DNA from: Metapseudomonas otitidis
Lineage (GTDB): Bacteria > Pseudomonadota > Gammaproteobacteria > Pseudomonadales > Pseudomonadaceae
Direction of reading: 5' to 3'
DNA length: 64,000 bases
Assembly (NCBI RefSeq): GCF_900111835.1
Contig: NZ_FOJP01000005.1
Span: 62,001 to 126,000 of the forward strand
The notes under the pieces are model-generated. The model saw only the letters and a list, made by a program, of their open reading frames with translations, was not told where the DNA came from and searched no databases. Shown here piece after piece: positions 1-64,000 of this stretch; position 1 is the first letter of the stretch, and each line of letters starts with the position of its first letter. The position numbers were made by a program, and so were the translations under genes.

Positions 1-250
1 CATCCACCAACTGGTCGCTCAAGGCCAGGTCGGCTTTCATCACCTCGCTGCGACTCTCCGGCTCGGGGTGGAAGGCGGCGGCGATCCAGCCTTCGGTCAG
101 CGGGGCGATGGGGGCTCGTCCCACCTCCCGTCGCACCACCTGGCGCTCGCTGCGCTGTGCCTGCCAGGCGGCAAGGAAGGTCTCCTGCAGGCGGCGCGAG
201 TGGGAGCGCTCGCCACGGGGGCTGCCTTGGATGGAAAGAATTCGGCTCAT
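1..250 (-). CDS. azoR: FMN-dependent NADH-azoreductase, N-terminal part (cut by window edge)
   Basis: The reading frame starts at the ATG at 250 and runs off the left edge, giving 83 residues. It begins MSRILSIQGSPRGERSHSRR, the phosphate-binding start of flavodoxin-fold AzoR/AcpD proteins. These are soluble FMN enzymes that reduce azo compounds and quinones with NADH. It is divergent from the LysR gene at 388, the usual arrangement for a regulator and its target. In PAO1 the same pair sits beside putP (PA0785/PA0784, from memory). The C-terminal part cannot be judged. Confidence 0.85.
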   Translation of the reverse strand, partial: MSRILSIQGSPRGERSHSRRLQETFLAAWQAQRSERQVVRREVGRAPIAPLTEGWIAAAFHPEPESRSEVMKADLALSDQLVD

Positions 251-387
251 CTCTGACTCCTGGGTGCAGTGGGCTCATCGAGGCCGGTGACCGGCCCTGG
301 AACAGGCACTAAGCTAGGTTTCGCCGCATTCGCGGACAAATGAGCGTTAGTTCATCGAGATGAATCCATTTCACCCGTGGAGATTGC

Positions 388-1287
388 ATGTTCGCCAACC
401 TGCCCCTCACCGCACTGCGCACCTTCGAATCCGCCGCGCGCCAGCTGAGCTTCAAGGCGGCCGCCGAGGAGCTGGCGGTGACGCCGACGGCGGTCTCCCA
501 CCAGATCCGCAGCCTGGAGGGCTGGCTCGGCGTGCCGCTGTTCGAGCGCCGGCCCCGCAGCGTGCGGCTGACCGCTTGCGGCCAGCAGCTGTTCGGCAGC
601 CTCCACGGCGCCCTGCTGGATGTGAGCCAGACCCTCGATCACCTGCGGCCCCAGCCCAGCAGCGGCCAGCTGACGATCTCCACCACCCCGGCCTTTGCCG
701 CGCTGTGGCTGATCCCGCGCCTGGGGCGTTTCTACGCCGAGTACCCGGCGATCCGCCTGCGCCTGGACACCAGCAACACCCTGGTGGACCTGCATCAGGA
801 CGCTAGCATCGACCTGGTGATCCGCTACGGCACCACGCACTACCCCAGCCTGCACAGCCAGTGCCTGCTGGATGAACGCTTCGGCGTCTACGGCGCGCCC
901 GCGCTGGTGGACAACCTGGGCAGCCAGGTGCCCACGCTGATCACCATCCGCTGGCGCAGCCCGCAGCTCTACGAGCTGGGCTGGAAGGCCTGGTGCCAGG
1001 CCGCCGGCGCGCAGCATCTGCTGGAAAGCGCGCCACAGCGCGAGTACGACGAGGAGCACTACGCCCTGCAAGCCGCCATCGCCGGCCAGGGGTTGGTGCT
1101 GGCGAGTTCGATCCTGGTGTCCGAAAGCATCGCCAGCGGGCTGCTGATGCCCTACCGCCCCGAGGTCAGCGTCGAGGGCGCCGGTTACTCCACCCTGTGC
1201 GTGCCGGGCCGCGAGCGTCACCCTCCGGTCAAGGCGTTTTCCGACTGGTTGGGCCGGGAAGCGGGGGCCGTACCGCCTCCGGCCTGA
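388..1287 (+). CDS. LysR-family transcriptional regulator (GcvA-like)
   Basis: This 299-residue protein has an N-terminal winged HTH (residues about 5-65, with AAAEELAVTPTAVSHQIRSL) and a periplasmic-binding-like effector domain. The N-terminus resembles the GcvA/AmpR subgroup. The start is supported by GGAG at 380-383, eight bases before the ATG. It is divergent from the azoreductase, so that gene is the likely target. The effector is unknown. It converges on putP, and a hairpin terminator lies between them. Confidence 0.9.
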   Translation: MFANLPLTALRTFESAARQLSFKAAAEELAVTPTAVSHQIRSLEGWLGVPLFERRPRSVRLTACGQQLFGSLHGALLDVSQTLDHLRPQPSSGQLTISTTPAFAALWLIPRLGRFYAEYPAIRLRLDTSNTLVDLHQDASIDLVIRYGTTHYPSLHSQCLLDERFGVYGAPALVDNLGSQVPTLITIRWRSPQLYELGWKAWCQAAGAQHLLESAPQREYDEEHYALQAAIAGQGLVLASSILVSESIASGLLMPYRPEVSVEGAGYSTLCVPGRERHPPVKAFSDWLGREAGAVPPPA

Positions 1288-1310
1288 AGCCGGTGCCCGT
1301 GGCGCGGCAT

Positions 1311-1347
1311 AAAAAAACGGCCCAGGTCGGGGAGGACGTGGGCCGTT
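1311..1347 (-). terminator. Rho-independent terminator of putP
   Basis: AACGGCCCA at 1316-1324 pairs with TGGGCCGTT at 1339-1347. Seven A residues on the plus strand at 1311-1317 give a T tract on the minus strand. It lies just downstream of the putP stop. Confidence 0.85.
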
Positions 1348-1400
1348 GAGGCGCTATCGCAATCGTCAGGCGGGGTCTGTGCCCCGCTGGAGGACGCCGG

Positions 1401-2894
1401 TCAGGCGCTGGCGTCCTGGTATTCCTTCTCGGCGGCGTCGAAGCGCTTGATCATCGAATCCGACGGCGCGGCGCCGATGCGGCTGAAGATCAGGATGCCG
1501 AGGGTGGCGAGGATGAAGCCCGGGATGATTTCGTACAGGCCGGTCCAGCCGAAGAAGTTCTTCCACAGGATCACGGTGACGGCGCCCAGCACCATGCCCG
1601 CCAGGGCACCGTTGCGGGTCATGCCCTTCCACACCAGGGAGAGGATCACCACCGGGCCGAAGGCGGCGCCGAAGCCCGCCCAGGCGTAGGACACCAGGCC
1701 CAGCACCTTGCTCTCGGGGTTGGAGGCGATGGCGATGGCGATCACGGCCACCAACAGCACCATGGCGCGGCCGACCCAGACCAGTTCGTTCTGGCTGGCG
1801 TTCTTGCGGAAGAAGGCCTTGTAGAAGTCTTCGGTCAGAGCGCTGGAGCACACCAGCAGCTGGCAGCTCAGGGTGGACATCACGGCCGCCAGGATGGCGG
1901 ACAGCAGCACGCCGGCCACCCAGGGGTTGAACAGCAGCTTGGCCAGCTCGATGAACACGCGCTCGGGGTTGGCGGTGACCGGGCCGGCCACGTCCGGGTG
2001 AGCGGAGAAGTAGGCGATGCCGAAGAAACCGACGGCAACCGCGCCGCCCAGGCAGGCGATCATCCAGGTCATGGAGATGCGGCGGGCGTTGGGGATGGAC
2101 TTGACCGAGTCAGCGGCCATGAAGCGCGCCAGGATGTGTGGCTGGCCGAAGTAGCCCAGGCCCCAGGCCATCAGCGAGATCACACCGATGAAGGTGGCGC
2201 CCTTGAGCATGTCGAAGTGGGCGGCGTCCTGCAGTTCGATGGCGGCGAAGGTCGGATCGATGCCGCCGTTGATCATCATCACCACGACCGGAGTGAGGAT
2301 CAGGGCGAAGATCATCAGGGTCGCCTGCACGGTGTCGGTCCAGCTCACCGCCAGGAAGCCACCGATGAAGGTGTAGGCGATGGTGGCAGCGGCGCCGGCC
2401 CACAGCGCGGTCCCGTAGGACAGGCCGAAGGTGCTTTCGAACAGGCGGGCACCGGCGACGATGCCGGAAGCGCAGTAGATGGTGAAGAACACCAGGATCA
2501 CCACGGCGGAGAAGATGCGCAGGATGCGGCTGTGGTCTTCGAAGCGGTTGGTGAAGAAGTCCGGCAGGGTCAGGGCGTTGCCGTTGTGCTCGGTCTGCAC
2601 CCGCAGGCGGCCGGCCACCAGCAGCCAGTTGAGGTAGGCGCCGACGATCAGGCCGATGGCGATCCAGGCCTCGGACAGGCCGGAGAGGTAGATGGCGCCG
2701 GGCAGGCCCATCAGCAGCCAGCCGCTCATGTCGGAAGCGCCAGCGGACAGCGCGGTGACGAAGCTGCCGAGGCTGCGGCCCCCGAGGATGTAGTCGGACA
2801 GGTTGTTGGTGGAACGGTAGGCGGCCAGGCCGATCAGTACCATGGCGGCGATATAGATCACGAACGTGATCAGCATCGGGTTGCTGAGTGTCAT
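1401..2894 (-). CDS. putP: Sodium/proline symporter PutP
   Basis: A 497-residue inner-membrane protein of the sodium:solute symporter family with about 13 hydrophobic segments. It imports proline with Na+. Arg40 and the SDMSGW stretch with Asp55, Ser57 and Gly58 match the numbering of E. coli PutP residues that bind substrate and sodium. The length agrees with the family (about 500). A GGGGAG ribosome site lies just before the ATG. In PAO1 the catabolic gene putA sits beside it; here it does not. The PruR-like regulator at 5692 fits a proline role. Confidence 0.96.
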   Translation of the reverse strand: MTLSNPMLITFVIYIAAMVLIGLAAYRSTNNLSDYILGGRSLGSFVTALSAGASDMSGWLLMGLPGAIYLSGLSEAWIAIGLIVGAYLNWLLVAGRLRVQTEHNGNALTLPDFFTNRFEDHSRILRIFSAVVILVFFTIYCASGIVAGARLFESTFGLSYGTALWAGAAATIAYTFIGGFLAVSWTDTVQATLMIFALILTPVVVMMINGGIDPTFAAIELQDAAHFDMLKGATFIGVISLMAWGLGYFGQPHILARFMAADSVKSIPNARRISMTWMIACLGGAVAVGFFGIAYFSAHPDVAGPVTANPERVFIELAKLLFNPWVAGVLLSAILAAVMSTLSCQLLVCSSALTEDFYKAFFRKNASQNELVWVGRAMVLLVAVIAIAIASNPESKVLGLVSYAWAGFGAAFGPVVILSLVWKGMTRNGALAGMVLGAVTVILWKNFFGWTGLYEIIPGFILATLGILIFSRIGAAPSDSMIKRFDAAEKEYQDASA

Positions 2895-3470
2895 GGGGTC
2901 TCCCCTGCTCGTTTGTTGTTATTCGGGAGCTGAGGGTGGTCTGCTCCCGTGGTGATTGTTTGGCGACCGCGCGTGGCGATGACCGCTTGGCTTCTCGACC
3001 CTGTCGGCCAATAGCCGATTCACGTCCGATCGAACTTCAAGCGAGGCGATCCGGCCCCACCCGTCATCGAAGGCCCTGCTCATGGGGAGCGGCCCTCGCG
3101 AACATGTACAGAAATACCTGGCCTCTTGGCTGACGCACCGTCCGCCCAGGACGGTGCGTGGATTAACCGCTGCGGGGTGACGGGCGGCCACCTCATCGGA
3201 CATGGGGCCCGTTCGGGTACCGCGCCTGCACGTGGAAAGGCGTGATTCCCGGGTGCGCTACCCGTTGGTCTTCATGACCATCGCGTTGGATTCAGTACAG
3301 CCCAAACCGTCGATGAAGGCGGGCTGAAAATCAGGAAGCGTGGAATGTAGAGAGGTGGCACCTCGACTTTCTTACACAATCCTCTGATTTCATTTCCGGA
3401 TAGTCCGATAAAGGGAACTTTCTGCCAAAAGGTGCAACCGGCTACTCGTCAGAGCAGCCGGCACTTTGAC
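2895..3470. other. Intergenic gap upstream of putP; no gene recognised
   Basis: The 576 bases between putP and the TonB receptor hold no convincing reading frame; a 94-codon minus-strand frame has no family features. The putP promoter must lie here. A weak inverted repeat (CCGGCT 3438-3443 / AGCCGG 3456-3461) just after the receptor stop may be its terminator. In PAO1, as remembered, putA lies between these two genes. Confidence 0.6.
3438..3461 (-). terminator. Weak hairpin after the TonB receptor
   Basis: A six-base-pair stem with a 12-base loop lies 10 bases past the receptor stop codon, and only a poor T run follows on the minus strand. It may contribute to termination. Confidence 0.35.
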
Positions 3471-5513
3471 TCAGAAAGCCAGGCGCACGCCCATGGTCAG
3501 GTTGCGCCCCGGGAGTAGCACCTCGTCCTTGATGAAGGAACTGTGGTTGCGCCCTTCGGCATCCAGCAGGTTGCTCCCCTTGAGGTAGAGCTCGTAGTCG
3601 GCCATCTCCAGCTTGCCGGTGTAGGTCAGCGCGGCACCGAGCATGTTGTAGCCGCCGGTACGGGTCTCGTAGTCGGCGAGCTGGTCCTGGCGCTGCACGC
3701 GGTAGAACTCCAGCTGCCCGGCGAGGGCCGGTGCCAGGCGCTGATCGAGGCGGATGCCCAGGCGATCGGCCGGGATGCGCGGCAGGTCCCCGCCGCCGCT
3801 GCGCAGGCGGCCACGCACGCGGTCGCCGAAGAGCGTGACGTCGGTGTCATCGCTGAAGCGATAGCCCACCTCGCCCTCGGCGCCGGTCAGCACGGCATCC
3901 TGCTGGCGGTACTGGATCTCGCGCATTTCGCCGCCGATGTCGCGCCCGGTGTCCGCCGCGTAGATGAAGTCATCGATCTGGTTGCGGTAGACGCTGAGGC
4001 TGAAGTGGGTGCGGCCGGCGAACTTGCGCAGGGTCAGCTCGACGTTCCGCGAGGTTTCCTCGCTCAGGTTCGGGTCCCCCAGTTCGACGGTACGGGTCGC
4101 GGCGTGGGGGCCGTTGGCGTACAGCTCTTCGGCGGTGGGCAGGCGCTGGGAGCGGGACAGGGAGAAGCCAAGGGAGTATTCCGGCGCGAAGGTCCAGACC
4201 GCCCCGGCGGACACGGAGGTGCCGCGGTGCTGGCGGCTGCGCTCCCCGCGCGCGGAGATGTCCTGCCACTCGTGGCGCAGGCCCAGTTCGTAGCGCCAGT
4301 CATCCCAGGTGTACTCCTCCAGCAGGAACAGGCCGTGGTTGCGGGTCAGGCTCGGCGGCACATAGGCCTCTTCGCCCAGGGCCTGGAAGTCCCGGCGCGA
4401 GCTCTGCCCGCCCAGCACGCCACGCCAGCCGAACAGCGGTGCGTGGGTCAGCTCCAGGCGGGAGTCGTAGGCCTTGTTCTTGAAGGTGGTCGCGGCCTCC
4501 CCGCCTTCCATCTCCTCGTGCTGGTAGTCGCTGTAGCCCCCTCGTACACGGGCCAGCTCGAAGCCCGGCAGCGGGTCGCTGTACTCACCGCGTACGTCCC
4601 AGCGCTTCTGCTTCATGTCGATGTAGGGCAGCCCGCCCTCCTCGTGGTCATCGTGGGCATGGCCGTGCCCGTGGGCGCCGCAATGCCAGTCGCGCGGGCC
4701 ATGGGTGTGGCAGTGGGCATGTTCGTGGGCGAGCAGGCCGTAGCGATTGTTCTGCTCGGTGTAGGCCAGGCCCAGGTAGCCGCGATCACCGATCCAGCTG
4801 CCCCCCAGGGTGGCGCTGTCGGTGTCGTTGTAGGCCCCGGTCTGTTTCGAGGAGCGCGGGTCGCCGGCCGCACCGGGAATGTCGTAGGCGTTGGCCTGGC
4901 GCTTGAGCCCCTCGATGCGCCAGGCGAACGGGCCGGTGCCGATCGTCAGGCCACCGGCCCCGAGGCCCTCGTCGGCCATGGTGTTGCCGCGCAACTCCAG
5001 CTCGCCTTCGTAGCCCTTCTCGGGGAGCGCAACGGGAATCTTCTTGTCGATCACGTTCACCACCCCGCCGATGGCGCCGCCGCCATACAACAGGGTGGCG
5101 GGCCCCTTCAGCACTTCGACGCGTTCCACCAGCAACGGCTCGATCGCCACGGCGTGGTCCGGGCTGACGGTGGACGCATCCAGCGTGTCCACGCCGTCGC
5201 TCAGGACCCGCACCCGCGCACCGTCCAGCCCACGGATCACCGGGCGGCTGGCGCCGGGGCCGAAGCTGCTGGCATGCACCCCGGGCAGGCCGTCGAGCGT
5301 CTCGCCGAGGGTCGCCTCGCGGCGCAGGCGCAGGGCGTCGCCTTCCAGCACCTCGGCGGGGGTCGTCATGTCGCGGGTTGCGGTGGACAGGGCGCTGGCG
5401 CGCACCACGCTGGGCTCCAGCTCCACGGGCGATTCGGCTTCGGCTGCCAGGGCCGCCGGCCCGGAGAACAGGGCGATGGCCAGGGCGAGTGGAGAGCGGA
5501 TCGGTTTCATCAT
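3471..5513 (-). CDS. znuD: ZnuD-type TonB-dependent outer-membrane zinc receptor
   Basis: About 680 residues: signal peptide (MMKPIRSPLALAIALFS, processed near AALAAEA), a plug domain (residues about 45-160, with VEVLKGPATLLYGGGAIGG) and a beta-barrel ending in the aromatic LTMGVRLAF. An extracellular loop is very rich in His, Cys and Asp (LLAHEHAHCHTHGP, then CGAHGHGHAHDDHEE), a zinc-binding feature of ZnuD receptors. The ATG at 5513 is chosen because GAGG lies about seven bases upstream; the frame is open to 5543 and an ATG at 5510 is also possible. A Zur-like box lies about 100 bases upstream. PAO1 has its homologue (PA0781) at the same place. Zinc specificity is inferred. Confidence 0.88.
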   Translation of the reverse strand: MMKPIRSPLALAIALFSGPAALAAEAESPVELEPSVVRASALSTATRDMTTPAEVLEGDALRLRREATLGETLDGLPGVHASSFGPGASRPVIRGLDGARVRVLSDGVDTLDASTVSPDHAVAIEPLLVERVEVLKGPATLLYGGGAIGGVVNVIDKKIPVALPEKGYEGELELRGNTMADEGLGAGGLTIGTGPFAWRIEGLKRQANAYDIPGAAGDPRSSKQTGAYNDTDSATLGGSWIGDRGYLGLAYTEQNNRYGLLAHEHAHCHTHGPRDWHCGAHGHGHAHDDHEEGGLPYIDMKQKRWDVRGEYSDPLPGFELARVRGGYSDYQHEEMEGGEAATTFKNKAYDSRLELTHAPLFGWRGVLGGQSSRRDFQALGEEAYVPPSLTRNHGLFLLEEYTWDDWRYELGLRHEWQDISARGERSRQHRGTSVSAGAVWTFAPEYSLGFSLSRSQRLPTAEELYANGPHAATRTVELGDPNLSEETSRNVELTLRKFAGRTHFSLSVYRNQIDDFIYAADTGRDIGGEMREIQYRQQDAVLTGAEGEVGYRFSDDTDVTLFGDRVRGRLRSGGGDLPRIPADRLGIRLDQRLAPALAGQLEFYRVQRQDQLADYETRTGGYNMLGAALTYTGKLEMADYELYLKGSNLLDAEGRNHSSFIKDEVLLPGRNLTMGVRLAF

Positions 5514-5610
5514 GGGATCCTCGAATAGTCGTCGGCGCGCCACCTTGCGCGCCTGTCAGGCGGATGGACGTGCGACGCAGGCAGGCTGCGTCGGGCCGAC
5601 ACTATAAAGC

Positions 5611-5623
5611 GTTATAACGTAAC
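5611..5623 (-). promoter_or_regulatory. Zur-like operator upstream of znuD
   Basis: GTTATAACGTAAC has the GTTA-N5-TAAC dyad that forms the core of the Zur consensus (GTTATANTATAAC). It sits 98 bases before the receptor start, where a repressor could block transcription. Two similar boxes occur at 49131 and 51955. Confidence 0.7.
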
Positions 5624-5691
5624 AAATAAGAGCGAATCGCATTGGCCGGCAATTCACTGACAAAGGCTTTGGAACGGGCCTTACGGCCCCG

Positions 5692-6444
5692 TCAGGCGTG
5701 GTCGCGCAGTCGCTTCGGCGTCAGACCCAGGTGGCGGCGCATGGCGGTGGTCAGGGCGCTCTGGCTGGAGAAGCCGCATTCCTCGGCGATGCGCACCAGG
5801 GCGAGGTCGCTTTCGCGCAGCAGGCGGGAGGCGCGGTCGAGGCGAGCGCGCAGCAGGTACTGGTGGGGCGTCAGGCCGACGCTGTCCTTGAACAGGGCGT
5901 GGAAATGGCTGGGGCTAAGGCAGGCCACCTGGGCCAGCTCGGCCACGCTGATGCGCCGGGCCAGGTTGTCGGCGATGTAGGCATCCAGCGGTTCCAGGTC
6001 GAGGCCCTGGTTGCTGCGCCGCCCACGCTCGCCGAACAGCCGCAGGTACAGCGCACGCAGCAGGACACCACCCAGGGCACGGGCCAGCAGCGGGTCGTCG
6101 CCGTAGCGCTGCAGCTCGGCGCCGGCGTAGCTCAGCAGGTGCTGGAAGTCGGCGTCGAGGTCGGGGAAGCGGGGGATGTCGAACAGGCGCTGGAGCAGCT
6201 CGCGGTCCTCGCTGGCGGCCTCCGGCGCGTTGAGGTCGAGGATCAGCATGCGGTTGTCGCCGCAGCCGGCGAAGACGTGCTCGGTGGTGCCCGGCACCAC
6301 GCAGGCGCGCATGCGGCACACTTCGCCACCGCGGCCACCCACTTCAAAAGCGGCGCGGCCAGCCAGGGACATCACCAGTTGATGGTGGTCATGGGCGTGG
6401 GCGTGGGCCTGTTCATCCAGGCGTTGCAGGCGGGCGACGAGCAT
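5692..6444 (-). CDS. pruR: AraC/XylS-family regulator, PruR-like (proline utilisation)
   Basis: 250 residues: an N-terminal cupin-like sensing domain with a His-rich start (AHAHAHDHHQLV) and a C-terminal double HTH AraC domain (residues about 150-250, with ISVAELAQVACLSPSHFHAL and VRIAEECGFSSQSALTTAMR). By position between the ZnuD-type receptor and the Lon-like gene it matches PA0780 PruR, the activator of putAP in PAO1. putA is absent from this locus, so the target here may be putP alone or a distant putA. It could instead act on the neighbouring receptor; the His-rich N-terminus leaves that open. Confidence 0.75.
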   Translation of the reverse strand: MLVARLQRLDEQAHAHAHDHHQLVMSLAGRAAFEVGGRGGEVCRMRACVVPGTTEHVFAGCGDNRMLILDLNAPEAASEDRELLQRLFDIPRFPDLDADFQHLLSYAGAELQRYGDDPLLARALGGVLLRALYLRLFGERGRRSNQGLDLEPLDAYIADNLARRISVAELAQVACLSPSHFHALFKDSVGLTPHQYLLRARLDRASRLLRESDLALVRIAEECGFSSQSALTTAMRRHLGLTPKRLRDHA

Positions 6445-6607
6445 GGCAGGGGTTGCTCAAAATTTGCGCATTTTAAACAAGCGGCGCTCGCCTGCCCAGC
6501 ACCACCGGGCAGGCCCCGCTTCGACGTGTCGGTTGAAAAGCCCCCGGAGCCGCCCCATCTAGCCTGCATGCCCCACCCCAAGCCCATTCGTTTCCATCAG
6601 GTGCCCA

Positions 6608-9004
6608 ATGAGCGATCAGGAGATCCACGCCACTCTCGTCGATGACACCAGTGCCACCAGTACGGGCCTGGCGCTGCCCGGCCAGACGCTGCCGGACACC
6701 GTATACGTCATCCCCATCCACAACCGCCCGTTCTTCCCGGCGCAGGTGCTGCCGGTGATCGTCGAGGAGGAGCCCTGGGCAGAAACCCTGGAGCTGGTGG
6801 CCAAGACCAACCACCACAGCCTGGCGCTGTTCTTCGTCGACAGCCCGCCGGGTGACCCGCGCCATTTCGACCCCAGCACCCTGCCCGAGCACGGCACCCT
6901 GGTGCGGGTGCACCACGCCACCCGCGAGGGCGGCAAGCTGCAGTTCGTGGCCCAGGGCCTGTCGCGGGTGCGCATCCGTGGCTGGCTCAAGCGCCACCGT
7001 CCGCCCTACCTGGTGGAGGTGGACTACCCGCGCCCGCAATCCGACCCGCGCGACGAGGTGAAGGCCTACGGCATGGCGCTGATCAACGCCATCAAGGAGC
7101 TGCTGCCACTCAACCCGCTGTACAGCGAGGAGCTGAAGAACTACCTGAACCGCTTCAGCCCCAACGACCCGTCGCCGCTCACCGACTTCGCCGCCGCCCT
7201 CACCACCGCACCGGCCACCGACCTGCAGGAGGTGCTGGACACCATCCCCGTGCTCAAGCGCATGGAGAAGGTGCTGCCGATGCTGCGCAAGGAAGTCGAG
7301 GTGGCCCGCCTGCAGAGCGAGCTGTCGGCGGAGGTGAACCGCAAGATCGGCAAGCACCAGCGGGAGTTCTTCCTCAAGGAGCAGCTGAAGCTGATCCAGC
7401 AGGAGCTGGGCATCACCAAGGATGACCGCAGCGCCGACGCCGAGCAGTTCCGCCAGCGCCTGGAGGGCAAGACCCTGCCGGAGCAGGCGAAGAAGCGCAT
7501 CGACGAGGAGCTGAACAAGCTGTCGATCCTGGAGACCGGCTCCCCCGAGTACGCGGTGACCCGCAACTACCTGGACTGGGCCACGGCCCTGCCCTGGGGC
7601 GTTTACGGCAAGGACCGGCTGGACCTCAAGCACGCACGCCAGGTGCTGGACCGCCACCATGCGGGCCTCGACGACATCAAGAACCGCATCCTCGAATTCC
7701 TCGCCGTCGGCGCCTTCAAGGGCGAGATCGCCGGCTCCATCGTGCTGCTGGTGGGCCCGCCCGGCGTCGGCAAGACCAGCATCGGCAAGTCCATCGCCGA
7801 GTCCCTGGGCCGCCCCTTCTACCGCTTCAGCGTCGGCGGCATGCGTGACGAAGCCGAGATCAAGGGCCACCGCCGCACCTACATCGGCGCCCTGCCCGGC
7901 AAGCTGGTGCAGGCGCTGAAGGAAGTGGAGGTGATGAACCCGGTGATCATGCTCGACGAGATCGACAAGCTCGGTGCCAGCTACCAGGGCGACCCCGCTT
8001 CGGCCCTGCTGGAGACCCTCGACCCGGAGCAGAACGTCGAGTTCCTCGACCATTACCTGGACCTGCGCCTGGACCTGTCCAAGGTGCTGTTCGTGTGCAC
8101 CGCCAACACCCTGGATTCGATCCCGGGCCCGCTGCTGGACCGCATGGAGGTGATCCGCCTGTCCGGCTACATCACCGAGGAAAAACACGCCATCGCCAAG
8201 CGCCACCTGTGGCCGCGCCTGCTGGAGCGCACCGGGGTGCCGAAGCAGCGCCTGGCCATCACCGACGCTGCGCTCACTGCGGTGATCGAGGGGTACGCGC
8301 GGGAATCCGGCGTCCGCCAGCTGGAGAAGCAGCTGGGCAAGATCATCCGCAAATCGGTGGTGCGCCTGCTGGAGGAGCCCGAGGCGAAGATCCGCGTCGG
8401 CAACAAGGACCTGGAGCCGCTGCTGGGCACGCCGCCCTTCCGCAAGGAACAGGTTCTGGCGGGCAAGGGCGTGATCACCGGGCTGGCCTGGACCAGCATG
8501 GGTGGCGCCACCCTGCCCATCGAAGCCACCCGCATCCACACCCTCAACCGGGGCTTCAAGCTCACCGGTCAGTTGGGTGACGTGATGAAGGAGTCGGCCG
8601 AGATCGCCTACAGCTATGTGAGCTCGCACCTCAAGCAGTTCGGCGGCGACCCGACCTTCTTCGACCAGGCCTTCGTGCACCTTCACGTACCGGAAGGCGC
8701 CACGCCCAAGGATGGCCCCAGCGCCGGCATCACCATGGCCAGCGCCCTGCTGTCCCTGGCCCGCGACCAGGCGCCGAAGAAGGGCGTGGCCATGACCGGG
8801 GAGCTGACGCTCACCGGCCAGGTGCTGCCGATCGGCGGGGTGCGCGAGAAGGTCATCGCCGCGCGCCGGCAGAAGCTCCACGAGCTGATCCTCCCTGAGG
8901 CCAACCGGGGTGCCTACGAGGAACTGCCGGACTACCTGCGCGAGGGCATGACGGTGCACTTCGCCAAGCGCTTCTCGGATGTCGCCAAGGTGCTCTTCGG
9001 CTGA
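6608..9004 (+). CDS. asrA: Lon-like ATP-dependent protease (AsrA type)
   Basis: 798 residues in the LonA layout: N-terminal substrate domain (about 35-240), AAA+ domain with Walker A GPPGVGKT (383-390) and Walker B VIMLDEID (about 446-453), and a C-terminal S16 protease domain with catalytic Ser705 in DGPSAGIT and Lys748 in GGVREKVIAAR. It degrades unfolded or regulatory proteins in the cytoplasm. By position it matches PA0779 (AsrA), a second Lon-type protease in P. aeruginosa linked to the aminoglycoside stress response, not the main lon. The chagasin-like inhibitor follows on the same strand after 70 bases. Confidence 0.92.
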   Translation: MSDQEIHATLVDDTSATSTGLALPGQTLPDTVYVIPIHNRPFFPAQVLPVIVEEEPWAETLELVAKTNHHSLALFFVDSPPGDPRHFDPSTLPEHGTLVRVHHATREGGKLQFVAQGLSRVRIRGWLKRHRPPYLVEVDYPRPQSDPRDEVKAYGMALINAIKELLPLNPLYSEELKNYLNRFSPNDPSPLTDFAAALTTAPATDLQEVLDTIPVLKRMEKVLPMLRKEVEVARLQSELSAEVNRKIGKHQREFFLKEQLKLIQQELGITKDDRSADAEQFRQRLEGKTLPEQAKKRIDEELNKLSILETGSPEYAVTRNYLDWATALPWGVYGKDRLDLKHARQVLDRHHAGLDDIKNRILEFLAVGAFKGEIAGSIVLLVGPPGVGKTSIGKSIAESLGRPFYRFSVGGMRDEAEIKGHRRTYIGALPGKLVQALKEVEVMNPVIMLDEIDKLGASYQGDPASALLETLDPEQNVEFLDHYLDLRLDLSKVLFVCTANTLDSIPGPLLDRMEVIRLSGYITEEKHAIAKRHLWPRLLERTGVPKQRLAITDAALTAVIEGYARESGVRQLEKQLGKIIRKSVVRLLEEPEAKIRVGNKDLEPLLGTPPFRKEQVLAGKGVITGLAWTSMGGATLPIEATRIHTLNRGFKLTGQLGDVMKESAEIAYSYVSSHLKQFGGDPTFFDQAFVHLHVPEGATPKDGPSAGITMASALLSLARDQAPKKGVAMTGELTLTGQVLPIGGVREKVIAARRQKLHELILPEANRGAYEELPDYLREGMTVHFAKRFSDVAKVLFG

Positions 9005-9074
9005 ACCCGCGGTGCCTACCCAGGGGCCGGAGCAGCGGATATGCTGCACCGGCCCTTGAACGATGGAGCCGTCC

Positions 9075-9473
9075 ATGCGCCTGAATCCCCTCCCCCGCCT
9101 GCTGCTGCCCGGTGCCCTCGCCCTGCTGGCCGGCTGCGCCCACGAGTCGACCACCCTGCTGGTGCAGGAACAGGACCGCTGCCCCCTGGAGCTGGACAAG
9201 GGCCAGACCCTGGTGCTGACCCTGCCGAGCAACCCCACCACCGGCTTCCGCTGGGTGGTGAAGGACGCCGCGCCCGGCGTGCTGCGCAGCCTCGGCCCGG
9301 AGGTCTACAACGCCCCCGAGGACGCCGGCCTGGTCGGCGGCGCCGGGGAATCCACCTGGCGCTTCAGCGCCGCCCAGCCGGGCGACGGCCGCCTGCTGCT
9401 GGTCTACCATCGCCCCTGGGAAACCGACGTCGCCCCGGAGCAGACCTTCGACTGCCCCGTCCACGTGGAGTGA
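9075..9473 (+). CDS. icp: Chagasin-family cysteine-protease inhibitor lipoprotein
   Basis: 132 residues from the ATG at 9075 (an in-frame ATG at 9063 is also open). A lipoprotein signal ends in LLAGC with Cys21 as the lipidation site. The mature part has the three loops of the I42 family: NPTTGF (residue 53 on), a Gly-rich GGAG loop and RPW near the C-terminus. Such proteins block papain-like cysteine proteases by wedging these loops into the active site. Attachment to the outer membrane is inferred from the lipobox. It lies directly after the Lon-like gene. Confidence 0.88.
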   Translation: MRLNPLPRLLLPGALALLAGCAHESTTLLVQEQDRCPLELDKGQTLVLTLPSNPTTGFRWVVKDAAPGVLRSLGPEVYNAPEDAGLVGGAGESTWRFSAAQPGDGRLLLVYHRPWETDVAPEQTFDCPVHVE

Positions 9474-9567
9474 CGGCGCAATCGGCGAGCCGCCCTGGCG
9501 CACAACGCCTGGCGGCCCGACCGGATGCTGAAGCAAAGTGCGCCCTCCCCCTCGATGGAGCGGCCCC

Positions 9568-10221
9568 ATGCCTGCCCTGCTGATCGGCCTGACCGGCGCC
9601 TGCGCCTTCCTCATCGGCCGTGCACTCGACCTGCCCTGGCTGTGCTTCGCCAGCAAGCCGCTGCCGGTCATCGCCCTGATGCTCTGGCTGCGGGGTGCAC
9701 CGGCCGGCGCCTACCGCAACCGCGTCGCCCTCGGCCTGGCGCTGTGCCTGCTGGGGGATGTGCTGCTGCAATGGCCCGGCGACCTGTTCGTCCCCGGCCT
9801 GGCGGCGTTCCTGCTGGGCCACCTGTGCTACATCGCCGCCTACCTGAGCGACAGCCGCCGCCTGGCGCCACTCGCCCTCACGGCCTGCCTGGTCTATGGC
9901 GGCGCCATGTTCGCCCTGCTCGGCAGCGGCGGCCTGGGGCCCCTGGCGCTGCCCGTGGCGCTCTACGCCCTGACCATCAGCACCATGCTCTGGCGCGCCC
10001 TGGCCCGCATCGGCGAGACCGGGATAGCACGCGGGTCGGTGCTGGCAGCCGTGGCCGGGGCATTGTGCTTCGTGGTCTCGGACAGCCTGCTGGGCATCGC
10101 GCGCTTCGTCGGCAGTTTCCCCGGTGACGGCTACGCCATCATCCTCAGCTACTGGCTCGGCCAGTGGGGCATCATCGCCTCGGCGCGGTTGAAGGCGGGC
10201 ACGGCCTGCAACCCGACGTAG
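9568..10221 (+). CDS. YhhN/TMEM86-family membrane protein (lysoplasmalogenase-like)
   Basis: 217 residues with about eight transmembrane segments and almost no loops, typical of the YhhN family. Characterised relatives hydrolyse the vinyl-ether bond of lysoplasmalogens; the bacterial role is unclear. The ATG at 9568 is chosen over the first in-frame ATG at 9538 because GGAG precedes it and the hydrophobic segment starts directly afterwards. Conserved acidic residues ([20 protein letters not shown]) fit the family's putative active site. Confidence 0.8.
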
Positions 10222-10286
10222 CGGCATTTGGGGCGGCGGGCAGTCTTGGCTAGAATGCCGCCCTTTCCAACTGCTGGTACCGGCCC

Positions 10287-11030
10287 GTGAAGCAACAACC
10301 CGACCGCATCTACGCCACGCCCCAGGCCCAGGTGGCCGACTTCGCCTTCAACGAGGACGTGGTCCGGGTCTTCCCGGACATGATCAAGCGCTCGGTGCCG
10401 GGCTACCCCACCATCGTCGAGAACATCGGCGTGCTGGCCGCGCATTTCGCCCAGCCCAACACCCCGCTCTACGACCTGGGCAGCTCCCTCGGCGCCGTGA
10501 CCCAGGCCCTGCGCCGCCACGTGAAGACCGAAGGCTGCCGGGTGATCGCGGTGGACAACTCCAGCGCCATGGTGGCGCGCTGCCGGGAGTACCTGCACGC
10601 CCAGGACGCGATGTTCCAGGAGCTGCTGCCGGTGGAGGTGCTGGAAGCGGACATCCTCGCCCTGGAGTTCCAGCCCACCGGCCTGGTGGCGCTGAACTTC
10701 ACCCTGCAATTCGTCCCCCGCGAGCGCCGCGAGGAACTGCTGGGGCGCATCCGCCAGGCCCTGTTGCCGGGTGGGGCGCTGATCCTCTCGGAGAAGCTGC
10801 GCTTCGAGGACGCCGAGGCCCACGCGCTGCTCACCGACCTGCACGTCGCCTTCAAGCGCGCCAATGGCTACAGCGAGCTGGAAATCGCCCAGAAGCGCAG
10901 CGCCCTGGAGAACGTCATGCACCCGGACAGCCTGGAGGAGCACCGCGAGCGTCTGCTCGCCGCCGGCTTCTCCAAGGTGGTGCCCTGGTTCCAGTGCCTC
11001 AACTTCGCCTCGTTGATCGCCCTGCCATGA
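10287..11030 (+). CDS. cmoA: Carboxy-S-adenosyl-L-methionine synthase
   Basis: 247 residues with a class I methyltransferase fold and SAM loop [13 protein letters not shown] (about 61-73). CmoA makes carboxy-SAM from SAM and prephenate for wobble uridine modification (cmo5U34) in tRNA. Start is GTG at 10287, giving the canonical [16 protein letters not shown]-terminus. The stop overlaps the cmoB ATG (ATGA), so the two are translationally coupled. Confidence 0.95.
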
Positions 11031-11995
11031 TCCGCACCCTCGACCTCGACAGCCTGCAACAGCAACTGGCCGGCACCCGCTTGCAGGACTGGGCCGCCGA
11101 CCTGCCGGCGCAACTGGACGCCAAGCTGGCCGTCGGCCACGGCGACCTGGAGCGCTGGGGGGCGGCCGTCAACGCCCTCCCCGCGCTGCAACCGCAGCAG
11201 GTGGAACTGGCCCAGCGCTTCCTGCTGGACGGCCCCTGCGACGAGGCCACCCGGGCCCAACTGAAAGCGGCCTTGCAAGGGCTGATTCCCTGGCGCAAGG
11301 GGCCGTTCGAGCTGTTCGGCGTGCACGTCGACACCGAGTGGCGCTCGGACTGGAAATGGGCGCGCGTCTCGCCCCACCTGGACCTCGTCGGCAAGCGGGT
11401 GCTGGATGTGGGCTGCGGCAACGGCTACTACCAGTGGCGCATGCTCGGCGCCGGCGCCGACTGCGTGGTGGGCGTGGACCCGAACTGGCTGTTCTTCTGC
11501 CAGTTCCTCGCCATGAAGCGCTTCCTGCCCGACCTCCCCGCCTGGCACCTGCCCCTGGCCCTGGAGGAGCTGCCGGCGAAGCTGGAAGGCTTCGATACGG
11601 TGTTCTCCATGGGCGTGCTGTACCACCGGCGCTCGCCCATCGATCACCTGTACGACCTGAAGGACTGCCTGGTGCGCGGCGGCGAACTGGTGCTGGAAAC
11701 CCTGGTGGTGGAAGGCGATGCCCAGCAGGTGCTGGTGCCCGAGGACCGCTACGCGCAGATGCGCAACGTGTGGTTCCTGCCGTCGGTGCCGGCGCTGGAG
11801 CTGTGGCTGCGCCGCGCCGGCTACGTGGACGTGCGTTGCGTGGACGTGAGCGTCACCAGCGTGGAGGAACAGCGCAGCACGGAGTGGATGCGCTTCCAGT
11901 CGCTGCCCGAGTTCCTCGACCCGGCCGACCACAGCCGCACCGTCGAAGGCCTACCCGCCCCCGCTCGCGCGGTGCTCGTCGCCCGCAAGCCCTGA
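11027..11995 (+). CDS. cmoB: tRNA U34 carboxymethyltransferase
   Basis: 322 residues, the usual CmoB length. An N-terminal helical part is followed by a SAM-type fold with [14 protein letters not shown] (about residues 126-139) and [10 protein letters not shown]. It transfers the carboxymethyl group of carboxy-SAM to 5-hydroxyuridine at position 34 of tRNAs. The ATG at 11027 overlaps the cmoA stop by three bases. A strong hairpin follows the stop. Confidence 0.95.
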
Positions 11996-12038
11996 ACCGC
12001 AACCCGGCTTCAGCCCGGGAACGCCCGCCACAAACGAA

Positions 12039-12069
12039 CCGGCCTACCCGTGCACCACGGGTAGGCCGG
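12039..12069. terminator. Bidirectional hairpin between cmoB and pdxJ
   Basis: A perfect 14-bp stem (12039-12052 with 12056-12069) has a three-base loop. It lies between the convergent cmoB and pdxJ and can serve both. T runs on either side are short. Confidence 0.75.
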
Positions 12070-12109
12070 CGTTTCATCAGGGGTCAGCGGGTGGTGACCC
12101 TGGCCTGCG

Positions 12110-12859
12110 TCAGACGCGCGACGCCTGCGCCCCCTGGATCAGCTGCTTCATCTCCACCACCGCCTGCTTGAAGCCGACGAACAGCGCGTGGGCCACCAGG
12201 GCGTGGCCGATGTTCAGCTCGTTGATGCCGGGAATCGCCGCCACCGGCTCGACGTTGTGGTAGTGCAGACCATGACCGGCATTGACCACCAGGCCGAGCT
12301 TGAGGCCCAGGGCGACGCCCTCGCGGATGCGCTGCAGCTCCTGCTCGGCTTCCTCCGGGGTGTGGGCATCGGCGTAACGGCCGGTGTGCAGCTCGATGGC
12401 CGGCGCACCGACGCGGTGGGCGGCCTGGATCTGCTGCGGGTCGGCGTCGATGAACAGCGAAACCTCACTGCCGAGCTTGGCCAGGCGCTCGACGGCGGCC
12501 TGGATGCGCGCCTCCTGGCCGGCCACGTCGAGGCCGCCTTCGGTGGTCAGCTCCTGGCGGGTTTCCGGTACCAGGCAGATGTGCTCGGGGCGGATTTCCT
12601 CGGCGAAGGCCATCATCGGCTCGGTGACGCCCATCTCGAAGTTCATGCGGGTCTGCAGGACCTCCTTGAGCACGCGCACGTCGCGCTCCTGGATGTGCCG
12701 GCGGTCTTCGCGCAGGTGCACGGTGATGCCGTCGGCGCCAGCCTCCTCGGCGTCCAGGGCGGCCTTGACCGGGTCGGGATAACGGGTCCCTCGGGCCTGG
12801 CGCAGGGTGGCAACGTGGTCGATGTTCACGCCGAGCAGTACACGGTTGGCTTCAGTCAC
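12110..12859 (-). CDS. pdxJ: Pyridoxine 5'-phosphate synthase
   Basis: 249-residue TIM-barrel enzyme joining 1-deoxyxylulose 5-phosphate and 3-amino-2-oxopropyl phosphate in vitamin B6 synthesis. Family signatures: [22 protein letters not shown] at the N-terminus (His14 region), [19 protein letters not shown] and [13 protein letters not shown]. The start overlaps the recO stop by eight bases. It is the last gene of the rnc-era-recO-pdxJ chain, with the hairpin at 12039 downstream. Confidence 0.97.
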
Positions 12860-13556
12860 GGGCAGGTTCCTTGATCGTCATGAAGAGTTCGCGGCTGGCC
12901 AGTGGCCGGCCACCGAGGTGAGGGGCCAGGGCCTGGCGCATCAGCCGCTTGGCCGCGGCCAGGGCTCCCGGTGCCGACCAGTCGGCCTCGGCCAGGGCCA
13001 GCAGCTCGGCGCCCTGGAAGAGGCCGGGCTGCAGGTGGCCGACCGGCTCCAGGCCGGCGTCCGGCAACAGGCGGTAGATGCCGTCGACGGCGATGGGCGC
13101 GCCGTGCAGGTCGATGTCCAGGGCGAAACCGTAGCCCAGCTCGTCCAGCAGCCGCCACTCGAAGGCGCGCAGCAGCGGCTCCAGCGGGCGGTTGGCGGCA
13201 AGGGCCTGGAGGGTCACGGCGTAATGCTGGAACAGGTCGGGGTGAGGCGCTTCCGCCGGCAGCAGGCGCACCAGCAGTTCATTGAGGTAGAGCCCGCTGA
13301 ACAGGGCTTCGCCGGTGAGGAAATGCGCGATACCCGCGCCTTCGAGCCGGCCGATGTTCTTCAGATCGCTGCGGCCGCGCAGTTCCACTTCGAGGGGGAC
13401 GAAAGGCCGGGCCAGGGTGCCGGCCTTGCCACGGGCACCGCGCAACACTGCGCGCAGGCGCCCATCGGGGGTGAACAGGTCCACCAGCGCACTGCTTTCG
13501 CGGTAGGCCCGGCTGTGCAGGACAAAGGCCGGTACCGCCTGCGCGGGTGTCTGCAT
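12852..13556 (-). CDS. recO: DNA repair protein RecO
   Basis: 234 residues: N-terminal OB fold (about 1-80, with [20 protein letters not shown]) and a C-terminal helical domain. RecO anneals SSB-coated single strands and loads RecA with RecR in RecF-pathway repair. As in other gammaproteobacteria the zinc-finger cysteines of Gram-positive RecO are missing. It starts six bases after era and overlaps pdxJ. Confidence 0.94.
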
Positions 13557-13562
13557 GGCGGG

Positions 13563-14465
13563 TCAGAGGTCGTTGTAGCCCAGGGAGCGCAGGGCCCGCT
13601 CGTCGTCGGACCAGCCGCCCTTCACCTTGACCCAGAGGTTGAGCATGACCTTGGAGTCGAACATGACCTCCATGTCCTTGCGCGCGTCCTGGCCAATGCG
13701 CTTGATGCGCTCGCCACCGTCGCCAATGATGATTTTCTTCTGCCCGTCGCGCTCGACGAGGATCAGCGCATGGATGTGCAACGTGCGCCCATCGTGCTTG
13801 AACTCCTCGATCTCGACGGTGATCTGGTAGGGCAGCTCGGCACCCAGCTGGCGCATGATCTTCTCCCGCACCAGTTCGGCGGCGAGGAAGCGGCTGCTGC
13901 GGTCGGTGATCTGGTCTTCCGGGAAGAAGTGCTCGTTTTCCGGGAGGTTGTCAGCCACCAGGCGCTCCAGCGCATCGAGGTTGTGACCGTGCTGGGCGGA
14001 GATCGGCACGATCTCGGCCTTGGGCAGTTGCTCCTGCAGCCAGTTCAGGTGCGGCAGCAGCTCGGACTTCTCTTCCAGGCGGTCGGTCTTGTTCACGGCG
14101 ATGATCACCGGGCCCTGCACGTACTGGACGCGCTCGAGCACCATCTGGTCCTCGTCGGTCCAGCGGGTGCGGTCCACCACGAACACCACCACGTCGACGT
14201 CCTTGAGGGCAGCGGCGGCGGATTTGTTCATGTAGCGGTTGAGCGCTTTCTCGTTGTTCTTGTGCAGGCCGGGGGTGTCGACGTAGACCGCCTGCACCGC
14301 GCCTTCGGTCTTGATGCCGAGCATGGTGTGGCGGGTGGTCTGGGGCTTGCGGGAGGTGATCGCCAGCTTCTGCCCGAGGATGTGGTTGAGCAGAGTGGAC
14401 TTGCCCACGTTGGGGCGTCCGACGATGGCCACGTAGCCGCAGCGGGAGGTTTCGAGATCAGTCAT
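13563..14465 (-). CDS. era: GTPase Era, 16S rRNA maturation
   Basis: 300 residues from the ATG at 14465, against 301 in E. coli. GTPase domain: G1 GRPNVGKST (about 14-22), G2 loop with TTRHTM, G3 DTPGLH, G4 NKTD. A C-terminal KH domain carries the [11 protein letters not shown] loop. Era binds the 3' end of 16S rRNA in 30S assembly. The frame is open further upstream, but the chosen start gives the standard N-terminus and an eight-base overlap with the rnc stop (ATGACTGA), a coupling arrangement. Confidence 0.95.
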
Positions 14466-15147
14466 GGCCATTCTCCACGCCCAGGGCAACCAGGGCGGCG
14501 GCCGCAGCCACCTGCTCGGCGATGCGCCGGCTGGCCCCTTGGCCACGGGTCTTGTCGTTCAGCAGGGTGATGTCGCACTCGACGAAAAAGGTGCGGCAGT
14601 GCGGTTCACCCTGGATATCCACCACTTCGTAGCGGGGCAGTTCGCAGGCCCGGGACTGCAGGAATTCCTGCAGGCGGGTCTTGGGGTCCTTGTTGGTGTC
14701 CACCAGGGTCAGGCTTTCCAGCTCGTTCTCCAGCCAGGCCAGGACCCGTTCACGGGCCCTGTCCATGCCCGCGTCGAGGTAGATGGCACCAATCAGCGCC
14801 TCCAGGGCATCCGCCAGGATCGATTCGCGGCGGAAGCCACCACTCTTCAGTTCCCCGGAACCCAGGCGCAGGTATTCGCCCAGTTCGAAACCCCGTGCCA
14901 GCAGGGCCAGGGTCTCGCCCTTCACCAGCCGCGCGCGCAGCCGTGAGAGCTGACCCTCACGGGCTTGGGGAAAGCGCTCGTAGAGGGCCTCGCCCGCGAC
15001 GAAGTTGAGCACGGCGTCCCCCAGGAACTCCAGGCGCTCATTGTTGCGCCCTGCGTAGCTGCGGTGGGTGAGGGCCAGGGTCATCAGACCCTGGTCGTTG
15101 AAGGTATGGCCGAGCTGGCGCTCGAGACGGCTGAGGGATGCGCTCAC
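14458..15147 (-). CDS. rnc: Ribonuclease III
   Basis: 229 residues: RNase III domain (1-150) with signature [13 protein letters not shown] (about 38-50) and the second acidic cluster [15 protein letters not shown], then a double-stranded RNA-binding domain (about 157-226). It processes rRNA precursors and structured mRNAs. The start overlaps the stop of the DUF4845 gene by four bases. Confidence 0.97.
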
Positions 15148-15521
15148 GGGACTCTTACACGGAATTCTTTGTCGAAATGGACCACCAGGTCGAGGTTCTC
15201 GATCAGCGGCTCGCGCTTCTCGTACTTCAGGGTGGCGTAGAAGTCGTTGTTTTCAACCTTCACGTCCAGCGCCTTGTCCAGGTCGATGTCGCGGATGCTG
15301 TTGACCTGCATACCCTTGCGCACATAGTCCCTGAAGTCAGCCGGAGTGCTGATGCCCTGCCCCTTTTCGTTCTCCACGGACGTGATCAGCTTTTCCAGCG
15401 CGTAGTAGTCCATGTAGTGGGGAATGATCTTGAAGGCGGTGCTGGCGAGGAAGGCGACGATGGCCAGGACCACCATCCAACCCAGGAGCGAAAGGCCGCG
15501 CTGCGAGCGTGCGAACGTCAT
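15144..15521 (-). CDS. DUF4845 single-pass membrane protein
   Basis: 125 residues. The N-terminus ([19 protein letters not shown]) is one transmembrane anchor resembling a type-IV-pilin-like leader region; the rest is a small exported domain. It sits between lepB and rnc, as in other pseudomonads. Function unknown. The ATGA overlap with rnc indicates co-translation. The 108 bases between it and lepB have no clear terminator. Confidence 0.85.
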
Positions 15522-15629
15522 GTTGACCTCAGTGTCGGTTGTTGTTCGGGCCGGCCGGCCCGTCGCAAGACTATATATAGCGGGCGGCGCCGTCGTGAAC
15601 AGCGCCGCAAAAGCGAAATCCCGGGTCGG

Positions 15630-16484
15630 TCAGTGGATCAGGCCGACGCGGGAGAAGTTCGGCAGGCTGCGCAGCTTCGGGTCCGGCCAGCTCATCCACA
15701 CGGCAAAGGCCTTGCCGACGATGTTGCGGTCCGGAACCATGCCCAGCAGGTCGCGGGGGATGTTCGGGTCGTTCCAGTAGCGGCTGTCGTTCGAGTTGTC
15801 GCGGTTGTCGCCCATCATGAAGTAGTGCCCCTCCGGGACCACCCACTCCTTGCCGGGCTCCATGAGGTTGCGGCGCATTTCCTTGCGGATCATGTGCTCG
15901 ACCTCGCCCAGCTTCTCCTGGTACAGACGCGCGCTACCCAGGGTGCCGGGCTCGTCACCCACCAGCGTCTCGGCCACCAGCTGACCGTTGACGGTGAGGC
16001 GCTTGTCATTGCTGTAGGCGATGCGATCACCCGGCAGGCCGATGACGCGCTTGATGTAGTTGACGTTCGGGTCGCTGGGGTAGCGGAACACCATCACATC
16101 GCCGCGTTGCGGGTCACCCACTTCGATCACCTTGGTGTCCAGCACCGGCAGGCGGATGCCGTAGGCGAACTTGTTCACCAGGATGAAATCGCCCACTTCC
16201 AGCGTCGGCTTCATCGAGCCGGACGGGATCTGGAACGGCTCCACCAGGAACGAACGCAGCACCAGCACGATGGCCAGCACCGGGAAGAAGGACTTGCCGT
16301 ACTCGACCAGCAGGGGCTCCTTGCCGAGCTTTTCCAGCACTGCCGGATCGGGCTCGCCGACCTGCCCCTGGTAGGTGGCGATCGCAGTGCGCCGGCGAGG
16401 CGCCAGCAGGACCAGATCGAGGAGCGCGAGCACGCCGCAGACCGCCACGGCGATAACCAACAAGAGCGGGAAATTGATCGACAT
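15630..16484 (-). CDS. lepB: Signal peptidase I
   Basis: 284 residues with two N-terminal membrane segments (about 5-25 and 62-80) and a periplasmic S26 domain. The catalytic Ser is in PSGSMKPTL (about residue 90) and Lys in DRIAYSNDKRLTVN/YIKRVIGLPGD (boxes C/D). MGDNRDNSNDSR near the C-terminus is the conserved box E. It cleaves leader peptides from exported proteins. It follows lepA by five bases as part of the lepA-lepB operon. Confidence 0.97.
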   Translation of the reverse strand: MSINFPLLLVIAVAVCGVLALLDLVLLAPRRRTAIATYQGQVGEPDPAVLEKLGKEPLLVEYGKSFFPVLAIVLVLRSFLVEPFQIPSGSMKPTLEVGDFILVNKFAYGIRLPVLDTKVIEVGDPQRGDVMVFRYPSDPNVNYIKRVIGLPGDRIAYSNDKRLTVNGQLVAETLVGDEPGTLGSARLYQEKLGEVEHMIRKEMRRNLMEPGKEWVVPEGHYFMMGDNRDNSNDSRYWNDPNIPRDLLGMVPDRNIVGKAFAVWMSWPDPKLRSLPNFSRVGLIH

Positions 16485-16489
16485 AGACC

Positions 16490-18289
16490 CTAGCTATCCA
16501 CTTTGAGAACAGCGAGGAAGGCTTCCTGCGGGATTTCCACGCTGCCTACCTGCTTCATCCGTTTCTTACCGGCCTTCTGCTTCTCCAGCAGCTTCTTCTT
16601 ACGGCTGACGTCACCGCCGTAGCACTTGGCCAGAACGTTCTTCCTGAGTGCCTTGACGGTGGTCCGCGCCACGATCTGGCCGCCGATGGCGGCCTGGATG
16701 GCGACGTCGAACATCTGCCGAGGAATCAGGTCCTTCATCTTCTCGGTCAACGCACGGCCCTTGTAGTGGGCCTGCTCGCGGTGAACGATCAGTGCCAGCG
16801 CATCGACCTTCTCGCCGTTGATCAGCACGTCCAGGCGGACGAGGTTGGCGGGCTCGAAGCGGTCGAAGCTGTAGTCCAGCGAGGCGTAGCCACGGCTCAC
16901 CGACTTCAGGCGGTCGAAGAAGTCCAGCACCACCTCGTTCATCGGCAGGTCGTAGCAGACCTGAACCTGGGAGCTGAGGAACTGCATGTCGCGCTGTACG
17001 CCACGCTTCTCGATGCACAGGGTGATGACGTTGCCGAGGTGCTCCTGGGGCACCAGGATGTTGGCGCGCACGATGGGCTCACGCATCTCCTGAATGGACG
17101 CCAGGTCCGGCAGCTTGGACGGGTTATCGACGTAGACGGTCTCGCCGCTCTTCAGGACGATCTCGAAGACCACGGTCGGGGCGGTGGTGATCAGGTCCAG
17201 GTCGTATTCGCGCTCCAGGCGCTCCTGGATGATCTCCATGTGCAGCATGCCGAGGAAGCCGATGCGGAAGCCGAAGCCCAGGGCCTCGGAGCTTTCCGGC
17301 TCGTACTGCAGCGCGGCGTCGTTCAGGGTGAGCTTCTGCAGAGCCTCGCGGAAGTCCTCGAAGTCATCGGAGCTGACCGGGAACAGGCCGGCATAGACCT
17401 GCGGCTTGATGCGCTGGAAGCCGGGCAGCACGTCCACGTCCGGGGTATTGGACAGGGTCAGGGTGTCACCCACCGGCGCGCCGTGGATGTCCTTGATGCC
17501 GGCGATGATGAAGCCCACTTCGCCGGCCTTGAGGTCTGCGGTCTCGGTGTGCTTGGGGGTGAAGACGCCGACACTGTCCACCTGGTGGACCTTGCCGGTG
17601 GACTTCACCAGGATCTTGTCGCCCTTCTTCACCCGGCCGTGCTTGACCCGCACCAGCGAGACCACGCCCAGGTAGTTGTCGAACCAGGAGTCGATGATCA
17701 GCGCCTGCAGCGGCGCCTCGATCTCGCCTTCGGGCGGCGGGATCACCTTGACCAGCTGCTCCAGCACCTCGATCACGCCCATGCCGCTCTTGGCGCTGCA
17801 GGGCACGGCGTCCGTGGCGTCGATGCCGATGATGTGCTCGATCTCGTCCTTGACCCGCTCCGGCTCGGCCTGGGGCAGGTCCATCTTGTTCAGCACGGGC
17901 ATCACTTCCAGGCCCTGCTCGATGGCGGTGTAGCAGTTGGCCACGGACTGGGCCTCGACGCCCTGCCCCGCGTCCACCACCAGCAGCGCGCCTTCGCAGG
18001 CAGCCAGGGAGCGGCTCACCTCGTAGGTGAAGTCCACGTGACCGGGGGTATCGATGAAGTTCAGCTGGTAGGTCCGGCCGTCCTGCGCCTTGTAGTGCAG
18101 GGTGACGCTGTGGGCCTTGATGGTGATGCCGCGCTCACGCTCCAGGTCCATGGAGTCGAGCACCTGGGCCTCCATTTCGCGATCGGAAAGGCCACCACAG
18201 AGCTGGATGAAGCGATCCGCCAGGGTCGACTTGCCATGGTCGATGTGGGCGATGATGGAAAAGTTGCGGATATGACTCAGGTCACTCAC
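16490..18289 (-). CDS. lepA: Elongation factor 4 (LepA)
   Basis: 599 residues from a GTG start at 18289, giving [19 protein letters not shown], the standard LepA N-terminus and length; the frame is open 30 codons further without support. GTPase motifs: AHIDHGKST (G1), DTPGHVDF (G3), NKMD (G4). The C-terminus has the LepA-specific domain with [15 protein letters not shown]. It back-translocates or remodels stalled ribosomes. A strong terminator separates it from mucD, so lepA-lepB has its own promoter in 18290-18398. Confidence 0.97.
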
Positions 18290-18399
18290 GGGATCGACAC
18301 TCGAAAAAAGCCGCAAGCCGGTTGCTTGCCGAAAAATAGCCGGGGAGTTTACCTGATCGCCATCATGGGCGTCACGCACGACCGACGGGCCCCGCCCAT

Positions 18400-18429
18400 G
18401 AAAAAGGGCGACCTGGGCCGCCCTTTTTC
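18400..18429 (-). terminator. Terminator of the algU-mucABD operon
   Basis: GAAAAAGGGCG at 18400-18410 pairs perfectly with CGCCCTTTTTC at 18419-18429 around an eight-base loop, with a T run in either direction. It lies 11 bases past the mucD stop. Confidence 0.88.
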
Positions 18430-18440
18430 AGTGCATCGGA

Positions 18441-19865
18441 TCACTCCGACAATTTGAAGGTGATGAAGCTCGCGCGCCCCTGGCGCAGCACGCGCATGGA
18501 TACCGAACGGTTCTTCGGCAGTTCCTTGGCGATCTTGGCGAAGGTCTGCACCGAATCGATGGCTTGGTTGTTCAGGTGGGTGATCACGTCGCCCGGGCGC
18601 AAGCCCATCAGCGCAGCCGGTCCATCCTGGATCTCGCGGATGACCACGCCACCCTTGATGTCCAGCGCCTTCTGCTGCTCCTCGGAGAGGCCGGCCACCA
18701 GCACGCCCAGACGGTTGCTGCTGCGCTCTGCACCCGAGGACTCGCCGGCACCGGCCAGCTCCTCACCGTCCTCCGGCAGCGCACCGATGCTCAGGGACAG
18801 GTTCTTGCGATTGCCATCGCGAACGATGCCCAGGTCGATCTTGGTACCCGGCTTCAGCCCGCCCACCAGGTGCGGCAGGTCGGCGGACATGACGATGGGC
18901 TGGCCGTTCATGCTGAGGATGACGTCACCCACTTGCAGGCCGCCCTTGGCAGCGGGGCCGTTCTCCAGCACCTGGGCCACCAGCGCACCGGCCGGCTTGT
19001 CGAGACCGAAGGATTCGGCGAGGTCCTTGTTGACCTCCTGGATCACCACGCCCAGCCAGCCGCGGTTGACCTTGCCGTTGGCCTTGAGCTGATCGGCCAC
19101 GCTCATCGCCACGTCGATCGGGATGGCAAAGGAAAGGCCCATGAAGCCGCCGGAGCGAGTGAAGATCTGCGAGTTGATGCCGACCACTTCACCGTCCAGG
19201 TTGAACAGCGGGCCACCGGAGTTACCCGGGTTGATCGCCACGTCGGTCTGGATGAACGGTACGTAGCTCTCGTTGGGCAGGCTGCGGCCCTTGGCGCTGA
19301 CGATACCGGCGGTCACCGAGTGATCGAAGCCGAACGGCGAACCGATGGCCAGCACCCAGCTACCCACCTTCAGCGCGTCGGACTTGCCGAGCTTGACGAT
19401 GGGCAGGTCCTTGCCTTCCACCTTCAGCAGGGCCACGTCAGTGCGGGCATCGGCGCCAATGAGCTTGGCTTCCAGTTCGCTGCGGTCGGACAGGCGCACG
19501 ATGATCTCGTCGGCGTCCGCCACCACATGGTTGTTGGTCAGGATGTAGCCGTCCTTGGAGATGATGAAACCGGAACCCAGGGACTGCGCTTCGCGCTGGC
19601 GACCGCCCTGGCCACGGGGCGCCTGGGGCATGCTGCGCTCGAAGAACTCCCGCAGCATCGGCGGCAGGCCCTCCAGGTCAGGCATCTGGTTGGCGACAGC
19701 GCGCTCGGGCAGCTTCTGTCGCGTACTGATGTTGACCACGGCGGGGGACGCCTGCTCCACCAGCGGGGTGAAGTCAGGCAGTTCGGCACGCGCCACGAGG
19801 GTTTGTCCGAGCAGCAGCAGCGCCGCCACGGCGGACATGCAGGATTTCATGCTTAGCATCGACAT
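18441..19865 (-). CDS. mucD: Periplasmic HtrA-like serine protease MucD
   Basis: 474 residues from the ATG at 19865, chosen because GGGAG lies seven bases upstream; this equals the remembered PAO1 MucD length. Signal peptide cleaves near LVARA-ELPDF. Trypsin-like domain has the triad His (TNNHVVADADE), Asp (ARTDVALLKV) and Ser (NPGNSGGPL), followed by two PDZ domains (about 270-360 and 380-470). It degrades misfolded periplasmic proteins and dampens AlgU activation. Here it follows mucB directly without mucC. Confidence 0.95.
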   Translation of the reverse strand: MSMLSMKSCMSAVAALLLLGQTLVARAELPDFTPLVEQASPAVVNISTRQKLPERAVANQMPDLEGLPPMLREFFERSMPQAPRGQGGRQREAQSLGSGFIISKDGYILTNNHVVADADEIIVRLSDRSELEAKLIGADARTDVALLKVEGKDLPIVKLGKSDALKVGSWVLAIGSPFGFDHSVTAGIVSAKGRSLPNESYVPFIQTDVAINPGNSGGPLFNLDGEVVGINSQIFTRSGGFMGLSFAIPIDVAMSVADQLKANGKVNRGWLGVVIQEVNKDLAESFGLDKPAGALVAQVLENGPAAKGGLQVGDVILSMNGQPIVMSADLPHLVGGLKPGTKIDLGIVRDGNRKNLSLSIGALPEDGEELAGAGESSGAERSSNRLGVLVAGLSEEQQKALDIKGGVVIREIQDGPAALMGLRPGDVITHLNNQAIDSVQTFAKIAKELPKNRSVSMRVLRQGRASFITFKLSE

Positions 19866-20067
19866 ACAGCTCCCGTCATTACACGAGGAATTTGAACCCA
19901 CCGAGCGCCCAGGGGCGGGGCAGGCAAACGCAAATCGGGCCGGAAGCGAGGCCTCCAGCCCGATAGAACATTGCACAACTTGGGACACGAATCGATGGCA
20001 GATTGCCACCGATTGCTGACCTCCGTTCGAGCAGGAGGCCCAGCGCTGTCGCCCGTGCGCCCCTCAA

Positions 20068-21024
20068 TTACTGGGGCGCCGGACTGCCAGCGGTACCCGC
20101 CGAACGCATAGACAACGCGACGCGCTCTGCAGTTCCCACAGGAATTTCACCTACGACGGTGACCATCACATCCCCATCTGCCGTGCTCAGTCGACGGGAT
20201 ACCGCCACAGTAGGCCCGAGCTCGTAGGGCACGATGTCCTCCACCCGCGCGCCGTGCAGCGGCTCGAGGAAGACCGAGAAGCGCGCCAGGCCATCGCCAT
20301 AGAGCAGGCAGGCCACGGTATCGGATGACGCCGGGCTGCGGCGCTGGGTCGAACTGGAGAGACTGAAGCCTGGCGGCAACCAATCGGAGCGCCAGCCACT
20401 GGCCTGCTCCGCCGGTGCCTCGGAGAAGCTCACCGACTGGCAATCGGCCCCCGGCTGAAGTTCGGCATCGTCCGGACGGACCGTTTCGAGCTGGGTGAAC
20501 TGGAAGCGCTCCAGCAGCCCCCCCTTGTCATTGAGCATCAGCGACTTGAGCGGCAGGCCGGTCTCGCGATCCAGATGAAGCTCGAAGCCATAGCGGTGCT
20601 GGTCACGCGGCACCAGACTCAAGACCACGGCAGGACGCCCGGCAACACGGGATTCACCCACCACGCTGATCTCGTAGGACTTGGCGATCTGCGCCGCATC
20701 CAGGTCGCGCGCGGGCCACAGCTGGCCACCCATCTGGTCGGCAAGGGCGCCACTGACACACTGCGTCCTGCCGTCCACCCGCACGACCTCCTGGGCCGGG
20801 CCATCGAGCTGCTGCAGGCGCTCACGTACCTGGCCGGCATCAACCCGATGCCAGACCTGGTGAGTGGAAAAACTGCCGCTGCGTTCGTAGACGAATGTTC
20901 CCTGGAAATTCTGCTGCTGCTCGGCCTGGGCAATACGCTTCAGCCAATCCTGGGGTTCGGCGGCGTGGGCGGCCTGAGCCAGCCATCCGCCGCCGAGCAG
21001 CAAGAAGAGTGGTAGTGCGCGCAT
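20068..21024 (-). CDS. mucB: MucB (RseB homologue), envelope-stress sensor
   Basis: 318 residues with a signal peptide (to about AAHAAEPQDW) and the two-domain MucB/RseB fold: an N-terminal LolA-like lipid-binding domain (QNFQGTFVYERSG) and a C-terminal domain with SDWLPPGFSLS. It binds the periplasmic tail of MucA and shields it from proteolysis until lipid or LPS signals release it. It lies nine bases after mucA. The family usually has about 316 residues. Confidence 0.95.
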   Translation of the reverse strand: MRALPLFLLLGGGWLAQAAHAAEPQDWLKRIAQAEQQQNFQGTFVYERSGSFSTHQVWHRVDAGQVRERLQQLDGPAQEVVRVDGRTQCVSGALADQMGGQLWPARDLDAAQIAKSYEISVVGESRVAGRPAVVLSLVPRDQHRYGFELHLDRETGLPLKSLMLNDKGGLLERFQFTQLETVRPDDAELQPGADCQSVSFSEAPAEQASGWRSDWLPPGFSLSSSTQRRSPASSDTVACLLYGDGLARFSVFLEPLHGARVEDIVPYELGPTVAVSRRLSTADGDVMVTVVGEIPVGTAERVALSMRSAGTAGSPAPQ

Positions 21025-21033
21025 GGATACTGC

Positions 21034-21615
21034 TCAGCGGCTCTCCAGACTGGCAGCGCGTGCATAGGGCAGCGCGCTCTCGGAGCCGCTCATGGCGGCC
21101 TGTTGGGCGTGCTGGCGCAGGTAGGCCGGCAGGCGCTGGTCATGCCAGCCCGACGGCGCAGCCGAACCTTGCGGCAGTACACGCGGGGACTCGACGCTGT
21201 AACCCGCCAGTACCGCATCCTTGTTGGCCTGGGGCGCAGTGATCAGGGGCTGCACGCCACCTTGCTGGGCCAGTTGGCGGGCGCCCACCTCGTCCTGGTT
21301 GTACAGGCGCACACCGGCCAGCACAGCGACAGTCACCGATGCAGCGACTGCCAGGCGACCCAGGGTCCGCCAGGGACCCTTGGTAGCGGCAGCCGGCGCA
21401 GCCTCTTCCGCCAGCGCTGCGGATACCGCCGCCGCAATGTCGAGACGGGGCTCGAGCAGCTCCTTGTGCATCACGGCACGGGCTATCTGGTAGCGCGACC
21501 ACGTGGCACGGATCTCCTCATCACCGCTGGAGGCGAGCACTCGGCGCAACTCCAGTTCATCCGCTTCGTTATCCATCACCGCGGACAGCGATTCATGCAG
21601 GGCTTCACGACTCAT
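21034..21615 (-). CDS. mucA: Anti-sigma factor MucA
   Basis: 193 residues, intact. The cytoplasmic N-terminal AlgU-binding part begins MSREALHESLSAVMDNEADE; a single membrane span lies at about residues 84-103 (LGRLAVAASVTVAVLAGV); the periplasmic tail ends ALPYARAASLESR. It holds AlgU at the membrane until regulated proteolysis. No truncation of the mucA22 type is present, so the strain is not a mucA-type mucoid by this gene. It follows algU by 32 bases. Confidence 0.96.
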   Translation of the reverse strand: MSREALHESLSAVMDNEADELELRRVLASSGDEEIRATWSRYQIARAVMHKELLEPRLDIAAAVSAALAEEAAPAAATKGPWRTLGRLAVAASVTVAVLAGVRLYNQDEVGARQLAQQGGVQPLITAPQANKDAVLAGYSVESPRVLPQGSAAPSGWHDQRLPAYLRQHAQQAAMSGSESALPYARAASLESR

Positions 21616-21647
21616 GGCGATTCCTCTCTATTGCTGTCGCCGCTGTC

Positions 21648-22229
21648 TCAGGATTCCTGCAGCAAGGGCTGCAGGGCTTTATCGATCGCTTCTCGCGCCC
21701 TGAAAATACGCGAGCGAACCGTACCAACCGGACACTGCATGACGCTGGCGATGTCCTCGTAACTCAGACCATCGAATTCACGCAACGTCAGCGCCGTACG
21801 CAAATCCTCGGGCAACTGCTGGATGGTTCGATGGACCGTACCCTCGATCTCGTCCCGCAGCAGCGAGCGCTCGGGCGATTCGTTGTCCTTGAGGGCATGA
21901 TCGCCATCGTAGAACTCCGCATCCTCCGCACTCACATCACTATCCGGAGGACGCCGACCACGCGCCACCAGATGGTTCTTCGCCGTGTTGATGGCGATGC
22001 GGTACAGCCAGGTATAGAAAGCACTGTCACCGCGGAAATTACCGAGCGCACGATACGCCTTGATGAAGGCTTCCTGAGCGACATCCTGGGCTTCCTGGGT
22101 GTCGTGCACGAACCGCACGATCAACCCGAGGATCTTGTGCTGATACTTCAGCACCAAGAGATCGAAAGCCCTCTTATCGCCTCGCTGCACCCGCTCGACC
22201 AGTTGCTGATCCTGTTCCTGGGTTAGCAT
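21648..22229 (-). CDS. algU: RNA polymerase sigma factor AlgU (sigma-E type)
   Basis: 193 residues, the standard length, nearly identical to PAO1 AlgU as remembered. Region 2 spans about 20-90 (FVHDTQEAQDVAQEAFIKAY, FYTWLYRIAINTAKNHL) and region 4 about 130-185 (LREFDGLSYEDIASVMQCP). It directs envelope-stress and alginate transcription. First gene of the algU-mucA-mucB-mucD operon. An AlgU-type promoter lies about 260 bases upstream, consistent with autoregulation. Confidence 0.97.
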   Translation of the reverse strand: MLTQEQDQQLVERVQRGDKRAFDLLVLKYQHKILGLIVRFVHDTQEAQDVAQEAFIKAYRALGNFRGDSAFYTWLYRIAINTAKNHLVARGRRPPDSDVSAEDAEFYDGDHALKDNESPERSLLRDEIEGTVHRTIQQLPEDLRTALTLREFDGLSYEDIASVMQCPVGTVRSRIFRAREAIDKALQPLLQES

Positions 22230-22603
22230 GGATACTCCTCGTTGGAGCTCGAGGGGTACCGCGCCGCCCAGTGGACCGGCTTGCCAAGATAGACTCGGGC
22301 GTTACGCAAAAGTTCTCCCCTCCAAGCAAGCTTCCTGCAAGACCGTTTCCTTCTTGCACGGAATCACGCAGCAGGGTTCAACCGCTGCTGCGCGGATAAT
22401 TTATTCGCCTGATTTGCCGCAGCCAGAGGAGCAGGAAGCCCCTCGCGGCACAACTCGCCAAGCACGTCACTTCATGTGCGACACACCTAAGAAAGCGGGG
22501 GGCAATGGAAAGTTCCCACGATTTATTCGGCGACCATGAACGCGCTATTGTGCCGACCACCCCCTCTATATACTAGGGGCCGCCTTCCCGCGGGATCCCC
22601 GAC
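22230..22603. other. Divergent algU/nadB promoter region
   Basis: 374 bases without a gene. It carries the AlgU-type promoter (22488-22515, minus strand) and so a leader of roughly 250 bases for algU. The nadB promoter must lie in the right half. No further gene or hairpin is convincing. Confidence 0.6.
22488..22515 (-). promoter_or_regulatory. AlgU-dependent promoter of algU
   Basis: On the minus strand GAACTT (22515-22510) and TCTTA (22492-22488) are separated by 17 bases, matching the AlgU consensus GAACTT-N16/17-TCTGA except for the G. The -35 is preceded by GG, as in many known AlgU promoters. Confidence 0.75.
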
Positions 22604-24220
22604 ATGAGCCAACACTTCCAGCACGATGTACTGGTGATCGGCAGCGGCGCCGCCGGCCTCACCCTTGCGCTGACACTGCCCTCCCACCTGCGCATCGCCG
22701 TCCTCAGCAAGGGCGACCTGTCCCAGGGCTCGACCTTCTGGGCCCAGGGGGGCGTCGCTGCCGTCCTGGACGACACCGACACCGTCGATTCCCATGTCGA
22801 GGACACCCTCATCGCCGGGGCCGGGCTCTGCCGCGAGGATGCCGTCCGCTTCACCGTCGAGCACAGTCGCCAGGCCATCCAGTGGCTGATCGACCAGGGC
22901 GTGCCCTTCACCCGCGAGGACGAGAGCGCCCGCGAAGACGGCGGCTTCCAGTTCCACCTCACCCGCGAGGGCGGGCACAGCCACCGGCGCATCATCCATG
23001 CCGCCGACGCCACCGGTGCCGCCATCTTCAACACCCTGCTGGCGCGCGCCCGGCAATGCCCCAACATCGAACTGCTGGAGCAGCATGTCGCCGTCGACCT
23101 GATCACCGAACGCAAGCTCGGCCTGCCCGGCCAGCGCTGCCTCGGTGCCTACGTGCTGAACCGCAGCAGCGGCGAGGTCGACACCTACGGCGCGCGCTTC
23201 ACCGTGCTCGCCTCCGGCGGCGCAGCCAAGGTCTACCTCTACACCAGCAACCCCGACGGTGCCTGCGGTGATGGCATCGCCATGGCCTGGCGGGCCGGCT
23301 GCCGGGTGGGCAACCTGGAGTTCAACCAGTTCCACCCCACCTGCCTCTACCACCCGCAGGCCAAGAGCTTCCTGATCACCGAAGCGGTGCGCGGCGAAGG
23401 CGGCCTGCTGCGCCTGCCCAGCGGCGAGCGCTTCATGCAGCGCTTCGACCAGCGTGCCGAACTGGCCCCGCGCGACATCGTCGCCCGCGCCATCGACCAC
23501 GAGATGAAGCGCCTGGGCATCGACTGCGTCTACCTGGACATCAGCCACAAGCCCGCCGAGTTCGTGAAGAGCCACTTCCCCACGGTCTACGAGCGCTGCC
23601 TGGGCTTCGGCATCGACATCACCCGCCAGCCCATCCCCGTGGTACCCGCCGCCCATTACACCTGCGGCGGCGTGGTGGTGGACCGCCACGGCCACACCGA
23701 TGTCCCCGGCCTCTACGCCATCGGCGAGACCAGCTTCACCGGCCTGCACGGCGCCAACCGCATGGCCAGCAACTCCCTGCTGGAGTGCTTCGTCTACGCC
23801 CGCTCCGCCGCCGAGGACATGCTCGGCCAGATGGAGCAGATACCCGTTCCCGAAAGCCTGCCCACCTGGGACGCCAGCCAGGTCACCGACTCGGACGAGG
23901 ACGTGATCATCGCGCACAACTGGGACGAACTGCGGCGATTCATGTGGGACTACGTCGGCATCGTGCGCACCAACAAGCGCCTGCAGCGCGCCCAGCACCG
24001 GGTGCGCCTGCTGCTCAGCGAGATCGACGAGTTCTACTCCAACTACAAGGTCAGCCGTGACCTCATCGAGCTGCGCAACCTGGCCCAGGTAGCGGACCTG
24101 ATCATCCGCTCGGCCATGCAGCGCAAGGAATCCCGGGGCCTGCACTACACCCTGGACTACCCCGACACCCTGCCCGAAGCCCACGACACTATTCTGGCGC
24201 CGCCCACCTTTGGCGACTGA
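22604..24220 (+). CDS. nadB: L-aspartate oxidase
   Basis: 538 residues, the family length. FAD-binding [16 protein letters not shown] (about 10-25), succinate-dehydrogenase-like capping domain with the [14 protein letters not shown] stretch, and active-site motifs [15 protein letters not shown] and THGAN-like [14 protein letters not shown]. It oxidises aspartate to iminoaspartate for quinolinate and NAD synthesis. It is divergent from algU and its 3' end overlaps the convergent ygfX-like gene by 32 bases. Confidence 0.97.
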
Positions 24221-24641
24221 AACGCAGCTGCACCCGCAGGCGCCGATGCCAATCGGCGTCCATCGCATCGGCCGGCACGCAGAGCCCCTGGGCCCAGGGG
24301 CGACCCGGCTGGCGATAGACCAGCAGCACCGCCAGGGGTAGCGCCAGGCTGTCCGGCGACAGTTGCACAGGCAGCCATTCGCCATCCCGGCGCAGCAACG
24401 CCAGCCCATCCGCAGACAGGCGCAACCCGAGGATCGCCGAAGGCGCCGTCAGCAGAATGCGCCGGGGCAGCAACCAGGCCGCATGGCCAGCGCACAGCAG
24501 CACACCGAGCAGGCGCACCCAGGCCGGACACTCGGCCGTCGCCAGCGCCACCAGGCACAGCACTAGAAGGAAGAGGTAGATCGCCAGCAGGCGCCGCGAC
24601 GGGCGCCAGTGACATTCGAAGGGACTACTTGGGCTGGACAC
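24189..24641 (-). CDS. YgfX-like (CptA) inner-membrane protein
   Basis: 150 residues. The N-terminus [20 protein letters not shown] and two adjacent hydrophobic spans (about 17-57) match the YgfX/CptA family, followed by a cytoplasmic part with [16 protein letters not shown]. In E. coli the partner is SdhE, and YgfX has been described as a toxin acting on cytoskeletal proteins. Here it overlaps sdhE by 17 bases and nadB by 32 bases tail to tail. The toxin role is not established in Pseudomonas. Confidence 0.8.
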
Positions 24642-24879
24642 GGTCCAGGATCATTTTCACGATGCGCCGCAGGTCCGCATCTTCCGGCTCGCCGCGCTGC
24701 ATGAACCAACCGAACATGTCCTGGTCCTCACATTCCAGCAGCTTGCGGTAACGGGCCTGGTCGGCCTCGTCGAGGTGCGGGTACGCCTCCTGCACGAAGG
24801 GGACCAGCAGCACATCCAGCTCCAGCATGCCGCGGCGGCTGTGCCAGAAGAGTCGGTTCAGTTCAGTTGCGTCGGCCAT
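24625..24879 (-). CDS. sdhE: Succinate dehydrogenase assembly factor SdhE
   Basis: 84 residues from the ATG at 24879 (frame open to 24945). It carries the RGM motif ([14 protein letters not shown]) needed for attaching FAD to SdhA, and the [11 protein letters not shown] stretch of the family. Covalent flavinylation of SdhA and FrdA is the known role. It is cotranscribed with the overlapping ygfX-like gene. Confidence 0.92.
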
Positions 24880-24999
24880 CGGGGTGCCTCCAGTAAACAG
24901 GCGCGCAGTATAACGGCACGGACGCCGGCCGGCACCCGCTGACAAGCCGCCGACCGGGCTCTATGATGACGCCCCGGACACCCTTTCCAGCGATATCCC

Positions 25000-25941
25000 A
25001 TGGCTGAAACCGCATTCTTCTGCCCGCTCACCCACGAAGGCATCATCGCCGTCCGTGGCGTGGACGCCGCCAAGTTCCTCCAGGGCCAGGTCACCTGCAA
25101 CCTCGCCTACCTCAACGACACCACCACCAGCCTCGGCGCCCGCTGCACCCCCAAGGGGCGCATGGTCTCCAGCTTCCGCATCCTGCCCGAAGGCGACGGC
25201 TACCTGCTCGCCCTCGACGCCCAGCTGCTGGACGTGCAACTCGCCGACCTGAAGAAATACGCCGTGTTCTCCAAGGCCACCCTGGCCGACGAGAGCGCCA
25301 CCTGGGTGCGCTTCGGCCTGGCCCAAGGCGACGCCGTGCTGGCCGCACTGGGCCTTGACCTGCCAGCCGAAGCCGGCACCGTCGTACGCGCCGAGGGCCG
25401 CATCGCCCTGCGCCTCTCCGACGGCCGCGCCGAACTCTGGGCAGCGGCTGGCGAAGCCGACAGCCTGCGCGCCCACCTCGCCGCCCACCTGCCAGAGGCC
25501 CCGCTCGATGCCTGGCTGCTGGCCCAGGTGCGCGCCGGGGTCGGCCAGGTCTTCGCCGCCACCCGCGAGCTGTTCATCCCGCAGATGATCAACCTCCAGG
25601 CAGTCGGCGGCGTCAGCTTCAAGAAAGGGTGCTATACCGGGCAGGAGATCGTCGCCCGCATGCAGTACCTGGGCAAACTCAAGCGCCGCCTGCAGCGCCT
25701 GGCCCTGCCCGAAGGCGAACGCCCGGCCCCCGGCCTCGAACTCTGTTCCCCCGTTCACCAGAGCAGCGTCGGCGAAGTGGTGCTGGCCGCCCCGGCGGAA
25801 CAGGGCTACGAACTCCTCGCCGTGCTCCAGGAAGACGCGGTCAACGACGGACGGATCCACCTGGGCGCCATCGACGGCCCCGTGCTGAACCTGCTCGACC
25901 TCCCCTACACGCTGGACGCCGACCGCGAGATCCAGCGCTGA
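25000..25941 (+). CDS. ygfZ: Folate-binding protein YgfZ
   Basis: 313 residues with the GcvT-like folate-binding fold and the family signature KKGCYTGQEIVAR (about 208-220) that includes the conserved Cys. YgfZ acts with tetrahydrofolate in making or repairing some Fe-S enzymes. It is divergent from sdhE; the 120 bases between hold both promoters. Confidence 0.93.
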   Translation: MAETAFFCPLTHEGIIAVRGVDAAKFLQGQVTCNLAYLNDTTTSLGARCTPKGRMVSSFRILPEGDGYLLALDAQLLDVQLADLKKYAVFSKATLADESATWVRFGLAQGDAVLAALGLDLPAEAGTVVRAEGRIALRLSDGRAELWAAAGEADSLRAHLAAHLPEAPLDAWLLAQVRAGVGQVFAATRELFIPQMINLQAVGGVSFKKGCYTGQEIVARMQYLGKLKRRLQRLALPEGERPAPGLELCSPVHQSSVGEVVLAAPAEQGYELLAVLQEDAVNDGRIHLGAIDGPVLNLLDLPYTLDADREIQR

Positions 25942-25979
25942 GGGCCGGTCCAACCGCCTACAACGCCTAGAGAGCCCCC

Positions 25980-26816
25980 ATGAGCAAGCTTGCCGAGAAA
26001 GTCCAGGAAGACCTGATCCGCGCCATCGACAACGATGAGCTGGTGCTGCCCACCCTGCCCGAAGTGGCGCTGAAGGTGCGCGAAGCCGCGGAAGACCCCG
26101 ACGTGAGCATTCCCGCCCTGTCCAAGGTGATCGGCAACGACGCCGCCCTCACCGCCCGCATCATCAAGGTGGTGAACAGCCCGCTGCTGCGCACCAACAA
26201 GGAAATCACCGACCTGCAGATGGCCATCAGCCGCCTCGGCATCAACTACACCTGCAACCTCGCCACGGGCCTGGCCATGGAACAGATGTTCCAGGCCACC
26301 TCCGACGTGGTCGACCGCAAGATGCGCGAAGTCTGGAACAAGAGCACCGAGATCGCCGGCATCTGCCACGTCCTCTGCCGCCACTACACCCGCCTCGCGC
26401 CGGACCAGGCCACCCTCGCCGGCCTGGTGCACCAGATCGGCGTGCTGCCGATCCTCACCTACGCCGAAGAACACTACGAACTGCTGGCCGACTCCATCAG
26501 CCTCAACCACGTGATCGAGCGCATCCACCCGATCATCGGCGACCGCATCCTCAAGGCCTGGGAATTCCCCGCCCCGATCGCGCAGATCCCCAGCCAGTAC
26601 CTGGATTTCACCCGCAACTCCCCCAAGGTCGACTACGTGGACATCGTCCAGGTCGCCACCCTGCAGAGCTACCTGGGCAGCGAGCACCCCTACACCCAGC
26701 TCGACTGGAGCCAGGTCCCCGCCTTCGCCAAGCTCGGCCTCGACCCGCAGGTCGACATGCAGGCCGACGAGGACCTCTCCGCCGCCATGGAAGCGGCCAT
26801 GAGCATGCTGCAGTGA
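25980..26816 (+). CDS. HDOD-domain signalling protein
   Basis: 278 residues, almost all an HDOD domain (about 20-220: LPTLPEVALKVREAAEDPDVSIPALSKVI, LAGLVHQIGVLPILTYAEEH). The HD-type metal residues are degenerate, as usual in HDOD proteins, so nuclease or phosphodiesterase activity is not expected. No partner domain is fused. It starts 38 bases after ygfZ and may be cotranscribed. Confidence 0.88.
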   Translation: MSKLAEKVQEDLIRAIDNDELVLPTLPEVALKVREAAEDPDVSIPALSKVIGNDAALTARIIKVVNSPLLRTNKEITDLQMAISRLGINYTCNLATGLAMEQMFQATSDVVDRKMREVWNKSTEIAGICHVLCRHYTRLAPDQATLAGLVHQIGVLPILTYAEEHYELLADSISLNHVIERIHPIIGDRILKAWEFPAPIAQIPSQYLDFTRNSPKVDYVDIVQVATLQSYLGSEHPYTQLDWSQVPAFAKLGLDPQVDMQADEDLSAAMEAAMSMLQ

Positions 26817-26877
26817 TCTAACGGGCGCGCCATCCCTGTCTAGACTCCCTGCATACATGGAGTACCGGACCCGACGG

Positions 26878-27633
26878 ATGCGCGCCCTCTTCCTTCTCTT
26901 CGCCCTCGCCTTCGGCAGCCTCGCCGCCGCTGAAGACGTGCGCCTCACCAACGGTGAATGGGCGCCCTACCTCGGCGCCACGCTGCCGCACCAGGGCGTG
27001 GCCTCGCGCATCGTCGCCGAAGCCTTCGCCCTGGAGGGCGTCACCGTCCACTGGGAGTTCTACCCCTGGGCCCGCGCCCTGCGCCTGGCCGAGAAAGGCG
27101 AGCGCCACGGCACCGCCATCTGGCTGCGCACGGCCGACCGCGAGCGGGATTTCTACGTCAGTGATCCGGTGATCGAGAGCGGCTACGTGCTGTTCCACCG
27201 CAAGGACACCGCCCTCGACTGGCAGAGCGTGGAGGACCTCCGGCAGCACCGCCTGGGCGCCACCATCGGCTACGACTACGGCGAGGCCTTCCAGCGTGCC
27301 GAGCAGGACGGCCGCCTGCGCGTGCAGCGCCTGGCCGCCGAGGAACAGGGCCTGCGCATGCTCCTGGCCGGCCGCATCGACGTGTTCCCCATGGACAAGG
27401 TGGTCGGCATCGCCAACCTGCAGCAAGGCTTCAGCCGCGAGGAACGCAGCCGCCTCACCTTCCACCCCCGGCCCCTGCGCAGCGACACCATGCACCTGCT
27501 GCTGTCCCGCTCGGTGCCCGGCAACGAACAGCTCATGGCGCGCTTCAACCAGGGCCTGGCGCAACTGCGCGAAAGCGGCAAGGTCGCCCGCTACCTGCTC
27601 GAAGCCGAACAGCCGCTGAGCGCCCTGCACTGA
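26878..27633 (+). CDS. Periplasmic substrate-binding protein (SBP family 3-like)
   Basis: 251 residues from the ATG at 26878 (an in-frame ATG at 26857 is possible). A signal peptide (MRALFLLFALAFGSLAAA) is followed by a type-II periplasmic binding fold: VRLTNGEWAPYLGATLPHQG, WARALRLAEKG, RLGATIGYDYGEAF. No ABC permease genes adjoin it, so it may be a stand-alone sensor or orphan binding protein. The ligand is unknown. It converges on tctE with 11 bases between. Confidence 0.8.
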   Translation: MRALFLLFALAFGSLAAAEDVRLTNGEWAPYLGATLPHQGVASRIVAEAFALEGVTVHWEFYPWARALRLAEKGERHGTAIWLRTADRERDFYVSDPVIESGYVLFHRKDTALDWQSVEDLRQHRLGATIGYDYGEAFQRAEQDGRLRVQRLAAEEQGLRMLLAGRIDVFPMDKVVGIANLQQGFSREERSRLTFHPRPLRSDTMHLLLSRSVPGNEQLMARFNQGLAQLRESGKVARYLLEAEQPLSALH

Positions 27634-27644
27634 TGGCAGGCCGT

Positions 27645-29030
27645 TCAGGCCGGCGGAAAGCTCACCCGCACCCGCAACCCACCCGCGCCGCCGTCGTGCA
27701 GGCTGATCTCGGCCATGTGCGCCCGGCAGATCTCGCCGACGATGGCCAGGCCCAGCCCGGCCCCGCTGGCCTGGGCCGTACGCCGGTAGAAACGCTCGAA
27801 CACCCGCTCGCGCTCTTCCGGCGGAATGCCGCTGCCCTCGTCCTCCACCTCCAGCACCGCCGGCGCCATCACCCGCAGGGTCACGCTGGCGCCCTTGGGC
27901 GTATGGGCCAGGGCGTTGTCCACCAGGTTGCTGAGCAGCTCGTTGAGCAGCGTCGGCTCGCCCATCACCCAGGCGCTGTCCTCGGCCTCCAGCGCCAGGG
28001 CGATGCCCCGCGCGTGAGCCAGGGGCGCCAGGGCCATCCCCAGCTCACGGGCCAGGGCACCCAGCTCGATGCGCTCGGCACCGCCCTCGGCAATCGCCCG
28101 CGCCCCGCTCTCGATGCGGGCCAGGGAGAGCAACTGGTTGGCCAGGTGGGTCAGCCGGTCGGTGTTCGCCGCGCTTTCCTCCAGGGTCCGGCGCCAGGCG
28201 GCCGGGTCCTGCTCGCGCAGGCCCAGCTCGATCCGCGCCTTCAGGGCCGCCAGGGGCGTGCGCAACTCGTGGGAGGCGTCAGCGATGAAGTCCGCCTGGC
28301 GCTGGAACAGCCCGCGCAGGCGCTCGGTGAACCGGTTGAGCGCATCCACCAGCGGCTTGAGCTCGCTCTGCACCACCACCACCGGCAACGGGCGCATGTC
28401 GTCCGGCTGGCGCTCCTCCACCGCCGAACGCAGCTGGTTGAGCGGGCGCATCGCCGCACTCACCGCCAGCCACACCAGCCCCAACGCCGCCAGGGACATC
28501 AGCGCCAGGCGCCACAGCGTATCCACCAGCAGCCCCCGGGCCAGGCGCTCGCGGGCCTCCTCGGTCTCCGCCACGCGGATTTCCGCCATGCCGTTGATGC
28601 TCGCCTCGCTCACCGGGCGCAGCAGGCTCACCACCCGCACGTCCACCCCGCCGTAGTTGGCGTCGTAGAAGCGCGCCAGGGCCGGGTAGTCATCGGTGCG
28701 CGGTGTGCCCGGCGGCGGGCCGGGCAGGTTCTCGTAGCCGGAGACCAGCTTCCCCTCGATGTCGGTCACCTGGTAGAAGATCCGCCCCGCGCTGTCGTAG
28801 GCGAAGGTGTCCAGCGCCACATAGGGCACATCGGCCTTGAGCCGGCCGTCGGCCTCGTAGAGCCCGGCGGAAATGGCCCGGGCCGACGCCAGCAGGGTGC
28901 GGTCATAGGCGGTGTCCGCCGCCTGGCGGGCATTGAAGTAGGCACTCAGGCTGCCGAGCACCAGCAGCACCGCCAGCAGCAGCGCCAGCCGCCGCAGCAG
29001 CCGCCCGCGCAGGCTTCCCGACTCACGCAT
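27645..29030 (-). CDS. tctE: Sensor histidine kinase TctE
   Basis: 461 residues: N-terminal membrane span (about 10-30), periplasmic domain (about 31-165), second span (about 168-192), HAMP-like linker, dimerisation domain with the phosphoacceptor His in DASHELRTPLAALKARIE, and an ATPase domain (NLVDNALAHTP, EDEGSGIPPEERE, GAGLGLAIV). It senses tricarboxylates outside the cell and phosphorylates TctD. The start overlaps the tctD stop by eight bases. The opdH-tctCBA genes are divergent and are its expected targets. Confidence 0.93.
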   Translation of the reverse strand: MRESGSLRGRLLRRLALLLAVLLVLGSLSAYFNARQAADTAYDRTLLASARAISAGLYEADGRLKADVPYVALDTFAYDSAGRIFYQVTDIEGKLVSGYENLPGPPPGTPRTDDYPALARFYDANYGGVDVRVVSLLRPVSEASINGMAEIRVAETEEARERLARGLLVDTLWRLALMSLAALGLVWLAVSAAMRPLNQLRSAVEERQPDDMRPLPVVVVQSELKPLVDALNRFTERLRGLFQRQADFIADASHELRTPLAALKARIELGLREQDPAAWRRTLEESAANTDRLTHLANQLLSLARIESGARAIAEGGAERIELGALARELGMALAPLAHARGIALALEAEDSAWVMGEPTLLNELLSNLVDNALAHTPKGASVTLRVMAPAVLEVEDEGSGIPPEERERVFERFYRRTAQASGAGLGLAIVGEICRAHMAEISLHDGGAGGLRVRVSFPPA

Positions 29031-29694
29031 CCTGGTGCTCCAGCAGGTAGCCCAGGCCGCGGAAGGTGACGATGCGCGCCGTGCTGCCCTCCAGCTTCTT
29101 GCGCAGGCGGTGGATGTAGATCTCGATGGCGTCCGGACTGGCCTCCTCGTCCAGGCCGAACACCTGGGCGGCCAACTGGTCCTTGCTCATCACCCGGCCG
29201 GGGCGCGCGATCAGCACCTCCAGCACCGCCTGCTCCCGCGAGGTCAGGGTCAGCGGCTGGCCGTCCAGGCTGAAGCGCCGGGTGCCCAGGTCATAGAGCA
29301 GCGGCCCACAGCGCTGCTGCTGCTCGCCGCCCAGCACCGTGCGCCGCAACAGCGCCTTCACCCGTGCTTCCAGCTCCGACAGCTCGAAGGGCTTGGCCAG
29401 GTAATCGTCGGCCCCCAGGTTCAGGCCCAGCACCCGGTCCTTCACCTCGCCCCGCGCGGTGAGCATCAGCACCGGCAGCGTCTTGCCCCGCCCACGCAGG
29501 CGCGACAGCACCTCGAAGCCATCCAGGCGCGGCAGCCCCACATCCAGCACCGCCAGGGCGTACTCCTCGCTGGACAGCGCCAGGTCCGCCGCCACGCCAT
29601 CGTGCAGCACGTCCACCGTCCAGCCCGCCGCGCGCAGCGCCTGGGCCACGCTATCGGCCAATTGCAGATGGTCTTCGACGAGCAGGATTCGCAC
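29023..29694 (-). CDS. tctD: Response regulator TctD
   Basis: 223 residues from a GTG start at 29694, giving the canonical MRILLVEDHLQLADSV. Receiver domain 1-115 with phosphoacceptor Asp in LAVLDVGLPRLDGF (about residue 51) and a C-terminal OmpR-type winged helix (SREQAVLEVLIARPGRVMSK, ASPDAIEIYIHRLRKKL). It controls tricarboxylate uptake genes. The open frame extends to 29931 but lacks the receiver start. Confidence 0.93.
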   Translation of the reverse strand: MRILLVEDHLQLADSVAQALRAAGWTVDVLHDGVAADLALSSEEYALAVLDVGLPRLDGFEVLSRLRGRGKTLPVLMLTARGEVKDRVLGLNLGADDYLAKPFELSELEARVKALLRRTVLGGEQQQRCGPLLYDLGTRRFSLDGQPLTLTSREQAVLEVLIARPGRVMSKDQLAAQVFGLDEEASPDAIEIYIHRLRKKLEGSTARIVTFRGLGYLLEHQDA

Positions 29695-29771
29695 GGTGGA
29701 GTCCTCCAGGCTGTAGGAAACGGCCCGCAGTGTAACGGCCAACCACCGGCAAAAAACCGGCCTGCCGAATT

Positions 29772-29804
29772 CTTTCACGCTGAAAGCCTGGCGAAAGCTT
29801 CGCC
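29772..29804. promoter_or_regulatory. Paired dyads in the tctD/opdH intergenic region
   Basis: Two perfect inverted repeats lie side by side: CTTTCA-CGC-TGAAAG (29772-29786) and GGCGAA-AGC-TTCGCC (29790-29804). They sit between the divergent tctD and opdH starts, a position suited to a regulator site. Assignment to TctD is inference. Confidence 0.4.
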
Positions 29805-29894
29805 CCCTAGGATCGCCACAGGGTGGACAAAACCACCCATCAATAGCCGGCCCTGGTTGAGCCGGCTTTACAAGAACAACAACGGAGACCACCG

Positions 29895-31160
29895 ATGCAC
29901 ACTGCCTCCCGGCAGGCGTTGCCGCCTGCACGCATCGTCAGCCTGGCCATCGCCGGCTGCACCCTCGCCCCGTTCGCCCAGGCTGACTTCATCAAGGACA
30001 GCTCGGCCACCCTCGAAGCCCGCAACATCTACCTGAACCGCGACTTCCGCGAAGGCACCGGCCAGTCCAAGCGCGACGAATGGGCCCAGGGTTTCATCCT
30101 CAACATCGAATCCGGCTTCACCGAAGGCACCGTCGGCTTCGGCGTGGACGCCCTCGGCATGGTCGGCGTCAAGCTCGACTCCGGCAAAGGCCGCAGCGGC
30201 ACCGACCTGCTGCCGGTGCAGGACGACGGCGGCACCCCGGACACCTACGGCAAGCTGGGCCTGACCGGCAAGGTGCGCTTCTCCAGGAGTGAACTGCGCA
30301 TCGGCAGCCACATTCCCGAGCTGCCGGTGGTCAAGGCCAGCGACAGCCGCATCCTGCCCCAGGTGTTCGAAGGCGGCCTGCTCACCTCCAAGGAGATCGA
30401 AGGCCTCACCTTCACCGGCGGCCGCCTGCGCGAAGTGAAGGACCGCGCCTCCACCCACTCCGAAGACCTGGCCCTGAACAACAAGAACCGGCGATTCGCC
30501 AGTGGCGCCAGCGGCGACCACTACGACCTGGCCGGCGCCGACTACGTGTTCAGCAAGCAGCTCACCGGGCGCTACTACTTCGCCGAGCTGGACGACGTCT
30601 ACCGCCAGCACTTCTTCGGCCTGCTCGCCACCCAGCCCCTGGGCAGCGGTACCCTCAGCGCCGACCTGCGCTACGCCATCAGCGCCGACACCGGCCGCGC
30701 CGCAGCCGGCAAGGTGGACAACCGCGCGCTCAACGGCATGGTCAGCTACGGCCAGGGCGCCCACAAGGTCGGCCTCGGCTACCAGCGCATGAGCGGCGAC
30801 ACCGGCTACGCCTACATCGACGGCAGCGACCCGTTCCTGGTCAACTTCGTGCAGATCAACGACTTCGCCAACGCCGACCAGCGCTCCTGGCAGGCCCGCT
30901 ACGACCTGGACTTCGCCAGCCTCGGCGTCCCCGGCCTGAGCTTCATGACCCGCTACATCACCAGCGACAACGCCCAGGTCACCGGAAGCGACCAGGAAGG
31001 CCGCGAATGGGAACGCGACGTGGAGTTCAAGTACGTCGTCCAGAGCGGCGCCCTCAAGGACCTCACCTTCCGCGCCCGCCACGCCGGCTTCCGCTCCAAC
31101 TTCGCCCGGGATGCCGACGAACTGCGCCTGATCGTCAGCTACGCCCTCGCCATCTGGTGA
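29895..31160 (+). CDS. opdH: Tricarboxylate-specific OprD-family porin OpdH
   Basis: 421 residues with a signal peptide cleaved near APFAQA-DFIKD and the 18-stranded OprD barrel: DSSATLEARNIYLNRDFR, GFTEGTVGFGVDALGMVGVKLDSG, GRYYFAELDDVY. In P. aeruginosa OpdH is induced by cis-aconitate and imports tricarboxylates across the outer membrane. First gene of opdH-tctCBA; tctC follows by 30 bases with an AGGAGA ribosome site. Confidence 0.92.
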   Translation: MHTASRQALPPARIVSLAIAGCTLAPFAQADFIKDSSATLEARNIYLNRDFREGTGQSKRDEWAQGFILNIESGFTEGTVGFGVDALGMVGVKLDSGKGRSGTDLLPVQDDGGTPDTYGKLGLTGKVRFSRSELRIGSHIPELPVVKASDSRILPQVFEGGLLTSKEIEGLTFTGGRLREVKDRASTHSEDLALNNKNRRFASGASGDHYDLAGADYVFSKQLTGRYYFAELDDVYRQHFFGLLATQPLGSGTLSADLRYAISADTGRAAAGKVDNRALNGMVSYGQGAHKVGLGYQRMSGDTGYAYIDGSDPFLVNFVQINDFANADQRSWQARYDLDFASLGVPGLSFMTRYITSDNAQVTGSDQEGREWERDVEFKYVVQSGALKDLTFRARHAGFRSNFARDADELRLIVSYALAIW

Positions 31161-31190
31161 TCCACAATAAGACTCCACAGGAGACAACCG

Positions 31191-32168
31191 ATGAAGACCG
31201 CCCTCTCCCGCCTTGCCCTGCTCGCCACCGGCCTGCTGCTCTCCACCCAGCTGATGGCCGAGCCCAAGCGCCCCGAGTGCATCGCCCCGGCCGCCCCCGG
31301 CGGCGGCTTCGACCTCACCTGCAAGCTGGCCCAGAGCGCCCTGATGGACGCCAAGCTGCTCAGCAAGCCCATGCGCGTCACCTACATGCCCGGTGGCGTG
31401 GGTGCCGTGGCCTACAACGCCGTGGTCGCCCAGCGCCCCGGTGACGCCGGCACCATCACCGCCTGGTCCAGCGGCTCGCTGCTCAACCTGGCCCAGGGCA
31501 AGTTCGGCCGCTTCGACGAGAACGCCGTGCGCTGGCTCGCCGGCATCGGCACCAGCTACGGCGCCATCGCCGTGCGCAACGACTCCCCCTACAAGACCCT
31601 CGACGACCTGGTCAAAGCCCTCAAGGCCGACCCGGGCAAGGTGGTGATCGGCTCCTCCGGCACCGTCGGCAGCCAGGACTGGATGCAGACCGCCCTGCTG
31701 GCCAAGGCCGCCGGAATCGACCCGCGCAACCTGCGCTACGTGGCCCTGGAAGGCGGCGGCGAGATCGCCACCGCCCTGCTCGGCGGGCACATCCAGGTGG
31801 GCAGTACCGACATCTCCGACTCCATGCCGCACATCCTCGCCGGCAACATGCGCATCCTCGCCGTGCTCTCCGAAGAGCGCTTGCCGGGTGAGGACAAGGC
31901 CAACATCCCCACCGCCAAGGAACAGGGCTACGACATCACCTGGCCGGTGGTGCGTGGCTTCTACCTCGGCCCGAAGGTGAGCGACGAGGACTACGCCTGG
32001 TGGAAGGCCGCCTTCGACCAGCTGCTGGCCTCCGAGGACTTCGCCAAGCTGCGCGACCAGCGCGAGCTGTTCCCCTTCGCCATGACCGGCCCGGAACTGG
32101 ACGCCTACGTGAAGCAGCGCGTCGCCCAGTACAAGGACATGGCCAAGGAGTTCGGCCTCACTCAGTAA
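31191..32168 (+). CDS. tctC: Tripartite tricarboxylate transporter binding protein TctC
   Basis: 325 residues: signal peptide (MKTALSRLALLATGLLLSTQ, cut near LMA-EPKRP) and a two-lobe TTT-family binding fold (APAAPGGGFDLTCKLAQ, VGSQDWMQTALLAKAAGID). It captures citrate or related tricarboxylates in the periplasm and hands them to TctAB. Confidence 0.94.
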   Translation: MKTALSRLALLATGLLLSTQLMAEPKRPECIAPAAPGGGFDLTCKLAQSALMDAKLLSKPMRVTYMPGGVGAVAYNAVVAQRPGDAGTITAWSSGSLLNLAQGKFGRFDENAVRWLAGIGTSYGAIAVRNDSPYKTLDDLVKALKADPGKVVIGSSGTVGSQDWMQTALLAKAAGIDPRNLRYVALEGGGEIATALLGGHIQVGSTDISDSMPHILAGNMRILAVLSEERLPGEDKANIPTAKEQGYDITWPVVRGFYLGPKVSDEDYAWWKAAFDQLLASEDFAKLRDQRELFPFAMTGPELDAYVKQRVAQYKDMAKEFGLTQ

Positions 32169-32267
32169 GCGCTCACAAGAGCGTGAACAGACGCTAAGGC
32201 CCTGAACAGCCGGCTGAGCGCCCCCGCCAGCCGGCCCTCCGCGCCCCCATTCCGCGAGGAATCCCCC

Positions 32268-32723
32268 ATGCTTTTTCAACGCCTGTTCAGTCTGGGCTGG
32301 CTGGTCGCATGCCTGTTTTTTGCCGCGCTCGCCTGGGACTACCACGCCGCCTTCTCCTATGAGCCGGTCGGCCCCCGCGCCTTCCCCCTGCTCACCCTCG
32401 GGCTGATGGCCGCTGCACTGCTGTGGCAGGTGCTGCGCCCCGGTGCCCTGCTGCACAAGCACGACGACACCCCGCTGGACGCCCCCACCCTGCGCAAGGT
32501 GATCGCCTGCATCGCCCTGCTGCTGGTCTACGCCGGGCTCTTCGAGCCGCTGGGCTTCATCCTCTCCAGCACCCTCGCCGGCCTGCTGATGGCCCGCCTG
32601 TACGGCGGCCGCTGGCTACCCAGCGCCATCGCCGCGCTGGCCATCAGCGTTGGCCTCTACCTGCTGTTCGACAAGACCCTGGACGTGCCCCTGCCGCTGG
32701 GCCTCCTCGACTTCCTGGAGTGA
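32268..32723 (+). CDS. tctB: Tripartite tricarboxylate transporter small membrane subunit TctB
   Basis: 151 residues with four membrane spans and the family pattern YEPVGPRAFPLLTLGLMAA. It is the small inner-membrane subunit of the TTT transporter. It follows tctC after 99 bases and ends four bases before tctA. The ribosome site GCGAGGAA precedes the ATG. Confidence 0.92.
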   Translation: MLFQRLFSLGWLVACLFFAALAWDYHAAFSYEPVGPRAFPLLTLGLMAAALLWQVLRPGALLHKHDDTPLDAPTLRKVIACIALLLVYAGLFEPLGFILSSTLAGLLMARLYGGRWLPSAIAALAISVGLYLLFDKTLDVPLPLGLLDFLE

Positions 32724-32727
32724 CGAC

Positions 32728-34239
32728 ATGGATACCTTGAGCTACCTCGGCCAGGGCTTCGGCGTGGCCCTCTCCCCCTACAACCTGGTCACCGCCCTGG
32801 TGGGCACCCTGATCGGCACCGTGGTGGGCCTGCTGCCGGGCCTCGGCCCGATAAACGGCGTGGCCCTGCTGATCCCGGTGGCCTTCGCCCTCGGCCTGCC
32901 GCCGGAGTCGGCGCTGATCCTGCTGGCCGCCGTGTACCTGGGCTGCGAATACGGCGGGCGCATCAGCTCCATCCTGCTGAATATCCCCGGCGAAGCCTCC
33001 ACCGTGATGACCACCCTCGACGGCTACCCCATGGCCCGCCAGGGTCTGGCCGGCGTCGCCCTGTCGCTGTCGGCCTGGAGCTCCTTCATCGGCGCCTTCA
33101 TCGCCACCTGCGGCATGGTGCTGTTCGCCCCGCTGCTGGCCAAATGGGCCATCGCCTTCGGCCCGGCGGAGTACTTCGTGCTGATGGTGTTCGCCATCGT
33201 CGCCCTCGGCGGCATGGCCGGCGACCGGCCGCTGAAGACCTTCATCGCCGCCCTGCTCGGCCTGTTCCTCTCCACCATCGGCATCGACGCCAACAGCGGC
33301 GTGTACCGCTTCACCTTCGACAGCATCCATGTCGCCGACGGCATCCAGTTCGTCGTGCTGGTGCTGGGCCTGTTCTCGGTGAGCGAGATCCTCCTGCTGC
33401 TGGAGAAGACCCACCACGGCCACGTTGCGGTGAAAGCCACCGGGCGCATGCTGTTCAACCTCAAGGAAGCCGCGTCGGTCGCCGTGGTCAACCTGCGTTG
33501 CGGGGTGATGGGCTTCATCCTCGGCGTGCTGCCGGGCGCCGGCGCCACCCTGGCCAGCGCCGTGGCCTACATGACCGAGAAGAAGCTCGCCGGCGACTCC
33601 GGCAGGTTCGGCAAAGGCGACATGCGCGGACTGGCCGCCCCGGAAACCGCCATCGGCGCCTCCGCCTGCGGCGCCATGGTGCCGATGCTGACCCTGGGCG
33701 TTCCCGGCTCCGGCACCACGGCGGTGATGATCGGCGCACTGACGCTGTACAACATCACCCCCGGCCCGATGCTGTTCCAGCAGCAGCCGGACATCGTCTG
33801 GGGCCTGATCGCCTCGCTGTTCATCGCCAACGTCATGCTGGTGATCCTCAACATCCCGATGATCCGGATATTCACCCGCATCCTCGCCGTGCCCAACTGG
33901 GCCCTGGTGCCGGTGATCGCCATCATCACCTCCATCGGCGTCTATGCCGTGCACGCCACCACCTTCGACCTGTTCCTGATGGTCGCCATCGGCATCTTCG
34001 GCTACATCCTGCGCAAGCTGGACTTCCCCCTCTCGCCGCTGCTGCTGGGCTTCATCCTCGGCGGGCTGATGGAGCAGAACCTGCGCCGCGCGCTGTCCAT
34101 CTCCAACGGCGAGCTGGGCATCCTCTGGTCCAGCCCCATCGCCATCGGCACCTGGGTGCTGGTAGCGGTGATGCTGGCCCTGCCGCTGGTGCGCATCTGG
34201 CGCCGCCGCGCCCGCCGGGAGGCCCTGGCGGATGCGTGA
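32728..34239 (+). CDS. tctA: Tripartite tricarboxylate transporter large membrane subunit TctA
   Basis: 503 residues from the ATG at 32728 (frame open further). It has 11-12 membrane spans and the TctA signatures GTLIGTVVGLLPGLGPINGVA and GVLPGAGATLASAVAYMTEKK. It forms the transport channel, probably driven by the sodium or proton gradient. The next gene overlaps its end by eight bases. Confidence 0.94.
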   Translation: MDTLSYLGQGFGVALSPYNLVTALVGTLIGTVVGLLPGLGPINGVALLIPVAFALGLPPESALILLAAVYLGCEYGGRISSILLNIPGEASTVMTTLDGYPMARQGLAGVALSLSAWSSFIGAFIATCGMVLFAPLLAKWAIAFGPAEYFVLMVFAIVALGGMAGDRPLKTFIAALLGLFLSTIGIDANSGVYRFTFDSIHVADGIQFVVLVLGLFSVSEILLLLEKTHHGHVAVKATGRMLFNLKEAASVAVVNLRCGVMGFILGVLPGAGATLASAVAYMTEKKLAGDSGRFGKGDMRGLAAPETAIGASACGAMVPMLTLGVPGSGTTAVMIGALTLYNITPGPMLFQQQPDIVWGLIASLFIANVMLVILNIPMIRIFTRILAVPNWALVPVIAIITSIGVYAVHATTFDLFLMVAIGIFGYILRKLDFPLSPLLLGFILGGLMEQNLRRALSISNGELGILWSSPIAIGTWVLVAVMLALPLVRIWRRRARREALADA

Positions 34240-35260
34240 TGGCTGGCGCAGCTGGTGGGCGACACCCCTGGTGGGCGCGGCGGGCGGCCTGCTCGCCAGC
34301 CTCGCCCACTGGCCGCTGCCGTGGATGATCGGCGCCCTGGTGGCGGTCATCCTGTTCCGCTGCGCCACGCCCTGGCAGATCCGCGACCTGCCGGGCGGGC
34401 GCAAGACCGGGCAATGGATCATCGGCATCGGCATCGGCCTGCACTTCACCCCCCAGGTGCTGGAGCAGGTCACCGCCCACTGGGCGCTGGTGCTCTTCGG
34501 TGCCCTGTTCACCAGCCTCTCCAGCGTCCTCGCCATCGGGCTGTTGCGCCGCAGCGGCGAGGACCGCGCCACCGCCTTCTTCGCCTGCATGCCCGGCGGC
34601 TCGGGGGAGATGGTCAACCTCGGCCAGCGCAACGGCGCCAGCACCAGCCGCGTGGCCGCGGCCCAGAGCCTGCGGGTGGTGGCCGTGGTGCTGTGCATAC
34701 CGGCGCTGTTCAAACTGCTGCTGGGCGACGGCCCCGCCCTGCACACCAGCGCCCCGGTGGACTGGGCCTGGCTGGCCGTGCTGGTGCCGGCCGGCGGCCT
34801 GGTGGCGCTGCTCTGGCAACGCCTGCGCCAACCCAACCCCTGGTTGTTCGGCCCGCTGCTGGTCAGCGCCTGCGCCAGCGTCGCCTGGGACCTGCACATC
34901 GGCCTCCCCCCGGGGGCCAGCCAGGTGGGCCAGTTGCTGATCGGCAGCGGCCTGGGCTGCCACTTCGACCGCCCCTTCTTCCGCCGCGCCCCAGCCTTCC
35001 TCGCCCGCACCCTGCTGGGCACCGCACTGATGATCGGCTTCGCCAGCCTCTGCGCCTTCGGCATCGCCTGGGCCAGCGCCCTGGACCTGCGCTCCCTGAC
35101 CCTGGGGATGATGCCCGGCGGCATCGCCGAGATGAGCCTCACCGCCGAGACCCTGCAGCTCTCCGTCCCGCTGGTCACTGCCCTGCAGGTGGCCCGGCTG
35201 CTGCTGGTGCTGTTCCTGGCCGAGCCGGTGTTCCGGCGCTGGCAGCGCCTGGCGCACTGA
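34232..35260 (+). CDS. AbrB-family (PF05145) membrane protein, possible transporter
   Basis: 342 residues with about ten membrane spans and an internally duplicated pattern (CMPGGSGEMVNLGQ in the first half, MMPGGIAEMSLTAE in the second). This is the AbrB/ammonia-monooxygenase-like membrane family, not the AbrB DNA-binding regulator. Translational overlap with tctA (eight bases) and conserved position in PAO1 suggest a role alongside tricarboxylate uptake, but the substrate is unknown. Confidence 0.8.
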   Translation: MRDGWRSWWATPLVGAAGGLLASLAHWPLPWMIGALVAVILFRCATPWQIRDLPGGRKTGQWIIGIGIGLHFTPQVLEQVTAHWALVLFGALFTSLSSVLAIGLLRRSGEDRATAFFACMPGGSGEMVNLGQRNGASTSRVAAAQSLRVVAVVLCIPALFKLLLGDGPALHTSAPVDWAWLAVLVPAGGLVALLWQRLRQPNPWLFGPLLVSACASVAWDLHIGLPPGASQVGQLLIGSGLGCHFDRPFFRRAPAFLARTLLGTALMIGFASLCAFGIAWASALDLRSLTLGMMPGGIAEMSLTAETLQLSVPLVTALQVARLLLVLFLAEPVFRRWQRLAH

Positions 35261-35355
35261 CAATCCCCAGCGTGCGACCGCTTCGCAGGAGGGGGTGAGG
35301 CCACGAACCCCATCGCCCCCGCCATCAGGCTGCTTCCAAGGGCAGAATCCAAAGC

Positions 35356-35385
35356 AAAAAAAACGGGAGCCACAGGGCTCCCGTT
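35356..35385. terminator. Hairpin terminator after the tct operon
   Basis: AACGGGAGCC (35362-35371) pairs with GGCTCCCGTT (35376-35385), flanked on the left by eight A residues. It can end transcription from the left (tct operon), although its T tract is stronger for the minus strand. Confidence 0.75.
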
Positions 35386-35569
35386 CTCGATTCAGAGAAA
35401 ACGCCGGGGCCGATAACGGCCCCAGGCTACAACCTCACCTGCGTTCCAGAAGAAACGCACAGCTAGTCTGGCAAAAGCCGACTGGACGATCCGTTTAGCT
35501 TTGGTAACCCGATTGCAAACATATGTAACCGAGCCAGCGTCTGGTCGGCCGCCCCACCGGCGCGGCAGA

Positions 35570-36292
35570 ATGCGCGCCATGAACCTGACCCTGCCCCCTT
35601 TCTGCACCCAGCCCGATGCCGCCTGGCCCTTCGCCGAGGCGCTGGAGGGCGTGGGTTTCCACAGCTGCCGCTTCGACCCGGCGGCCCTCGACGATGGCGA
35701 CTTCGCCCGCTGCAACATCCCCACCACGCCGAGCATCCAGCGCTCGGTGGCCAAGCGCCGTGCGGAGTACCTGGCCGGGCGGCTCTGCGCGCGTGCGGCC
35801 TTGCAGGCGCTCACCGGGCAGGCCGAGGTGCCCGCCACCGGCGAGGACCGGGCGCCGGTGTGGCCGGCCGGCGTCGTCGGCTCCATCACCCATGGCACCG
35901 GCCAGGCGGCCAGCGTGGTGGCCCGTGCCGAAGCATGGCGCGGCCTGGGGCTGGACCTGGAGCAGCGCCTGGAGCCCGAGCGCGCCCTGCGCCTGGCCGG
36001 GGAGATCCTCACCGAGGCCGAGCTGCAACGGCTCGACGCCCTGCCGCTGGAGGCCAGGGCCGAGCGGGTGACCCTGACCTTCTCCATCAAGGAGAGCCTG
36101 TTCAAGGCGCTCTACCCGCTGGTGGGGGTGCGCTTCTATTTCCATGATGCGGAAGTGCTGGCGGTGGACGACCACCGCGTGCAACTGCGCCTGTTGATCG
36201 ACCTGTCCGCCGAATGGCACCAGGGCCGCGAGCTGCAGGGGCAGGTGCGCCACTACCCGGACCGCCTGCTGACCCTGGTGGCGGTGCGCTGA
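35570..36292 (+). CDS. pcpS: 4'-phosphopantetheinyl transferase PcpS
   Basis: 240 residues from the ATG at 35570, giving MRAMN as in PAO1 PcpS (from memory); an ATG at 35579 is the alternative and neither has a strong ribosome site. Sfp-type motifs: VVGSITHG, GLGLDLE and FSIKESLFKALYP with the metal-binding Asp and Glu residues. It activates acyl and peptidyl carrier proteins, in P. aeruginosa of both fatty acid and siderophore synthesis. It converges on the kinase gene with a one-base gap. Confidence 0.93.
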   Translation: MRAMNLTLPPFCTQPDAAWPFAEALEGVGFHSCRFDPAALDDGDFARCNIPTTPSIQRSVAKRRAEYLAGRLCARAALQALTGQAEVPATGEDRAPVWPAGVVGSITHGTGQAASVVARAEAWRGLGLDLEQRLEPERALRLAGEILTEAELQRLDALPLEARAERVTLTFSIKESLFKALYPLVGVRFYFHDAEVLAVDDHRVQLRLLIDLSAEWHQGRELQGQVRHYPDRLLTLVAVR

Positions 36293-36293
36293 C

Positions 36294-37910
36294 TCAGGAA
36301 GGCAGGCGTTCGCCCTGCCGGCACGGCCAGACCAGGCTGAACTGCGCGCCACCCAGGGCCTCGCTGCGGCCGATCTGCGCACGCCCGCTGTGCCAATAGA
36401 TGATGCGCCGGACGATGGACAGGCCCAGGCCATGCCCGCCGGAGGCGCGGGTGCGGCTGTCGTCCAGCCGCAGGAAAGGGGTGAAGATGCGTTCCCAGGC
36501 GCTTTCCGGCACGCCGGGGCCGTCGTCCTCCACGTCGATGCGGCACAGCGCTTCGCCGATCTGGAAGCTCAGGCGCACCCGCGACTCGGCGTGGCGCATG
36601 GCATTGCTCACCAGGTTCTGCAGGGCCCGGTGCAGGTAGCGCGGCTCGGCCTCCACCCAGGCGCCCTCCTCGACACGGCCGAAGGCATGGCCGCGCTCGA
36701 CGCGGATGGCCGGGCGCAGCGGCGCCAGCTCGGCGATCACCTGCTCCATCAGCGCATCCAGGTCGACCCGCTGGAAGTTCAGCGCCGGCGTGCCCTGCTC
36801 CAGGCGGGCGTAGGTCAGCATCTCGTCCACCAGCTTGTCGAGTTCCTGGATGTCGCCATCCATGCCTTCCATGTACTTACGCCGCGCGGTGTCGGTCTCG
36901 GCGTCGGCGATCATCTCCAGGCCGAAGCGCAGCCGCGCCACCGGCGTGCGCAGCTCGTGGGACACCGCCCGCACCAGCTCGCGCTGCACCGAGAGCAACT
37001 GTTGCAACTGCTCGGCCATGCCGTTGAAGGCGGCCGCCAGGCGCCCCACCGAGTCCGCGCCACGGGCCGGTACGCGGGCGTCCAGCTTGCCGTGGGCGAT
37101 GCGCGTGGCCGCCGCTTCCAGCCCCAGCAGGCGCCGCTCCAGCTGGCGCACCAGCAGGTAGATGGTGAGGCCGATCAGGCTCAGCCCGAGCACGCCGATG
37201 AGGATCAGCAGCTCCGGCGGGTAAGGGTTCATCAGCACCAGCGGGCCGATCTCCAGCACCCAGGGCGTGTCGACGATGCCGGCGAAGATGCGGATGGAGT
37301 CGCCGCCCTTGCCCAGGGCCATCACCGTGTCGCCCTCGTCCACCCGGCGCCGCTGGTCTTCGTCGAGGTCGGCGTTCTCCAGGGTCACCAGGTGCAGGTC
37401 GAAGCCGAACTGCTTGCTCTCCTTCAGGGTCGCCAAGCGCTGCGGCTGTTCGTTGACCGGGTAGCGCACCAGCTCGTCGATCAGCAGGTAGACGGTGGCC
37501 CGGGCCAACTGCTCGCTGATCTGCTGCACCTCGCCGGTGAGCACCAGGTGGTCCTTTTCGCTCACCAGGCTGTAGACCTTGGCGGCGTGGGGGCCGGTCT
37601 GTTCCACCATCACCTGGCGGCGCAGCACGCGGGAGCGCACGCCGCTGTCGAGGCGGTCCTCGTCCAGGTCCTGCAGCGCCAGGGGGATGCCCAGCAGGCG
37701 GCCCCACAGCACCAGGGCGCGGCGGCGTTCCACCTGGGTCATGGGTTCGAGGTTGTCGGACATCAGGCGGAAGGTGCCGCGCGCCAGGCTTTCCCGGTAG
37801 CGGTCGGCGCGCACCTCGTTGACCTGGTGCAGGGTGAACACCCCCAGCAGGGCCACCAGCACCAGGGTGGCCAGCAGGCCGCCGTAGATGCGCAGGAAGA
37901 TGGAGTTCAT
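36294..37910 (-). CDS. Two-component sensor histidine kinase (PA1158-like)
   Basis: 538 residues: membrane spans at about 8-28 and 234-254, a periplasmic domain of about 200 residues, HAMP (about 255-305), phosphoacceptor His318 in RAVSHELRTPVARLRF, and an ATPase domain (NLVSNAMRHAE, EDDGPGVPES, GHGLGLSIV). The layout resembles RstB. The signal is unknown. It follows its response regulator by 37 bases and lies between pcpS and nrdA as in PAO1. Confidence 0.92.
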   Translation of the reverse strand: MNSIFLRIYGGLLATLVLVALLGVFTLHQVNEVRADRYRESLARGTFRLMSDNLEPMTQVERRRALVLWGRLLGIPLALQDLDEDRLDSGVRSRVLRRQVMVEQTGPHAAKVYSLVSEKDHLVLTGEVQQISEQLARATVYLLIDELVRYPVNEQPQRLATLKESKQFGFDLHLVTLENADLDEDQRRRVDEGDTVMALGKGGDSIRIFAGIVDTPWVLEIGPLVLMNPYPPELLILIGVLGLSLIGLTIYLLVRQLERRLLGLEAAATRIAHGKLDARVPARGADSVGRLAAAFNGMAEQLQQLLSVQRELVRAVSHELRTPVARLRFGLEMIADAETDTARRKYMEGMDGDIQELDKLVDEMLTYARLEQGTPALNFQRVDLDALMEQVIAELAPLRPAIRVERGHAFGRVEEGAWVEAEPRYLHRALQNLVSNAMRHAESRVRLSFQIGEALCRIDVEDDGPGVPESAWERIFTPFLRLDDSRTRASGGHGLGLSIVRRIIYWHSGRAQIGRSEALGGAQFSLVWPCRQGERLPS

Positions 37911-37947
37911 GGCCGCCCCCAGGCCACGGCCGAGCGGGCGGCGCGAG

Positions 37948-38673
<726 letters not shown>

Positions 38674-38767
38674 CTACTCCCACTCCAGCGCCGCGAGGGC
38701 CAGGAAAAACGCGCGGATTGTAGCAATGCCGGCCGTTCTGCACAGCGCATGCCAGAACAGCGGAAAA

Positions 38768-38783
38768 ACACTACATATTGTGT
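38768..38783. promoter_or_regulatory. Near-perfect solitary NrdR box
   Basis: ACACTACATATTGTGT matches the NrdR consensus ACACWATATATWGTGT at 15 of 16 positions. It is 95 bases before the response regulator and about 610 before nrdA. No partner box is seen at 31 bases on either side. Confidence 0.65.
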
Positions 38784-38914
38784 TAGCTTGCGCACCCGTC
38801 GGCATCCTCGGATCGCCCCTGAAAAGGCCTGTGAAGTGACGACGAACGGCGTACCCCACGCCGCCCAAGGCCTACCCGGCGCCCGCCGGCCGCCGCGCAC
38901 AGAGCACCCACAAC

Positions 38915-38923
38915 TTATCCACA
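38915..38923. promoter_or_regulatory. DnaA box upstream of nrdA
   Basis: TTATCCACA is a perfect consensus DnaA box. DnaA is known to act on nrdAB in E. coli. It lies 39 bases left of the tandem NrdR-like boxes. Confidence 0.65.
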
Positions 38924-38961
38924 GCTTGTTCAGTACCCCTCGCCTTGCAATAGCCCAGACA

Positions 38962-39008
38962 GCGCATTATCTTGTACCCCCATCGCGCAGCACCCCTACA
39001 TATTGGGG
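38962..39008. promoter_or_regulatory. Tandem NrdR-like boxes upstream of nrdA
   Basis: Site 1 (GCGCATTATCTTGTAC, 38962-38977) and site 2 (CCCCTACATATTGGGG, 38993-39008) are separated by 15 bases, a centre spacing of 31 bases. That is the spacing typical of paired NrdR boxes. Site 2 shares its ten-base core with the site at 38768. Site 1 is weaker (about 10 of 16). Confidence 0.65.
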
Positions 39009-39107
39009 TTTTGCTAGATCACCAGGCACAACCAGAATCAAGTCCCGAAGAGCCTTTTCCGTGCATTCGAACCCGGTGATCCATCGAGAGTCCAACCCAC
39101 CGCGCTG

Positions 39108-39128
39108 CCCCGGCAGACGGTGCCGGGG
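39108..39128 (+). other. Hairpin in the nrdA leader
   Basis: CCCCGGCA (39108-39115) pairs with TGCCGGGG (39121-39128) over a five-base loop. If transcription starts near the NrdR boxes, this lies in a leader of more than 300 bases. No T run follows. Confidence 0.5.
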
Positions 39129-39379
39129 CGAGACGCGCAAGACGTGACCGCCACCGGAAGCGGTGCGCAGCCGGAGCAGGCCGCACCACTAGGTATTGTG
39201 TTTCAGTCGTCGTGCCTTAACACGGCGACCCTAGACTTTGTAGGGCCAGGGAGGCACCTGAGTCCGACCTCTCTGCCTTGTAGTACCTACCGCCCGGCCC
39301 TGGCCGGCGCGGCGAGCTTTGTAACGGAATAACGGGTGCCCCGGCGCCCAACCAGACCTATACGAACATGGAGACCCCC

Positions 39380-42274
<2,895 letters not shown>

Positions 42275-42307
42275 CGCAGTCCCCGGCGCGGCCATCGCGT
42301 TGTTGGC

Positions 42308-42362
42308 CACTCGGCCGGACCCCATCACGTACGGACGTACGCTCAGGGGCTCCGGCCAAGTG
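42308..42362. repeat. Long imperfect hairpin between nrdA and nrdB
   Basis: The outer stem CACTCGGCCGGA (42308-42319) pairs with TCCGGCCAAGTG (42351-42362) with one mismatch. CCCC/GGGG (42320-42323/42346-42349) and CGTAC/GTACG (42328-42332/42337-42341) stack above it. It looks like an interspersed element or RNA-stability hairpin more than a terminator. Confidence 0.6.
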
Positions 42363-42418
42363 CCCGCCTAGCGCTGACTCACGCCGGAAACTGCGGCGCG
42401 GCCGCAGCCAGCCCTCCC

Positions 42419-42438
42419 CTCTCCCGCCAGCGGGAGAG
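42419..42438. repeat. REP-like palindrome upstream of nrdB
   Basis: CTCTCCCG and CGGGAGAG form an eight-pair stem around CCAG, with CCCT/AGGG-rich flanks. It resembles common intergenic repeats of pseudomonads. Copies elsewhere cannot be checked here. Confidence 0.45.
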
Positions 42439-42589
42439 AGGGATGGGTAAAGAGGGAAACCTCAAGCAGTACCGAATCCGAACAGCACGTCCACAAACCG
42501 GGCGTGCAGGCCAGGCAAAGCACCGCCGGCCAGATGATCGCTTTAGCGTGCAACCCACTTTCACGCATCCAGACACCAGGAGAGGAAAC

Positions 42590-43834
42590 ATGCTCAGCTG
42601 GGACGAATTCGACAAAGAAGACCCCACCGAAGCCAAGGCCGCGCCCGCCGTTGCCCAGGCCGCGCAGAACGCCGACAAGCTCGACGACGAAGCCGCCGGC
42701 TCCGTGCAGGACGCCCGCGCCGTATCGGCTGACGACTCCGACGCCGTCGCCCGCGCCAAGAAGGCCCTCGACGCCCTCGACATCCAGGAAGGCCTGGACG
42801 ACCTCGAAGGCGCCTCCGCACGCGTACAGGTCGGCGACAAGCAGATGATCAACGCCCGTGCCGACCTCAACCAGCTCGTACCCTTCAAGTACGACTGGGC
42901 CTGGCAGAAGTACCTGGATGGCTGCGCCAACCACTGGATGCCCCAGGAAGTGAACATGAACGCCGACATTGCCCTGTGGAAGAGCAAGGACGGCCTCAGC
43001 GAAGACGAGCGCCGCATCGTCATGCGCAACCTCGGCTTCTTCTCCACCGCCGACTCCCTGGTTGCCAACAACCTGGTACTGGCCGTGTACCGCCTGATCA
43101 CCAACCCCGAATGCCGCCAGTACATCCTGCGCCAGGCCTTCGAAGAGGCGATCCACACCCACGCCTACCAGTACTGCATCGAGTCCCTGGGCATGGATGA
43201 AGGCGAGATCTTCAACATGTACCACGAGATTCCGAGCGTCGCGAAAAAGGCCTCCTGGGGCCTCAAGTACACCCGCTCCATCTCCGATCCGCAGTTCAAC
43301 ACCGGCACCCCGGAAACCGACCGCCAGTTCCTGCGCAACCTGATCGCCTACTACTGCGTACTGGAAGGCATCTTCTTCTACTGCGGCTTCACCCAGATCC
43401 TCTCCATGGGCCGCCGCAACAAGATGACCGGCACCGCCGAGCAGTTCCAGTACATCCTGCGCGACGAATCCATGCACCTGAACTTCGGCATCGACGTGAT
43501 CAACCAGATCAAGATCGAAAACCCGCACCTGTGGGATGCCCAGATGAAGGACGAAGCCACCCAGATGATCCTCCAGGGCACCCAGCTCGAGATCGAATAC
43601 GCACGCGACACCATGCCGCGCGGCGTACTGGGCATGAACGCCGCGATGATGGAGGACTACCTCAAGTTCATCGCCAACCGCCGCCTGACCCAGATCGGCC
43701 TGAAAGAGGAATACCCGGGCACCACCAACCCGTTCCCCTGGATGAGCGAGATCATGGACCTGAAGAAAGAGAAGAACTTCTTCGAGACCCGTGTGATCGA
43801 GTATCAGACTGGTGGTGCGCTGAGCTGGGATTGA
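42590..43834 (+). CDS. nrdB: Class Ia ribonucleotide reductase, small subunit NrdB
   Basis: 414 residues from the ATG at 42590, with GAGGAAAC just before it. Ferritin-like diiron protein that makes the tyrosyl radical: ligand motifs [11 protein letters not shown] and [10 protein letters not shown], and a C-terminal tail ([10 protein letters not shown]) that docks on NrdA. An acidic, Ala-rich N-terminal extension of about 90 residues precedes the core, as in other pseudomonads. A strong terminator follows. Confidence 0.97.
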
Positions 43835-43908
43835 TTCCGGGTCAAACCATTAGGACTACTTAAAACGCTTCAACCTGATATGGATTTTCGGGGTAGCGAA
43901 GAAAGACG

Positions 43909-43933
43909 AAACCCCGCCTTGTGCGGGGTTTTT
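43909..43933 (+). terminator. Rho-independent terminator of nrdB
   Basis: AAACCCCGC (43909-43917) pairs with GCGGGGTTT (43923-43931) and a T tract continues to 43933. Confidence 0.9.
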
Positions 43934-43951
43934 ATTTTCCCAAGGTCAGTT

Positions 43952-44740
43952 ATGCGCAAATCACATACTTTTCTGTTACTGCTTTCCTTCCTGGCCAATA
44001 ACTACAGTCATGCTGACTTGCTGAAAGGCGAAGAAGAGTATGACAAAGCAATTTTAGCCTCGTCCCAACTACAGGAAATTTTGCTAGAGGAAAAAAGCCA
44101 CCCAATAGAAAAAGAAGAGTCAGCCAGGAAAGAACAACTGAGAGAAGCTATCCTCAAGAGCACTGCAACATATAAAGATAACCTGGAGACCTCTGCAAAA
44201 CTTGGCTTCGCACCAGCGCAACACCTTCTTGCCTATACCCTCACATTTGAAAAACCAAAAAACGAAAAAAGAATTTGCGAACTACTTGAACTCGCATCTC
44301 ACCAGGGCCTACTCGCCTCCAGCCTAGCCAAAAGAACTTCATGTTCCGAATCAAGGAACATTATGAAAATCATTGAGGCACAACAGAAAGCGACACACGA
44401 TATAGCCACCGGCCTATCAAGCGCCGACCCTTATTCCAGGTTTTACCCAATCCAGGCCTTCCAGCGACCTGAATGTGAAGATCTACCTTCGCTCGGCGAA
44501 AACCCCACATTGGAAGAAATGACGGCAGCACTCGCCGCTCCAAAACTAAGCCTCGCCCAGTTCACTGCGGAGGCGCACTTCATTGTTGCCCGTTATGAAA
44601 AAAACCTAGAAACCAAAGATGCACTTCAGCATCTAAGCCAAGCAGAGGAATCCGGTTGCAAAAGTCAGCATTTAGTTAATATCAAGCGCAATCTGACCAA
44701 GCGCCTTGAACAGCAAAAACTTGGTACTCAAAAGAACTAA
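43952..44740 (+). CDS. AT-rich secreted protein of unknown function
   Basis: 262 residues from the ATG at 43952 (the frame is open from 43880 but that part lies on the nrdB terminator). A signal peptide (MRKSHTFLLLLSFLANNYSHA) is followed by a helical, Lys/Glu-rich protein; LETSAKLGFAPAQHLLAYTL and LLELASHQGLLASSLAKR resemble Sel1-like helical repeats. Six or so Cys residues occur. Base composition is clearly more AT-rich than all neighbours, with many AAA and AAT codons, indicating transfer. The start lies 18 bases past the terminator T run. Function not recognised. Confidence 0.7.
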   Translation: MRKSHTFLLLLSFLANNYSHADLLKGEEEYDKAILASSQLQEILLEEKSHPIEKEESARKEQLREAILKSTATYKDNLETSAKLGFAPAQHLLAYTLTFEKPKNEKRICELLELASHQGLLASSLAKRTSCSESRNIMKIIEAQQKATHDIATGLSSADPYSRFYPIQAFQRPECEDLPSLGENPTLEEMTAALAAPKLSLAQFTAEAHFIVARYEKNLETKDALQHLSQAEESGCKSQHLVNIKRNLTKRLEQQKLGTQKN

Positions 44741-44752
44741 TCCGATTTAGTG

Positions 44753-44890
44753 CGTAGGGTGGATGACACTCTTCCCATCCACCAGCCGGCGTTGAATGCG
44801 GCACAACGGTGGATCGGTGAAACGCGATCCACCCTACCGAAGCCTGAACGTCGGGTGCCGGGGAAGGTGGAAACGAGCTTCCCGTTCACC
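44753..44890. repeat. BIME-like unit 1 (RAYT-associated)
   Basis: The unit opens with CGTAGGGTGGAT and its core ends with ATCCACCCTACC. Inside are two hairpins: GGTGGAT/ATCCACC on the left and GGTGGATCG/CGATCCACC on the right. A tail with CCTGAACGTCGGGTGCCGGG follows. Nearly the same sequence recurs 170 bases later. Confidence 0.85.
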
Positions 44891-44922
44891 TACCCTCCGC
44901 CCGCACCACGGCCAACTCGGGG

Positions 44923-45060
44923 CGTAGGGTGGATGGCGCTCTTTCCATCCACCAACCGGCGTTGAATGCGGCACAACGGTGGATCGGTAAAGCGCGATCC
45001 ACCCTACCGGGGCCTGAACGTCGGGTGCCGGGGAAGGTGGAAACGATCTTCCCGTTCACC
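44923..45060. repeat. BIME-like unit 2 (RAYT-associated)
   Basis: Second copy at exactly 170 bases from unit 1, with the same two-hairpin layout and tail, differing at a few positions. It ends 28 bases before the transposase start. Confidence 0.85.
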
Positions 45061-45088
45061 CGCACCGCCACTGACTCAAGGAGGGGTC

Positions 45089-45622
45089 ATGTCCAACTAC
45101 CGCCGCGCACGAATGCCGGGCGGCACCTACTTCTTTACCGTCAACCTGCGTGACCGGAGCAGCGACCTGCTGGTGCGCGAGATTCACCTGCTGCGCCAGA
45201 CGGTGGGCTTGGTGAAGGCGCGCCTGCCCTTCCACATCGATGCCTGGGTGGTGCTCCCCGAACACATGCATTGCCTCTGGACGCTGCCACCCGGCGACCA
45301 CGCCTTTGCCGAACGCTGGAAGGCCATCAAATTCGCCTTCTCCAAACGCCTGCCCGACACCGAACCCCGTACCGAACGGCAACGGACGCGAAAGGAGCGC
45401 GGCATCTGGCAACGCCGCTATTGGGAACATCTGATCCGCGACGACCTCGATTACCAGCGGCATTTCGATTACATCCACATCAACCCGATGAAACACGGGC
45501 ACGTCCAACAGGTTCGGGATTGGCCGTATTCCAGCTTTCACCGAGCGGTGCGGGATGGCATCTACCCGGCGGATTGGGCAGGGAACGGGGTTGATACCGA
45601 CGGAGCGCAGTGGGGCGAGTGA
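45089..45622 (+). CDS. REP-associated tyrosine transposase (RAYT, TnpA_REP)
   Basis: 177 residues, close to the usual RAYT length. The HUH metal motif is H59-M-H61 in PEHMHCLW and the catalytic Tyr is Y128 in DYIHINPMKHG; the N-terminus has the typical YRRARMPGGTYFFTVNL. Such enzymes cut single-stranded REP hairpins and are thought to spread them; they are normally single-copy and not self-mobile. BIME-like units lie on both sides. The start has a GAGGGG ribosome site. Confidence 0.9.
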   Translation: MSNYRRARMPGGTYFFTVNLRDRSSDLLVREIHLLRQTVGLVKARLPFHIDAWVVLPEHMHCLWTLPPGDHAFAERWKAIKFAFSKRLPDTEPRTERQRTRKERGIWQRRYWEHLIRDDLDYQRHFDYIHINPMKHGHVQQVRDWPYSSFHRAVRDGIYPADWAGNGVDTDGAQWGE

Positions 45623-45640
45623 GGCCTGCGCCGGGCGAGC

Positions 45641-45685
45641 CGAGCGCGGCACAGCGGTGGATCGATAAAGCGCGATCCACCCTAC
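45641..45685. repeat. Partial BIME-like unit 3
   Basis: Only the right half of the unit is present (CGAGCGCGGCACAGCGGTGG to ATCCACCCTAC), just past the transposase stop. The following 85-base spacer also occurs after unit 4. Confidence 0.8.
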
Positions 45686-45770
45686 GGGCCAAGCGCCAGA
45701 AGTCGGGCGAGGCGTGATGAGGGATCGCGGAAGCCCGGCCCACCGGCCAAGCGCCAAAAGCCATTCGGGG

Positions 45771-45855
45771 CGTAGGGTGGATGGCGCTCTTCCCATCCAC
45801 CAACCGCCGTCGAGCGCGGCACAACGGTGGATCGATAAAGCGCGATCCACCCTAC
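45771..45855. repeat. BIME-like unit 4
   Basis: A complete two-hairpin unit (CGTAGGGTGGAT to ATCCACCCTAC) 170 bases after unit 3. The spacer differs from that of units 1-2, so the two sides were amplified separately. Confidence 0.85.
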
Positions 45856-45950
45856 GGGCCATGCGCCAGGAGTAGGGCGAGGCGTGATGATGGACCGGTG
45901 AAGCCCGGCCCACCGGCCAAGCGCCGTAATCCATGCCGGGCGTAGGGTGG

Positions 45951-46022
45951 ATGGCGTTCTTCCCATCCACCATCCGGCGTCGAGCGCGGCACACCGGTGG
46001 ATCGATGAGGCGCAATCCACCC
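45951..46022. repeat. BIME-like unit 5, truncated
   Basis: Starts CGTAGGGTGGATGGCG and decays at CGCAATCCACCCGATC, 170 bases after unit 4. Confidence 0.8.
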
Positions 46023-46152
46023 GATCCCGCCCTCCCGCTTCCGCCTGACCGATCAGCCATTTCCCACGCGGTAACTGCATTGCCACCTTCCGGGTGCGCC
46101 CATAGCCTCCGTCCCCGGCGCCTAAGAAACGCTTACTCACCTAGCGGCCTGA

Positions 46153-46179
46153 CCGCTCCCGAAAGTTCAGCGGCTTTTT
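46153..46179 (+). terminator. Hairpin with T run upstream of the C4-like RNA
   Basis: CCGCT (46153-46157) pairs with AGCGG (46169-46173), followed by CTTTTTTG. It would end transcription entering from the RAYT side and insulate the next locus. Confidence 0.6.
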
Positions 46180-46204
46180 TGTGCATGCGGCACACTCGCG
46201 CACG

Positions 46205-46300
46205 CTCAAAACCTCTGTATGTCGGGAGTGGGCTAATACAAGACCCGAAAGGGGAATACGTCCGGCCCTCTAGGTGGGGTTTCTTAACTCCCGACGCCAA
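46205..46300 (+). ncRNA. C4-type antisense RNA candidate
   Basis: A perfect nine-pair closing stem (GTCGGGAGT 46221-46229 with ACTCCCGAC 46287-46295) encloses a structured region with CCCGAAAGGGG. Segment a' ACCTCTG (46211-46217) is complementary to CAGAGGT (46328-46334), which contains the ribosome site of the next gene. Segment b' CTAGGT (46270-46275) is complementary to ACCTAG (46322-46327). The two targets are contiguous and in the order expected of the C4 RNA of phages P1, P7 and P4, which silences the ant operon. The boundaries are approximate. The family assignment rests on this logic, not on a covariance search. Confidence 0.7.
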
Positions 46301-46321
46301 CAGCCCTGAGAAAGCTGTAAG

Positions 46322-46334
46322 ACCTAGCAGAGGT
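46322..46334 (+). promoter_or_regulatory. Antisense target covering the BRO-N ribosome site
   Basis: ACCTAG followed directly by CAGAGGT is complementary to the two C4-like segments upstream. AGAGG is the ribosome site for the ATG at 46336, so pairing would block translation. Confidence 0.65.
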
Positions 46335-46335
46335 A

Positions 46336-46833
46336 ATGGACATGCCCGATTCACCCTAGCTCCACGACGAGATCCTCATCCCCACCCTGTTCACCCGCCA
46401 CCGCCGCCAGCTCCGCGCACTGCTGCTGGACGACGAGCCCTGGTTCGTCCTCAACGACCTGGCGCGGCTGATCAACCGCGTCCCGCTCGACGAACGCGCG
46501 CCCCGGAACCTGGACCCGGACCAACTGCAGCCCGCCTGGGTGCGCGACAGCAGGGGCGAATATAAGCGCGAGCTGCTGGTCAGCGACTGCGGCGTCTACG
46601 CGCTGCTGATCTTCTACTACCACCCGGAGAACGGCGGCATCCGCCGCTGGATCAGCCGCGAGGTGATCCCCCGCCTGCGCGAAGAGCGCCACCCGAACGC
46701 CCTGCGCCCCTACCGCGACGTGGTGCACTGGCAGGAACGCCCGCTGGAGGTGCTGCACTGGCAGGGCCGCACCTGGCTGGATGCCAGCGAATGCCACCGC
46801 CTGCTGCAGCGACCGGCACGGGTGATCGGCTAA
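46336..46833 (+). pseudogene. BRO-N domain antirepressor-like gene with in-frame amber codon
   Basis: From the ATG at 46336, which has an AGAGG site, the frame reads MDMPDSP, a TAG (46357-46359), then LHDEILIPTLFTRHRR and a further 158 codons in all to the stop at 46831-46833. The downstream part is a BRO-N domain (LRALLLDDEPWFVLNDLARL, SDCGVYALLIFYYHPENG, IRRWISREVIPRLRE), as in phage antirepressors. No C-terminal DNA-binding domain follows. No good start lies between the TAG and the domain; the first ATG, at 46540, would lose half of it. Either a nonsense mutation or a short leader ORF with reinitiation explains this. A sequencing error is also possible. Confidence 0.72.
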
Positions 46834-47155
46834 GCCGCCGCGCCCCACGCAAAGCCCCTGCAGCCGATCCGTCGCAGGGTGCGCCTGGCAAACGGCCAAC
46901 GCCCGTTTGCACACCCCCGCTCCACACCCAACCCGCCCGGCAGACGCTCCGCCGGTAACTTCCAGACTTTCCCCACAGGGCAACGTCCTTGTCCGCCCCG
47001 GCCCCCGGCCCCTACCGTTCAGCCAGTCCGGTGCGCCCACAGGCAGGCCGGACGGCCGTGACCGGCCATGTCCTACCCATAACAAAACGGCACAGTGCGA
47101 CCCGTTCGCCGCTCAGGCGACCAGCGAGCGGGGCCAGAGCCGAGCAGGAGGAAAC
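46834..47155. other. Gap between the BRO-N gene and the sulfurylase-like gene
   Basis: 322 bases without a gene. An eight-pair hairpin (GCAAACGG 46888-46895 / CCGTTTGC 46903-46910) may end BRO-N transcription, though no T run follows. The promoter of the next gene must lie to its right; an AGGAGGAAAC ribosome site is at 47146-47155. Confidence 0.5.
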
Positions 47156-48856
47156 ATGGAACTCGCCTTCGATCGCTACCCCCAGCAACCCCACGGTGGA
47201 ACCCTGGTTAACCAGGTGGTGCCCGCCGACCGGGTCCAGGCAGAAATCGCGCGGGCACGCGCCATGCCGTCGATCCGCATCGACCTGGAGGCGGTGATCA
47301 CCATCGAGATGATCACCACCGGCGTGCTCTCGCCCAACAAGGGCTTCATGAACCAGGCCGACTACCTGTCCGTGCTGGGCAGCGGCCGGCTGGCCAACGG
47401 CGTGGTGTGGCCGGTGCCGCTGAGCTTCGCACCGGTGGGCGAGCGTAACCGCGAGGTGATCGCCGCCCTGGCGGTGGGCGATGAAGTGGCCCTGATCGAC
47501 AACCGCAACGAGCCGGTGGCCATCCTCGCCATCGAGGACATCTTCGATTACGACAAGGAAGAGCGCGCCCGCCAGCTGTTCGGCACCACCGACCGCAACC
47601 ACCCGGGGGTGGACGCCATCCACCGGCGCATGGGCGATGTGGCCCTGGGCGGCACGCTGCAGTTGCTGCAACGGGTCGACTGGGGCCCCTTCGAGTCGTT
47701 GCGTCTGGAACCCCGGGACACCTGGAAGCGCTTCTACGAGGAGCGCGGCTTCCGCTCCGTGGCCGGCTTCATCACCGGCGCCAACCCGCTGCACCGGGGC
47801 CACGAATACATCCACCGCAACGCCCTGGAAGGCATCGACGGCCTGCTGCTGCAGCCGCTGGTGGAAATGGCCAAGCGTGAATACGTGCGCCACGAGTACC
47901 GCATGCAGGCCTACCGCAACGTGCTGGAGACCTACTACCCCAAGGACCGCGCCATGCTCTCGCCGCTGCGGGTCACCTACATCTTCGCCGGCCCCCGGGA
48001 GACGGTGTTGCACGCCCTGATCATGAAGAACTACGGCTGCACCCATGCGCTGATCGGCCGCGACCACGCGGGGATCGGCAGCTACTACGACAAGTACGCC
48101 AGCCACAGCATCTTCGACCAGTTCACCCCGGACGAGCTGGGCATCGAGGTGCGCCTGTTCCACGAGGTGTTCTACTGCGTGCGCTGCGCCAGCCACGCCA
48201 CGACCGAAACCTGCCCCCACGACGAGCGCTACCGGCTGAACATCTCCGGCACCGGCATCCGCGAGATGCTGCGTCACGGCCTGGTGCCGCCCAAGGAGGT
48301 GGTACGCCCGGAGTCGGCCCTGGCGGCCATGCAGGGCATCCAGCCCAAGGGCCTGGGGGACGACGGCGAAGGCACCCTGCCGGTGGCCAAGGTGATCCAG
48401 AGCCTGTTCCCCTTCTACACCCGCTTCACCCGCCTGGGCGGCGCACCGCGCCAGCAGCCCCTGGAAGCGGAGGCCCTCACCGTGCGCGACCTGGAACTGG
48501 CCTGCCACGAGGCGCGTACCCACACCGGCGATGTCTACGACGGCGTCTACCGCGAATACACCGCCCTGCTGGACCACAACCGCAGCCTGCAACCGGCCTG
48601 GGTGGACGACGCACGCGACGCCCTGCACCGGCAGCAGCGGCGCCTGCTGGATGACCTGGACGAGAAATTCAGGCAGGCACCGGAACAGGCCTCCGACGAG
48701 TTCATGTACCAGGACCAGGCGGAAGTGCAGCGGGAACTGAGCGCCGCCCGCACGCTGCTTGACGACATCCCCGCAGCGATGGACGCCACCCGCCTCGCCA
48801 ACCGCGCCTGGAACAGCCTGCCCTACCCCCGCTACCGCGGCGCCGACGACGCCTGA
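47156..48856 (+). CDS. Divergent ATP-sulfurylase (sulfate adenylyltransferase) homologue with extra C-terminal domain
   Basis: 566 residues with an ideal AGGAGGAAAC ribosome site. N-terminal PUA-like domain (HGGTLVNQVVPADR, SPNKGFMNQADYLSVL), then the catalytic fold with NPLHRGHEY (HxxH at 213-216), LIGRDHAG, and a zinc-type cluster Cys341, Cys344, Cys353. The usual QxRNPxHRxH motif reads ITGANPLHRGH, so the Gln and Arg that hold sulfate are missing while the ATP-binding part stays. After about residue 400, where single-chain enzymes end, about 165 more residues follow. These lack an APS-kinase P-loop and look helical (EKFRQAPEQASDEFMYQDQ). No sulfur gene adjoins. Family membership is clear; the reaction is not. 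Confidence 0.8.
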   Translation: MELAFDRYPQQPHGGTLVNQVVPADRVQAEIARARAMPSIRIDLEAVITIEMITTGVLSPNKGFMNQADYLSVLGSGRLANGVVWPVPLSFAPVGERNREVIAALAVGDEVALIDNRNEPVAILAIEDIFDYDKEERARQLFGTTDRNHPGVDAIHRRMGDVALGGTLQLLQRVDWGPFESLRLEPRDTWKRFYEERGFRSVAGFITGANPLHRGHEYIHRNALEGIDGLLLQPLVEMAKREYVRHEYRMQAYRNVLETYYPKDRAMLSPLRVTYIFAGPRETVLHALIMKNYGCTHALIGRDHAGIGSYYDKYASHSIFDQFTPDELGIEVRLFHEVFYCVRCASHATTETCPHDERYRLNISGTGIREMLRHGLVPPKEVVRPESALAAMQGIQPKGLGDDGEGTLPVAKVIQSLFPFYTRFTRLGGAPRQQPLEAEALTVRDLELACHEARTHTGDVYDGVYREYTALLDHNRSLQPAWVDDARDALHRQQRRLLDDLDEKFRQAPEQASDEFMYQDQAEVQRELSAARTLLDDIPAAMDATRLANRAWNSLPYPRYRGADDA

Positions 48857-48911
48857 CCCCACACCCCACGGCAGCGCCTGCATGGGCTGCCGTGGGCATA
48901 GGTTCAGCGTC

Positions 48912-48968
48912 CCTTTCCCTCCACCAGTCAGCGACGACGCAGCGGATCGATGAAGCGCGATCCACTCT
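48912..48968. repeat. Decayed RAYT-type repeat copy
   Basis: CCTTTCCCTCCACCAGTCAG and GCGGATCGATGAAGCGCGAT followed by CCACTCTC match the right part of the BIME-like units near 45-46 kb with several changes. It shows that the element also sits outside the main array. Confidence 0.6.
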
Positions 48969-49130
48969 CCGCCTGGGATCACCAGGGCAATTACCTGGCG
49001 CTACCGGTGGTGGTCGGCTGAGGCCACCCCATCCCCTCCCTCACGCAATGACCCGGCAGGGCCGATCGGTGTAGATGCAGCCCGTCTGAAAGGCACGTCC
49101 ATGGTGTTTGCAGGGCTCCCGCCGCCAATT

Positions 49131-49143
49131 GTTACTGTATAAC
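49131..49143. promoter_or_regulatory. Zur-like box without an obvious gene
   Basis: GTTACTGTATAAC, within TTGTTACTGTATAACAT, has the GTTA-N5-TAAC Zur dyad. No convincing start codon follows on either strand; the next gene is a LysR regulator about 465 bases to the right. Confidence 0.6.
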
Positions 49144-49219
49144 ATCCCACCCTCCACACCTCCGGGATCAGGGAAACCGACCGGGGATCGGAGGGAATAC
49201 CGAGTAACCATCCAGGAAA

Positions 49220-49263
49220 GAGGGATTGATAAACCCGCACGAATCATCCCTCCATTTATCAAT
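49220..49263. other. Overlapping, mutually exclusive inverted repeats
   Basis: GAGGGAT (49220-49226) can pair with ATCCCTC (49246-49252). ATTGATAAA (49225-49233) can pair with TTTATCAAT (49255-49263). The left arms share two bases, so both cannot form fully at once. Confidence 0.5.
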
Positions 49264-49608
49264 GAACGGATAACAAGTAAGGGTATTGAAGTGCGGGTGA
49301 ATCCGCTCTTGCAAAAATGAAAGAGTGTTTGCCGTTTTTTACGGTTCCACCCCTATGCCGCTATTGCTAGATTGGAATCACGCCCCGACAAACGGAGCAA
49401 ACCGGGCGATAAACGCACACACAATGCGCATCTCCACATTCACCTTCAAGTTCAATTAGCAATACCGTCCACGGTCACATCCAGGAGACTCTGAGACCCC
49501 TAACAACGCTTCACCGCAACACTGGAGAATTATAAAAAAACAGGAGCCGACACTAAACATTCCGTTGTCGCGGGATATAAAAAAACAAACAGCCTTGTGT
49601 ATACAGTC

Positions 49609-50523
49609 ATGCTAAGTGAAGTCGATATTTTTGTAACACTGGTTCGCACAGGCAGCCTTGCAAAAGCGGGAAAACTACTGGGGATGCCCCCAAGTACGCT
49701 GAGTAGACGCCTCCAGGCATTCGAGAAGCGGCTGGGCACGACGTTGTTCTTCAGATCAACCAAGGCACTTCGATGCACCTGCGAGGGCGAGTCCCTTTAT
49801 GCCCTCTGCAAGGACAGCGTTGATCAGTTGAATATCGCACTGGCCTCCATGAAAAAGGAAAGGGTGGAACTCATTGGAAAAGTCCGCATTCAATTACCCA
49901 GCAGTTTCGTCGACTGCAGTGAAAGTCATTCCATACTTGATCTACTGGATACCTATCCCGGTATTCGTCTCGAACTCCTGATTAATGACCAGGAGCCCGA
50001 TCTCATACTCGAAGGCATTGATCTGCTGATTCATGTTGGCGAATTGAAGAATACGGCTTGTGTCACCAAGAAACTCTTCGATACGGAACTCGGCCTGTTT
50101 GCAGCGCCCAGCTACCTTGATCGAACCGTCCGGCCTGACACGGCTGATCGCCTGGTTGAACACGAGGTGCTGCATGACAGCAGCCAGAAGGACTGCCTCA
50201 TGCATAACCAGAACGGCCCACCCGTGCAGGTGCGACACCATGAAAGGCTGCTGACCCGCTCCAGCATGATGCTGCTGCAGGCCACGCTCAGTGGCATGGG
50301 CGTGGGCTTGTTACCCATGAGGTTGGCGCAGCGCCACCTGGAAAGCGGCGCGCTGATCCGGGTGTTGCCCGAACTGTCGATGGCGGGCCGACCGGTCTAT
50401 GTCTCCTACCTCAGCTCCCGTTCACTTTCCGCCTGCGCGCGGGCCGTCCTCGACAAGACGCTTGCCCTTGCCTTGCCACTCCAGCGGGAAGCGACCCAGT
50501 CAGCACCCTCCAGCAATCACTGA
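49609..50523 (+). CDS. LysR-family regulator, AT-rich
   Basis: 304 residues from the ATG at 49609 (a GTG at 49597 is in frame; neither has a good ribosome site). An N-terminal HTH ([28 protein letters not shown]) and a LysR effector domain. The first half is more AT-rich than the second, which suggests transfer or a chimera. The MCP-like gene follows by 25 bases. Its target is unknown; the adjacent sulfurylase homologue and the MCP gene are candidates. Confidence 0.82.
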
Positions 50524-50548
50524 GGCCCTGCGCCCAGGGAGTCATGCC

Positions 50549-51904
50549 ATGTTCAGTTTCACCACGCCTGGAAAAAAGGTCCTTGCAGAGCTGCTCGCCA
50601 CACTCGAACGGTCGGAGGACAACCTGTCGGCCATCGATCGCGCCACGGGCATGATCGAGTTCCTGCCGGACGGCACGGTCATCGGCGTCAACAGCAATTT
50701 CCTCACCCTGTTCCACTACTCCCTTGAACAGGTCATGGGCAAACACCACAGGGTGTTCTGCCCGCCCGCCCTCACGCGTACCCCCGAGTACGAACAGCTC
50801 TGGACGACCCTGCGCAGTGGGCAGGTGGTGAAGGGGGTGTTCCATCGCCAGGACAGCCGAGGCCGCGCCGTCTGGCTGGAGGCCTGCTACAGCCCGGTCT
50901 TCAGCAAGGGCAAGGTGACCCGCATCCTCAAGCTCGCCTACGACATCACCGCGCGAATGGAGCAGGACGCGGACGTCCACTCACGGCTGAAGGCGTTGAA
51001 TCGCTCGATGGCCATCGTGGAGTTCACGCCGACCGGCAACGTGCTCGATGCCAACCAGAAGTTCCTCCTCACCATGGGCTATTCGCTGCAGGAGGTCCGC
51101 GGCAAGAGCCACCGGGTGTTCTGCCCGGCGGACTATGTGCAGAGCGCGGAGTACAGCCAGTTGTGGTCACAGTTGAACCAGGGCCAGTACCTGGCGGGGC
51201 AGTACAAGCGCCTGCGCAAGAACGGTTCGAGCGTGTGGCTGGAAGCCACCTACAACCCCGTATTCAACGCCGAAGGTGAACTGGTGAAGGTGGTGAAGTT
51301 CGCCGCCGACATCACCGAGCGGGTGGAGAAGTACGAGCAGGACTCCCGCAGTGCGAGTACCGCCTACCACATCTCGGTGGAGACCGAGCGGGTGGCCGAA
51401 AACGGCTCGGAGATCATCCACAGCGCCGCGCGGGAGATGCGAGGCATCGCCGAGGATGTGAACGTCTCCACCACCATCGTCGAGCAACTGGGCTCCCGCT
51501 CGGAGCGCATCACCGCCATCGTCAACACCATCCGCAGCATCGCCGACCAGACCAACCTGCTGGCGCTGAACGCCGCCATCGAGGCCGCCCGCGCCGGTGA
51601 CCAGGGACGGGGCTTCGCCGTGGTGGCCGATGAGGTGCGGCAGTTGGCCGGGCGCACCAGCAGCGCCACGACGGAGATCGCCGAGATGATCGGGATGATC
51701 CTCTCCGAGACCCGCCAGGCAGTGGACAGCATGAAGAGCACGCTGCAACGCGCTGAGGCGGGCATGGCCCTGGCCGACCAGGCCGGGGTGGTGGTGGAGC
51801 AGATCCGCCAGGGCACCAACGACGCCGTGCAGGCGGTCAGCATGTTCGCCAACCTGCTGGACGAATCGGAGGTGAAGTCCGGCGCCTGGCAAGCCGGGCA
51901 CTGA
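50549..51904 (+). CDS. Soluble PAS-PAS chemoreceptor-like protein (BdlA/Aer type)
   Basis: 451 residues from the ATG at 50549. Two PAS domains (about 25-135 and 148-258, each with the same HRVFCP motif, suggesting internal duplication) and a methyl-accepting signalling domain with [20 protein letters not shown]. No membrane span is visible, so it is cytoplasmic. The layout is that of BdlA, which controls biofilm dispersal in P. aeruginosa. It follows the LysR gene by 25 bases. Confidence 0.88.
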
Positions 51905-51954
51905 CCCCCCTCGCCAGCAGGCGTGAATCCGCGCCGGGGATGACGCGACAAAAC

Positions 51955-51967
51955 GTTACGGTATAAC
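51955..51967 (+). promoter_or_regulatory. Zur-like operator upstream of the second TonB receptor
   Basis: GTTACGGTATAAC, continuing into ATTT, has the GTTA-N5-TAAC dyad and the TATAACATTT right half of the Zur consensus. It is 150 bases before the receptor ATG. Confidence 0.72.
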
Positions 51968-52116
51968 ATTTACGACCCCTGACCCCGGCACGGAGACATG
52001 AGCGGTTCCGTGCAGCCCCTCCCCGCCCTGTCGACCGGCCTTGCGGCCGCGTCGGGCTGGCTGCCGTCCCGCTCACCTGCCGGGGCGACCTCCCGACCCG
52101 GTTGCAAGGACACACG

Positions 52117-54168
52117 ATGAAGAACGAGCTTGCCCCCCTGGCCATGCTGGCCGCCCTGGCAGGTGGCGCCGAAGCGGCGCCCGCTGGCGAATCCACCCTG
52201 ACCCTCGGCGAAGTCCGAGTGGACTCCTCCTCCGGGCGCCCCCTGCAGACCGGCAGCAGCGTGCTGACCTCGGTGGACGTGCTGGGCGCCGACAAGGTGG
52301 AGGAAAAGAACGTGATGAACAGCTGGGAGCTGCTGGGGCAGATGCCCGGCATCCAGCTGACCGAGACCCGCCAGGGCGCCGAGTCGGGCAAGGCCACCTT
52401 CCGCGCCTTCAACGGCGAGGGCTACATCAACGGCATCAAGACCCTGATCGACGGCGTGCCGAGCAACGTCAACAGCGGCAACCAGCGCTTCATCGACATG
52501 GTCTTCCCCCTCGACATCGACTACATCGAGGTGGTGCGCGGCACCAACGACCCGCGCTACGGCCTGCACAACATCGGCGGCAACATCAACTTCGTCACCC
52601 GCCAGGGCGGCAACTACAGCGACGGCCGGCTGACCTACGGCAGCTTCAACACACGCGAACTGCAGGTGGCCGTGGGCCGCGAGTCGGGCAACTTCGCGCA
52701 GAACTACTTCTTCGCCAAGCAGGACTCCGACGGCTTCCGCGACCACGACAGATCGGACAAGTACTCCCTCGGCGCCAAGTGGTTCTTCACCGACGACGAG
52801 GGCCTGCTCAAGGTCGGCCTGGTGACCCGCCTCTACCACCACGAGGCCGACGAGCCGGGCTTCCTCACCCGCCAGGAACTCAAGGCCAGCCGCACCGACT
52901 CCGCCGCGAAGAACGCCAACGACGGCGACGACCGCGACATGAAGCAGGTGGCGTTGCACCTGGACTGGCAACTGCGCGACGACCTCAGCCTGAGCAACAC
53001 GCTCTACCACAACCGCTACGAGGACGACCGCAAGGTCACCTTCACCTCCTACGCCGTGGGCAACGCACCGCGCCAGCGCCGCCAGTGGGACGAACGCCAG
53101 ACCGGCCTGCTCAGCAACCTCACCTGGGCCAGCACCGACTGGCTGACCCTGGACGGCGGCATCAACCTCGAACACCAGGACAACGAGTACCGTCGTTACC
53201 GCTACAGCTACAGCGTGCCGACGAACTTCGACGCCCCGCCGGCGCGCATCCAGAACGACGACGCCTACACCCTGGACAACTTCGGCACCTACGTGCAGGC
53301 GGTGATCCAGCCCACCGAGCAGTTGAAGATCATCCCGGCTTACCGCCTGGACCGCTTCTCCGGCGAGACCGAGCTGCCCGGCGGCATCAAGGCCGACCTG
53401 CAGGACTACGGCTGGATCCGCCAGCCCAAGCTGAGCGTGGTCTACAGCCTCACCCCGGACCTGAACGTCTACGCCAACTGGGGCCGCACCTTCCAGATCC
53501 TCACCGGCTCCCGCGAGCCGGCCTACCTCACCGCCGGGCAGAAGGCTTTCAAGCCCTCCATCAACACCGGCAAGGAAGTGGGCGTGCGGTTCAACCCGGT
53601 CAACGGCACCGAAACGCGCATCGCCCTGTGGCAGCAGGACGCCACCGACGAAGTGGCCAACATGCCCAGCACCGGCACCACCGTCGGCCTCGGCAAGACC
53701 CGCCGGCGCGGCGTCGACCTGCAGCTGACCGCCGAACTCGACGAGCACTGGAGCCTCTGGGCCTCCCACTCGATCCAGGAGGCCAAGGTGGTCAGCGCCT
53801 TCACTGCCAGCGGCCAGTCCCTGGCCGGCAAGGAGGTGTTCTCCACCCCGCGCCACATCTCCAACCTGGGGGCGGACTACCGGCTCAACGACGACTGGCG
53901 CTTCGGCCTGCAGGCCCGCGCCCAGGGCGACTACTACATCGAAGAACTGAACCAGCAGGGCAAGTACGGCGGCTACGCGCTGCTGGACGCTAGCGTGAAC
54001 TACCGACTGAGCCCCACCACCAACCTGGACCTGCAGGTGAAGAACCTCACCGACCGCCAGTACGAATACGTCTGGTACGACAACTTCTTCTGGGGCGGTG
54101 CTGACCAGCCGATGTTCTCCCCCGCACCGGGGCGCACCGCCTACCTGTCGCTGAACCTGAAGCTGTAG
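52117..54168 (+). CDS. TonB-dependent outer-membrane receptor, probably Zur-regulated
   Basis: 683 residues from the ATG at 52117 (a TTG at 52102 is in frame). Short signal region, plug (about 30-160: LGQMPGIQLTETRQGAESG, RGTNDPRYGLHNIGGNINF) and a barrel ending in RTAYLSLNLKL. It lacks a His-rich loop, unlike the receptor at 3471, so it may take up a zinc chelate or another metallophore. The Zur-like box upstream is the main reason to suspect zinc; iron siderophores are the alternative. A 2OG oxygenase follows. Confidence 0.87.
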   Translation: MKNELAPLAMLAALAGGAEAAPAGESTLTLGEVRVDSSSGRPLQTGSSVLTSVDVLGADKVEEKNVMNSWELLGQMPGIQLTETRQGAESGKATFRAFNGEGYINGIKTLIDGVPSNVNSGNQRFIDMVFPLDIDYIEVVRGTNDPRYGLHNIGGNINFVTRQGGNYSDGRLTYGSFNTRELQVAVGRESGNFAQNYFFAKQDSDGFRDHDRSDKYSLGAKWFFTDDEGLLKVGLVTRLYHHEADEPGFLTRQELKASRTDSAAKNANDGDDRDMKQVALHLDWQLRDDLSLSNTLYHNRYEDDRKVTFTSYAVGNAPRQRRQWDERQTGLLSNLTWASTDWLTLDGGINLEHQDNEYRRYRYSYSVPTNFDAPPARIQNDDAYTLDNFGTYVQAVIQPTEQLKIIPAYRLDRFSGETELPGGIKADLQDYGWIRQPKLSVVYSLTPDLNVYANWGRTFQILTGSREPAYLTAGQKAFKPSINTGKEVGVRFNPVNGTETRIALWQQDATDEVANMPSTGTTVGLGKTRRRGVDLQLTAELDEHWSLWASHSIQEAKVVSAFTASGQSLAGKEVFSTPRHISNLGADYRLNDDWRFGLQARAQGDYYIEELNQQGKYGGYALLDASVNYRLSPTTNLDLQVKNLTDRQYEYVWYDNFFWGGADQPMFSPAPGRTAYLSLNLKL

Positions 54169-54297
54169 CCCCAGGCGGGCGTGGCAGCCGCCCTGCCACG
54201 CCCGCGAACCCCGTCCCACCGGGCGCAAGCGGCCCTCGACAGCCCGCCCGGCGCGGCCGTAGCATCCGGCCTTTCCCACGAAACCACGGACCGGATC

Positions 54298-54864
54298 ATG
54301 GAAAAGACCGACCTGGGCGGCATGCGCTTTCTCATCCACGGCTTCCTCAGCCCCGACGAATGCCAGGGCCACATCCACGCCAGCGAAGCCCTGGGCTACG
54401 AAGAAGCCGCCATCCAGACCCGCGACGGCGGCCAGGCGATGAACAAGGCCATCCGCAACAACGACCGCATCCTCTTCGACGACCCGGCCCTGGCCCAGCG
54501 CCTGCTGGAACGGGCCCGCCCCTGGCTGCCCGACTGCCTGGACAACGAGTGGCAGTTGGTGGGCCTGAACGAACGCTTCCGCTTCTACCGCTACACCCCG
54601 GAGCAGTACTTCAAATGGCACCGGGACGGCGCCTTCCAGCGCAGCCCCAGCGAGATCAGCCAGCTGACCCTGCTCATCTACCTCAACGACAACTACCAGG
54701 GCGGCGCCACCCAACTGCGCGACGAAGCCGACATCCGCCCCGAGACCGGCATGGCCCTGGTCTTCCCCCACCGCGTGATGCACCAGGGCTCGCCGATAAC
54801 GGCCGGGGTGAAGTACGTGCTGCGAACCGATGTGATGTACCGGCGGATAGAAGCCGGGGCCTGA
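54298..54864 (+). CDS. 2-oxoglutarate/Fe(II)-dependent dioxygenase (prolyl-hydroxylase type)
   Basis: 188 residues from the ATG at 54298. A double-stranded beta-helix enzyme: iron triad His and Asp in KWHRDGAF and His in FPHRVMHQG, and the 2-oxoglutarate Arg in KYVLRTDVMY. The substrate is unknown. It lies 129 bases after the TonB receptor on the same strand. Oxygenases of this fold often accompany TonB receptors (PiuC next to PiuA), but this protein is shorter than PiuC and is not assigned to it. Confidence 0.82.
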   Translation: MEKTDLGGMRFLIHGFLSPDECQGHIHASEALGYEEAAIQTRDGGQAMNKAIRNNDRILFDDPALAQRLLERARPWLPDCLDNEWQLVGLNERFRFYRYTPEQYFKWHRDGAFQRSPSEISQLTLLIYLNDNYQGGATQLRDEADIRPETGMALVFPHRVMHQGSPITAGVKYVLRTDVMYRRIEAGA

Positions 54865-55031
54865 TAGCACCTGCTTCGCGAGTGGCCCCCCAGAAGCTTG
54901 AGCATCGGTGCATCGCCGTGCTCTTTCCACGGCAGAGATGATGGGCCATCGCCGCCTCAGTGACGATGTTTGCCCCCTCCCCCCTCAAGCTGCTACAAGC
55001 CCTCATCCCCATTTGAAAGACGAATACCCCC

Positions 55032-55916
55032 ATGGACCACAGTGACAGATCGAATAACCGCCTGTTCGAGCTGGACCTGCTGCGGGCGCTGGTGGCGGTG
55101 GCCGATTGCGGCAGTTTCACCAGTGCCGCCGGGCGCCTCAGCTCCACGCAGTCGACGGTGAGCCAGAAGGTCCGGCGGCTGGAGGAACTGGCCGGGCACC
55201 GGTTGCTGGAGCGCGGTAACCGCGATGTGCTGCCCACCGATGCCGGGGAGACGCTGCTGGCCTATGCCCGGCGCATGCTGGCGTTGAACGATGAACTGCA
55301 CGAGGCGCTGGCGGGTGCGCGGGTGTCGCTGACGGTGCGCATCGGCGTGCCGGATGACTTCGCCGCCGGCAGCACCACCCGCCACCTGGCGGTGTTCAAC
55401 CACCACTTCCCCCAGGCCAAGCTGGAGGTCACCAGCGGGTTGAGCCGCGACCTGGCCGCCAGCTACGACCGTGGCGAGCTGGACCTGGTGCTGATCAAGC
55501 AGCGCCGCAACAGCCGCGACGCCATCGCCCGCTGGCCGGAGAAGACCCGCTGGGTGGACAGCGCGCGCACCCCGGCCGCCAACCTGGACCCGCTGCCCAT
55601 CGTCACCTTCCCCCCGCGCGGGCTGTACCGCGACGAGATGATCAGCGCCCTGGAAGCCGCCGGCCGGCGCTGGCGCATCAGCTTCACCAGCTCCAGCCTG
55701 AGCGGCATCCAGGCTGCCATCGCCGATGGTATGGGCGTCGGCCTGCTGCCGGCGCGGGCGGTGACGGCCGACCACGCGGTGCTGCCGAAGAAGATGGGGC
55801 TTCAGCCGCTGGACCTGTTCGAGGTGGCGCTGCTGCACCGCCCCAGCGCCGGGCCGGTGATCAAGGCGCTGGCCGAATCCCTGTGCCGCCTGCTGGACGA
55901 GGAGCGCCAGCGCTGA
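55032..55916 (+). CDS. LysR-family regulator
   Basis: 294 residues: HTH (SFTSAAGRLSSTQSTVSQKVRRLE) and effector domain with GIPD-like RIGVPDDFAAG and [22 protein letters not shown]. The subgroup often controls catabolic or efflux genes. It is on the same strand as the AllE-like gene 190 bases downstream. The target is not clear. Confidence 0.88.
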   Translation: MDHSDRSNNRLFELDLLRALVAVADCGSFTSAAGRLSSTQSTVSQKVRRLEELAGHRLLERGNRDVLPTDAGETLLAYARRMLALNDELHEALAGARVSLTVRIGVPDDFAAGSTTRHLAVFNHHFPQAKLEVTSGLSRDLAASYDRGELDLVLIKQRRNSRDAIARWPEKTRWVDSARTPAANLDPLPIVTFPPRGLYRDEMISALEAAGRRWRISFTSSSLSGIQAAIADGMGVGLLPARAVTADHAVLPKKMGLQPLDLFEVALLHRPSAGPVIKALAESLCRLLDEERQR

Positions 55917-56106
55917 GGTCGCGCACTGCATTCGATAATCGAATGTGACCCATCCCGATATTTAATTTGTGGATGCGAAGACAGCTGGATATCGTGGATT
56001 CCGCCCCGCGCACCTGCGACCCGTCCGGTTGCGGCTGCGCCCACGCGACGCCAGCGTCGGCCTCCTGGCCACTGGCAGGGCGCCGAATACCTACAGGAGA
56101 CTTTTC

Positions 56107-56946
56107 GTGTCCAAGAAGCCTTTCTATTTCGCTCCCCACGGCGGTCACCCGGCCCAGACCGAGCTGCTGACCGACCGTGCGATGTTCACCGAAGCCTACG
56201 CCGTGATCCCCAAAGGGGTGATGCGTGACATCGTCACCAGCCACCTGCCCTTCTGGGACGACATGCGCATGTGGGTCATCGCCCGCCCGCTGTCCGGTTT
56301 CGCCGAGACCTTCTCCCAGTACATCGTCGAGCTGGCGCCCAACGGCGGCAGCGACAAGCCCGAACTGGACCCGAACGCCGAGGCGGTGCTGTTCATCGTA
56401 GAAGGCGAGCTGACCCTGACCCTGCAGGGCCAGGTACACAACATGCAGCCGGGCGGCTATGCGTTCATTCCGCCGGGCGCCGACTACAAGGTGCGCAACA
56501 CCTCCGGCCAGCACACCCGCTTCCACTGGATTCGCAAGCACTACCAGCGGGTTGACGGCGTGCCGCTGCCGGAAGCCTTCGTCACCAACGAGCAGGACAT
56601 CGAGCCGAAGGTGATGCCGGACACCGAAGGCCGCTGGAGCACCACCCGCTTCGTGGACATCAGCGACATGCGCCACGACATGCACGTGAACATCGTCAAC
56701 TTCGAGCCGGGCGGCGTGATCCCCTTCGCCGAGACCCACGTGATGGAACACGGCCTCTACGTGCTGGAAGGCAAGGCGGTGTACCGCCTGAACCAGGACT
56801 GGGTCGAGGTGGAAGCCGGCGACTTCATGTGGCTGCGTGCCTTCTGCCCGCAGGCCTGCTACTCCGGTGGCCCGGGTCGCTTCCGCTACCTGCTGTACAA
56901 GGATGTGAACCGCCACATGCGCCTGACCCTCAACCAGGCCCATTGA
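56107..56946 (+). CDS. Bicupin, (S)-ureidoglycine aminohydrolase-like (AllE family)
   Basis: 279 residues from a GTG at 56107 with an AGGAG site upstream. Two cupin domains: the first around EAVLFIVEGELTLTLQGQ, the second around VMEHGLYVLEGKAVYRLNQD with metal-ligand His and Glu. AllE releases ammonia from ureidoglycine in allantoin breakdown and needs manganese. No other ureide gene lies in the window. A strong terminator follows. Confidence 0.85.
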   Translation: MSKKPFYFAPHGGHPAQTELLTDRAMFTEAYAVIPKGVMRDIVTSHLPFWDDMRMWVIARPLSGFAETFSQYIVELAPNGGSDKPELDPNAEAVLFIVEGELTLTLQGQVHNMQPGGYAFIPPGADYKVRNTSGQHTRFHWIRKHYQRVDGVPLPEAFVTNEQDIEPKVMPDTEGRWSTTRFVDISDMRHDMHVNIVNFEPGGVIPFAETHVMEHGLYVLEGKAVYRLNQDWVEVEAGDFMWLRAFCPQACYSGGPGRFRYLLYKDVNRHMRLTLNQAH

Positions 56947-56951
56947 TCCAA

Positions 56952-56983
56952 ACGACGGGAGCCCAGCGCTCCCGTCGTCGTTT
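56952..56983 (+). terminator. Terminator of the bicupin gene
   Basis: ACGACGGGAGC (56952-56962) pairs perfectly with GCTCCCGTCGT (56968-56978) over five bases, followed by CGTTT. The right arm is repeated at the start of each 174-bp unit downstream. Confidence 0.8.
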
Positions 56984-57424
56984 CTGCGGTGCCGCAAAGG
57001 CTCCGTGGCCTGGGCTTCAGCCCAGGGATTCCTCGGTAGACTCCGGCCCCGGGCTGAAGCCCGGGCTACGGTTGCTGCCGAAACTCGGAGCGGCAGCGGT
57101 TCGCGAGCAGAGCTCGCTCCTACAAGGCTCGGATGGCCTGATCTCCCGTCGTCGTTTCTGCGGGGCCGCAAAGGCTTCGTAGCCTGGGCTTCAGCCCAGG
57201 GATGCCTCGGTGGACTCCGGTCCCGGGCTGAAGCCCGGGCTACGGTTGCCGCCGAAACTCGGAGCGGCAGCGGTTCGCGAGCAGAGTTCGTTCCTACGAG
57301 GCTCGGATGGCCTGATCTCCCGTCGTCGTTTCTGCGGTATCGCAAAGTCTTCGTAGCCTGGGCTTCAGCCCAGGGATGCCTCGGTGGACTCCGGTCCCGG
57401 GCTGAAGCCGGGCTACGTTGCCCC
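56969..57424. repeat. Three-copy 174-bp tandem REP array
   Basis: The marker CCCGTCGTCG begins at 56971, 57145 and 57319, an exact 174-base period. The third copy is cut after about 105 bases. Each unit carries two palindromes, CCTGGGCTTCAGCCCAGG and CCCGGGCTGAAGCCCGGGC; full units also hold CGGAGCGGCAGCGGTTCGCG. It is a REP family different from the RAYT-flanking units. It fills the 482 bases between the bicupin and the quinone reductase gene. Confidence 0.88.
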
Positions 57425-57428
57425 TCGC

Positions 57429-58208
57429 CTACCGCTTCACATGCGCTGCGAACCCCTCCTCCCCCGGCGCGATGTCGGGCTTGAGGGTCAGCGCGGGGAT
57501 CTCGTAGTCCCCCGCGTTCTGCTTGCGGTAGTGGATGGGCTCGGTGCGCCACAGGTCGTCCAGGCGCTGCCCCAGTTCCTGCTGGATGCGGGCGAAGCGT
57601 GCCGCGTCGATGCGGCTGGTGCGGTGCACGACGAAGGGCGGCAGCACGTCGAAGCCGGGGTAATGGAGGATGCCGTGGTGGATCGGGAACAGCAGGTCCT
57701 CCATGGGGCCGTTGATGCCGCGCGGGCTGTAGTGGGAATCCCAGCCACCGGTGGTGACCACCAGCATGGCCCGCTTGCCGGCCATGGAGCCCTCGCCGTA
57801 GCGGTCCCCCCAGCGCGCATCCGAATGCTCGCCCACGCCGTAGGCGAATCCGTAGGCGTACACGCGGTCGACCCACCCCTTGAGGATCGCCGGCAGGGTG
57901 AACCACCAGAGCGGGAACTGCAGGATGAGCGCATCCGCCCAGCGCAGCTTGTCCTGCTCGGCGGCGATGTCCGGGCTCTGCCGGCCGTTGGCGAAGGCGT
58001 GCCGGGAGTCCAGTGAGGCATCGAAGCGAGCACCGGGCTCGTGGTCCAGGTTGTCGGCGGCGTCGAGGGTCGGCTTCCAGCCCATGGCGTACAGGTCGGA
58101 CACCTGCACCGCATGGCCGGCGGCCTGCAGGTGCCGGACGCTGAAGTCCTTCAGCGCGCCGTTGAGGGAGCGGGGTTCAGGGTGGGCATGGACGATCAGG
58201 ATATTCAT
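57429..58208 (-). CDS. Flavodoxin-fold NAD(P)H quinone oxidoreductase
   Basis: 259 residues from the ATG at 58208. N-terminal ILIVHAHPEPRSLNGAL phosphate loop, FPLWWFTLPAILKGWVDRV and the TTGGWDSHYSPRGINGPMEDL stretch mark the NQO1/KefF/MdaB family. These reduce quinones or nitro compounds by two electrons with FAD or FMN. It is divergent from the LysR gene at 58294, its likely regulator. Overlapping upstream frame is not needed. Confidence 0.88.
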   Translation of the reverse strand: MNILIVHAHPEPRSLNGALKDFSVRHLQAAGHAVQVSDLYAMGWKPTLDAADNLDHEPGARFDASLDSRHAFANGRQSPDIAAEQDKLRWADALILQFPLWWFTLPAILKGWVDRVYAYGFAYGVGEHSDARWGDRYGEGSMAGKRAMLVVTTGGWDSHYSPRGINGPMEDLLFPIHHGILHYPGFDVLPPFVVHRTSRIDAARFARIQQELGQRLDDLWRTEPIHYRKQNAGDYEIPALTLKPDIAPGEEGFAAHVKR

Positions 58209-58293
58209 GGGGCACCTCACGGGATGGGAGGTACGCAGGATGGGAGCCCGGCAGATATATTGGAAATGAATAGCTGATATCCCAGGTATACGC
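58209..58293. promoter_or_regulatory. Divergent promoter region of the quinone reductase and LysR genes
   Basis: 85 bases, AT-rich near 58254-58282 (ATATATTGGAAATGAATAG), hold both promoters. The interrupted dyad ATAT...ATAT suits a LysR T-N11-A site; the exact operator is not resolved. Confidence 0.45.
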
Positions 58294-59181
58294 ATGAATA
58301 ATCTCAGACGGCTGGACCTCAACCTGCTGGTCACCCTCGACACGCTGTTGACCGAACACAACGTCACCCGCACCGCCGAGCGCCTGAACTTCTCCCAGCC
58401 CTCGGTGAGCGTGCACCTGGCCAAGCTGCGGGAGATCTTCAACGACCCGCTGCTGCTGCCCGGCCCCCGCGGCATGCGCCCCACCGCTCGCGCCGAGGCC
58501 CTGCGCGAGCCCTTGCGCCAGGCGCTGGAGGCCCTGGAGCGCGCCGTGGCCCCGGCCAGCCCGTTCGACCCTGCCCAGGCCCAGGGTACCTGGCGGGTGG
58601 CCGCCACCGACTACGGCGAGTCGGCCATCCTGTTGCCCGCCCTGCCCCGCTTGCGGGCTGCCCCGGGCATGCGCGTGGCGGTGGTGGAGATGGTACCCTC
58701 GCGCATCGCCCGGCAGGCGGAGCACGGGGAAATCGAGCTGGCCTTCCACACCGTGGAGGGCTCGCCCACCAGCCTGCATCGCCGCACCCTGTTCGCCGAA
58801 CGCTACGTGCTCGCTGGCCGCACCGGGCATCCCGGCCTCAGGCGGCGGCCGACGCGGGAGCAGTTCTGCGCAATGGACCAGGCGATCGTCTCGCCCGATG
58901 GCGGCGGCTTCAGCGGCCCCACCGACGAGGCCCTGGCAAGCCTGGGCCTGGAACGGAAGGTGGTGCTCTCGGTGCCGCACTTCCTGTTCCTCCGGGCCGT
59001 GCTGGAGAGCACCGACCTGGTGGCCATGCTCCCCGAGCGTCTGCTGAAGGGCAGCACGCTGCAGGTGGTCGACGCCCCCGTGGACGTGCCCGGCTACGAG
59101 ATGGCCATGCTCTGGCACGAGCGCGTGCACCGCGACCCGGCCCACCAGTGGCTGCGGGAGCAGATCGTCAGCGCCCTGTGA
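58294..59181 (+). CDS. LysR-family regulator (NodD/NahR-like)
   Basis: 295 residues beginning MNNLRRLDLNLLVTLDTLL, the NodD/NahR-type start, with HTH NVTRTAERLNFSQPSVSVHLAKLR. The effector domain follows from about residue 95. It is divergent from the quinone reductase and is expected to activate it in response to an aromatic or redox-active effector. Confidence 0.9.
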   Translation: MNNLRRLDLNLLVTLDTLLTEHNVTRTAERLNFSQPSVSVHLAKLREIFNDPLLLPGPRGMRPTARAEALREPLRQALEALERAVAPASPFDPAQAQGTWRVAATDYGESAILLPALPRLRAAPGMRVAVVEMVPSRIARQAEHGEIELAFHTVEGSPTSLHRRTLFAERYVLAGRTGHPGLRRRPTREQFCAMDQAIVSPDGGGFSGPTDEALASLGLERKVVLSVPHFLFLRAVLESTDLVAMLPERLLKGSTLQVVDAPVDVPGYEMAMLWHERVHRDPAHQWLREQIVSAL

Positions 59182-59190
59182 GCCGGTCGC

Positions 59191-59697
59191 TCAGCCCGCG
59201 CAGCTCATCCACCCCCAGGCCATGGCCAGGGCCGCCAGGTACAGGCCCAGGCCAAACACCAGGTGCGTGCGCAGGCTGCGCAGCCGCGCCTTGAGCGGCT
59301 CCGGGGTGCGGGAAGCGGCGATGCCGAGCCCGAAGGCCGGCTGCATCACCAGGAACGGCGCCGCCACGCTCAGCAGCCCGAACGCCAGCGCCGGCCACAG
59401 GCTTGGCCGGCACAGCCAGGCCGGCCCGGCAACCGCCACCAGCAACGCGGCGAAACCGATGCCGATCAGGTAGTGGCAGGTCCAGCCCAGCACGCGCTCA
59501 CCGCGCACCGGCGCGGCACGGCCGATGCCGGCGTGGCGGAAGCGGCCACGGGGCATGTGCCCGACCCAGCGCCCCACCAGGGCGTAGTCCAGCCCGGCGT
59601 TGCCGGTCAGACGGCGCAGCAGCCAGCCCCACAGGTCCATCACCAGGGTCGCGCCCACACCGATCCCCACCACCGCTACCACCGTCTCACCGTTCAT
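59191..59697 (-). CDS. DUF2938 membrane protein
   Basis: 168 residues from the ATG at 59697, chosen for the GGAGG site upstream. About four membrane spans, with GVGATLVMDLWGWLLRR, RGERVLGWTCHYLIGIGFA and FLVMQPAFGLGIAASRTP typical of DUF2938. Function unknown. It is divergent from a MerR regulator, with a palindrome between them. Confidence 0.78.
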   Translation of the reverse strand: MNGETVVAVVGIGVGATLVMDLWGWLLRRLTGNAGLDYALVGRWVGHMPRGRFRHAGIGRAAPVRGERVLGWTCHYLIGIGFAALLVAVAGPAWLCRPSLWPALAFGLLSVAAPFLVMQPAFGLGIAASRTPEPLKARLRSLRTHLVFGLGLYLAALAMAWGWMSCAG

Positions 59698-59746
59698 GCT
59701 TAGCTCCTCCACTGTCACGGAACGCCCGTGGAATCAGGCTGCCAGT

Positions 59747-59760
59747 TCAAGTCGACTTGA
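59747..59760. promoter_or_regulatory. SoxR-like palindrome in the DUF2938/MerR intergenic region
   Basis: TCAAGTCGACTTGA is a perfect 14-base palindrome. With flanks it resembles the SoxR site CCTCAAGTTAACTTGAGG, except for the central two bases and the left edge. It lies nine bases before the MerR ATG. Confidence 0.65.
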
Positions 59761-59768
59761 GGTCAAAC

Positions 59769-60206
59769 ATGAAAGAGATGGACATCGCCCAGGTGGCGAG
59801 AAACTCCGGCCTGCCGGCCTCGACACTGCGCTACTACGAGGAGAAGGGGCTGATCCGCTCCATCGGCCGCGCCGGCATGAAGCGGGTGTTCAACGCCAAC
59901 GTGCTGGAGCGCCTGGCGCTGATCGCCATGGGACGGGCGGCGGGGTTCTCCCTGGACGACATCGGCGCCCTGCTCGGCAGCGCACGGCAACCGACCCTGG
60001 ACCGCCAGCGCCTGGCGGAACAGGCCGACGCGCTGGACGCGACCATCCGCCAGCTGTCGGCGATCCGCGACAGCCTGCGCCACGCGGTGGACTGCCCGGC
60101 GGAGGACCACCTGGCCTGCCCCACCTTCCAGCGCCTGATGAAAGTGGCGGCCCGCGCCGCCACGCGGGAGCCGGCGCGGCGGGCGGGTACGAAACGCCGG
60201 CCCTGA
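59769..60206 (+). CDS. MerR-family transcriptional regulator
   Basis: 145 residues: N-terminal MerR HTH (MDIAQVARNSGLPASTLRYYEEKGLIRS), a dimerisation helix and a C-terminal tail with Cys residues nine apart in DCPAEDHLACPTF. It lacks the SoxR cluster CxxCxC pattern. The palindrome just upstream suggests autoregulation and control of the divergent DUF2938 gene. The effector may be a thiol-reactive compound or metal; this is inference from the cysteines. Confidence 0.87.
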   Translation: MKEMDIAQVARNSGLPASTLRYYEEKGLIRSIGRAGMKRVFNANVLERLALIAMGRAAGFSLDDIGALLGSARQPTLDRQRLAEQADALDATIRQLSAIRDSLRHAVDCPAEDHLACPTFQRLMKVAARAATREPARRAGTKRRP

Positions 60207-60219
60207 GGCCGGCGCGGGG

Positions 60220-61071
60220 TCACTGGCTGCCGAACAGCGCGGTCCAATAGATGCCGGCGTCGCTCTTCGGGTCCACCGAGTAGGCAGCGCCTAGGTCGCG
60301 GAACTGCGGGTTCATCAGGTTGGCGCAGTGGCCGGGGCTGGCGAGCCAGCCGTCGAGCACCTTGCGCGAGGTGTCCTGGCCGGCGGCGATGTTCTCGCCG
60401 ATCTGCCGGCCGATGTAGCCGGACAGCTCGGCGCGGTCACCCGGGGTGCGGCCGTCGCGGTCCTTGTGGTCGAAGAAATTGTTGTTGGCCATGGCGCGGG
60501 AGTGCCCCTCGGCCGCCGTGGCCAGGGAGGCGTTCCAGCTCAGCGGCGCAGCGGCGGCGAAGAACTGGGTGCCGCACTGGCGGGACTGGGCGCGGGCGGT
60601 GTTGATCTGCTCCAGCAGCTTCTGGCCCTCGGCCTGCCAATCGCCCAGGCGCCCGGTGAGCAGCGGCCGAGCCAGGACGATGCGCCACTCGCGGTCATCG
60701 CGGCTGACGCCGATGTCGACGAACTGCGGGTCCAGCACCACCTGGCAGAAGCTCTCGCGGATGGCCTTCATCGCCGACTGCGCATCGCGGGGGCCGGAGA
60801 GGCTGATGGCCTGGACGTTGACCATGGGGTAGCGCGACTGGGTCATCGCCTCCTGCAGGTCGCCCATGGTGGTGGCGGAAATCACCAGGCGGGGGTCGGC
60901 GGTGAGCGGCGGCAGCTCCAGGGAAGCCTGGCCGGCACAGCTCTGCACCTGGCCGCGGTAGGCGTTGAGGGCTTCGATCAGCTGCGCTTCATCGCCGGCA
61001 CGGGCGCCTTGGGCGAGCAACAGGCCCAGCGACAGGGCCGCAAGCCGCAGGACGGTAGAGGTGACGCGCAT
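60220..61071 (-). CDS. CAP-superfamily (SCP/PR-1) secreted protein
   Basis: 283 residues from the ATG at 61071. Signal peptide (MRVTSTVLRLAALSLGLLLA, cut near GARA-GDEA), an unassigned N-terminal part of about 130 residues and a C-terminal CAP domain with the four-residue cavity: His in EGHSRAMANNNFFDHKDRDG, IGENIAAGQD, and GHCANLMNPQFRDLG. Bacterial CAP proteins are secreted and of uncertain function. It converges on the MerR gene. Confidence 0.87.
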   Translation of the reverse strand: MRVTSTVLRLAALSLGLLLAQGARAGDEAQLIEALNAYRGQVQSCAGQASLELPPLTADPRLVISATTMGDLQEAMTQSRYPMVNVQAISLSGPRDAQSAMKAIRESFCQVVLDPQFVDIGVSRDDREWRIVLARPLLTGRLGDWQAEGQKLLEQINTARAQSRQCGTQFFAAAAPLSWNASLATAAEGHSRAMANNNFFDHKDRDGRTPGDRAELSGYIGRQIGENIAAGQDTSRKVLDGWLASPGHCANLMNPQFRDLGAAYSVDPKSDAGIYWTALFGSQ

Positions 61072-61252
61072 GGATGCCTCCTTGGACGGGTTGCGCCCGG
61101 GTGCGCGAGCCCGCTCGGGGCTGGGGTCGCGGCTTATCGGAAGGGCGTATGACCGGCAGACGGGCGAATGGTTGCCTGGCCGGACGGATAGGGGTGGATT
61201 CAACCACGGGGGCCGGGCAAATCCCAGGCCATTCGCACCGGAATAGCCCCGT

Positions 61253-61876
61253 TCAGGGCCGCCAGCCCTGCACCTGGCCCTTGGCATCGGCGCCGAGCAG
61301 CAAAAGCCGCTGGGGCCAGTCCACCAGCAACAGGCCGTGCTCGCGGTTGAGGGCGAGGAACGCGCCCATCAAGGCCTGGGAGTCCGCCCCCTCCTCCAGC
61401 ACGGCGCCCAGCGCCAACAGCCCGCGCGGGCCGGTGTAGCCGTAGAGCCAGGCGCCGCGCCCCACGGGCAGGCTGAACCCCTGGGCGAGCCGCCCCAGCA
61501 CCTGCCCCTCGGCCACCACCACCGGCGCCGGCCCGGGCGTGACGCCGAGCCGCGCGGCCAGGCGCTCCAGTGCATCGGGCAACGGCACCAGCGGCACACC
61601 ACCCAGCGCGCCAGGGCCCGGCGCCCCGCTGGCCTTGAGCGCGCTCAACGCCGCCTCGGCCGCTCCACGCTGGTCCGGCGCCAGGAACTGCACCCGCAAC
61701 CAGTCCGCCTGGTGCAGCAGCCGCGCACCGCGCAGGTCGCCCTGCACCGGCTCCAGCGGCGGCAGCCCGAGCGAGGCCGGGGCGGGGGCCGCCACAACCG
61801 CGTCGACGGCGCGGGCATCAGCCACGGCAGGCACCAGACCGAGGGCAACCAGCAGGACGATGGGCAACGGATTCAT
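61253..61876 (-). CDS. Unrecognised exported protein
   Basis: 207 residues from the ATG at 61876 (an ATG at 61891 is in frame). A signal peptide (MNPLPIVLLVALGLVPAVADA) is followed by a Gly-, Ala- and Leu-rich protein; segments such as PLEPVQGDLRGARLLHQADW and HGLLLVDWPQRLLLLGADAK suggest a compact beta-rich fold. The C-terminus ends GQVQGWRP. No family recognised. GC-rich codons match the genome, so it is likely native. Confidence 0.6.
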   Translation of the reverse strand: MNPLPIVLLVALGLVPAVADARAVDAVVAAPAPASLGLPPLEPVQGDLRGARLLHQADWLRVQFLAPDQRGAAEAALSALKASGAPGPGALGGVPLVPLPDALERLAARLGVTPGPAPVVVAEGQVLGRLAQGFSLPVGRGAWLYGYTGPRGLLALGAVLEEGADSQALMGAFLALNREHGLLLVDWPQRLLLLGADAKGQVQGWRP

Positions 61877-61989
61877 GGGCAGCGCCGGCAAGCAAAGGGG
61901 CGCGCAGATTACCCACGCCCAGGCACACCGTCAGCGGCCCCAGCACGGGAGCGGCCGGGGATGACAGGGGAATCAGCCGGCGTTTGGGC

Positions 61990-62382
61990 TTACAGACAGA
62001 CCGAGGTGGTCATGCAGCCGAACACGAACCAGGTCGGCAGCATGCTTGCCAGCAACATGACCGCACCGATCACCACCATTCCAACGGTTCGCCGCCCCTC
62101 GAACCGATAGCGCCACGCCCCCAACAGCAGCAATACCGTGCACATCGCCAGCGAAAGACTGAGCGGCCATTCCAGCGACGCTTGCTGCAATCCCTTGGCG
62201 ACCAGGTTGCCGACAAAAAGCACGTAACCGCTCCCCACACCGAGGGCCGCCACCCATAGCGAAGCCAGGCCCGGCGCTCGACGGACGGTCAAGCCCAGCC
62301 ATCCCAAAAGCATCAGAACCAGTACGACTGGAATGGCCAGGACAACGAGCTCATAGGTGGTCAGCGGGTACTGGACAGGCAT
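61990..62382 (-). CDS. Small four-span membrane protein, unrecognised
   Basis: 130 residues from the ATG at 62382, chosen for a GGAGG site seven bases upstream. Four hydrophobic helices: TTYELVVLAIPVVLVLMLL, SLWVAALGVGSGYVLFVG, LSLSLAMCTVLLLLGAW and MVVIGAVMLLASMLP, ending in a Cys-containing tail. No family recognised. It is divergent from the small ORFs at 62520 and 62584. Confidence 0.6.
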   Translation of the reverse strand: MPVQYPLTTYELVVLAIPVVLVLMLLGWLGLTVRRAPGLASLWVAALGVGSGYVLFVGNLVAKGLQQASLEWPLSLSLAMCTVLLLLGAWRYRFEGRRTVGMVVIGAVMLLASMLPTWFVFGCMTTSVCL

Positions 62383-62519
62383 GGTTTTCCTCCGTGAAAA
62401 GCGCACATGTTGACGCAAGGCAACGCTCGGCACCACGCAGCGAGCATCATCGGCGACCGCCCGGACGACCGTCCCAGAACGTGGCACCCGACACCCCACC
62501 ACCCCATGGAAGGAACCCC

Positions 62520-62582
62520 ATGAGCCCTGCCCTGCGAACCCCCGACCACGTCCGTTTCCCCCTGCGACAGCGGAGGGGCTGA
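62520..62582 (+). CDS. Possible leader peptide ORF
   Basis: Twenty codons (MSPALRTPDHVRFPLRQRRG) from an ATG preceded by AAGGA, ending one base before the next ATG. Its stop region carries the GGAGGGG ribosome site of the next gene. It may be a translated leader or chance. Confidence 0.3.
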   Translation: MSPALRTPDHVRFPLRQRRG

Positions 62583-62583
62583 C

Positions 62584-63063
62584 ATGGACCGGCTGGAACT
62601 GCTCGACGAACTGGACCGCCTGCTGCCCCCGGTGGACAAGCCCGAAGGTCCGGACCTGTCCTTTCACCCCAGCGGCTGCGACGCCTGCGACATGCTGCGC
62701 ACGGAGCTGGCCATATGGCCCGGGCGCAAGCTGCCGATGGAGGCCCTCTTCTGGCTGCACGACGACATGAGCAGCCTCTCCGCCGCTGGCTGGCGCTGGG
62801 CGCTGCCCTCCTACCTGCGGCTGGTGCTGGAGTCGCCGCCCGATGAGATCAACCTGCTGCTGGGCTTCCTCATCCTCAACCTCAACCCCTCCCCCGCCTA
62901 CCGCGAGGACACCCGCACCCGCCTCGGCGCGCTGGATGCGCAGCAGCTCGGCCTGCTGCTGCGCTTCATGCAGTGGTGCGGCGAGCAGCCGTGGCTACTG
63001 GCCTGGGGCGAAGACATCGACCAGGCCTGCAGCTTCCTCGACGAGCTGCGCCGCCGGCGCTGA
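62584..63063 (+). CDS. Unrecognised cytoplasmic protein
   Basis: 159 residues from the ATG at 62584 with GGAGGGG upstream. No signal peptide. It has a CDACDM pair of Cys residues near position 33, and a WALPSYLRLVLESPPDEINLL segment. Acidic and Leu/Trp-rich. It resembles small uncharacterised pseudomonad proteins; I do not assign a family. It converges on the globin gene. Confidence 0.65.
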   Translation: MDRLELLDELDRLLPPVDKPEGPDLSFHPSGCDACDMLRTELAIWPGRKLPMEALFWLHDDMSSLSAAGWRWALPSYLRLVLESPPDEINLLLGFLILNLNPSPAYREDTRTRLGALDAQQLGLLLRFMQWCGEQPWLLAWGEDIDQACSFLDELRRRR

Positions 63064-63066
63064 ACC

Positions 63067-63492
63067 TCAGCCCGGCAAGCCGTGCCGCGCCCGGGCGGCC
63101 TGCACCACCCGCGCGGCCGGCACCCGCAACTGCACCAACAGGTACTCGGCGAAGTCCGCCGCGTAGCCCTGCCGGGCGATCGCCCGCTCCATGCACAGCA
63201 GCCACGCCTCGCTGAGGCCCTCGTCGATGGGCCAGCGGGCATGGAACGCCGGGATGGCGATGGCGCCGTACTTCTCGCTGAACAGGCGCGGGCCGCCCAG
63301 CCAGCCGCTGAGGAAGCAGGCCAGCTTGTCCCGCGAGGGCGCCAGGTCCTCGGGGTGCAGCCGGCGCAGCGCCGCCGCCTCGGGCAGGCTGTCCATCTGC
63401 TGGTAGAAGTCGTCGACCAGACGGCGCAAACCGTCGATGCCGCCGGCGGCCTGGTAAGAGGCATCGCCGACGCCGTAGGGCGCATGGCTCAT
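63067..63492 (-). CDS. Truncated haemoglobin, group II (YjbI/trHbO-like)
   Basis: 141 residues with a 2-on-2 globin fold: GDASYQAAGGIDGLRRLVDDFY at helix A/B, FLSGWLGGPRLFSEKYG with the group II Trp at G8-type position region, and the proximal His in AIPAFHARWPI. Such proteins bind oxygen or NO and act in redox protection. The gene converges on the unrecognised gene at 62584 with a three-base gap. Confidence 0.87.
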   Translation of the reverse strand: MSHAPYGVGDASYQAAGGIDGLRRLVDDFYQQMDSLPEAAALRRLHPEDLAPSRDKLACFLSGWLGGPRLFSEKYGAIAIPAFHARWPIDEGLSEAWLLCMERAIARQGYAADFAEYLLVQLRVPAARVVQAARARHGLPG

Positions 63493-63690
63493 GGAGGGCT
63501 CCGGGCAAAGCGCGGATTGTAGCGAGCGGAGCCTGGTGGCAGTGACTGCTCATTGGTCGCACCGGACACTGGCGCTGTGCCCCCCCGCGCACCACTCGGC
63601 GCCCCGCTGGCAGGCGCCCCTGCTGGCCCGGTAGAATCGCCGCCCTGCCGGACGGTCACGTCCGCCCCATCAACCTGCGGGAGATACGCC

Positions 63691-64000
63691 ATGGGCGCCC
63701 AGTGGAAAGCCAAACCCAAAGAAGCCGCCGCCAACGCCCGAGGGAAGATCTTCGGCAAGCTGGTGAAGGAAATCATGATCGCCGCGCGCAACGGCGCCGA
63801 CCCGGACATGAACCCCAAGCTGCGCCTGGCCGTTCACCAGGCCAAGAAGGCCTCCATGCCCAAGGACACCCTGGAGCGCGCCATCAAGAAAGGCGCCGGG
63901 CTGTCCGGTGAGGTGGTCAACTACGAGCGCACCCTGTACGAAGGCTTCGCCCCGCACCGCGTGCCGGTGATCGTCGAGTGCCTGACCGACAACCTGAACC
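63691..64000 (+). CDS. YebC/PmpR-family regulator, N-terminal part (cut by window edge)
   Basis: The frame starts at the ATG at 63691 with a GGGAG site and runs off the right edge (103 residues seen). It reads [20 protein letters not shown], then [21 protein letters not shown] and [15 protein letters not shown], all YebC signatures. The N-terminus differs from the standard MAGHSKWANI, which fits the YeeN-like paralogue group. YebC proteins affect translation of proline-rich stretches or act as DNA-binding regulators. Confidence 0.88.

Follow-up and report, generated by a model that had tools for sequence, protein, structure and literature searches.

C4 is an antisense RNA that is processed by RNase P from the transcript of its own target gene. 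In the annotated record of phage P1 the RNA (48343-48419) is preceded by two putative target sites, a1 at 48255 and b1 at 48269, and followed by a second pair, a2 at 48423 and b2 at 48452, ahead of the short icd frame at 48470; the heteroimmunity of P1 and P7 acts through this RNA, according to the available part of PMC12197685. The CI RNA of P4, like C4 assigned to RF01695, pairs with an upstream (seqA) and a downstream (seqC) site, acts via termination and targets replication genes, as the accessible portion of PMC4825925 describes it. The same portion presents IsrK of Gifsy-1 (RF01394), a leader RNA with a terminator ahead of an antirepressor gene, as activating in trans rather than repressing. 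Matches to isrK are found upstream of C4 in P4 and, below the cut-off, in P1.

The sRNA-Xcc1 family (RF02221) was described from Xanthomonas, where the accessible text of PMC2996969 reports a discrete band of ~100 nt with ends mapped to an 88-nt RNA. It lies upstream of symE in Xanthomonas integron cassettes (PMC12444791), and Xylella Temecula1 carries seven copies, five of them within ~1.6 kb (PMC12189769); the available parts of these two papers treat it as a virulence-linked or vesicle RNA. A literature search, with most subscription journals outside its coverage, returned no paper joining sRNA-Xcc1 with BRO proteins or with an antirepressor. The locus analyzed here lies in a 64-kb stretch of the Metapseudomonas otitidis genome, the whole of which we call the window, and comprises an RNA of this family in front of a BRO-N frame that is interrupted by an amber codon. 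Comparative sequence analysis makes it likely that the sRNA-Xcc1 RNAs are a C4-type antisense class guarding the gene directly downstream, and that the window copy has lost its protein and kept the RNA switch.

An sRNA-Xcc1 element with the layout of C4

The first-pass annotation, which was made from the letters of the window, had proposed that a C4-type RNA silences the BRO-N frame, with a search by the Rfam C4 model as the check. C4 (RF01695) gave no match in 46100-46500 at E up to 5, and at E up to 1 all 20 of the related loci examined lack one at the RNA, so that membership of that family is rejected; as controls, the P1 and P4 regions match C4 (68.8 and 74.9 bits, respectively) and not sRNA-Xcc1. 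Instead, RF02221 is the one RNA family that cmscan finds in the window at gathering scores, over the full model length (1-87). The isrK model gave no match in 46100-46500 at E up to 5, and a mir-933 match was below its cut-off and was rejected. What stands of the C4 reading is its logic: an antisense RNA, two target sites and an antirepressor-type gene.

Two complementary segment pairs had been noticed in the initial reading, ACCTCTG (46211-46217) with CAGAGGT (46328-46334) and CTAGGT (46270-46275) with ACCTAG (46322-46327), and both are present with these sequences and coordinates. A third copy, CACCTAG at 46138-46144 (b1), had been overlooked, as had a second antisense segment, GTTTCTTA at 46279-46286 (a'), which pairs with TAAGAAAC at 46123-46130 (a1). 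The equivalent of the C4 a' segment sits 3' of b', and the pair 46211-46217/46328-46334 does not correspond to it; in other families the a' position holds different sequences, likewise matched to their targets. The hexamer ACCTAG occurs 7 times in the window against 9.7 expected, so that a 6-nt match alone is at chance level; we take the b'/b2 match as real because of the covariation among relatives described below.

Judged from these segments, the predicted layout is that of C4, with b' placed in the loop of the second hairpin, a' following on its 3' side, and a1-b1 preceding a2-b2, of which a2 is imperfect. According to the structure lines of the two models, the P1/P7 RNA and the window RNA share a closing stem and a pair of hairpins, the second of which carries b' in its loop and is followed by the strand with a'. 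The order of the targets is the same and their distances from the RNA are similar on both sides: a1 and b1 lie 88 and 74 nt upstream in P1 and 98 and 83 nt upstream in the window, and a2, b2 and the start codon lie 4, 33 and 51 nt downstream in P1 and 5, 19 and 33 nt downstream in the window. In P1 an antirepressor gene is controlled, and in the window a gene that resembles this type follows the RNA. The two classes differ in that the covariance models gave no cross-match in the tests made and in that the sRNA-Xcc1 type has a longer first hairpin with an AATACAA-ACCCG-AAGGG core; moreover, the window gene is a solo chromosomal gene, and in its genus most loci have the short frame joined to the gene. 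With the P4 CI RNA, as given in the accessible text of PMC4825925, the window locus has in common one upstream and one downstream pairing site and a predicted termination step, and differs in the RNA family and in that P4 controls replication genes. The coordinates of all elements are collected in Table 1. The promoter-like hexamers have similar counterparts in most of 25 same-genus leaders, by a comparison made by eye only.

Table 1. Elements of the sRNA-Xcc1 locus, in window coordinates
Element	Position	Strand	Evidence or remark
Predicted promoter	46080..46108	+	-35 TTGCCA 46080-46085, -10 TAGCCT 46103-46108, 17-nt spacer
a1, upstream target TAAGAAAC	46123..46130	+	perfect complement of 46279-46286 (repeat analysis)
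b1, upstream target CACCTAG	46138..46144	+	inverted repeat 46138-46147 vs 46267-46276; covaries with b' and b2
Predicted antiterminator hairpin AGCGG/CCGCT	46143..46157	+	pair probability 0.86 in the free leader; 5' arm overlaps b1
Predicted intrinsic terminator CCGCT/AGCGG and T run	46153..46180	+	probability 0.98 once a1-b1 is blocked
ACCTCTG, able to pair with the ribosome site in cis	46211..46217	+	weak enrichment in relatives; paired in the minimum-energy fold
sRNA-Xcc1-type antisense RNA	46221..46303	+	RF02221, 72.4 bits, cut-off 53
b', CTAGGTG, loop region of second hairpin	46270..46276	+	complement of b1 46138-46144; 46270-46275 also of b2
a', GTTTCTTA, strand 3' of second hairpin	46279..46286	+	complementary to a1
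a2, GAGAAA, imperfect downstream target	46308..46313	+	within predicted -19.9 kcal/mol duplex with b'-a'
b2, ACCTAG, adjoins Shine-Dalgarno sequence	46322..46327	+	inverted repeat with b'
Seven codons and TAG, corresponding to the leader part of relatives	46336..46359	+	alignment; leader classes; TAG missing from 21/22 same-genus frames
BRO-N part of interrupted frame	46360..46833	+	Bro-N profile and homologue alignment

Targets and antisense segments vary in step

Compensatory changes in relatives, to which the first-pass annotation had tied its proposal, are present: b1, b' and b2 vary in step. The comparison used 154 of 157 genome loci (the rest were dropped for short flanks or duplication) and, out of 129 viral placements, the 103 that remained after removal of duplicates, short flanks and cases lacking a closing stem. 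Viral statistics were restricted to 76 of these 103, with a start codon 20-60 nt downstream and a frame of at least 60 aa, and with named records left out, so that this set favors loci with a well-placed gene; the viral figures are a sample, being drawn from among the matches listed. Loci below the RF02221 cut-off were included throughout. An antisense part of at least 7 nt fits both target regions in 89 of the 154 genome loci (null 0.35%) and in 41 of the 76 viral loci among the matches listed (null 0.7%); against the downstream region alone the viral figure rises to 69 of 76 among the matches listed (null 8.6%), and the end of b2 was located in 64 of the 76, at a median of 9 nt before the ATG.

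Taken on its own, b' fits both targets in 96 of 230 loci over a length of 7 nt or more, with a null from mismatched pairs of 0.13%, and over 6 nt in 148 (null 0.93%), the other 82 having no 6-nt b' match in both targets. Because the 230 loci share descent, they should not be counted as independent events, and a fairer gauge is the count of motifs: the 148 loci hold 73 non-nested motifs that are 6 nt or longer, with a few perhaps stemming from a'. A direct example is the pair L008 and L014, which are 92.8% identical over 2.4 kb including the flanks, and yet differ in b1, b' and b2 in step. Among the 27 same-genus loci we distinguish seven b alleles, by our own labels; the exceptions to the stepwise change are L024 and L027, which lack a BRO-N gene downstream, and L026, in which the targets have decayed. 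Covariation far above the null in both genome and viral loci leads us to reject chance complementarity.

The other pair, in which the segment just before the RNA meets the ribosome site, is also enriched, more weakly. The 20 nt before the RNA pair over at least 7 nt with the downstream 60 nt in 52% of the 27 same-genus loci, 16% of 127 other-genome loci and 22% of the 76 viral loci among the matches listed, the nulls being 15%, 6% and 4%, respectively. The pair with strong support is b'/b2.

A predicted attenuator and the specificity of pairing

Upstream of the RNA, the CCGCT arm of the AGCGG/CCGCT hairpin can instead pair with a later AGCGG that is followed by six T. When a1-b1 is blocked in silico in the window leader, the predicted structure flips from antiterminator to terminator, with the probability of the latter rising from 0.09 to 0.98. 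The same test on 24 same-genus leaders, which folds a single strand, not co-transcriptionally, with the block set by hand rules, gave a mean rise in terminator probability from 0.10 to 0.63 and a fall of the antiterminator from 0.82 to 0.10; 15 of the 24 leaders rise by more than 0.3 and the remaining nine by 0.3 or less. An automated block, which fell on a1 in many same-genus loci, changed the terminator probability little there (0.10 to 0.16). It raised this probability from 0.48 to 0.70 in viral leaders among the matches listed (control block 0.48) and from 0.50 to 0.59 in other genomes (control 0.45). A terminator signal is detected in 24 of 27 same-genus leaders against 0.6 in shuffles, the three without a recognizable one being L003, L025 and L026, in 78 of 129 other-genome leaders against 7.6, and in 50 of 76 viral leaders among the matches listed against 3. 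The P1 sequence after b1 can also be read as an antiterminator, GTGCGG/CCGCA, followed by a terminator made of TGCGG and a T run.

The predicted duplexes appear partly allele-specific, with the own allele favored on average: mean energies are -25.6 for the own and -19.6 for a different allele at the upstream site, and -23.6 and -19.1, respectively, at the downstream site. Certain foreign pairs are predicted to be as good or better. The RNA of the window allele (CCTAG) scores -22.5 on the CGTAG downstream site, stronger than the -19.8 on its own; the CAGAG and AGCAG RNAs on the CCTAG downstream site and the CTCACAG RNA on the CTTGG upstream site are further cases. Of 17 pairs of paralogs from the same genome, 1 has an allele in common against 2.56 expected (P 0.24), an avoidance that is not significant. 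Given these strong foreign duplexes and the lack of significant avoidance, we put heteroimmunity among the modules forward as a hypothesis.

As side observations, CCCGAAAG in the terminator loop (46158-46165) is repeated in the first hairpin of the RNA (46244-46251), and CCCGAYAG-like loops recur in the terminators of relatives.

Leader frames and the amber codon

The window frame runs from the ATG at 46336 through seven codons to a TAG at 46357-46359 and then through 157 sense codons to a stop at 46831-46833, which bears out the roughly 158 codons first estimated. The fragment matches Pfam Bro-N (PF02498) weakly (19.5 bits, E 0.0015, cut-off 25.6) and is similar to Ant proteins of phages (tblastn, E down to 8e-13), while 39 of 40 aligned solo BRO-N homologs, hand-picked from 133 frames listed, match Bro-N at E up to 0.001. 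Automatic frame choice missed the BRO-N start in some loci. Leader classes were assigned in 52 solo BRO-N loci recognized by a BRO-N motif. In 22 of these a separate leader frame of 20-32 codons starts from the target site, and all 22 stop at the same point, precisely 8 nt beyond the A of the BRO-N start codon ATG. Two more, L003 (three codons, offset 4) and L035, have a leader frame besides an in-frame start, bringing the loci with a leader overlapping the BRO-N start to 24 of 52. In 26 others the leader is fused in frame with BRO-N, as is mostly the case in the window's genus; in L039 the leader ends short, and the window is the remaining locus. A short frame between RNA and gene is thus common in the solo BRO-N group, a2-b2 often belonging to this leader, and the parallel with icd before ant in P1 that had been drawn at first is closer than it seemed.

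The amber codon itself is private to the window among the copies compared. Conservation of the TAG had been put forward as a check, and in the 22 of 27 same-genus starts that were aligned a stop at this position is seen in the window only, the other 21 frames having none; a conserved TAG is accordingly rejected. The codon after it, CTC, stands opposite the initiator Met in the alignment with relatives that bear a leader, which places the TAG exactly at the border of leader and BRO-N, and the amber would therefore restore the leader border and not the start codon. There is no in-frame ATG, GTG or TTG after the TAG before the GTG at 46540, inside the BRO-N domain. The remaining frame has a dN/dS of 0.19 against L002, in keeping with constraint until recently, so that the amber may be recent. 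The same genome has three copies of the module, and the other two, L002 (165 aa) and L003 (157 aa from the ATG), have open BRO-N frames. On the alignment, the window copy is probably a recent null allele, though the amber may be a sequencing error. Of the readings offered by the first-pass annotation, the degraded module whose RNA survives fits best; reinitiation after a seven-codon leader is made doubtful by the usual fusion of leader and BRO-N in the genus, the 21 of 22 frames without the stop and the late GTG.

Phyletic spread, guarded genes and mobility

At E up to 0.001, RF02221 matches were found in 15 of 18 genomes of the genus and in 51 of 248, 26 of 369 and 54 of 349 genomes of a family, a class and a phylum sample, respectively, these sets overlapping; each time none of 14 control genomes had a match. 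A homology search with the window fragment reached 4 distant loci. A called frame starts 20-60 nt 3' of the RNA in 101 of 151 genome loci and in 81 of 101 viral loci among the matches listed. The 82 viral downstream proteins among the matches listed (87 less five from named records) hold, by Pfam and with double counting possible, P22_AR_C in 19, Bro-N in 19, KilA-N in 16, AntA in 15, Rha in 13, ORF6N in 7 and P22_AR_N in 4. In the named records, the first gene annotated downstream of the match encodes an antirepressor in Mannheimia phage 1152AP2, Aaphi23, Rac-SA53 and Pmp3, and also in Aggregatibacter S1249, there with an annotated start ~270 nt away; in Acinetobacter 4316 it encodes a KilA-N protein, and in Moraxella Mcat15 its product is annotated as hypothetical. 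Sequences resembling the Rac-SA53 module are present in 158 of 5426 E. coli genomes, 44 of which cover at least 80% of it.

Downstream of the non-solo genome loci, 70 proteins hand-picked from 133 frames listed include SymE_toxin in 12, Bro-N in 7 and few other domains, the rest having no Pfam match listed. By covariance model the window RNA belongs to the family known from Xanthomonas and Xylella, and the SymE neighbors recall the symE genes of the integron cassettes in the available part of PMC12444791. At the SymE_toxin loci, which would be candidates for type I toxin-antitoxin systems, a b2 match of at least 6 nt lies beside the start in 10 of 12, one start having been set by hand, and a plasmid search with a SymE-type locus gave 6 partial matches. 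For the solo BRO-N start none of nine viral pattern matches carries the RNA, the pattern being short enough for chance matches, and viral carriage of this start is rejected on these nine. The viral contigs of L202, L232 and L242 each hold a pair of sRNA-Xcc1 cores separated by ~240-530 nt, which may be modules in tandem, and L123 has a c4-2 match below threshold (34.8 bits, cut-off 41) at 2890-2958, near its sRNA-Xcc1 locus.

The module had first been described as lying outside a prophage, in agreement with the six neighbor genes scanned. The window copy (L001) and L002 are similar only from -168 to +547 of the RNA start, and the flanks of same-genus loci are unshared in 16 of 27 cases downstream and 15 of 27 upstream. 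The other 12 upstream flanks are linked by similarity; between L001 and both L006 and L018 the shared stretch coincides with a transposase gene at ~45064-45624. The window has an IS200-like transposase at 45086-45619 (Y1_Tnp, 20.2 bits, below cut-off), presumably of the REP-associated type, upstream of the module, and comparable DNA precedes other modules of the genus, which may bear on mobility. A P. aeruginosa plasmid also carries a module, next to mer and Tn3 genes, with a b' sequence that differs from that of the window. L024 and L027 are RNA elements without a BRO-N gene downstream, the RNA of L027 being altered near its 3' end; we take the frame that follows it to resemble an IS transposase.

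Proposed mechanism and alternative readings

We propose that one transcript, probably from the promoter near 46080-46108, would run through the leader, the RNA and the BRO-N gene. Before the RNA accumulates, the leader would form the antiterminator and transcription would continue. The released RNA, through b' and a', would pair with a1-b1, breaking the antiterminator and letting the terminator form, and would also pair with a2-b2, covering the ribosome site. In many relatives the covered site would be that of a short leader frame overlapping the BRO-N start; translational coupling would then extend the silencing to BRO-N, in the way that P1 silences ant by way of icd. Both acts, attenuation and the block of the ribosome site, would keep the antirepressor-like BRO-N protein off, and the differing b sequences suggest that pairing is module-specific.

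Several other readings of the window locus deserve consideration. The RNA might have been kept as a trans-acting immunity factor that, its own protein gone, silences matching modules on incoming phages or plasmids, much as the first-pass annotation imagined a switch against incoming phages. The RNA, a1-b1, the attenuator and b2 are indeed intact despite the broken frame, RNAs without a downstream BRO-N gene exist in L024 and the altered L027, P1/P7 heteroimmunity works via C4 in the available part of PMC12197685, and the Pseudomonas plasmid carries such a module, though with another b' sequence. We regard this as unlikely, since the dN/dS of 0.19 against L002 allows a recent amber whose RNA needs no function to be retained, none of the nine viral pattern matches carries the RNA, and within-genome paralogs do not avoid sharing alleles significantly (1/17 against 2.56, P 0.24). 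It is quite unlikely that the leader acts in cis only, with the 5' ACCTCTG closing over the ribosome site and the RNA element serving as a folded spacer: the minimum-energy fold pairs 46211-46218 with 46327-46334 and the ACCTCTG-type pair is enriched in relatives, but far more weakly than b', which matches both the upstream site and the ribosome site with all three varying together, and sRNA-Xcc1 was seen in Xanthomonas as the discrete, end-mapped RNA reported in the accessible text of PMC2996969.

Equally to be weighed is the idea that the amber marks a return to the arrangement of leader plus BRO-N, the seven codons being read first and BRO-N then by reinitiation. It draws on the separate short leaders of 24 of 52 solo BRO-N loci, down to three codons in L003 of the same genome, and on the alignment of the codon after TAG with the initiator Met of leader-bearing BRO-N proteins; we hold it very doubtful, for the stop overlaps the ATG in all 22 separate leaders, where the window has CTC and a first in-frame start only at GTG 46540. 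A last view, that sRNA-Xcc1 is a free-standing trans regulator of host or virulence genes with an incidental position before these genes, is the published reading of sRNA-Xcc1 and its Xylella homologs in the accessible parts of PMC12444791 and PMC12189769. We consider it extremely improbable, since 101 of 151 genome loci, and 81 of 101 viral loci among the matches listed, have a called frame that begins 20-60 nt behind the RNA, and the loop sequence varies with the ribosome site beside it.

Returning to the guarding of the downstream gene by a C4-type RNA, an orphan Rfam family would gain a specific, testable job, in which the target of each member is predictable from its own neighbor, and the virulence and vesicle studies (PMC12444791 and PMC12189769, in their available parts) would gain a first candidate target, the neighboring gene. 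On balance we favor a wider picture, in which sRNA-Xcc1 would form a second C4-type class, widespread among Pseudomonadota and their phages. It would possess dozens of pairing sequences and act in two steps, by attenuator and by ribosome-site block, often through a coupled leader frame. Its members, including the "virulence" sRNAs of Xanthomonas and Xylella, would on repeated occasions have moved out of phages and come to guard solo BRO-N genes, SymE toxins and small genes of unknown function carried by chromosomes, plasmids and integrons, and these selfish modules of the cell would fall into heteroimmunity groups. A classical mechanism of phage immunity would thereby be linked to toxin-like modules in chromosomes. 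One genome (G871) has nine RF02221 matches (L126 and L144-L151), before a SymE-like gene and unknown small frames, and these nine copies offer a natural test of orthogonal specificities.
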